Source of the DNA: a virus
Length of the DNA stretch: 23,706 nucleotides
Virus record (IMG/VR): IMGVR_UViG_3300027659_000212
Coordinates: 1 to 23,706 of that record
Direction: 5' to 3' (one strand)
In this document: positions 1-23,706 of the stretch, piece by piece
Layout: every line of letters begins with the position of its first letter
Position numbering within the stretch: the stretch's first letter is position 1
Translations under genes and position numbers: made by a program
Notes under the pieces: model-generated
Told to the model about the DNA's origin: nothing
The model's database searches: none
The model's input: the letters and a program-made list of their open reading frames with translations, nothing else

Positions 1-720
1 TGTTTTAACCTTGTAGCGGCGTGCACCAACTTGACGAATAATATCAGCAACTTTACGAGTACCACCTGTTACGTATGCAAACGGTGTAAGTGCGTTTTCT
101 TGATTGGTACTTGAACCAGGTGCACCTGAATCAGTTGTTAACACAATAGTACCTACTGGAGCTGCACCAGTAGTAGCTGAGTAAGTAGTAACTGTAAATG
201 TTTCTGCGCCAGTATAACCAGATCCTTTTTCATTGATAACAGCACTTTTAACACTAAAGTTAATATCAGTTAAGAATGTAGCAGGTCCTGAATGGGTGCC
301 TGTCTTAGTAATATTGACACCAGTTGTGTCAGTTGGTAAACTACCATATGCAACACCACTACCTGCAGTTGTTGTAAATGTAGCATTTGTTCCGCTTATA
401 CTAGCAACGGTAATAGTTGGACTACCACCGGCTGCATAAGTGTATGTATCACCGACTGATAATCCTGCTTTGCCTGCGCCTGTTGACACACTTGCAACTT
501 CAAAAGTAACTGCCCAAGTTGCTTGTACACCGCCGGGCAACGTTGGAGCTGGAAGTGCTAACCCTATTAATGGGCTATTTGTAGCATCATTGCCACGGAA
601 TAGACCTAAGTTAGACCAATTGATACTAGCGATGCCTTCACCACCAATTTTATCATCAGTAGTACCTGTTGTACCGATGTTGCGATTACCAAAATATTTT
701 TTGTTTAGATTTGATGCCAT
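1..720 (-). CDS. Virion structural protein, N-terminal 240 residues (C-terminus outside window)
   Basis: An open frame runs on the minus strand from ATG at 720 to the left edge without a stop, so only the first 240 codons are present. The N-terminus (MASNLNKKYFGN, then GGEGIASINWSN) resembles a class of abundant structural proteins in marine T4-like phages that start with a KxYFGN segment followed by GG-G. The rest is rich in Thr, Gly, Ser and Val with beta-strand-like alternation, as in phage decoration or fibre proteins. The end of the visible part (PFAYVTGGTRKVADIIRQVG) is less repetitive and may begin a folded domain. A Shine-Dalgarno AAAGGA lies before the ATG, and a late octamer lies about 80 bases upstream. 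Virion role is inferred from resemblance and late promoter; the exact location in the particle is unknown. Confidence 0.6.
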   Translation of the reverse strand, partial: MASNLNKKYFGNRNIGTTGTTDDKIGGEGIASINWSNLGLFRGNDATNSPLIGLALPAPTLPGGVQATWAVTFEVASVSTGAGKAGLSVGDTYTYAAGGSPTITVASISGTNATFTTTAGSGVAYGSLPTDTTGVNITKTGTHSGPATFLTDINFSVKSAVINEKGSGYTGAETFTVTTYSATTGAAPVGTIVLTTDSGAPGSSTNQENALTPFAYVTGGTRKVADIIRQVGARRYKVKT

Positions 721-749
721 TTTATTTTTCCTTTAAGTTATGGGCGTTC

Positions 750-776
750 TAGGCCTACGCAGTGGCTTACTGCGTA
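750..776 (-). promoter_or_regulatory. Hairpin in the leader of the first structural gene
   Basis: Between the late octamer (802-809) and the ATG at 720 the leader holds a perfect 7-bp inverted repeat, TACGCAG/CTGCGTA (756-762 and 770-776, loop of 7), next to the palindrome TAGGCCTA (750-757). No U-run follows on the minus strand, so this is not a classic terminator. It may stabilise the 5' end of a highly expressed late mRNA. Confidence 0.45.
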
Positions 777-801
777 AACTCTCATTCAAGAGCGAACATT
801 A

Positions 802-809
802 TATTTATC
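802..809 (-). promoter_or_regulatory. T4-type late promoter (GATAAATA)
   Basis: The minus strand reads GATAAATA here, one base from the T4 late consensus TATAAATA. It lies between the stop of the 822-1802 gene and the start at 720 and would give a leader of about 75 bases. The same octamer recurs before several other virion genes in the window. Confidence 0.65.
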
Positions 810-821
810 TTTTTTGGGTGA

Positions 822-1802
822 TTAGAAAGGAGTCTGACTCATTGAAACTCTAGACCAAATGTCTGTTAAATTGTCAACATAGTCTTGTCTACAGTAATAC
901 ATGTAATTATTGTCAAACGCTATAGTACCTTTTTTATCGCCGACAGCACCAAAGCTATTTGCTGGTGCAGTTGCTACTGTTACTATCAGTGTACCAACAG
1001 TTGCATTACCTGTAACTGTTAAATTAGCCAATGTACCAACACTTGTGATATTAGGTTGTGCGGCTGTTGTTAATGTACCTACTAAGTAGTTACCACTAAT
1101 AAGATTGGCACCCGAAACTTCTGAGCCAGTACCGCTTAATTTAATATCTGTATTAGCACTAAGAGTAATATTTGCTGTTGAAAAGGTTGCAATATTTGCA
1201 GTTCCACCCACACTTATTGTTACATTGCTGTTAGCGGTAATAGATACATTACTGTTTCCACTAATAATGTTGCTAGGTTTACCCCAAGACAAATCAGACC
1301 CAGTATTATACAACCAACCTTCTGCGTCTTGAGGTAAACTTGCTCCTCCTCCAACAGAGGATGTCCAACTTAAATTACCGGTTCCATCAGTAGATAATAA
1401 GCCGCCACTCATTCCGCCTGAAATTGAAATATTTGCAGGGGCTCCTAAACTTAGTTTAATATTTTTATTAGGGCCTAATTTTGTTCCGTCCCAGTTAGTC
1501 CAAGACGTACCGGTTGATGCATTGCCGTTTGCTACTAATAGTTGACCAGTAACAATATTAGCTGTGCTAAGATAAGTATTACTAGAACCTTCTACTTTAG
1601 CAAATTGTAATGTTGAGACTTCAGTTAATATTTCAGTTTGTGTAGTTGTTCCACCATCCGGAACAGGTACTAATATAGGATCGTTTCCTATATATACTCG
1701 TTGAGTATCTGATGCAAATCCTATTTCCCCCGTGTCTAATTGGGGCAAATCTATATTTGCACCTACTCTGTGAATTATTTTACTTATTTGTACAATGGCC
1801 AT
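822..1802 (-). CDS. Tail-fibre-like virion protein (326 aa)
   Basis: The N-terminus (MAIVQISKIIHRVG, then DLPQLDTGEIGFASDTQRVY at about 18-37) matches the short attachment module found at the start of many phage fibre and tropism proteins, where P-Q-L-x-x-G-E-x-G-x-x-x-D-T-x-x-x-Y/W-I-G-N is typical. The middle is low-complexity Ser/Thr/Asn/Gly repeat, including the fibre-type segment LTTAAQPNITSVGTL near residues 243-257. The C-terminus (GDKKGTIAFDNNYMYYCRQD) resembles a module common at fibre ends in aquatic phages. Late expression is supported by GATAAATA at 1827-1834. The ATG at 1802 is preceded by GAAGA about 8 bases upstream. A stem-loop overlaps this start and is listed separately. Fibre assignment is from motif resemblance; receptor specificity cannot be read. 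Confidence 0.65.
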   Translation of the reverse strand: MAIVQISKIIHRVGANIDLPQLDTGEIGFASDTQRVYIGNDPILVPVPDGGTTTQTEILTEVSTLQFAKVEGSSNTYLSTANIVTGQLLVANGNASTGTSWTNWDGTKLGPNKNIKLSLGAPANISISGGMSGGLLSTDGTGNLSWTSSVGGGASLPQDAEGWLYNTGSDLSWGKPSNIISGNSNVSITANSNVTISVGGTANIATFSTANITLSANTDIKLSGTGSEVSGANLISGNYLVGTLTTAAQPNITSVGTLANLTVTGNATVGTLIVTVATAPANSFGAVGDKKGTIAFDNNYMYYCRQDYVDNLTDIWSRVSMSQTPF

Positions 1803-1828
1803 AGTTTAATCTTCAGTTGATTAAACTA
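1802..1828 (-). promoter_or_regulatory. Perfect 10-bp hairpin covering the start of the fibre-like gene
   Basis: TAGTTTAATC (1802-1811) and GATTAAACTA (1819-1828) are perfect inverted repeats with a 7-base loop. In a minus-strand transcript the 3' arm ends on the A of the AUG at 1802, and the GAAGA ribosome-binding sequence lies in the loop and arm. The late octamer (1827-1834) overlaps the 5' arm, so a late transcript starting near 1821 would lack most of that arm. Confidence 0.7.
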
Positions 1829-1834
1829 TTTATC
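1827..1834 (-). promoter_or_regulatory. T4-type late promoter (GATAAATA)
   Basis: GATAAATA on the minus strand, 25 bases before the ATG at 1802. It overlaps the upstream arm of the hairpin at 1802-1828, so initiation would occur inside the inverted repeat. Confidence 0.7.
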
Positions 1835-1839
1835 ACGAT

Positions 1840-2526
1840 TTACAAGAACTTCATATAGAATTGTTCACACTTTTTGAACCACATATCAGTATATTTGTCA
1901 AATTCAGTACCCTCAACGATGAATTCTTGGTATTCATTGGCAGCTGAACACATAAAAATAACACCCTTACGTATCTTTGTTCCATGCACTTCATTGTGTG
2001 CGTTAGCATAGGCTGCCAGCTGTACAAAATAGTCATCAATCCACTCACGTTTCTTGGGCTTGTTTGTCTGCTTGTGATCCATGATAGCTTCTGCATTATC
2101 ATGTACACCACACAAGTCAGTTGTACCAGCATAAACTGACGGGAAATATACTGGAACTTCTGTACCCCAGTATTCATTACACTTACTAAGTCCTTGAGCA
2201 ATGATGCTCTGAGCCATTTGATGACTTTGAATACTATATGGATTGCTTCCCGGTGTGCCTATTTCACCTGTCTTAATATAATCTTCAAGCCACTTGTGCA
2301 TTCGTGTACCACGACCTGCGGCTTCAGTTGTTATCTCTTGTGCTTTTTGGGGACCGACTCGTTTGCGCCACTCCATCAATGCTTTTTTGGATTCTTCTGA
2401 TTTAGTAGCATCTAGTATTGTAGTGACTGAGGGAAGTTTATTACCATCGGGAGTTGCATATCTACGACCTTCTGGTGTGTCAATGCGTTTGAGTGGTTCG
2501 TATTTGAATTTGTTGGGATTGTACAT
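1840..2526 (-). CDS. PD-(D/E)XK exonuclease, RecB/Cas4/MGME1-like (228 aa)
   Basis: Predicted metal-dependent nuclease acting on DNA ends. Visible family motifs are, in order: RGTRMHKWLEDY with H77 and E81, the helical His motif of RecB/Cas4-type nucleases; E123 in GTEVPVY; D137 in GTTDLCG (the Asp of the PD motif); D150-H-K152 in IMDHKQTN (the D/E-x-K motif); and Q169 in QLAAYA (the trailing Gln/Tyr motif). All expected catalytic positions are present, so it should be active. Its length is typical for a single-domain phage member. It lies among late virion genes but has its own consensus sigma70 promoter 9 bases upstream, so it is probably expressed early and used in recombination, replication or host DNA degradation. 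There is no Shine-Dalgarno at ATG 2526, consistent with a leaderless message. Confidence 0.85.
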   Translation of the reverse strand: MYNPNKFKYEPLKRIDTPEGRRYATPDGNKLPSVTTILDATKSEESKKALMEWRKRVGPQKAQEITTEAAGRGTRMHKWLEDYIKTGEIGTPGSNPYSIQSHQMAQSIIAQGLSKCNEYWGTEVPVYFPSVYAGTTDLCGVHDNAEAIMDHKQTNKPKKREWIDDYFVQLAAYANAHNEVHGTKIRKGVIFMCSAANEYQEFIVEGTEFDKYTDMWFKKCEQFYMKFL

Positions 2527-2529
2527 TTA

Positions 2530-2563
2530 CTAAGATTATACACTATCTTAGATTAATTGTCAA
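2530..2563 (-). promoter_or_regulatory. Consensus sigma70 promoter with inverted repeat over the -10
   Basis: On the minus strand: TTGACA (2558-2563), a 17-base spacer, TATAAT (2535-2540), both hexamers perfect, then 8 bases to the ATG at 2526. An inverted repeat CTAAGAT/ATCTTAG (2530-2536 and 2545-2551) straddles the -10, as an operator would. In read-through RNA the same repeat would form a hairpin just before the start codon. Confidence 0.8.
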
Positions 2564-2573
2564 CTATATTCGG

Positions 2574-2888
2574 TTAATTGATTTGTTTACTAGCCATTTG
2601 CTGGCGAATCTTTTCATTCTCATCCGGGCCTTGTTCAGCACCCTCTGTGTCACGGTCTTGGCCCTTGAAGATAACTTGATCTTTTTCGATATCTCTGATG
2701 ATATTTTTCAGTGGATCTTGTTTAATCATATTAAACAAATCTGCTTTGTCTACAGTTATGCCATTCTTGTTTAAGACAGTCAAGAATTCATCAGTGGTCA
2801 TAGGTTCATTTTGCGTAGAAAGTTGATTAGCTACTGCTGTCAACTTAATACGCAATGGGTCATTATCACTGAATTCGTATAAGCGCAT
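2574..2888 (-). CDS. Conserved phage protein with MRLYEF N-terminus, probable virion or prohead protein (104 aa)
   Basis: This small, largely helical protein begins MRLYEFSD, like the MKLTEF and MRFSEF starts of two other genes here. Proteins with this start and a PLKNII-type segment (residues about 69-74) occur next to the same upstream neighbour in marine T4-like phages. The tail is charged and polar (GAEQGPDENEKIRQQMASKQ). Its ATG (2888) is separated by one base from the stop of the upstream gene (2890-2892). A 6-bp inverted repeat TAAGCG/CGCTTA (2880-2885, 2894-2899) places stop and start in one loop, which suggests coupled translation. Function is unknown; a capsid-associated role is inferred from neighbours and the T4 capsid-targeting resemblance. 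Confidence 0.6.
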   Translation of the reverse strand: MRLYEFSDNDPLRIKLTAVANQLSTQNEPMTTDEFLTVLNKNGITVDKADLFNMIKQDPLKNIIRDIEKDQVIFKGQDRDTEGAEQGPDENEKIRQQMASKQIN

Positions 2889-2889
2889 A

Positions 2890-3612
2890 TTAACGCTTAG
2901 TTCTGCCTACTGCTGGCATAGGCTCTTCTGGTTCTTCTGCTGGCATCTCAGGTTCTGCCATTGCGTCAGCACCCATTTCTTCACCACCTAGATCAGGTCC
3001 CATCTCGCCACCTGCCATTGGATCGGCTCCCATACCATTATCCATGCCTCCTGCATCCATACCAAAGCCGCCGCCTTGACCAGTCACAACACCTAATGCG
3101 CCTGTAAGACCTGTCTTAGATTGTGTTAGTGCGGCTTGTAGTGAAGTCAATGCCTCTGTTACTTGGCTACTAAATTGTTCACCTTCACTTGTTCCAAACT
3201 CACTGTTAACACCGTCAACAACTGCTGGTAATTCTTTTACTAGCATATCACTAACTTGTTCAATCATCTTTTGCATTGAATCAACCATTTCTTGTGCGGC
3301 TAGAACAACTTGAGATTTCTCAACTTCTTCATTCTCAACAACAATACGTGGATTGTACATTGGCATAGTTCTTAAATCACCGTAATGATGATTTAGTGCT
3401 TGTTCCATGAACACAAGTTTCAAGTAAGCAGGATTTTGTTCTCCACTCATTGACTTGTTTTTTGCTTCACTCATCAATCCTTTGACTTTTTTAAGCATAT
3501 TTTTAGTCTCATATAGACCTAGCTTCTCAACATTAAAGGATGTGTTGAAGTGTTCTTTTAGAGCTTGTTTAGCTACTGTTGTTGGTTTAGCGTTAAATTC
3601 GGTTAGTTTCAT
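2890..3612 (-). CDS. Conserved virion-associated protein with acidic Gly/Met/Pro tail (240 aa)
   Basis: It begins MKLTEFNAKPTTVAKQALKE. The first 150 residues are predicted mostly helical, with a conserved-looking segment around 72-110 (EEVEKSQVVLAAQEMVDSMQ). The C-terminal 70 residues are a low-complexity acidic tail rich in Gly, Met, Asp, Glu and Pro that ends in the basic VGRTKR. Helical core plus acidic disordered tail fits a scaffold, prohead-core or internal protein, and similar proteins are called virion structural in cyanophage and pelagiphage genomes. A late octamer at 3638-3645 and an AGGA ribosome-binding site before ATG 3612 support late expression. Precise function is not known. 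Confidence 0.6.
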   Translation of the reverse strand: MKLTEFNAKPTTVAKQALKEHFNTSFNVEKLGLYETKNMLKKVKGLMSEAKNKSMSGEQNPAYLKLVFMEQALNHHYGDLRTMPMYNPRIVVENEEVEKSQVVLAAQEMVDSMQKMIEQVSDMLVKELPAVVDGVNSEFGTSEGEQFSSQVTEALTSLQAALTQSKTGLTGALGVVTGQGGGFGMDAGGMDNGMGADPMAGGEMGPDLGGEEMGADAMAEPEMPAEEPEEPMPAVGRTKR

Positions 3613-3637
3613 AGTTTTTCCTAGAGTACTGATAATA

Positions 3638-3645
3638 TATTTATC
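3638..3645 (-). promoter_or_regulatory. T4-type late promoter (GATAAATA)
   Basis: GATAAATA on the minus strand, 25 bases before ATG 3612, giving a leader of about 20 bases that contains TAGGAAAAACT before the start. It sits just before the stop codon of the upstream gene (3656-3658) and drives the two-gene unit 3612-2574. Confidence 0.7.
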
Positions 3646-3655
3646 ATTGGTTTAA

Positions 3656-4141
3656 TTATTTTGCGGAGTTTAGCGCAAATTGTTTATGTTGCCAAGCATT
3701 GGCCTTGTCTATAAAATTCTCTAATTCTGATAGAAGTTTCTGCTTTTTGAGCATATCTTCGTTCAACTTAGTCAAAATGATAGTCCTAGCTTCTAGGTTC
3801 TTCCCAGACTTAGCTAATTTTTGATGTAGTTTTAGATTTTCCAGTGTTCCTGAAAGAATACTGTCTAAGTAAAGAACTCGGGCAGCATCCATAATATAAT
3901 TAGATTTATCAAACGTGATCCAAGTTACTGCATTCTTTAACTCAGTAAAAGTATGACTAGTGTATGTTGCATCTTTAGTCATTAGATATCCGTCATCATT
4001 TTTTTTGATAGAATAATCACCGTACAGTCTATATGTTCCGTCAGGATCCTGATAAATGATTTCACGTTCTAATTTTGATAGCTTTTCTTTACTGAACATC
4101 CTAGTCAGAATAGAAAATAATTTGTCGTTTTTACTGACCAT
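3656..4141 (-). CDS. Conserved aquatic-phage protein, probably virion-associated (161 aa)
   Basis: Residues about 30-85 look like a small beta-rich domain with a YLMTKDATYTSHTFTELKNA segment and then an AVTWITFDK strand. The C-terminal half (residues 90-155) is a long Leu/Lys-rich helix or coiled coil. I recognise the type (N-terminal beta unit, AVTWI motif, C-terminal helices) from marine T4-like phages, where it lies beside structural genes. The best start is ATG 4141, which overlaps the upstream stop by 11 bases and has GAGGTGATT in front. A TTG one codon earlier (4144) is less likely. No enzymatic motif is visible. It shares a late transcription unit with the next gene upstream. Confidence 0.6.
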   Translation of the reverse strand: MVSKNDKLFSILTRMFSKEKLSKLEREIIYQDPDGTYRLYGDYSIKKNDDGYLMTKDATYTSHTFTELKNAVTWITFDKSNYIMDAARVLYLDSILSGTLENLKLHQKLAKSGKNLEARTIILTKLNEDMLKKQKLLSELENFIDKANAWQHKQFALNSAK

Positions 4142-4589
4142 CAATCACCTCAAAGTATATATTTCTTAATTCAGGAGTAACATCTAAAAATGTTGGTAAT
4201 TTATTAAATTCATTACCAACTTGAATCATGGGTACACCTTCACAATCAGAGAATAGATATCCTAAATTAGCTATACCATCATTAAACATATCTTCCCCAA
4301 CAATAGTAAAGCTAAATGACCACATTGTACAAGGTTCTTCTGATTCTAATAAAAATCCAAATCTTTCTGTGTCACTTAGTGTAACTTCTTCTTTTTCAGG
4401 TGTTGTAATTTCTTCTGGTAACCCTCTTAAGGAGATTATTTGAATAATAGTATCAAGATTACATTGTGTATTTCTTTGTTGTTCCCACAATGTTATCTTT
4501 TCCGCAACAGGAGCGGGAGTGTTTCTTCTGTTTGTAATTCCTGTTTTAGTTATATCAAACAGGGTGTAGCATTTAATTTTTAATGACAT
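4131..4589 (-). CDS. Conserved aquatic-phage protein of unknown function (152 aa)
   Basis: It begins MSLKIKCYTLFDITKTGITN, followed by a helical stretch with many Gln and Asn (residues 25-55). The C-terminal half includes GYLFSDCEGVPMIQVGN and ends in strand-like ELRNIYFEVIDGQ. Proteins with the CYTLFDIT start and the VPMIQ/NIYFEV end recur beside virion genes in marine T4-like phages. No catalytic motif is seen. The only exact TATAAATA octamer in the window ends 4 bases before the ATG, and there is no Shine-Dalgarno. A transcript from it would be leaderless or nearly so. An intrinsic terminator for the preceding unit lies just upstream, so this gene heads its own unit. Confidence 0.6.
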   Translation of the reverse strand: MSLKIKCYTLFDITKTGITNRRNTPAPVAEKITLWEQQRNTQCNLDTIIQIISLRGLPEEITTPEKEEVTLSDTERFGFLLESEEPCTMWSFSFTIVGEDMFNDGIANLGYLFSDCEGVPMIQVGNEFNKLPTFLDVTPELRNIYFEVIDGQ

Positions 4590-4593
4590 ACAC

Positions 4594-4601
4594 TATTTAT
4601 A
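4594..4601 (-). promoter_or_regulatory. Exact T4 late promoter octamer TATAAATA
   Basis: TATAAATA on the minus strand, 4 bases before the ATG at 4589 and just after the terminator at 4605-4632. Initiation 5-6 bases downstream would fall at the start codon. Confidence 0.75.
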
Positions 4602-4604
4602 GAG

Positions 4605-4632
4605 GTAAAAAAGCCCGCAATAAAAGCGGGCT
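4605..4632 (-). terminator. Intrinsic terminator after the 4641-5580 unit
   Basis: On the minus strand, AGCCCGC (4626-4632), a 7-base loop and GCGGGCT (4612-4618) form a 7-bp GC-rich stem. It is followed directly by a run of T residues. It lies 8 bases after the stop codon at 4641. Confidence 0.9.
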
Positions 4633-4640
4633 ATATTAAT

Positions 4641-5345
4641 TTAATTTGGGATACCCATCATTCCCTTAATACTCGGCATTTCTACTTTAGCCTTATTAGT
4701 ATTTGCTTGCGCTATTTTTAACATTACTGGACCAAGTGCTAAATCAGCCTGGTCATTCTTTCCAGTAACAGCTTGGTCTAATGCTTGGTCTAATGCAAGT
4801 TTATATACCCCGGTATTATAGTTATTTCTTGTTAGATAGTCCTGAGTAAACTTATTATAATCAAACTGAGGATCTGTTTTTGCGTTACGTAATTTGGTTG
4901 AAAAGTTATTGATAAAAATTTGATCTGCTCTCTTATCCACTCTATTATTAATAGGGCCTGTTCGTCTTGCAGGGGCTGACAGGCTTCTGCCCTGGATAGC
5001 TTTATTAACATACTGTAGGTATACATCAGGAACATCACCGGGTGAATGCGCTCCAGATTGAATTGCATCAGCCCAAGAATTAATATGCTGAATGTCAGTT
5101 TCATCTGGTTTAGAACCTCCATGAAGACTGTATTGCATTGCTTGTTGTTGCGCTTGTGCAGCCTGTTGTTGTTGAGCATACGCCGGTGATGCAGGGGCAG
5201 CCTGCTGTTGTGGAGCCTGCTGTTGTGGAGCCTGCTGTTGTGGAGCCTGCTGTTGTGGAGCCTGCTGTTGCTGACGTTTAGCCCGTTGTCTTTGTCGGCG
5301 GGATCCGCCCCCCTCAATTAAAAAATCAAACTCAGAGAATCTCAT
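4641..5345 (-). CDS. Candidate packaged internal protein: capsid-targeting-like N-terminus, Arg/Gln-rich segment (234 aa)
   Basis: The N-terminus MRFSEFDFLIEGGG resembles the T4 capsid-targeting sequence of internal proteins (MKTYQEFIAEA). It contains L-I-E followed by G at residues 9-12, which fits the T4 prohead protease (gp21) preference for (L/I)-x-E before a small residue. Cleavage there would expose a very basic stretch (SRRQRQRAKR, 15-24). That is followed by a Gln/Ala/Pro repeat (QQQAP units, about 25-50) and further Gln/Ala-rich sequence to about 70. From about 80 on, the protein looks folded and helical with no enzyme motif I recognise. The ATG (5345) overlaps the stop of the upstream gene by 14 bases. 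The unit has a late octamer and ends at an intrinsic terminator. Packaging with DNA is inference; gene and lateness are well supported. Confidence 0.6.
   Translation of the reverse strand: MRFSEFDFLIEGGGSRRQRQRAKRQQQQAPQQQAPQQQAPQQQAPQQQAAPASPAYAQQQQAAQAQQQAMQYSLHGGSKPDETDIQHINSWADAIQSGAHSPGDVPDVYLQYVNKAIQGRSLSAPARRTGPINNRVDKRADQIFINNFSTKLRNAKTDPQFDYNKFTQDYLTRNNYNTGVYKLALDQALDQAVTGKNDQADLALGPVMLKIAQANTNKAKVEMPSIKGMMGIPN
5201..5270 (-). repeat. 15-bp tandem repeat encoding (QQQAP)n
   Basis: Four exact copies of the 15-mer cctgctgttgtggag follow one another from 5201 to 5260, with a further 10-base partial copy to 5270. Decayed relatives lie to the left (5161-5200). The unit is in frame and encodes Gln-Gln-Gln-Ala-Pro, so copy-number change would alter linker length without a frameshift. 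Confidence 0.95.
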
Positions 5346-5580
5346 CTTTTTTCCTCAAACTTTTTGAGAATCTATCCTGATCACGTGCTTTAATAGCACT
5401 AAGCAATTTTCTCTCTAGTATCTGAGCCTTTTCACTGTCATAGTGCTTGTTAATCATTTCCAATAGATTAATTGCGCTAGTGATGATATTATGGGCACGG
5501 CTTTCAATAATATGTGACGTATCACGATTATTTCCAATTGCTTCTAATTCTTCTAAAAGACTACGGGTTTTTCTTTGCAT
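5332..5580 (-). CDS. Conserved small helical phage protein (82 aa)
   Basis: It begins MQRKTRSLLEELEAIG and continues as two or three amphipathic helices, ending in KSLRKKDEIL. Close relatives with the RKTRSLLEEL start are frequent in marine T4-like phages, but I know of no function. ATG 5580 is preceded by TTAGGATC. The late octamer at 5602-5609 overlaps the stop codon of the helicase gene. It is the first gene of a late two-gene unit with the candidate internal protein and overlaps it by 14 bases. Confidence 0.6.
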   Translation of the reverse strand: MQRKTRSLLEELEAIGNNRDTSHIIESRAHNIITSAINLLEMINKHYDSEKAQILERKLLSAIKARDQDRFSKSLRKKDEIL

Positions 5581-5601
5581 GTTGTGGGTAGATCCTAATA
5601 G

Positions 5602-5609
5602 TATTTATC
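5602..5609 (-). promoter_or_regulatory. T4-type late promoter overlapping the helicase stop codon
   Basis: GATAAATA on the minus strand. The helicase stop TGA (5608-5610) shares its last bases with the octamer (TGATAAATA). It would give a leader of about 20 bases before ATG 5580 and separates early replication genes from late genes. Confidence 0.7.
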
Positions 5610-7020
5610 AATTTTGGAGATTCTTAAGTAAAGATTTAAGTGTCGCCCCTCGCACATCTGCTACTACACGCTTTGTCTCTTCCGGGAGATGTATATTTTC
5701 CCCCACTACAGTAGATTGGGGCTTTACTTGATTCATAATATCGTTGGGACTCGGAGCTGGCCTATATTTTGCTTGCTGATCCGAATATCCTTCCGGGTCT
5801 TCATCCGTAATACGCATAGTTTCAATGTTATAATCTAGGTCAATTTTTTGACCTACTCCTGTAGAATTACGACTTTTCATACATTGAATTCCATACTTTC
5901 CGCGTTCTTTCATACTGCGACTCGTAAAGATACCAAACACGTTATCTGCTGTGTTAATCTTACTGATACCACCTGCAATATGACTATGATCGTATTCTAT
6001 TTCTTCAACCGCACTACGATTCAATTGACTTGCAGTGACCATTAATACACCTAGTTCTTTTGACAAATTACGTAATTCTTCACTGACATACTTGTCTTTA
6101 ATAAACTGGTCGTTAGGATTGACTTTAACTGATACTGGCATAACCAAGTCAAGATAGTCAATCATAACAAAGTCAACTTTGATTCCAGTTTGGATTTGTA
6201 CTTCTTTTAAGTATGAACGAATATCGTTAACATTACTTTGTGCAGGCATTCCTTTAACACGATATTCACCTGCTTTCTTAGATGCTATTCTAACTTTAAG
6301 TTCAGTGCCGTCAATATCTCTACGAATATCTCTGGTACTCATCATTGTCAACATCGCATCAGTACGCAATGAGGTCATTTCTTCTGATAGTTCTAACGAT
6401 ACATAAACACCACTCAATCCCATTTGTAACCAATTCAATGCGATGTTCATCATGACCAAACTCTTACCTGATCCTGAACCACCTGCAAAGATATTCAATT
6501 CACCTCGACTGAAGCCACCATATAACAATCTATCAAGTTGCGGCCAGCCTGTGCTTTGCTGTCCACCTGCATTGAAATATCTATGTAATCGTTCTTTGGG
6601 ATTAGCAAAGTAATCTGTACCCATATCTCGTTGCAAACTAATCTGTACCGCGTCCTTGATTAGTTTCTCAACTGGTCCGAATTCACCCTTCTCAAGTAAA
6701 TCGGCTGCTTTAAGAATTGCTCGTTCTAATTCTTGTCGTTTAGTAAATGATTCAAATTCTTCTAAGAACCATTCAGTATGTTTCTCACCAAAGTCTTCGA
6801 CTAGACTTAGGTTAGTTCCTGTTGTTGCTGAAATCTGTTTAATATCAGGTAACAGACTATATTTCTCACTATATTCTACCATAAACTCTGCCACAGGTCT
6901 TAATCCCTTGTCAAAGTTCTGTGCATTCATAATATTCATTACCCTAGTATAGAGTTCTGCATTTGTTAGCATCATCTCTAAAAAGAGCCGCTGAATCTCT
7001 ACATTATAATCCTTTTGCAA
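5608..7020 (-). CDS. Replicative DNA helicase, DnaB/gp41 family (470 aa)
   Basis: A hexameric 5'-3' helicase expected to move on the lagging strand with the primase encoded just upstream. The N-terminal helical region (1-130) is followed by the RecA-like motor: Walker A GGSGSGKS at 180-187, a strand with catalytic-type Glu at 208-213 (SLELSE), Walker B FVMIDYLDL at 284-292, and the S-Q-L motif at 331-333. The segment CMKSRNSTGVGQKIDLDYN (380-398) is typical of the DnaB C-terminus. Length matches T4 gp41. The reading frame starts with TTG at 7020, inside the primase 3' end, with AGAGG 7 bases upstream and no nearby in-frame ATG until residue 16. The 17-base overlap with primase suggests coupling. 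The C-terminal 40 residues are Pro-rich and probably form a tail. Confidence 0.93.
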   Translation of the reverse strand: MQKDYNVEIQRLFLEMMLTNAELYTRVMNIMNAQNFDKGLRPVAEFMVEYSEKYSLLPDIKQISATTGTNLSLVEDFGEKHTEWFLEEFESFTKRQELERAILKAADLLEKGEFGPVEKLIKDAVQISLQRDMGTDYFANPKERLHRYFNAGGQQSTGWPQLDRLLYGGFSRGELNIFAGGSGSGKSLVMMNIALNWLQMGLSGVYVSLELSEEMTSLRTDAMLTMMSTRDIRRDIDGTELKVRIASKKAGEYRVKGMPAQSNVNDIRSYLKEVQIQTGIKVDFVMIDYLDLVMPVSVKVNPNDQFIKDKYVSEELRNLSKELGVLMVTASQLNRSAVEEIEYDHSHIAGGISKINTADNVFGIFTSRSMKERGKYGIQCMKSRNSTGVGQKIDLDYNIETMRITDEDPEGYSDQQAKYRPAPSPNDIMNQVKPQSTVVGENIHLPEETKRVVADVRGATLKSLLKNLQN

Positions 7021-7978
7021 TTTTACGCCTCTGCATTTCTATTTTTATCTTACTCATTGTTGCATTTTCTAATATACTTAGTAACGCAGGTAGTCTACCG
7101 TATTTTACTACTGCGTCATTTACATCTTTAACTGAACTATCCCAATCAGGTAAGCTGACACTATACCCAAACTCTAATGCTTTGTCACATATCTCAAGTC
7201 CGGTAGCATCACGATCAGGTACAACAATGATTTTCTTGTTTAGTTGCGCTAATAACTGTGCTTGTTCAGTTGATATTGTATTGTGTGTTAAAGCACAACC
7301 ATGTATACTCATTGCATCAAAGATACCCTCAACTAGAATACATGCTTGCCATTCTGGTCTCTGAAAGTCATATCCAAATACATACCCGGCTTCTTGGTCG
7401 TTGATATACTTAGGTATTCTGTTATCTAAAAATCTACTAGTGTGTCCTACAGTCTTTCCCTTATACGTATATGGGATAACAATACGATTAGAATGTCTAC
7501 CCTTATCATTGGGTGTTACAATGAAGGGTAATAGTTTTTCATCAATCTTTCTATTTCGTAGATATTGTAAGAATACACTATGATTAGGATTATTGCCATC
7601 TAACAATTCACCATCGGGTAATTCTCTAGTCTTAAATGAAAGTGTTTCACGAACCTTTTTACGATAACTGAAATCTAAAAAGTCTTTGTTGCGTAAACTT
7701 TCAAGACTCCAAAGTTGAATCTGTTCTATATCAACACCGCACCATAGTAAGAATTTTCTTGCTTTGTCGTTGATAACTCTACCCAATGTAAAACTGCAAC
7801 TATAACTACAATTGAAGCAATGGTATACCCAATTCGTTTGTCCATCAAATTTGATGCCACCACGAAATTTATCATCAGGTCTATGCCCGCGATGGGAACA
7901 ACAAATAGCGTTGAAACTTGTCCAACCGCCGCTTGTTTGTTTTTTACGACCGGGTATTATTGAGAGTATATCAAACAT
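7004..7978 (-). CDS. DNA primase, T4 gp61 type with zinc-binding and TOPRIM domains (324 aa)
   Basis: It synthesises RNA primers for lagging-strand replication. Domains in order: an N-terminal zinc-binding domain (C26/C27, H29 and H32 area with C54-x2-C57 in HCFNC); a linker; and a TOPRIM fold with E217 in ILVEGIFDA, D255-x-D257 in VVPDRDATG and D285 in SVKDVNDA. Together these supply the acidic metal-binding set. Length is close to gp61 (about 340). It is transcribed from a sigma70 promoter whose -10 ends 7 bases before the ATG, so the message may be leaderless; no Shine-Dalgarno is visible and no alternative Met is nearby. The helicase follows with a 17-base overlap, forming a primosome operon. 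Confidence 0.92.
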   Translation of the reverse strand: MFDILSIIPGRKKQTSGGWTSFNAICCSHRGHRPDDKFRGGIKFDGQTNWVYHCFNCSYSCSFTLGRVINDKARKFLLWCGVDIEQIQLWSLESLRNKDFLDFSYRKKVRETLSFKTRELPDGELLDGNNPNHSVFLQYLRNRKIDEKLLPFIVTPNDKGRHSNRIVIPYTYKGKTVGHTSRFLDNRIPKYINDQEAGYVFGYDFQRPEWQACILVEGIFDAMSIHGCALTHNTISTEQAQLLAQLNKKIIVVPDRDATGLEICDKALEFGYSVSLPDWDSSVKDVNDAVVKYGRLPALLSILENATMSKIKIEMQRRKIAKGL

Positions 7979-7980
7979 CT

Positions 7981-8014
7981 GTGTTAGTATAACACAAAGT
8001 CATTCATATGACAA
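7981..8014 (-). promoter_or_regulatory. Sigma70 promoter for primase-helicase, predicted leaderless
   Basis: Minus strand: TTGTCA (8009-8014), 17-base spacer, TATACT (7986-7991) with upstream TG (extended -10), then 7 bases to ATG 7978. The -10 lies inside the inverted repeat GTGTTA/TAACAC (7981-7986, 7990-7995), a possible operator. Confidence 0.75.
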
Positions 8015-8027
8015 GAACGATGGATAC

Positions 8028-8780
8028 TTATCTAACCAAAACTTTGTCTACTGTTCCACCAGTACTTGCAAATTCAATTCTAAAGTATGGAAAATGACCT
8101 TCTAAATTGAAGTAATCAATATTGGTATAACCAGTATATGTTTCTTCAGTATCTAAATAGAACCATTCTTGGGACACACCTGTTGCTGATCCTTGAAACT
8201 TAATTGTTCCATTGTAATTATCTAATGTTGTTTGGACAGTCAATAGTGAATTGTGTTTTGGTGTGTACGTTGTACTGTAGTAAGTTACTGGATTAATGTT
8301 TGTTGGGGTGTCATGGACCGTCAACTCTAATTGTGTAGATGGTGTAAATTTAGGTAATACACTGTTCACTATCTCAATGACTCCACGTCCACCTGAACTA
8401 TCATCAACGAATACCGGGTAATCAAATGCACCAATCGGTATAGTCAATGAGTAATGACATAAAGAAGCATCTAATGCAAGTGTTTCTAAAGATAGAACAT
8501 CTAAACTTGCTATTCCTGTTAAAGGATACACTAATGACAATGTTTTCTGTAATATTATTTCAGAACCATCATAATTCATCAATATACAAGTGATAGACTT
8601 ACCGGTCAGGTTTACTGGTTTTTGGTCCTGATTTATGAATTGAAATTGTAATGTATTGTCAATTCCTTTATGGATTTTTAAATTTTTAGCATACACGGTT
8701 TGATAACTCCTAGGTGAGGATCCTGAATAGAGTACTACCGTTTGTCGGGGGATATAATAGCTTACTGAGGTAGAATACAC
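8028..8780 (-). CDS. Virion structural protein with BppU-like N-terminal domain (250 aa)
   Basis: Residues about 30-110 (LKIHKGIDNTLQFQFINQDQ, then PVNLTGKSITCIL, then SLETLALDASLCHYSLTI) follow the pattern of the N-terminal beta-sandwich of baseplate upper proteins and similar tail accessory proteins. In those, a D-x-T-x-x-F-x-F-x-N strand is followed by V-N-L-T-G. The remainder is Ser/Thr/Tyr-rich beta-like sequence ending in FRIEFASTGG. No enzyme motif is visible. The start is GTG at 8780 with AAAGGA 8 bases upstream; no suitable ATG exists. A late-type octamer AATAAATA lies at 8799-8806. Tail/baseplate location is inferred from the domain resemblance. Confidence 0.6.
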   Translation of the reverse strand: MYSTSVSYYIPRQTVVLYSGSSPRSYQTVYAKNLKIHKGIDNTLQFQFINQDQKPVNLTGKSITCILMNYDGSEIILQKTLSLVYPLTGIASLDVLSLETLALDASLCHYSLTIPIGAFDYPVFVDDSSGGRGVIEIVNSVLPKFTPSTQLELTVHDTPTNINPVTYYSTTYTPKHNSLLTVQTTLDNYNGTIKFQGSATGVSQEWFYLDTEETYTGYTNIDYFNLEGHFPYFRIEFASTGGTVDKVLVR

Positions 8781-8798
8781 AATGTTGGTCCTTTACTA

Positions 8799-8806
8799 TA
8801 TTTATT
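8799..8806 (-). promoter_or_regulatory. Late-promoter variant AATAAATA, minus strand
   Basis: AATAAATA on the minus strand, 18 bases before GTG 8780. It forms a divergent pair with the plus-strand octamer at 8839-8846. Confidence 0.5.
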
Positions 8807-8838
8807 AATAAATTTAAATACATTGGGCAAATAAAATT

Positions 8839-8846
8839 GATAAATA
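8839..8846 (+). promoter_or_regulatory. T4-type late promoter GATAAATA, plus strand
   Basis: GATAAATA on the plus strand, 20 bases before ATG 8867, and the only such promoter here directed rightward. It lies in the 86-base gap between the two divergent genes. Confidence 0.65.
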
Positions 8847-8866
8847 AATCCGAGAACACTAAAATA

Positions 8867-9247
8867 ATGATTCAAAACGAATTCTTTAACAAACTAACTA
8901 AAAATCACCCCTTTATAACCATATGTTCCTATGCAGGACAAGATTATGTTGGAATTGTTCAAAATAGAGATGATGTGGTTACAACTATCTATGATTACGG
9001 GGCAATAGTAGACCAGTTACTAAGGGAGAAATTTTTAGAATTAGGTGATGTATGGTGGTGGGAGAGTAATCGTTTAGTACCCATCAATATGTTTTTAAAA
9101 GAAGAATGGATGATGTTTAAGCCATATATAAGAACATTCAACAACAAAAGTCTCACCGTAGTTCATGGTCCGATATGTAGCATATTAGAATTGGCCAAAA
9201 GAAAATCAAAAAGAAAATCAATTACCCTCGTCAAGAGGATGTCCTAA
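8867..9247 (+). CDS. Conserved phage protein of unknown function, only plus-strand gene (126 aa)
   Basis: It begins MIQNEFFNKLTKNHPFITIC. It continues with GQDYVGIVQN, a YDYGAIVDQLLREKFLELGD helix, a striking WWWESNRLVPINMFL core (about residues 63-77) and a basic tail with two KRKS units. I know this arrangement (GxxYxGIxxNxD, then WWWESNR-IPIN) from many marine T4-like phages, where it has no assigned function. I take ATG 8867 as start because the late octamer lies at 8839-8846. A TTG at 8837 in the same frame would overlap the promoter. The gene converges on the mini-DnaE gene and overlaps it by 30 bases on the opposite strand. Confidence 0.75.
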   Translation: MIQNEFFNKLTKNHPFITICSYAGQDYVGIVQNRDDVVTTIYDYGAIVDQLLREKFLELGDVWWWESNRLVPINMFLKEEWMMFKPYIRTFNNKSLTVVHGPICSILELAKRKSKRKSITLVKRMS

Positions 9248-9811
9248 TTCTTCTAATAGATTCATATGCACTGCAACAAGCCATGAGTAGGAAATTGCAT
9301 GACTTTTCTTAAAACTGTATCCATCTATATTCTTCTCCCACACTGTTTCTGCAACTTCTTTCCAAGGTAATCCAATTAAATGCTTTTTAGCAGGTCTAAT
9401 TATTGCTAACATCATAGCAAGTCTAGGTATGCTATTAATAGGATCTTGCATCTTTTGCATACTATGATAATGGTTACTCAAGTGAATCAGTTGTCCCACA
9501 AATACTTTATCATTTAATTTGTCCCAATTAGGTTCACGCATCAATTCAATCAAATGCTGTTCATCACGAACCTTATCATATACATGCACGTTCAAAAAGT
9601 CTAACTTAAGATACCCGCGACTTTCTGCTTCACTATAGTCCATGTTAGCCATGTCAAGTAGTGCATCATATGGAATCTCTGTCACATAGATACCAGTTGC
9701 ATGTTTACGAATAGGATTAGCTCTACGCATTGCCGCAGGTATATGTGAGATATGTTTTAATATACTATCTCTGTTACCAAAGTCAATATCAATATCTGAT
9801 TGAAACTTCAT
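9218..9811 (-). CDS. Miniature DnaE-like protein (DNA polymerase III alpha-type core motifs) (197 aa)
   Basis: The short protein contains, in order, segments that match landmarks of the bacterial Pol III alpha catalytic core. SDIDIDFGNRD (5-15) matches PDFDLD with the two catalytic Asp (D8 and D10 here). KHATGIYV (36-43) matches KHAGGVVI. ESRGYLKLDFL (63-73) matches YAGLVKFDFL with the third catalytic Asp (D71 here). MMLAIIRPAKKHL (133-145) matches the ALFRPGP region, and GYSFKKSHAISYS (164-176) matches GYGFNKSHSAAYA. The PHP, tau-binding and OB regions are absent, and the spacing is strongly compressed compared with about 1,100 residues in DnaE. ATG 9811 overlaps the exonuclease stop (ATGA). 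Motif matches are my reading; polymerase activity is not implied. It may be a degenerate accessory or a minimal nucleotidyltransferase. Confidence 0.6.
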   Translation of the reverse strand: MKFQSDIDIDFGNRDSILKHISHIPAAMRRANPIRKHATGIYVTEIPYDALLDMANMDYSEAESRGYLKLDFLNVHVYDKVRDEQHLIELMREPNWDKLNDKVFVGQLIHLSNHYHSMQKMQDPINSIPRLAMMLAIIRPAKKHLIGLPWKEVAETVWEKNIDGYSFKKSHAISYSWLVAVHMNLLEELGHPLDEGN

Positions 9812-10368
9812 TTAGGTGGCACTAATCCTGCTTTAATTAATTTCATATACGCTTTCTGTACGACAATAGCCTGACGTTCAGCATCTTCTACCGCTTTGTG
9901 GGTAGTCACGTGTCCACCGTCTTTAAGACTTACTCCAGTAATGTCAAATAATGTTCGTGTATCTCTTACTGTATAGAAAGCCCAGGGTATTGGATTAGGT
10001 CTAGTTGAAGTTTGTCTTAGTGCTGACTCCATGACAACAACGTCAAAGGGTGCACCGTGCGACCATACAGCACGACGGTTCCAACAAAACTTATATAGTT
10101 TCTCCATGCAGTCAGACAATGATTCACGTCCAGAATCTCCCATAGCTTCTTCTTGTGCAGCCTCGCTTTGAGTACTCCACCAACGTAACGTATCCTCGTT
10201 AATGCTACGATTGTAGATTTCAGTTTGATCCTCAATAGTAGGTCTTAGTTCTAACTTCTCTACTATCCCACTACCTTTAGGATCAAAACGTACAGCACCA
10301 ATTGTAAGTATAACACAATCAGGTGTTGTGTTCAAACTTTCAATATCTATCATTATATCCATTGCCAT
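9808..10368 (-). CDS. DEDDh 3'-5' exonuclease, DexA/Rv2179c-like (186 aa)
   Basis: The sequence carries a complete DEDDh set: D8 and E10 (IMIDIES), D109 (WSHGAPFDVVVMESAL), and H157 and D162 (THKAVEDAERQA). The WWSTQSEAAQEEA segment (63-75) after the first beta-sheet is typical of T4 DexA and Rv2179c-type exonucleases, and the length is comparable. It would remove nucleotides from 3' ends of DNA or RNA. ATG 10368 has AGGTGG 7 bases upstream; a second in-frame ATG follows at 10362. It follows the last small paralog without a gap and is coupled (ATGA) to the mini-DnaE gene. That mirrors the functional DnaQ-DnaE pairing, although direct partnership is inference. Confidence 0.85.
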   Translation of the reverse strand: MAMDIMIDIESLNTTPDCVILTIGAVRFDPKGSGIVEKLELRPTIEDQTEIYNRSINEDTLRWWSTQSEAAQEEAMGDSGRESLSDCMEKLYKFCWNRRAVWSHGAPFDVVVMESALRQTSTRPNPIPWAFYTVRDTRTLFDITGVSLKDGGHVTTHKAVEDAERQAIVVQKAYMKLIKAGLVPPK

Positions 10369-10369
10369 A

Positions 10370-10615
10370 TTACTGCCACCTTAATAGAAACATCATAAAG
10401 TCTGATTCTTGTAAAAAAGTTATGCTATTTGATTCACTGATATTATCAGTCCAACGAACCATTTCTAACTTGTCATTGTATCCGGGTTTGCCGAATGTTT
10501 TCCTACACCATTTCTGTATATCTTTGTTAGTGTGTTCAATGCTACGGACCCAATTAACAGTATAAAATGTTGTTTTTGATCCAGGATATAGATATTTCTT
10601 TTGAGTCAGTTCCAT
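10370..10615 (-). CDS. Small paralog I of the WC-FG/FxLRWQ family (81 aa)
   Basis: It carries both family signatures: the central helix DIQKWCRKTFGKPG and the C-terminal strand-helix ITFLQESDFMMFLLRWQ. An N-terminal beta-like part (KTTFYTVNWVRSIEH) precedes them. I choose ATG 10615, which shares a base with the stop of paralog H (TAATG). An ATG at 10627 in frame would overlap H by 13 bases. This is the last small member before the exonuclease gene. No known domain recognised; function unknown. Confidence 0.7.
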   Translation of the reverse strand: MELTQKKYLYPGSKTTFYTVNWVRSIEHTNKDIQKWCRKTFGKPGYNDKLEMVRWTDNISESNSITFLQESDFMMFLLRWQ

Positions 10616-10878
10616 TATTGTTTCCAAATTTCATACATGAATTTCAATTTATCATCCCATATCTCTATAGTCAACATGTTAGATATAAAAGTAAAGTCCC
10701 ATCCTACTCCACGCTCACCTAAATTTCTGCGACACCATTTGATATGGTCATTCGGATAATCTTTTCTTTTTCCATAATAAATTCTATAATATGTTTTGTT
10801 TCCAGTAACTTCTACACTTTTAAATTCTTGGCCTACTGAAACTTTTCTTAATATCCCGTTAATATGTTGTATAGCCAT
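10615..10878 (-). CDS. Small paralog H of the WC-FG/FxLRWQ family (87 aa)
   Basis: A central segment HIKWCRRNLGERGVGW closely matches that of paralog I (W-C-R-x-x-x-G-x-x-G), preceded by a Lys-rich beta-like part (YYRIYYGKRKDYP). The C-terminus IEIWDDKLKFMYEIWKQ is the most diverged version of the family motif, with Tyr and Trp-Lys replacing Phe and Arg-Trp. ATG 10878 overlaps the stop of G in TAATG. Function is unknown. Confidence 0.7.
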   Translation of the reverse strand: MAIQHINGILRKVSVGQEFKSVEVTGNKTYYRIYYGKRKDYPNDHIKWCRRNLGERGVGWDFTFISNMLTIEIWDDKLKFMYEIWKQ

Positions 10879-11096
10879 TATTGATATTTTAGTGTAAACC
10901 AGGTTGCAAGTGATTCTTTATAGAATTTGAATACAGTGTATCTATTGTACACGTTATCTCCACTCCAGTCATTAAAAACGGGTTTATGATATTCAAAGTC
11001 AAATTCAATACCTTGGAGATATCCTTTACTACGCAACTCACGCACTATTTCCATAACCTCGTTGGGTTGTTTGTCTATTAAAGTTACAGTTATCAT
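10878..11096 (-). CDS. Small paralog G of the WC-FG/FxLRWQ family (72 aa)
   Basis: The shortest-type member. An N-terminal beta strand (MITVTLIDKQ) leads to a helix MEIVRELRSKGYLQG that replaces the WC..FG core (no Trp-Cys here). It ends in the family tail VFKFYKESLATWFTLKYQ. ATG 11096 overlaps the stop of F by 4 bases (ATGA). Membership rests mainly on the C-terminal motif and location. The strand-helix arrangement resembles half of a ferredoxin-like fold, but this is speculative. Confidence 0.65.
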   Translation of the reverse strand: MITVTLIDKQPNEVMEIVRELRSKGYLQGIEFDFEYHKPVFNDWSGDNVYNRYTVFKFYKESLATWFTLKYQ

Positions 11097-11341
11097 TGTG
11101 GAAATTTTATTAAAAAGAAACTAGCATAGCTTTCATTTTCAAATGTAAGGGTCCAATGTTTACTTTTTGAATTCTGAGTCCAATGTTTATTAACTACTCC
11201 CGGATCCCATGTATGTTTTGCTATCCAGCCCTGTCCACCGATACTGTTATGAATGTAATGCAATCTAGGCCCAATATTCTTTGCTAGCCATTGTTCTTCT
11301 CTTGCCGTTAATCTATTTTTAAGTTTAATAGTTATTGCCAT
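11093..11341 (-). CDS. Small paralog F of the WC-FG/FxLRWQ family (82 aa)
   Basis: It begins MAITIKLKNRLTAREEQWLA. The central segment EEQWLAKNIGPRLHY is the diverged core, followed by GGQGWIAKHTW and the tail WTLTFENESYASFFLIKFPQ. I choose ATG 11341, within ten bases of the stop of E. Earlier in-frame Met codons (to 11356) overlap E more. Function is unknown. Confidence 0.65.
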   Translation of the reverse strand: MAITIKLKNRLTAREEQWLAKNIGPRLHYIHNSIGGQGWIAKHTWDPGVVNKHWTQNSKSKHWTLTFENESYASFFLIKFPQ

Positions 11342-11550
11342 CTCAATTGAAACCACATACGTTGTTTCTCATCTTTGACACTCCAAACATCCATGCCCGC
11401 CATTGTGCCTTCTAATGCTACAAGTATACTCTTTTCCCAGCACCAATCGTATATGTCTGCTCTTAATGCTGATGGCAATAGAATGTCCGTACTCTCAACA
11501 GTACGAACATAACCCGTATCAGTCATTTTCCATTCTTCTAAATTAATCAT
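11332..11550 (-). CDS. Small paralog E of the WC-FG/FxLRWQ family (72 aa)
   Basis: The core IYDWCWEKSILVALEG has the Trp-Cys pair but lacks the Phe-Gly, and the tail WSVKDEKQRMWFQLRWQ is a near-consensus copy. I choose ATG 11550, which forms an ATGA overlap with the stop of D. ATG 11556 is also possible because the D terminus reads ATGGCAATGA in this frame. Function is unknown. Confidence 0.65.
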   Translation of the reverse strand: MINLEEWKMTDTGYVRTVESTDILLPSALRADIYDWCWEKSILVALEGTMAGMDVWSVKDEKQRMWFQLRWQ

Positions 11551-11852
11551 TGCCATCTCAATAAAAACCATTCGCAATCCGGCTTGTCTCTAAACCAAAA
11601 CTTAGCATTGTTAGCATACCATCTATCACCGGGCGTCCATACACCGGGTGCGCCGGGTGTGCCACTGGGTCCGAATACAGATACACACCAAGCAGTCATT
11701 TTGTTCCATTCATTCGGTGATATTATAGGATCAATCTGATGATAGGGCATGTCATACGCATATCCTATGCCTGCATAGTTCACACTACGTATTGCCGCCC
11801 AACCGCCGTTAGATCCATATAACTTATTAGTCATTTGTCTTTTTTTAATCAT
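11547..11852 (-). CDS. Small paralog D of the WC-FG/FxLRWQ family (101 aa)
   Basis: The largest member. An N-terminal Gly/Tyr-rich part (GSNGGWAAIRSVNYAGIGYA) is followed by the core MTAWCVSVFGPSGTPGAPG and the tail FWFRDKPDCEWFLLRWQ, one of the clearest copies. I choose ATG 11852 (ATGA overlap with the stop of C). In-frame Met codons at 11858 and 11873 would overlap C more. The aromatic-rich surface suggests binding of a protein or nucleic acid, but no function is known. Confidence 0.7.
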   Translation of the reverse strand: MIKKRQMTNKLYGSNGGWAAIRSVNYAGIGYAYDMPYHQIDPIISPNEWNKMTAWCVSVFGPSGTPGAPGVWTPGDRWYANNAKFWFRDKPDCEWFLLRWQ

Positions 11853-12106
11853 TGCCATCGCAGACTGAACCATTCAGCTTCTTTTTTAGACTTGAATATA
11901 AATGTTTTTCCTCTGGATACAAAACCTTCTTTAACTTTTTCTGATACCCAATCTTTGATATCAATTGACTGTTCTCTACTTATCAACGTTGACAACTCAA
12001 TAGTGTACCAACCTGAATCAGTCAACAAGTCTTTTGTAATATCAAAGTCAAGCTGTTCAGAGTATTCTCTGGCTAAACTCTCAACAATTTCATCTTCTAG
12101 TGTCAT
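11849..12106 (-). CDS. Small paralog C of the WC-FG/FxLRWQ family (85 aa)
   Basis: An acidic N-terminal half (MTLEDEIVESLAREYSEQ) is followed by a strand SGWYTIELSTLI, a diverged core IKDWVSEKVKEGF and the clear tail FIFKSKKEAEWFSLRWQ. ATG 12106 overlaps the stop of B by 4 bases (ATGA). Function is unknown. Confidence 0.7.
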   Translation of the reverse strand: MTLEDEIVESLAREYSEQLDFDITKDLLTDSGWYTIELSTLISREQSIDIKDWVSEKVKEGFVSRGKTFIFKSKKEAEWFSLRWQ

Positions 12107-12360
12107 AGGTATTTTAGTACAAAGAATAGATATTTTTTTTCGTCAATAACTTCATAGTTTTCAGTTAAATGCCCCTCATTATTGTAAATGATTCTAATTC
12201 CAAATGTTTGTAACATCCATTGATTGAATAGTAAGCTAGAATCTTTTCTATCAAATTGAGCCTTCAATTTTCGTACAGCCGCCCAATACTTCCATCTTCT
12301 AGCTTTTCGGTCACGATCCCATTCTTCAAAGGATTCATCTGCCGGATTATAGCCTCTCAT
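12103..12360 (-). CDS. Small paralog B of the WC-FG/FxLRWQ family (85 aa)
   Basis: A basic, Trp-rich N-terminal half (EEWDRDRKARRWKYWAAVRK) leads to the core LFNQWMLQTFGIR and a diverged tail VIDEKKYLFFVLKYL. ATG 12360 overlaps the stop of the amidotransferase-like gene (ATGA). Membership is supported by the W....FG helix, tail and place in the series. The basic half could bind nucleic acid; this is inference. Confidence 0.6.
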   Translation of the reverse strand: MRGYNPADESFEEWDRDRKARRWKYWAAVRKLKAQFDRKDSSLLFNQWMLQTFGIRIIYNNEGHLTENYEVIDEKKYLFFVLKYL

Positions 12361-13001
12361 CGTTGCATTAATTCATTCGTAAAATTTAATAGAAGTTTGT
12401 GATGTACGCCATCATGGTAATGTGCTTTCATCCAGCTATAGCTTTCATACCAGAATGGTTGACTCTCTGGGTGACACCCAATCAATCCTAATCTGTTTTG
12501 AAATATAGCCATTGCATCTCCATTACTATAAGTAGCAACTGTCTCAAACTTTGTGTCATCGCCCACTAATGCACATCCATCATACCAGAACATTTTCATT
12601 GGCTCGTCTCTCCAAGTGATAGGCATGTTCTTTGCATGTGGTCTACGTGTATCAGTTCCCGGGCGCTTGAGATATTGTACAGCATCTACGCTTTTAAGTA
12701 AAGAGAAATAGTGCGAACCTGCCCAATATGCGCCCATGCATATACCCAGATATCTGCCACCATTGTTAACAAAGTCAATTACTCTTTTCCCGCTGTGTTC
12801 AAATAGTTTCTCATAACTGTCACTATCTCCAAATCCTCCAGGAACAGCAACCATATCAACTCCTTTAAAGAAGTCTTTTTCTAGGGCATTTTTAGAAAAT
12901 AATTTGAAGTTATACTTATTGCCCAAAGAACTCATTATTCCATTGGAACTTTGTACTGAGCATTTTGGATCTGCTACAAAAAGGGCAATTGTGGGCTTCA
13001 T
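12357..13001 (-). CDS. Class-I glutamine-amidotransferase-like protein, biotin-ligase-N (BPL_N) type (214 aa)
   Basis: The fold signature is clear: PGGFGDSDSY (54-63) for the oxyanion turn; GRYLGICMGAYWAGSHYF (82-99) with nucleophile C88 in the G-x-C-x-G elbow; and GCHPES (175-180) providing H177 and E179. This is a full Cys-His-Glu triad, so hydrolase or amidotransferase chemistry is possible. BPL_N proteins resemble the N-terminus of eukaryotic biotin-protein ligase and are related to the DJ-1/PfpI and GATase1 group, but their substrate is not established. There is no synthetase or ligase domain fused or adjacent. The gene lies between paralogs A and B and is coupled to B by ATGA. A 34-base gap precedes it, with a TATACT-like box too near the ATG to assign. 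Confidence 0.75.
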   Translation of the reverse strand: MKPTIALFVADPKCSVQSSNGIMSSLGNKYNFKLFSKNALEKDFFKGVDMVAVPGGFGDSDSYEKLFEHSGKRVIDFVNNGGRYLGICMGAYWAGSHYFSLLKSVDAVQYLKRPGTDTRRPHAKNMPITWRDEPMKMFWYDGCALVGDDTKFETVATYSNGDAMAIFQNRLGLIGCHPESQPFWYESYSWMKAHYHDGVHHKLLLNFTNELMQR

Positions 13002-13035
13002 TAGTATAATATTTAGTCAAGCAAATATTACACTA

Positions 13036-13272
13036 TTATAACCACCTGAGACTGAAATGTATAGCGTCTTTCTCATCTTGGAAATAAAAATCCATATAAT
13101 TCTCAGTGGGATGAGTACTATATTTGTCTCCGGGTAACCCAAACTGTTCCATAGCCCATATACAGGTTTCGTCCCATCGGGCTATAGAATCACCTTTCTT
13201 CCAGGGAAGACGAACTTTAGTAGCCTGCGATACGAAGGGTGTCTTTAATTTGTTGTTTAAGGTCTGGTTCAC
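13036..13272 (-). CDS. Small paralog A of the WC-FG/FxLRWQ family (78 aa)
   Basis: The core ETCIWAMEQFGLPGDKY and the tail FYFQDEKDAIHFSLRWL both match the family well. The only usable start I see is GTG at 13272, 56 bases inside the upstream gene; a shorter form with another rare start cannot be excluded. It is separated from the other members by the amidotransferase-like gene. Function is unknown. Confidence 0.65.
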   Translation of the reverse strand: MNQTLNNKLKTPFVSQATKVRLPWKKGDSIARWDETCIWAMEQFGLPGDKYSTHPTENYMDFYFQDEKDAIHFSLRWL

Positions 13273-13921
13273 GATGAAATTTCAATGCCCATTGTTCTGG
13301 ATTAATGTAATCCATAATGATTTTTACTTGTTCTGGACTTAATGTATCTAAAAATTTAGTACCGCTATCACTACAGTAAAGCATCCAGGGACTAATCTTA
13401 CCTTTAGTAATTTCTAAACAGATTCTGTTTGCATTACCATATCGCAATATATCATGTGGTTGAATTCTATCTGCTTCTGATAGTCGCATACATGTCTCAA
13501 CTCCTCGATGTATTGCATCAAACGGATCTTCATGTCGTATATATTCTATCAAAAACCTAGTATATGTTGTATCACTAATCCAACTGTCAATCTTAATATT
13601 GTTCTTTAGTAACCAATCAACATATCTACTCACATTAATAACATTTACATCTGCACAATAGTTACCAAACTTCACAAAGGGAATGTAGTAAGCGTTCTTA
13701 ATAAATTCTTCATGTGTTTTGTTCTTAGTCTTACTCATGCTATTCTTAGAATAGAATTGTAACCAAGATTGAAAGCCCAATCTATTACCCAATTGGTCAC
13801 GATTTTGCCAGCGTTGCTTTTGTTCACATAGATGGCTAAACAATGTGCGTTCTTTTACAAACTCACGTTTGCAAAATTCACAACTATGTTTAATCTCAAT
13901 CGTTTCCGTGGTCTTTTTCAT
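13217..13921 (-). CDS. Conserved phage protein with N-terminal C2HC zinc finger (234 aa)
   Basis: Residues 14-32 carry C14-x2-C17-x12-H30-x-C32 (CEFCKREFVKERTLFSHLC), a compact zinc-finger pattern with basic flanks. The rest is mainly helical, with FIKNAYYIPFVKFGNYCADV at about 74-93. It ends with KGKISPWMLYCSDSGTKFLD and SPEQVKIIMDYINPEQW. The helical part resembles uncharacterised proteins of T4-like cyanophages and pelagiphages that lie beside clamp-loader genes. ATG 13921 overlaps the gp62-like gene by 26 bases. DNA binding as part of replication or late transcription is plausible from finger and neighbours, but unproven. Confidence 0.7.
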   Translation of the reverse strand: MKKTTETIEIKHSCEFCKREFVKERTLFSHLCEQKQRWQNRDQLGNRLGFQSWLQFYSKNSMSKTKNKTHEEFIKNAYYIPFVKFGNYCADVNVINVSRYVDWLLKNNIKIDSWISDTTYTRFLIEYIRHEDPFDAIHRGVETCMRLSEADRIQPHDILRYGNANRICLEITKGKISPWMLYCSDSGTKFLDTLSPEQVKIIMDYINPEQWALKFHREPDLKQQIKDTLRIAGY

Positions 13922-14483
13922 ACTGTGCTATATCTTTGTCAGTGGTGATTGCGGCTAGTGTTTCAATATCTTCTATCTTAAGATGAGGGAATTCTTTTGC
14001 TAGATAAACTTTTTTCTTTTGTGACACCACAAATTCTTCACTGATAGCATATAAATTTGCACCACTTGCTTTGGGATATATTTTAGTAAAGTAATCACGA
14101 ATATCTTTTTCTTTAGGTGATTCTTTTAATTGTGCTATCTTACCTGACAGATGAGGTATCCATTGATGAAACTGCTTACCCAAGCCAGGGCTTGCCGCAC
14201 ATAGCATCAACCATTGTAGCTTGGGATGTTTCTGCACGTACTCATTGAATAGATGCTTGTTTGCAGTGTAGTCAGTGTTCATTAAGTAATACGAACTTAG
14301 TCCTGCATTTGCTTTAATAGCACTCATCCAATGGGTCATCATATACGGTACAAACTTCTTTTGTTGTTCTTCAGTCAATCTATCATAGTAAGCATAGTCT
14401 TTCTTATCCATTGCGGATAATGCATCAAATAAATCAAAGTCTACTTTTTCAAATTTCTCATCAACTGGAGTTTTAGTTGCCAT
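13896..14483 (-). CDS. Probable clamp-loader small subunit, gp62-like (195 aa)
   Basis: The protein is all-helical. Segment RLTEEQQKKFVPYMMTHWMS (35-54) and the core HPKLQWLMLCAASPGLGKQFHQW (86-108) fit T4 gp62, where a KFMVENALS-like helix precedes LMAAVPRGKRYGKW. In T4, gp62 joins four gp44 ATPases to load the gp45 clamp. Similarity is weak but ordered, and length (187 in T4) agrees. No gp44-type ATPase is adjacent, so the partner would lie elsewhere. ATG 14483 shares its first base with the stop of the upstream gene (TAATG). Confidence 0.5.
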   Translation of the reverse strand: MATKTPVDEKFEKVDFDLFDALSAMDKKDYAYYDRLTEEQQKKFVPYMMTHWMSAIKANAGLSSYYLMNTDYTANKHLFNEYVQKHPKLQWLMLCAASPGLGKQFHQWIPHLSGKIAQLKESPKEKDIRDYFTKIYPKASGANLYAISEEFVVSQKKKVYLAKEFPHLKIEDIETLAAITTDKDIAQYEKDHGND

Positions 14484-14986
14484 TAAAATGCCTGATCGTA
14501 ATCTATTATTTCACAATTTCTACTAACTTCTTTAACAAAATAAACACAGCGTGGTTTGTGCCCATCATCAATTGGTACACACAAAAACTGTCCGTTCTTT
14601 AGTCGGGGTGCATACCAAATTACATCATGGTAAATGTCCACAATCTCAATGTCTTGGAAGCTAGGTCTAAACGCACTTAATGGGTTAAATTCAAATGCTT
14701 TAAATCCCCTATCATTAATACTTGTTAGTGGAAGTGTTTCTAAGTCACCCATGTCAGGTTCACCGATCAGTATCTGCCAATCAACAGGCATCTTTACTGT
14801 TCTATCACCGATACGTAGTACAAGTGCTGGGCTGTTGAAACTCTCTAAAAAGATCAAAGGGATATAATGATAGTCAACATTCTGTGGATTGCTATTATCT
14901 AATATTGCAAATCGTAAATCATCTACCTCATCAGGAAGTGTTTCAAGATTGTAGTACTCGTTGTGTTCTAAATTTAGTATTCTCAT
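14483..14986 (-). CDS. Conserved phage protein of unknown function, first gene of an early unit (167 aa)
   Basis: It begins MRILNLEHNEYYNLETLPDE, then DLRFAILDNSNPQN and a predicted beta-rich body (IPLIFLESFNSPALVLRIGD; MPVDWQILIGEPDMGDLE). The C-terminal part is SINDRGFKAFEFNPLSAFRP and ends CEIIDYDQAF. I recognise it as recurrent in aquatic T4-like phages with no assigned role, and no catalytic motif is evident. It is transcribed from a sigma70 promoter 7 bases upstream of the ATG with no ribosome-binding site, so a leaderless mRNA is predicted. The gp62-like gene follows with a TAATG overlap, which suggests a replication-related role. Confidence 0.7.
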   Translation of the reverse strand: MRILNLEHNEYYNLETLPDEVDDLRFAILDNSNPQNVDYHYIPLIFLESFNSPALVLRIGDRTVKMPVDWQILIGEPDMGDLETLPLTSINDRGFKAFEFNPLSAFRPSFQDIEIVDIYHDVIWYAPRLKNGQFLCVPIDDGHKPRCVYFVKEVSRNCEIIDYDQAF

Positions 14987-14993
14987 ATGATGT

Positions 14994-15022
14994 AGTGTAA
15001 CACAATTTTACTTGTATGTCAA
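14994..15022 (-). promoter_or_regulatory. Sigma70 promoter for the 14986-9218 gene string, predicted leaderless
   Basis: Minus strand: TTGACA (15017-15022), 17-base spacer, TACACT (14994-14999) with upstream TG, then 7 bases to ATG 14986. It overlaps the 3' end of the uvsW-like gene. It shares GTGTTA(T/C)ACTA with the primase promoter. Confidence 0.75.
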
Positions 15023-16465
15023 CTTCTCCATATCAAAAGGGTAATTTGCTTCACGATAAAACTCTTTACGTTTAGTCAAATGTCTTTTGGCAAACTTACA
15101 GCTACTGGTTAGGTCCCAGATTTGAACGTGATCCTTGTCATCCGCTTTTCTAATACCTCTACCAATACTTTGGATGACTCTAACAAAGCTCTTGCCTGGT
15201 TCAATAAGAACAAGGTTGAATATTCGTGGTATGTTGATACCAACCGCTGCCACACCGTAGGTTGCGACAATGATTTTGTTTGTGCTGGTTGCAATTTCAT
15301 CGTATTCCTCTTTTCTTTCTATCATATTAGTGTTACCCGAAACAAACACAGCATCAGGTAATCTGCTAATTAATTCTTTACCGGCGTTTACCCTGTCCAC
15401 TAATACTAGTGTATTCCCCGATTCTTTGATATTTAATACCAGTTGAGCCAGTTTGTCTAGGCGTACAGTATCTTCTAGCAAATGCTTTAATTCACTTTGA
15501 TAATTGCTAAACTCTACTTTGTCTTGTAACTGCACGATGTTCACATGACATTGTGCTAACACACCGCGGTCCTGTAATTCACTTGCACTTAGCTTATTGA
15601 TAACATTACCAAGACTAACATAAATTGCTTGTGCTTCAAATATTGCTTTAGGAATCGTACCAGTCAATCCCCAACGAATCGGAATATTACTCATTACCCC
15701 AGTCAATAACTCTTTCAGTGCATCAGCCTTGGCCATATGAACCTCGTCAACCATGACACATACTACACCTTCTAAGAACTCACCAATAGGTACTTCTGCT
15801 TCATCTGCTTTTGTTTTCTTAAGCATATTGTTAAGACTTTGCCACGTACAGATTGTATGTGTCTTACCGAACTCTTTTCTATCACCAAAATACACACCAA
15901 CATCTAATCCAAGATTGATGTAATCTGCTTCGGTCTGTACAACAAGACTTTTGTTAGGGACAATAACAATACTACGACCATAATTCTGTACGCTATAACT
16001 TAATGCGGCTGTAATCAATGTCTTGCCAGCACCTGTTGCAATTTCTTGCAGTGCTTGGGGGTTTGCTAGAAAATCGTTAACAATCTTTACTTGATAGTCA
16101 CGGAAGATTATTGACTCACCTTCTTTAGTATGACCTTTTGGCCAAGTATATTGACTGAATGTATTTTCTGTGATTTGATTAAAGGTGAATGTTGTACTGT
16201 ATTCACGTAAATCTTCCAACTCAATATCATATCCTGCCATGTCAAGTACAGGAAGAATTTCCGGTAGTAGATTTACAAAACTGCTACCGCCTAGACTAAA
16301 GAAACTAATTTTACCGTTCCAACGACCTAGCCGGACACTCGGCAGATATCGTGCTCCGGGCTTTTCATATTCAAATTTCTTCATCAATGCTTTACGTTCG
16401 GCTAACTCTAAGCCTTCGATTTTAACATTGACCTCGTCTTTAATTATCAGTTTACATTGTTTCAT
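15008..16465 (-). CDS. uvsW: UvsW-type SF2 DNA helicase (485 aa)
   Basis: An ATP-dependent helicase that in T4 remodels replication forks, R-loops and recombination intermediates. It has an N-terminal substrate-recognition part (1-110, with YLPSVRLGRWNGKISFFS) and then the SF2 motor. FRDYQ (121-125) is the Q-like motif, ATGAGKT (143-149) motif I, DEVH (240-243) motif II and LTGT (267-270) motif III. ATYGVAAVGINIP (401-413) is motif V and QSIGRGIRK (432-440) motif VI. Length is close to T4 UvsW (502). ATG 16465 overlaps the upstream stop (ATGA) with GAGGT just before it, so it is coupled to the HARP-like gene. Confidence 0.93.
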   Translation of the reverse strand: MKQCKLIIKDEVNVKIEGLELAERKALMKKFEYEKPGARYLPSVRLGRWNGKISFFSLGGSSFVNLLPEILPVLDMAGYDIELEDLREYSTTFTFNQITENTFSQYTWPKGHTKEGESIIFRDYQVKIVNDFLANPQALQEIATGAGKTLITAALSYSVQNYGRSIVIVPNKSLVVQTEADYINLGLDVGVYFGDRKEFGKTHTICTWQSLNNMLKKTKADEAEVPIGEFLEGVVCVMVDEVHMAKADALKELLTGVMSNIPIRWGLTGTIPKAIFEAQAIYVSLGNVINKLSASELQDRGVLAQCHVNIVQLQDKVEFSNYQSELKHLLEDTVRLDKLAQLVLNIKESGNTLVLVDRVNAGKELISRLPDAVFVSGNTNMIERKEEYDEIATSTNKIIVATYGVAAVGINIPRIFNLVLIEPGKSFVRVIQSIGRGIRKADDKDHVQIWDLTSSCKFAKRHLTKRKEFYREANYPFDMEKLTYK

Positions 16466-17475
16466 TTGACCTCGATTGGTACACTATTTGTTAAACCAAT
16501 TATTTTTCCTAAGTATTTTATTCCATCTTCTGCTTTAATCATGCCGAAATTTAACTTCACTGGCATTTCATATTGTCGTAAATCTTCTTTGAAAGATTCT
16601 GGGCCTTTAGTTCTAATCATATGTTTGATTTTATTTGCCTTCAAATGATTAGCAACTTCCATCATATAAGATTTGTTGACACCGTACATTTGATTTAGTA
16701 TCACATAGTCAGCACCTATTCGTTGTAATGACTCAATAATATATTTAATATCGTAGTATTCTAGTTGTGTGTTGAATTCTGTTGCAACCTTGTCTGCAAC
16801 CACATCAATTTTAATACCCAAGCGCACTAATTTTGCAATAGTTGTAGGATCTTCATTCAAGTCAATGTCTTTGATTTTCTCATACAGTACTTTGTTACAT
16901 GCAACAACATAGTAATTACCATTGCGTTCAATCAATGTTGGATTCCAATACTTAACTTCTTCATATAGTTTAAGTTGGATCATTATTTCTTCAATAACAG
17001 GACAGTAATTGACAATTGAATAACTATGATGTGATATTTCTATTAACTTCTTTAACCTAAATTCAGCACAGGGTGTATGCCAAAGTTTATTTTCTTTATC
17101 CCACTGCATGTATTCTAGGGCCTTTAGTGTCTTTACAAATTCTTTTTTGTAAGGACTATGAATAACAATGTCTTTGTCATCCGCTATAGATATGTATGCT
17201 TGCGTAAATTGAACACTGCTCTCAATAGGCTGTAGTGTCCAAGGTAACTGAATTAGTTCTTCACTGTTCAAATCCTTTTTTAAGAATTGTCTATGATACC
17301 TTGATGTAATCTTGTTGAGCAACTCGGCTTGATTGGTTGTAATTGGATTCTTAACTGCAAAATTTAAGTGTAGCAAATTGTCTAAAAACTTTTTGTCGTA
17401 GGTTCCTAGGCTAATATGCTTTAGCATAAAATCTACTAATTGTTCTTTTGTGTTAGGTTTCACTATCATGTTCAT
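16462..17475 (-). CDS. Protein with HARP-like segment, coupled to UvsW (335-337 aa)
   Basis: No standard catalytic motif is visible. Residues about 108-140 (YKKEFVKTLKALEYMQWDKE followed by NKLWHTPCAEF) resemble the HARP/SMARCAL1 substrate-recognition module, where a helix precedes W-D-x-x-x-x-x-W-x-x-P. The N-terminus (LVDFMLKHISLGTYDKKFLD) is helical. The C-terminal part (LQRIGADYVILNQMYGVNKS) looks like alternating strand and helix, as in a helicase accessory. The TATAAT box lies directly before ATG 17475, so the second Met at 17469 (6 bases past the -10) is the more likely start and would be leaderless. HARP domains drive annealing and fork regression, which would fit UvsW; this pairing is inference. 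Confidence 0.75.
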   Translation of the reverse strand: MNMIVKPNTKEQLVDFMLKHISLGTYDKKFLDNLLHLNFAVKNPITTNQAELLNKITSRYHRQFLKKDLNSEELIQLPWTLQPIESSVQFTQAYISIADDKDIVIHSPYKKEFVKTLKALEYMQWDKENKLWHTPCAEFRLKKLIEISHHSYSIVNYCPVIEEIMIQLKLYEEVKYWNPTLIERNGNYYVVACNKVLYEKIKDIDLNEDPTTIAKLVRLGIKIDVVADKVATEFNTQLEYYDIKYIIESLQRIGADYVILNQMYGVNKSYMMEVANHLKANKIKHMIRTKGPESFKEDLRQYEMPVKLNFGMIKAEDGIKYLGKIIGLTNSVPIEVK

Positions 17476-17504
17476 ATTATACTACTTAGTGTATTGCAAA
17501 GCAA
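17476..17504 (-). promoter_or_regulatory. Promoter with consensus -10 before the HARP-like gene
   Basis: Minus strand TATAAT (17476-17481) with TTGCTT (17499-17504) 17 bases upstream. The -10 is perfect and the -35 is weak. It overlaps a TTTGCTTTG sequence that resembles a T4 MotA box, but the 15-base distance to the -10 is longer than the 12-13 usual for T4. Confidence 0.5.
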
Positions 17505-17510
17505 ACATAG

Positions 17511-17541
17511 TGGAAAAAGAGGGACATGTAAGTCCCTCTTT
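17511..17541 (-). terminator. Intrinsic terminator after the AAA+ gene
   Basis: AAAGAGGGAC (minus strand, 17532-17541) pairs with GTCCCTCTTT (17516-17525) over 10 bp with a 6-base loop and a T-rich tail (TTTTTCC). A second stem CTGCTTAA/TTAAGCAG (17543-17550, 17563-17570) lies just before and includes the stop codon. Confidence 0.9.
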
Positions 17542-17562
17542 ACTGCTTAACGAAAGGGTAAA

Positions 17563-18612
17563 TTAAGCAGATTTCATACAAGTACTAGCAGTCAATGCTC
17601 TCCAATTGCTAGGACTGATCTTTACTAGGTCTGCAATTTTCAGACACATACGCATACTCAACTCACGCAAGCGAGATTGATTTTCAAACATGAATTCAAT
17701 AATCATCTCACCTTCACCGTTTTCAAAATCATAGTCTTTGAACAAACCACCGTCAGCATCACGATGCACCTGCTTGATACGCAACATTTTGTCACGTTCA
17801 CTATCAATAGTCAGGTCAAGAAAGTGACAGCGACTTTGCAATGCCTCTAAGTGATCCTGCAATTTTTTGCTTTTCACATTTTCAAACTTTAAGTTTGTAA
17901 TGAAAATAGCAGTACCGTTAAAGTCAAAACTGTCAGGGATACCTTCACGGCGTAACAGACTAGAATCACTATTCCAGCAAATACGTCTACGCTTACCTGA
18001 ATCAAGTGCAGCCTTCAAAATGTTCAATGACAAGTCATCAGCAAACACGCTATCACAATCATCAAACACTAATACGTTTTTACGATCCGAAAGTTTGTAC
18101 AATTGTGCATACAAACCAAGAGCGGTCATAGCACCTTTGATAACTTCATAACGTAATTTCTTACCTGCAATCTTATCAAAAAGACTTGATTTTTCAAGTT
18201 GTGTTTCAACACCGTATGACTTACCAACTCCCGGGGGACCTGATACTATCATAGCACGTATATCACCGTTGATAGCCGCTTGCGACATTTCATCAAGTAC
18301 TGCAAAACGGGTTGCAATGCGATTCATTGCTTCCTCGTCAGTTTCTTTGACTACAGGCGCCTTAGGCTGTTTAATCGTAAACTGAATAGCATCTGACACT
18401 TCTACTTCTCCATTAACAAATTCAATATTTTCAATACCATTAACCTTAACTTTAATATTTTCGATATTAACGCTAGGGAAATGACCCTCGTTCTTAACTG
18501 TCACAAAACCACCTTTAGAACCTGTCTGATAACCTTTGACAAGTTTAAAAGTTTTGTTCACAACAGGCATGTTGCGATACTCACCATACTTAACACAAAT
18601 CGTTGATGACAT
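17563..18612 (-). CDS. AAA+ ATPase of T4-like phages (349 aa)
   Basis: Residues 1-85 form a beta-rich N-terminal domain (TFKLVKGYQTGSKGGFVTVK). The AAA+ core follows: Walker A GPPGVGKS (125-132), Walker B NVLVFDDCD (179-187), sensor-1 N240 (IFITNLKF) and an Arg-finger-like R261 in QSRCHFLDL. The C-terminal part (SRLRELSMRMCLKIADLVKI) is a helical lid-type domain. The S-R-C motif recalls clamp loaders, but the N-terminus lacks the usual gp44/RFC start and the order is not gp44-like, so I do not name it. It has its own perfect sigma70 promoter with a Shine-Dalgarno (AAGGGG) leader and its own terminator, so it is a single-gene transcription unit. Confidence 0.85.
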   Translation of the reverse strand: MSSTICVKYGEYRNMPVVNKTFKLVKGYQTGSKGGFVTVKNEGHFPSVNIENIKVKVNGIENIEFVNGEVEVSDAIQFTIKQPKAPVVKETDEEAMNRIATRFAVLDEMSQAAINGDIRAMIVSGPPGVGKSYGVETQLEKSSLFDKIAGKKLRYEVIKGAMTALGLYAQLYKLSDRKNVLVFDDCDSVFADDLSLNILKAALDSGKRRRICWNSDSSLLRREGIPDSFDFNGTAIFITNLKFENVKSKKLQDHLEALQSRCHFLDLTIDSERDKMLRIKQVHRDADGGLFKDYDFENGEGEMIIEFMFENQSRLRELSMRMCLKIADLVKISPSNWRALTASTCMKSA

Positions 18613-18643
18613 AAAAACCCCTTTTCAATCAATCAATACAAGT

Positions 18644-18672
18644 ATTATATATGAGAATCCAATTACTGTCAA
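18644..18672 (-). promoter_or_regulatory. Perfect consensus sigma70 promoter for the AAA+ gene
   Basis: Minus strand TTGACA (18667-18672), 17-base spacer, TATAAT (18644-18649). The leader of about 25 bases contains TTGATTGATTG and AAAAGGGG before ATG 18612. Confidence 0.85.
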
Positions 18673-18896
18673 GTTTTGGAACTAATTAGTTCCTTTAATT
18701 TTGCATCATACTCAAGTCGTGATAAAACAACACCATATACAACGTATACCAAGAATCCGATTAGGATAGCACCGCACGTATACTGAATAGCTTGAATAGA
18801 TGCATACACAAGTATTACATTTAGTAGTACTGAGATTAAAATCATACCAATGAAAATTGCAAGAGTTTGTATCATTGCTTTTTGTTTAAGAGTCAT
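18669..18896 (-). CDS. Small membrane protein with two predicted transmembrane helices (75 aa)
   Basis: The sequence (from MTLKQKAMIQ) has two hydrophobic stretches: TLAIFIGMILISVLLNVILV (about 11-30) and YTCGAILIGFLVYVVYGVVL (about 38-57), followed by a charged tail (SRLEYDAKLKEL). It is predicted to be an inner-membrane protein; superinfection exclusion or lysis regulation are possible but unsupported. I prefer ATG 18896 because AAAGGA lies 7 bases upstream. The in-frame ATG at 18920 is only 6 bases from the -10 and lacks a ribosome-binding site. The sigma70 promoter at 18927-18955 drives it. Confidence 0.7.
   Translation of the reverse strand: MTLKQKAMIQTLAIFIGMILISVLLNVILVYASIQAIQYTCGAILIGFLVYVVYGVVLSRLEYDAKLKELISSKT
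18678..18693. repeat. 16-bp perfect palindrome next to the AAA+ promoter
   Basis: GGAACTAATTAGTTCC reads the same on both strands. It lies within the last codons of the small membrane protein gene, 5 bases upstream of the -35 of the AAA+ promoter, so it could be a protein-binding site or a weak RNA hairpin. Confidence 0.6.
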
Positions 18897-18926
18897 TTTT
18901 GTTCCTTTAGTTAAGTTCATGTGCTT

Positions 18927-18955
18927 ATTGTACAGCCGAATGGCTTTATTGTCAA
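18927..18955 (-). promoter_or_regulatory. Sigma70 promoter for the small membrane protein
   Basis: Minus strand TTGACA (18950-18955), 17-base spacer containing the inverted repeat AGCC/GGCT, TACAAT (18927-18932). It overlaps the stop codon of the preceding gene. Confidence 0.75.
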
Positions 18956-19821
18956 ATGTTTTCTAGCTTCCAATTTTTAACACTTAAGTATTCAAATTCG
19001 TCACGTGACTTTGTGTAGTACGAACCTGTTACTTCCATGATTTCATTCTTAGCAAACAGTATAGACCAAATATGTTCTAGTGGATTTGATACATCAAACA
19101 CAAATTGAACTGCACTATTGGTCTCTATATCTTTTAACCAATAGTGATTAGTCACGGCGGATTTTCGTTTAGAGACAATCTTTTGTAATGGTTCTAATTC
19201 TCTAGGTGTATCTCTTACCATTTGAAATGACACATTGATTTTTGGATTCACTTGAACACGAACCTCATCAACACCAGTATCGTATTCATAGAAATATGGA
19301 AGATAATAAATCATACCCATGAAATCATTTTTAACTAACAAGGGAGTTGGACTGTGTATGTAAGAATTTAACTCATCTCTAAATTTTGAAAATTTAGCAT
19401 TTTTGAGTTTCCATATCATAATCTTCTTACTGTAGTAGTCACGAATTTCTTGACCAAGTTCTCGGTCTTCATCAGTGATATGTGTGAATAATTCTTTACT
19501 CAACAAATTAGAAATACTGGCTACTGCTGATGGATTATTTTTATTCAATCGTTTCCAAGTCACACTTAGTGCAAGCACATCTTCTGGACTTTCTAGTACT
19601 TCATATTTTTTAACAGCCTCATGGTACTGAGATTGAACATGAACTTCGTCCCATTGTGATCCACTAATTAATGATGTGGTTGGGACATAACCTTGTAAAG
19701 CTGAAATAGTGATAGGTGATATTTGTGCTGATGATAACGCTGAAGTCCCCTTATATTTTGATGGTCCACCTGCTCCGCCACCGAGTATTTGCAAAAATCC
19801 TTTACCTCTGTAATGTGTCAT
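18952..19821 (-). CDS. Unknown protein at the end of the uvsX-uvsY operon (289 aa)
   Basis: It begins MTHYRGKGFLQILGGGAGGP, then a Ser/Gly/Thr-rich stretch to about 55 and a helical middle (SYHEAVKKYEVLESPEDVLA-type sequence, about 60-160). The C-terminal beta-rich half (DEVRVQVNPKINVSFQMVRD; NSAVQFVFDVSNPLEHIWSI) comes last. I recognise no domain. ATG 19821 gives an ATGA overlap with the uvsY-like stop, which I prefer to the Met at 19878 that would overlap that gene by 61 bases. Operon position suggests a recombination or baseplate-associated role, as genes around T4 uvsY are, but this is only context. Confidence 0.7.
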   Translation of the reverse strand: MTHYRGKGFLQILGGGAGGPSKYKGTSALSSAQISPITISALQGYVPTTSLISGSQWDEVHVQSQYHEAVKKYEVLESPEDVLALSVTWKRLNKNNPSAVASISNLLSKELFTHITDEDRELGQEIRDYYSKKIMIWKLKNAKFSKFRDELNSYIHSPTPLLVKNDFMGMIYYLPYFYEYDTGVDEVRVQVNPKINVSFQMVRDTPRELEPLQKIVSKRKSAVTNHYWLKDIETNSAVQFVFDVSNPLEHIWSILFAKNEIMEVTGSYYTKSRDEFEYLSVKNWKLENI

Positions 19822-20279
19822 AATGATATGTCTTCCATTCCTGCTGTGCGTAATCGCACGATATGTCCCATCTGCCATTGCTTGGCTTCAAGACCCTTCA
19901 TAATTCCTAACCACCTATTGCGTAGTAGGGCCACTTCATTGATTAATGTTTCATAATCAATCACTTCATCTTCACCGTCTACATACTTCTCAGCATCACG
20001 ACTGGTCAATGCTCTATTATACGCTTCTAAATACTTTTGAAAATGTTTTCGGCGAATTTTCCGAAGTTGAATGTTTAGGTAGTTCAACACAGCCTCAATC
20101 TCTTGTAACTGATTGAACCTCTGTTCAGTGGTACCGGGAAGATCAGCAAGGTTCTTTTCAACTTTGCCGTATATCTTTACATCTTTTTTTGCTGAGTCTA
20201 ACTCAACTAGATAATACGATATAAAATCCGGTATTACTGACAAATCATAAACGATTCGTGTATACCAATTGTGTGACAT
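19818..20279 (-). CDS. uvsY: UvsY-like recombination mediator (153 aa)
   Basis: The protein is nearly all helical, with length near T4 UvsY (137). The C-terminal half follows the UvsY plan. A basic helix (QLRKIRRKHFQKYLEAYNRA, about 71-90) comes first, then an acidic turn (YVDGEDEVIDYE), and then a helix ending in KGLEAKQWQMGHIVRLRTAG. The last matches the family's terminal GYQIKNAIDW-type segment in position. UvsY loads UvsX on gp32-coated ssDNA. The gene lies two genes after uvsX in the same operon, directly after a stop codon (TAAATG). Assignment rests on weak motif order plus strong context. Confidence 0.6.
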   Translation of the reverse strand: MSHNWYTRIVYDLSVIPDFISYYLVELDSAKKDVKIYGKVEKNLADLPGTTEQRFNQLQEIEAVLNYLNIQLRKIRRKHFQKYLEAYNRALTSRDAEKYVDGEDEVIDYETLINEVALLRNRWLGIMKGLEAKQWQMGHIVRLRTAGMEDISL

Positions 20280-20531
20280 TTAATTCCAATCTTCTGGATT
20301 GTGATCCTCGTCATCATTTTCTTCGTATTCTTCTTCTTGGAAATGCTGTTCGGCATAACCTTTTAATGCCTTAGTGATATCTTTATCTTTGAATGCATCT
20401 TTGATATCTTCAACTTCAAAATTGTTGTCCATCAAATAATTGACCAAAGAATCTGCCGCATCACCTCGATCATTCAAATCAACATGGTCACGCAAGATTT
20501 CCCAAACCTCTACGATACTATCTAAACTCAT
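20280..20531 (-). CDS. Small acidic protein between uvsX and uvsY (83 aa)
   Basis: Residues 1-60 are helical (SIVEVWEILRDHVDLNDRGD; DSLVNYLMDNNFEVEDIKDA). The tail is a run of Glu, Asp and Asn (QEEEYEENDDEDHNPEDW). It has no known domain. ATG 20531 overlaps the uvsX stop (ATGA) and has GGAGG 9 bases upstream, so strong translation is expected. Similar short proteins occur after uvsX in other aquatic T4-like phages. The acidic tail could mimic DNA or bind gp32/UvsX; that is inference. Confidence 0.7.
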   Translation of the reverse strand: MSLDSIVEVWEILRDHVDLNDRGDAADSLVNYLMDNNFEVEDIKDAFKDKDITKALKGYAEQHFQEEEYEENDDEDHNPEDWN

Positions 20532-21592
20532 TGTACTGCCTCCTCCACTGATTCAGTACTTAGCTTTTTTCCGTGATTTTTACTAAATTCATCCATGACT
20601 TTATCTAAGCAACCACCTTCATTTGATTCCCAACCTTTACGGAACATCTTTAAGATTTCTCCGTCATCGGTTGTATAACTCAAACGATTACCTTCTTTAG
20701 TCAACAAGTCATTCTTCTCAAACAAATCAAGTAGACCACTATATGGGTTCATACCTGTTTCGTATGGAATCTTAATCTGTAGTGTTTCAAAAGGTTTAGC
20801 GTAACGTGTTTTCATAATCTTACATGCGGCACGAATACCATTTACTTCTGAAACTTTGTTACCATCCTCATCCTCTTTGAGTTTGAGTTTCTTCATAGCA
20901 ACAAGAATACTACTAGCATACACAAAGCCTTGACCACCTGATACTTTGTCATCTGGATCAAACATATCCTGACTTGCGTATGTATGATTAGTTGCAACCA
21001 TACCAATATTTAAACTACCGAACATGTTAACAGAGTTACGAACAAGTGCAGCCAATGCTTTAGGCTTACGACCCATGTCACCCTTCATATCACCTGCTTC
21101 AAACTGATTTACGTCAGTGGGTGTTAGTAACATTCCCAAACTATCAATGACAAACAATACCTTAGGTCTGTCATCTGCTGGAAGTGTTTTATAATCAATA
21201 ACAAATTTACTGATTGTCTTGGCTACATCATCAATCATAGCCATATTTAATTTTAACAATTTATCTTCTGTAGTTTGCACACCTAATGCGTGTAACCACT
21301 TCTCATCTAAAGCATTTTCCGAATCGATGAGTACCACAAAGATACCTTGTTGTTGAGCATGACGTACCAAGTTACCGGAACAAATAAAACTTTTTCCGGA
21401 ACCAGACTCGCCAGCAAATACAGTGACTTTGCCAAGAGGAACCCCTTTGTTAAAGTCACCACTAATAAGATAGTTAAGTGCATAATTTCCTGTATTGATC
21501 CAGTCAGTCGGATCGTTAAACCCTATACTAAGGCCTTCAATGGACTTAGTGATTTCTTTTCTAAATTTACTTACATCAAATGGCTTACCCAA
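20528..21592 (-). CDS. uvsX: UvsX, RecA-family recombinase (354 aa)
   Basis: It catalyses homologous strand exchange on gp32-covered ssDNA during recombination-dependent replication. Walker A GESGSGKS is at 61-68; catalytic Glu E92 is in LIDSENALD; Walker B VLFVIDS is at 145-151. The L1 region (about 156-175, TPTDVNQFEAGDMKGDMGRK) and the L2 region (about 200-222, ATNHTYASQDMFDPDDKVSG) follow. Length is close to T4 UvsX (391). The frame starts with TTG (21592) rather than ATG, preceded by AGGAGA at 7 bases; no in-frame ATG exists near it. Downstream genes overlap by ATGA, giving uvsX, the acidic protein, uvsY and the unknown protein in one operon. The UvsX start follows the BPSL0761-like gene by 15 bases. 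Confidence 0.95.
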   Translation of the reverse strand: MGKPFDVSKFRKEITKSIEGLSIGFNDPTDWINTGNYALNYLISGDFNKGVPLGKVTVFAGESGSGKSFICSGNLVRHAQQQGIFVVLIDSENALDEKWLHALGVQTTEDKLLKLNMAMIDDVAKTISKFVIDYKTLPADDRPKVLFVIDSLGMLLTPTDVNQFEAGDMKGDMGRKPKALAALVRNSVNMFGSLNIGMVATNHTYASQDMFDPDDKVSGGQGFVYASSILVAMKKLKLKEDEDGNKVSEVNGIRAACKIMKTRYAKPFETLQIKIPYETGMNPYSGLLDLFEKNDLLTKEGNRLSYTTDDGEILKMFRKGWESNEGGCLDKVMDEFSKNHGKKLSTESVEEAVQ

Positions 21593-21607
21593 ATCGTTCT
21601 CCTAATA

Positions 21608-21838
21608 TTATCTGTGTACACCGTTAGTATACATTGTAAATGATTGTTTATCAAGCAGGTCGGGACATTTTTCTGCCATAGAATCGATTTCATAATCGTG
21701 TGGGTAATGTCTTAGTGCCGCTCTTGCTTTGTCACGAACTATGCTGGGTACCCTTGGTGTTTTACCAGGATCACATAATTCCTCTAATAGTTTTTTACCT
21801 TGCTTTAGGGCCCGGTATCTTTCGTCTGGTAATGTCAT
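21608..21838 (-). CDS. BPSL0761-like small protein (76 aa)
   Basis: The sequence MTLPDERYRALKQGKKLLEE, then KTPRVPSIVRDKARAALRHY-PHDY, matches the pattern I know for BPSL0761-family proteins (M-T-x-P-D-E-R-x-R-A-L, TPRVP, LRHYP). These are uncharacterised small proteins found mainly in Burkholderiales and in some phages. It has AGGAGA before ATG 21838 and lies just upstream of uvsX in the same unit, after the gp32 hairpin terminator. The family name is from recognition of the pattern, not a search. It may be acquired from the host. Confidence 0.7.
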   Translation of the reverse strand: MTLPDERYRALKQGKKLLEELCDPGKTPRVPSIVRDKARAALRHYPHDYEIDSMAEKCPDLLDKQSFTMYTNGVHR

Positions 21839-21856
21839 ATATTCTCCTATTTAATA

Positions 21857-21872
21857 GGGGACCGAAGTCCCC
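21857..21872 (-). terminator. UUCG-tetraloop hairpin after gp32
   Basis: Minus strand GGGGAC-TTCG-GTCCCC, a 6-bp GC-rich stem closed by a stable UUCG loop, 8 bases past the gp32 stop codon. The tail is TATTAAAT rather than a long U-run, so termination may be partial or the hairpin may protect the gp32 mRNA 3' end. Confidence 0.7.
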
Positions 21873-21879
21873 GTTTTAA

Positions 21880-22890
21880 TTAAGCAGTTTTTGCTTGTCT
21901 AGCACGAATCATTGCAAGAATGTCTTGTGCTTTATCACTGCTAGGAGCTGATGTAGGGACTGAGATTGGAGCTGATGCTGTTGATGGTTCATCAGTATCA
22001 AATGGTGCAGACTCTGCTATAGGTGCAGTCGCGGGTGCGCTAGTTTCAGTAGACGCTTTTGTTGCTGCCGCTGTCGTTCCTGCAGGTGCTTCTAAACCAT
22101 AAGGTCTGAAATAGTTACCCCAACGTTCATTGTCGTATGGTTGACCGTCTACGCTTGCTTCAAACATTTCTTTCATAATGCGTAGTTCTGCTTCACCTGG
22201 CTTCTTAGGTAAGAAGTCAGACAATGTGTACAAACCATGTGCTTCAATTGCTGCCAATTCAAGGTCAGTCAATGCACTTTCTTTACGTGACCATGTTGAT
22301 GTAGAATAATCAGCATAACCACCTTTGCTTGATTTCTTAACGTTGAAGTCAAGACCGCGCAAATAGTCAGTTGGCAATTCTTCCATTTCAGGATCAGTCA
22401 ATGATGACTTGATAATACTGAAAATTTGCGAACTGATAATAAACTTACGAATTGGGTTCGCAGGTGTTGTGTCATCACCGATAGGATTTTGACGAACAAA
22501 ACCTTGGTATATATAACTACGTTTCTTCCAGTACTTGTTTGCCAATTCTTTTAGTGATTCATCTTTATACCAAGGACGAACTTCTGCCAAAATTGGACAA
22601 GAAGAACCATCGTTGTACATTTCAACGCAAGGTATTTGTACTTGAATTTGTTTTACGTTTGAATCACCTTTAACACCATTAAATGGTAGTTTGATGATTT
22701 GACGTTCTACCCAGAAACCCCAGGGATTTTTGCTGTCTGCATCTGGAAGAAAGCGCAAAGAGGCTGTAGTGCCTTCGTCCATATTCCAGTGGGGGTAGAT
22801 TAAGTTGTCAGATTGTTTTGTAGAACCGTTGTTCCCTGACTTGTTTTCTTGTGCCGCGATGCGAGCACGAATTTCTGCTAATGATGCCAT
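21880..22890 (-). CDS. gp32 single-stranded DNA-binding protein (336 aa)
   Basis: It coats ssDNA and coordinates replication, recombination and repair. The N-terminal helix (LAEIRARIAAQENK) is basic, as in the T4 cooperativity region. The OB-fold core runs from about 30 (NLIYPHWNMDEGTTASLRFL) to 245, with the zinc-region cysteines C88 and C98 in PCVEMYNDGSSCPIL and then the conserved RPWYKD and KKRSYIYQGFV segments. The third T4 Cys position holds Leu101, and no His is close by, so zinc binding is uncertain. The C-terminal tail (265-320) is Ala/Ser/Pro/Thr-rich with acidic residues (FDTDEP) and ends in DILAMIRARQAKTA. AAGGA precedes ATG 22890. The leader is long and structured. Confidence 0.9.
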   Translation of the reverse strand: MASLAEIRARIAAQENKSGNNGSTKQSDNLIYPHWNMDEGTTASLRFLPDADSKNPWGFWVERQIIKLPFNGVKGDSNVKQIQVQIPCVEMYNDGSSCPILAEVRPWYKDESLKELANKYWKKRSYIYQGFVRQNPIGDDTTPANPIRKFIISSQIFSIIKSSLTDPEMEELPTDYLRGLDFNVKKSSKGGYADYSTSTWSRKESALTDLELAAIEAHGLYTLSDFLPKKPGEAELRIMKEMFEASVDGQPYDNERWGNYFRPYGLEAPAGTTAAATKASTETSAPATAPIAESAPFDTDEPSTASAPISVPTSAPSSDKAQDILAMIRARQAKTA

Positions 22891-22911
22891 AATAATATTT
22901 CCTTATAAATT

Positions 22912-22954
22912 GAGATGGTCTCGTTTTTAATATTCGCTGTCTCCCTATGAGACA
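22912..22954 (-). promoter_or_regulatory. Structured gp32 mRNA leader with competing GUCUC/GAGAC pairings
   Basis: In minus-strand RNA, TGTCTC (22949-22954) pairs with GAGACA (22938-22943) around a 5-base loop. A second GAGAC (22918-22922) lies further down and is followed by TCTC (22912-22915), so GUCUC can pair with either copy. The rest of the leader to ATG 22890 is A/U-rich and unstructured. T4 gp32 represses its own translation by binding such a leader from a 5' pseudoknot. Confidence 0.5.
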
Positions 22955-22969
22955 ACTAACATATGAGAT

Positions 22970-22997
22970 AGTTTAGCACACTTTTCTCTAATGTCAA
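22970..22997 (-). promoter_or_regulatory. Sigma70-type promoter for gp32 (extended -10)
   Basis: Minus strand TTGACA (22992-22997), 16-base spacer, TGC followed by TAAACT (22970-22975). The -10 is imperfect but has the TG extension. It predicts a leader of about 75 bases. Confidence 0.6.
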
Positions 22998-23000
22998 TAG

Positions 23001-23008
23001 TATTTATG
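23001..23008 (-). promoter_or_regulatory. Late-promoter variant CATAAATA upstream of gp32
   Basis: CATAAATA on the minus strand, just upstream of the sigma70 -35. It would allow continued gp32 expression late, as in T4, where gene 32 has several promoters. Confidence 0.5.
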
Positions 23009-23018
23009 CCAGATGTGG

Positions 23019-23044
23019 TAAACCGCACAAAAAAGTGCGGTTTA
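23019..23044 (-). terminator. 10-bp hairpin after the repeat-bearing protein gene
   Basis: TAAACCGCAC (23019-23028) and GTGCGGTTTA (23035-23044) pair perfectly around a loop that is TTTTTT on the minus strand. It lies 11 bases past the stop at 23056. No U-run follows the stem, so it is terminator-like by place, not by all features. Confidence 0.6.
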
Positions 23045-23055
23045 ATTTACCCTTT

Positions 23056-23706
23056 TTACATTCCAGAAAGTTTTTTGATTCTAGATAGTTCGGCATTTTC
23101 GTTTGTTGACTTAGGATAGAGTTTAGCCAGTCGTTGTGTTTCATCTGGTCTAGGGCCATGGTCAGGATCGGGCATGTCATAACCCAATTTGTCTTTGATG
23201 TTGTTGATAACACCCGGGGCAGTACGATCTATGTATTTTTGTTGCCCAGCAGCGTCCCATCCACCTGCCTTTGATCCGGGAGTCCAACCATACTTGTCGG
23301 TCAATGGAGCTTTATAGTTTTTAACATCTGGAGCGCCTGTGTTGGGGATGCTTTCTGGACCAGTACCAATTGGCCCAGCTGGTTGACGAGGACCCCCAGG
23401 ACCTATACCAAAATCGTCGGCTTCCGCCACACCTTCTTCCATCTCAATGTCAGATTCATGGCTACCGTTGTGCTGGCGACCGAATTCATCAGGCTCAGGT
23501 CCATATCCACGGACATCAACTCTAACTGGACGTTGTGAATTGCCAGATACATCTACATTTGTTACTGGAGAATAAGGATTATCTTGACCTCTTCCTAAAG
23601 GTGATAGTGGTAACGGGCCAACATCAGTACCTTGTGAATTGCCAGATACATCTACATTTGTTACTGGAGAATGAGGATTATCTTGACCTCTTCCTAAAGG
23701 TGATAG
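23056..23706 (-). CDS. Pro/Gly/Asp-rich protein with 33-residue repeats, C-terminal 217 residues (N-terminus outside window)
   Basis: The minus-strand frame is open from the right edge to the stop TAA at 23056-23058. The visible part starts with repeat units of 33 residues, each holding LSPLGRGQDNPxSPVTNVDV and SGNSQ. A disordered Gly/Pro/Glu-rich stretch (GPGGPRQPAGPIGTGPESIP) follows, then a more ordered C-terminus with KYGWTPGSKAGGWDAAGQQK and an RPDETQRLAKLYP segment, ending NENAELSRIKKLSGM. Short AEL-RIKKLSG-type C-termini recur on many proteins of marine T4-like phages. A virion or assembly role is possible. Its start codon and full length lie outside the window. Confidence 0.6.
   Translation of the reverse strand, partial: LSPLGRGQDNPHSPVTNVDVSGNSQGTDVGPLPLSPLGRGQDNPYSPVTNVDVSGNSQRPVRVDVRGYGPEPDEFGRQHNGSHESDIEMEEGVAEADDFGIGPGGPRQPAGPIGTGPESIPNTGAPDVKNYKAPLTDKYGWTPGSKAGGWDAAGQQKYIDRTAPGVINNIKDKLGYDMPDPDHGPRPDETQRLAKLYPKSTNENAELSRIKKLSGM
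23533..23706 (-). repeat. 99-bp tandem repeat, two copies visible, extending past the window edge
   Basis: A 75-base block (23533-23607 and 23632-23706) recurs with period 99 and differs at one base in the two visible copies (TAT against CAT, Tyr against His). The period is in frame (33 codons). More copies may exist to the right. Confidence 0.95.

Follow-up and report, generated by a model that had tools for sequence, protein, structure and literature searches.

The nuclease/fibre junction

The window (the whole stretch of DNA analysed; 23,706 nt, positions 1 to 23,706 of IMG/VR record IMGVR_UViG_3300027659_000212) is a viral fragment whose minus strand carries T4-type replication genes for a DnaB-like helicase, a primase, a UvsX-like recombinase and a single-strand binding protein. 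On the same strand an exonuclease gene is followed by a fibre-like gene; the features of this junction, in order of transcription, are:

2535..2563 (−): sigma70 promoter TTGACA-N17-TATAAT, exact consensus; expected RNA start on the nuclease AUG or immediately upstream of it
1840..2526 (−): exonuclease gene upstream of the putative gate, PD-(D/E)XK-type, phrog_298
1827..1834 (−): octamer GATAAATA of the late promoter; as the T4 late consensus TATAAATA, but with G at −13
1819..1829 (−): upstream arm ATAGTTTAATC; overlaps octamer positions 6–8 and would extend to roughly position +3 in the late transcript
1821 (−): expected late transcription start, 6 nt past the octamer by T4 spacing
1812..1818 (−): loop, AACTGAA, of which the final three bases open a weak Shine-Dalgarno-like GAAGA; purine-rich in most relatives
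1801..1811 (−): downstream arm GATTAAACTAT; covers the spacer and AU of AUG
822..1802 (−): putatively guarded gene, 326 aa, fibre/adhesin-like, Mtd_N-like N-terminus

The presence of a hairpin and octamer at the fibre start (ATG at 1802-1800) is confirmed. The initial annotation had given a perfect stem of 10 bp (1802-1811/1819-1828) that ended on the A of the start codon and held the ribosome-binding sequence; the stem is there and ends inside the AUG, but it has 11 bp (1801-1811/1819-1829) and the pairing extends to the U. It is the spacer and AU that are covered; the ribosome-binding sequence is only the weak GAAGA (1814-1810), straddling loop and stem. The late octamer was correctly placed at the outer edge of the stem, GATAAATA occupying 1834-1827 and overlapping the arm. 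The whole window contains three perfect inverted repeats of at least 10 bp with a 3–12 nt loop, and the two besides this one resemble terminators. A stem of at least 10 bp ending on the A of ATG arose in 0.05% of shuffles of the nuclease/fibre intergenic stretch. No Rfam family matched 1801-1834 at gathering score; the sole match in the window was RF02980 (freshwater-2 RNA, a cis-regulatory motif) at 718-793 (−), forming the leader of a structural-type gene (1-720) that has its own late octamer at 809-802, upstream of this leader.

The stem does not have the make-up of an intrinsic terminator: it is AT-rich and followed by ATGGCC, with no T run. Stem-loops often stabilise mRNA or form 3' ends and terminators, and this one might be a 5' stem stabilising the late mRNA, or the 3' end or terminator of the nuclease mRNA; the expected late start, however, would keep no more than some 3 nt of that upstream arm in the RNA, and past the stem comes the AUG in place of a T run, so that such a role is very improbable.

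The first 40 residues of the 822-1802 product resemble the Mtd_N domain (24.6 bits, below the 26.3 cut-off); related proteins exceed the cut-off, and the C-terminus of one is an endosialidase chaperone (Peptidase_S74). In relatives the protein measures about 270 to 1585 aa (leaving aside five shorter frames of 116–193 aa in the same listing), its start constant and its ends changing. From this pattern and these matches the product is therefore taken to be a fibre- or adhesin-like protein. The nuclease stop lies 37 nt upstream of the fibre ATG, with no terminator-like run in between. The consensus promoter reported at 2535-2563 is exact; 8 nt separate its end from the ATG of the nuclease (2526). 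A second, near-consensus sigma70 promoter (TTGACA, then TATAAT) stands at 18672 (−) before a phrog_1250 gene, whose leader and Shine-Dalgarno sequence are normal.

Conservation and covariation of the stem

Relatives, set 1: 80 IMG/VR loci were found through the nuclease gene, without selection on octamer or stem. GATAAATA lay directly past the nuclease stop in 79 of the 80, and at least 7 of 8 pairs were present in 78 of the 79 octamer-bearing junctions; the check for loss of pairing in close relatives, which the initial annotation had named as refuting its hairpin-gated start, was thus passed. The two exceptions: L027, junction disrupted; L016 (identical with L244), fibre ATG 6 nt past the octamer, no stem. 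L243 likewise has its fibre ATG about 6 nt past the octamer and no stem; in L016 and L243 the hairpin is predicted from the spacing to have been replaced by a leaderless start. Against the gate, there are relatives without the stem (L195, L154, L131, L137, L200 and L221). A DNA search of isolate phages for the region gave only short nuclease matches, and a search of the genome collection gave no relative.

Relatives, set 2: a pattern scan on octamer and fibre start, not on the stem, gave a total of 79 distinct segments. The covariation alignment comprised 77 distinct junctions; the octamer invariance in it is partly imposed by the search pattern, the unbiased count being that of the nuclease-anchored set. 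Paired cells made up 88.1%, as against 62.6% (sd 1.4) with partners shuffled and 19–62% (at most 62.5%) with the arms slid; cells changed on both sides numbered 188 (82.9 shuffled), and the covariation score was 0.565 (0.177 shuffled). None of 500 shuffles reached the observed values of pairing, co-change or covariation. The compensatory changes that the initial annotation had proposed to look for were found as double-sided changes at seven of nine pairs, while in the remaining two an octamer base faces the AUG or its preceding base. RNAalifold, unaided, returned 7 of the same pairs, every one with double changes, and on the nuclease tree co-changes per position came to 13.6 in register and 8.3–10.2 slid. 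This covariation settles the hairpin as real.

Varied arms (AGTTTAATC, AGTATAATC, AAGTGTAA, AAGTGTGA, AATGTAAT) are each matched by their complement, and the register is constant: position 7 of the octamer pairs with the A of AUG across the relatives. With arm sequence free and register fixed, it is therefore the structure, not the sequence, that is conserved. An inverted repeat overlapping a promoter might also act as DNA, namely as the operator through which a dimeric regulator would act on the late promoter; a palindrome in this position is what such an operator would look like, but its arms would not be expected to vary while the pairing stays, nor would their spacing change with loop length as it does here, and we regard this reading as highly unlikely.

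Internal control: the next late gene upstream (MKLT.., 2890-3612), which has the same octamer, showed 26% paired cells against a null of 23% and no stem (71 distinct junctions). Of the 345 other octamer-start segments, 11 had a stem of at least 8 bp, with 4.2 expected by chance. A gate as a general late-gene feature was rejected, with at most a few other candidates among the 345; by these two controls it belongs, in essence, to the fibre gene in these phages. Possible further hairpin gates over late octamers: L095:727, L087:9034, L116:7692, L099:9079, L089:16764 and L091:8744; candidate genes MAKIV.., MATPD.., MDIGAG.. and MTQKV.., with too few variants for covariation. In the window, a further GATAAATA at 5609-5602 (−) coincides in part with the end of the helicase gene, stands ahead of a small gene (5332-5580) and has no hairpin; as a late gene behind an early-type gene without a stem, 5332-5580 also indicates that gating is not general.

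Predicted early and late transcription across the junction

Late promoter: GATAAATA was commoner than its letters reversed in 16 of 16 relatives searched (77 to 22 in a 524-kb record, 35 to 5 in a 303-kb record), and in relatives it precedes structural-type genes with ordinary leaders. A gp55-like late sigma is encoded by four large relatives (G001–G004; E about 1e-21), the window itself being a fragment. Late octamers of T4 span −13 to −6 (PMC2988020), for which reason the late +1 is expected near 1821, inside the upstream arm and two bases before its end.

Predicted folding: read-through RNA of the window junction, −10.9 kcal/mol (z −3.6); RNA starting at 1821 by T4 spacing, no structure (0 kcal/mol). 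The median predicted cost of opening −9 to AUG was 10.0 for read-through RNA, 1.7 for late RNA and 3.6 for a shuffled arm. By these models the AUG region would be sequestered in read-through RNA and free in late RNA.

The hairpin at the fibre start very probably serves as a translational gate of the T4 type, set before a late gene. Transcripts begun at the nuclease's early promoter would run on into the fibre-like gene with both arms, and the helix over spacer and AUG would leave ribosomes unable to start; late in infection, polymerase with a gp55-like sigma would start about 6 nt downstream of GATAAATA, and the resulting RNA, without most of the upstream arm, would have an unstructured leader from which the fibre could be translated. 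The observations behind this reading are the octamer, the stem, its covariation, the geometry, the late sigma of relatives and the predicted folds. The interpretation given in the initial annotation is well supported by the retained stem, the compensatory changes, the gp55-family sigma, the octamer excess and the T4 spacing.

The same sequestering stem, with the nuclease stop just 37 nt before the ATG, would also suit a coupling hairpin, melted by the ribosome that finishes the nuclease so that fibre and nuclease would be produced jointly, with no silencing of the fibre. The stop, however, is 10 nt from the first pair, and 10 nt or more in most relatives (octamer gaps of at least 5); given the footprint of a ribosome, one terminating at the nuclease stop hardly reaches the stem. 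Coupling would leave the fixed overlap with the late promoter unexplained, and is considered improbable.

Early promoter: a comparable nuclease promoter was present at the corresponding position in 52 of the 67 relatives that were scored; in most relatives the −10 box ends 6–8 nt before the ATG, with no Shine-Dalgarno sequence, and because the promoter is so close to the AUG the early nuclease mRNA is predicted to be leaderless. Many relatives have tandem TATAAT boxes (TATAATCAACTATAATTGACTATAATG) at this promoter; others have a palindromic promoter (TTGTACTACA..TGTAGTACAA). Stem and promoter occurred both in 50 relatives, stem only in 10, promoter only in 2 and neither in 5 (Fisher p 0.005); this hints that the two occur together, the counts not being phylogenetically independent, as the tree gave just four independent contrasts, too few for a test.

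Octamer-to-ATG distances were bimodal: a tight class of 4–6 nt (41 GATAAATA, 32 TATAAATA), almost none at 9–15 nt, and a leadered class of 16–30 nt. Examples of the tight class: window 4589-4601 (−); L106:15009, L089:4935, L107:16753. None of the 13 octamers in 100 kb of T4 belonged to it. From the distance, octamers 4–6 nt before the AUG are predicted to give leaderless late mRNAs. If the leaderless nuclease start and the fibre gate are both as read here, the nuclease would not be translated from late read-through RNA, nor the fibre from early read-through RNA; it is conceivable, as a tentative view, that in this phage group genes standing in strings of mixed early and late type are translated solely from RNA of their own promoter, by way of hairpin gates and leaderless starts.

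Distant junctions and known hairpin-gated genes

Salicola phage SCTP-2 (cultured, 440 kb) encodes gp55 and has an exonuclease gene (6) and, after it, gene 5, with a start similar to the fibre N-terminus. The gene 6/gene 5 junction TTGCATAAATACTTTAAAATAAAGGGTTTATGCAATG has a predicted fold of −13.9 kcal/mol (z −5.4); its upstream arm contains ATAAATA and its downstream arm takes in the AUG, and a late 5' end would be expected in the loop, just past CATAAATA. The octamer ATAAATAC is not enriched in SCTP-2, and its late promoter is therefore argued from position and gp55 only. The junction shares with ours the gene pair, an ATAAATA within the upstream arm and a stem through the AUG; it differs in arm sequence, and its nuclease start overlaps the preceding gene and has no near promoter. 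No earlier description of this hairpin was found in the literature. Further junctions: L250, nuclease/fibre, arms CATAAATACTT/AAGTATTTATG, −9.1 kcal/mol (predicted); L249, a version of the hairpin that hides the Shine-Dalgarno sequence. In isolates with the nuclease (Atu_ph07, 121Q, XbC2) another gene lies close behind it, and the stretches examined held no such gate.

A hairpin gate was previously known from a handful of genes of T4 and close relatives, and was argued mostly from experiments with T4. The present case puts it to the test in dozens of natural variants: while the sequence changed, selection preserved the fold and the register with the late promoter, so that a timing rule can be read from the DNA of uncultured phages, and SCTP-2 offers an analogous case for testing in a cultured phage.

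The precedents cited in the initial annotation (lysozyme, soc, gene 49 and I-TevI) are borne out by the literature: T4 e, soc, 49, I-TevI-III and segB and Aeh1 mobE are silenced in upstream RNAs by a hairpin, with differing degrees of proof (PMC3014915, PMC2988022); for e the repression is 100-fold (PMC3014915), and the hairpins of I-TevI/II/III, segB and Aeh1 mobE form only when the RNA was initiated upstream, the late promoter of the I-Tev genes adjoining the stem or lying within it (PMC2988022). The probable gate described here is of this known T4 kind and is shared by a large group of T4-like phages that are uncultured. By comparison of sequences, T4 e and 49 likewise have a late octamer overlapping the upstream arm and a downstream arm ending at the ATG; in our case a fibre-like gene behind a nuclease would be guarded, the AT-rich stem extends into the AUG, and covariation is seen over dozens of variants. 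T4 soc is, similarly, a structural late gene among early genes with a stem through its AUG, but its arm begins 2 nt past the octamer, whereas here the arm overlaps the octamer's end. I-TevI/II/III, segB and Aeh1 mobE share the stem that forms only on upstream-initiated RNA and differ in being homing endonuclease genes, some of them intron-borne.

Follow-up and report, generated by a model that had tools for sequence, protein, structure and literature searches.

The protein encoded on the minus strand at positions 4641..5345 of the analysed window, a whole virus fragment record of 23.7 kb, most probably (at odds of about three in four) carries a T4-type capsid-targeting propeptide that would be cut by the prohead protease after Glu11, leaving the mature protein in the phage head. 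This explanation builds on sequence conservation, the position specificity of the motif, the breadth of protein bodies that bear it, a matching site in the major capsid protein and mass spectrometry statistics from phage PA5oct; from these we infer docking and cleavage, packaging and injection, as well as whatever part the linker behind the tag may play. As judged by comparison of protein starts, the target N-terminus is one case of a wider start signal in these phages, with the core M[KR]xx[ED][FILVM].

The window and the target gene

The window is part of the genome of an uncultured jumbo phage of the T4-like type: its UvsX shares 64-70% identity with the UvsX of T4-like jumbo phages, among them Vibrio phage 2.275.O, CBB, GAP32 and Atu_ph07; megablast of the whole window against phages gave no match. 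The 23.7 kb contain no protease or capsid gene, which we counted against capsid targeting. Elsewhere in the window, positions 10370-13272 of the minus strand hold a run of small ORFs whose C-termini resemble WFxLRW or a variant, and in L295-L298 related small proteins combine a WFxLRW-like end with a copied peptide of the major capsid protein (PF07068 match).

The initial annotation had described an Arg/Gln-rich ORF beginning MRFSEFDFLIE|GGG, and this ORF is real: it runs for 234 aa from an ATG, with the N-terminal sequence MRFSEFDFLIEGGGSRRQRQRAKRQQQQAPQQQ... and the opening MRFSEFDFLIEGGGSRRQRQRAKR. Residues 1-11 (5313..5345, minus) form the predicted capsid-targeting propeptide, as suggested by an alignment of 33 sequences and by motif statistics. 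Residues 12-75 (5121..5312, minus) are basic and Gln/Pro/Ala-rich, with repeated APQQQ units (27 Gln among 64 residues; net charge +6 over residues 12-31) and low pLDDT over much of their length; because this arm varies in the family alignment, we regard it as a variable linker, which might serve DNA packing as the initial annotation proposed. The confident conserved part is a C-terminal helical domain at residues 131-221 (4683..4955, minus), with an AlphaFold2 pLDDT of about 75-96 in blocks of ten; the mean over the whole protein is 66.5 and the remainder is low-confidence. The target belongs to no Pfam family and matches no PHROG better than E 0.016, tblastn against 50,697 phage records returned no match, and a fold search with its model found no viral match at E ≤ 0.001. 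Against the PDB the best Z score was 5.8, from which we draw no conclusion because it lies inside the range expected for helical bundles, and the best hit of the family profile among solved structures was no better than E 0.014.

Upstream, and overlapping the target start by 14 nt, lies an 82-aa gene (5332..5580, minus) of PHROG 11854, 'virion structural protein'. The element GATAAATA (5602..5609, minus), 5' of this gene, resembles the T4 late-promoter consensus, and the gene pair is probably transcribed from it. A terminator-like hairpin with a T run (4612..4632, minus) stands directly 3' of the target ORF.

A variable family beside a conserved virion gene

The 82-aa gene is highly conserved, with 533 relatives in IMG/VR. 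In the best 80 of these 533 loci, which were used as anchors, the gene that follows almost always has a tag-like start (MRANEFINE, MRASEFILDE, MKLNEVITE, MKLKEVIVE or MKANEFIVE, for example) and then a divergent body. Within a hand-picked, non-redundant subset of these best 80 loci comprising 39 family members, the core motif as scored is present in 38, and an [ILVFMN]xE site is found by about residue 16 in 34. Among the five exceptions, L084 was called from an internal start, L056, L070 and L083 have a Glu at another spacing or with another P3 residue, and L064 has no Glu site, which counts against targeting. An alignment of the window with 32 members (n=33; L006 was left out as a near copy, and the six divergent or mis-started L023, L064, L070, L080, L083 and L084 were also left out) has Met1 and Glu11, the predicted P1 residue, as its sole invariant columns, with Glu5, Phe144 and Phe148 nearly invariant. 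A body HMM built without four window-like sequences still recovers the body of the window protein, at E 9e-10 in the searched protein set. Sequence comparison thus describes the family as a variable linker, Gln-rich in the window, followed by a conserved C-terminal helical domain and encoded beside the 82-aa gene.

Some members differ in detail. The L009 strain has LTE|A in place of the LIE|G of the window. In one near-identical contig (L004/L007), a repeat-derived insertion near position 10350 shifts the target frame after about 38 residues; this frameshift inside the repeat may be an assembly artefact or a real mutation. Tails rich in xE[ST]R, resembling a C-terminal cleavage site, occur on proteins of L018, L033 and L053, and a similar one on a core protein encoded near the protease (G011, 66191-67030).

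The fixed place of this one tagged family beside conserved virion genes would also suit a structural or scaffold-like protein of the head core, processed like T4 gp67/gp68 and then consumed or retained rather than delivered, and a few relatives point the same way, their xE[ST]RR tails resembling the end of the core protein that G011 and G016 encode close to the protease. Its body is highly variable, however, and absent by sequence from the named phages, unlike a core scaffold. We consider such a role less likely, if still the most serious alternative, and lean towards a head-resident protein that enters the host.

A start signal carried by unrelated proteins

In nine related environmental records, with genes called by our own heuristic, M[KR].{2}EF opens 50 of 2001 predicted starts and appears 0-2 times at every other spacing. 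The initial annotation had guessed at a shared targeting signal from two other genes and suggested a motif search at protein starts; the signal is far wider than guessed, and a search for EF followed by a Glu site (M[KR].{2}[ED][FILV][ILVF]xE) found it at 35 of the 2001 starts of these nine records, against 0-1 at other spacings. The core motif, counted in seven environmental records, occurs at 59 of 1173 predicted starts but at only 14 of 5430 internal Met residues, and within-protein shuffling yields a mean of 5.25 and a maximum of 12 where 59 were observed. Core plus Glu site is found 33 times at starts and 3 times at internal Met in the same seven records, and [ILVFM]xE follows the core immediately in 25 of the 59 core starts (shuffled mean 1.17, maximum 7 in 2000). 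Many M[KR]xxEF starts have no cleavage-type site, and Vibrio phage 2.275.O has nine core starts, one of them with the site, among 461; both observations were counted against targeting.

A DNA pattern for MRA[NST]EF[ILV]xE matched at least 120 stretches of IMG/VR, whereas a permuted arrangement of those codons matched 5 times in the whole collection. From the matches listed, 131 tag sites were parsed, 127 of which open an ORF that either has at least 60 aa or is truncated at the contig end; four sites with less than 40 aa were dropped before clustering. Single linkage sorts the 127 listed tagged proteins of at least 40 aa into at least 37 groups with unrelated bodies, and into 62 if 60% coverage is required. 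Single phages use the tag repeatedly: the 367-kb record (G001) encodes nine tagged proteins in seven body clusters, G016 ten in eight and G004 seven in seven. Residue counts were taken over 121 unique N-termini among the matches listed, one of which has Ser2, not Arg, as the DNA pattern allows. Small or polar residues predominate at P1' (G 23, S 17, A 14, R 13, D 12), and Pro occurs there in 0 of the 121. We also looked for a C-terminal tag common to many proteins and rejected it; few cases look real, and the rest are one conserved unrelated family or chance.

Capsid protein, prohead protease and virion proteins

In all ten gp23 homologues compared (five environmental, five named), an LxE|[SNT] site directly precedes a conserved block, which should open the mature capsid protein, the capsid cut itself being what we infer from this arrangement. 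The hydrophobic-x-Glu site of the tag has the same form. An S77 (gp21-type) protease is present in five of five named relatives and in one of ten environmental records, the 367-kb one, the other records being fragments. In one tagged protein, L175, the Glu of the tag runs straight into a capsid-like mature start, TASAGATTSGNIA; in another, L223, EESATAGATSSGNVA is internal. Segments of this capsid-like type have 5 matches among 3377 sequences (L175, L223 and three capsid proteins), against 5 in 20 whole-set shuffles.

The core motif is statistically tied to virion mass spectrometry in PA5oct. It opens 7 of 93 MS-noted proteins and 4 of 387 other predicted ORFs (one-sided Fisher p=0.0014), or 6 of the 387 others when any ATG is allowed (p=0.005), an excess that consists of seven proteins and is measured against non-MS genes of our own calling. 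The PA5oct block gp243-gp262 matches the window in gene order around the helicase and the 82-aa gene, and many of its products are MS-noted. Both gp258, at the position of the target, and the adjoining gp257 have ESI-MS/MS notes, although gp258 shows no detectable homology to the target, which we counted against targeting.

Two neighbouring genes of the window, which the initial annotation had taken to share the signal, begin as described, MKLTEF... (2890..3612, minus) and MRLYEF... (2574..2888, minus), but have only the M[KR]xxEF half of it: in neither family does any of the seven members listed have [ILVFM]xE near the start. Since a cleavage-type site is lacking, they are weak examples, and the interpretation given in the initial annotation is, overall, partly supported. 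The MKLTEF... protein is homologous to a PA5oct MS-noted protein (156341-157528). Such families would suit an N-terminus that remains uncut and serves as a docking motif for virion assembly; a short helix would then bind a component of the core, neck or tail, and binding would be what keeps the Glu. We judge this improbable for the target: where the site exists, its hydrophobic-x-Glu has the form of the capsid site, Pro is never found at P1' among the listed N-termini, and the tag of L175 continues as a capsid-like mature start.

Selection on protein or on nucleic acid

Usage of synonymous codons for E5 and F6 in the tag follows that of the bodies, which argues for selection on the protein. 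That the start similarity arises instead at the level of DNA or RNA, through a promoter, ribosome loading or the context of the start codon, is very hard to credit: Arg2 is indeed mostly AGA (98 of 121 listed tags, against 33% in bodies), but the E5 and F6 codons vary as in bodies, the signal reaches residues 7 and 9, and TAAATA within 60 nt upstream is not commoner for tagged genes (6 of 47, against 486 of 1910 genes), for which reason a special link between tag and late promoter was also rejected.

The position of TAAATA is an observation of its own. In the nine environmental records it ends 4-5 nt before the start codon in 106 of the 486 genes that have it within 60 nt (in the window, at 4590-4601), and in another set of genes the distance to that codon is around 17-23 nt. 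From these positions, late mRNAs may have very short or absent leaders.

Comparison with known systems

The closest precedent seems to be that of the T4 internal proteins. IPIII and IPII (record X04567) begin MKTYQEFIAE|A, with an annotated signal peptide of 10 residues. According to excerpts of PMC9026906, ten residues are enough to package IPIII, positions 4 and 7 of the T4 capsid-targeting sequence (CTS) matter for targeting and positions 8 and 10 for processing, and foreign proteins fused to it are packaged and delivered. Excerpts of PMC12373910 describe at least ten leader-bearing proteins in T-even phages, found by their leader, and state that Ip1-3 inhibit type IV restriction enzymes. 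As in IPI, IPII and IPIII, the phages studied here have a short N-terminal peptide, EF then hydrophobic-x-Glu, common to otherwise unrelated proteins (as within G001, G016 and G004); an S77 protease occurs in the clade. The predicted propeptide of the target has 11 residues, and the sites of its family lie mostly within about 16, compared with about 10-19 for the T4 CTS; its EF followed by LIE|G corresponds to the aromatic/acidic segment and hydrophobic-x-Glu of T4, and its site matches that of the capsid protein of the clade. The T4-like targeting peptide with a prohead-protease-type site that the initial annotation had read from the sequence is therefore well supported by comparison, through the invariant Glu11, the similar capsid sites, the tag on unrelated proteins and the PA5oct link.

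There are also differences. The mature part of the target showed no sequence homology to IPI, IPII or IPIII by Pfam, PHROG or tblastn, the tag consensus is mostly MRAxEFIxE, of 9 residues (11 in the target), and the tagged bodies, unrelated to the T4 internal proteins, include enzyme domains and belong to uncultured jumbo phages. In phiKZ/SPN3US, excerpts of PMC5694885 report head proteins that the prohead protease cuts after xxE and that are ejected; the propeptides of such giant phages are mostly longer than 100 residues, whereas the predicted ones of 9-11 residues here differ from the long ones of the ejection and inner-body proteins and make the mechanism T4-like. Excerpts of PMC5512222 present polyvalent proteins as effectors and enzymes that phages presumably package and inject; what identifies them is their multidomain architecture together with their gene context, rather than a common N-terminal tag. 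We found no description of so wide a tag in the excerpts of open-licence PMC literature consulted (including PMC7824862, PMC6892783, PMC13282480 and PMC3037559), and what seems to be new is how broadly uncultured T4-like jumbo phages use it, along with the distinct consensus and the enzymes among its cargo.

Under the T4-type propeptide that we favour, the target would dock on the prohead core late in infection through the short M[KR]xxEF segment and the shell would then enclose it. The gp21-type (S77) protease would cut after Glu11 (LIE|G), at the kind of site used in the major capsid protein, and would free the mature protein (GGGSRRQ... linker and C-terminal helical domain) inside the head. 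There it would stay with the DNA, and it would probably enter the host together with it. In these phages the same tag heads dozens of unrelated proteins.

Cargo of the tagged proteins and its meaning

Pfam domains among tagged proteins include SLT, GH19, LysM, GNAT, TAT_signal, DUF6267, DUF6321, DUF6934, ASCH, GGACT, HD_4 and NT5C; the scans of the two tagged sets, A1 and A2, give counts and not member names, with few domains tied to named proteins, and the looser set A2 also contains proteins that probably fell into it by chance, for example a halogenase and a radical-SAM protein. The further labels KxDG nucleotidyltransferase, isochorismatase-like, ppGpp-hydrolase-like and methyltransferase-like, assigned by eye, are tentative. 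One tagged protein (L207:413) reads MRASEFIAE|DLSRRGFLRGLGAAGA; immediately after the tag, residues 10-30 match a Tat-like signal with a score slightly below the curated cut-off, and LysM and a transglycosylase domain follow; another (G003, 120207) has a weaker Tat match and GH19. On the same contig, a stretch of about 2.4 kb (L207:413-2824) holds the starts of five tagged genes.

The six best PDB folds for the model of L253 (10035-10928; mean pLDDT 53.4, low-confidence) are DarT ADP-ribosyltransferases, at E 3e-4 to 3.5e-3. Tagged proteins of L161, L165 and L228 likewise have DarT ADP-ribosyltransferases as their best predicted-fold match. On these models, the DarT-like tagged proteins are possible counterparts of T4 Alt. 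A PADLOC scan of 62 tagged representatives detected 0 families, and tblastn of tagged L200 and L173 against phages gave no match.

Taken jointly, uncultured aquatic T4-like jumbo phages might use one short, interchangeable tag to fill the head with many and varied effectors and enzymes destined for injection, and some might add a Tat-like signal behind it, which cleavage by the prohead protease would unmask, allowing export of a wall hydrolase to the periplasm after injection; this proposal could equally prove right or wrong. The proteins that large phages inject with their DNA are mostly unknown, and a tag readable in the sequence would turn that question into a list. It points to at least 37 unrelated bodies, many without a known family, which include wall hydrolases, acetyltransferases and a DarT-like ADP-ribosyltransferase. 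Each tagged protein becomes a candidate for counter-defence or host takeover.
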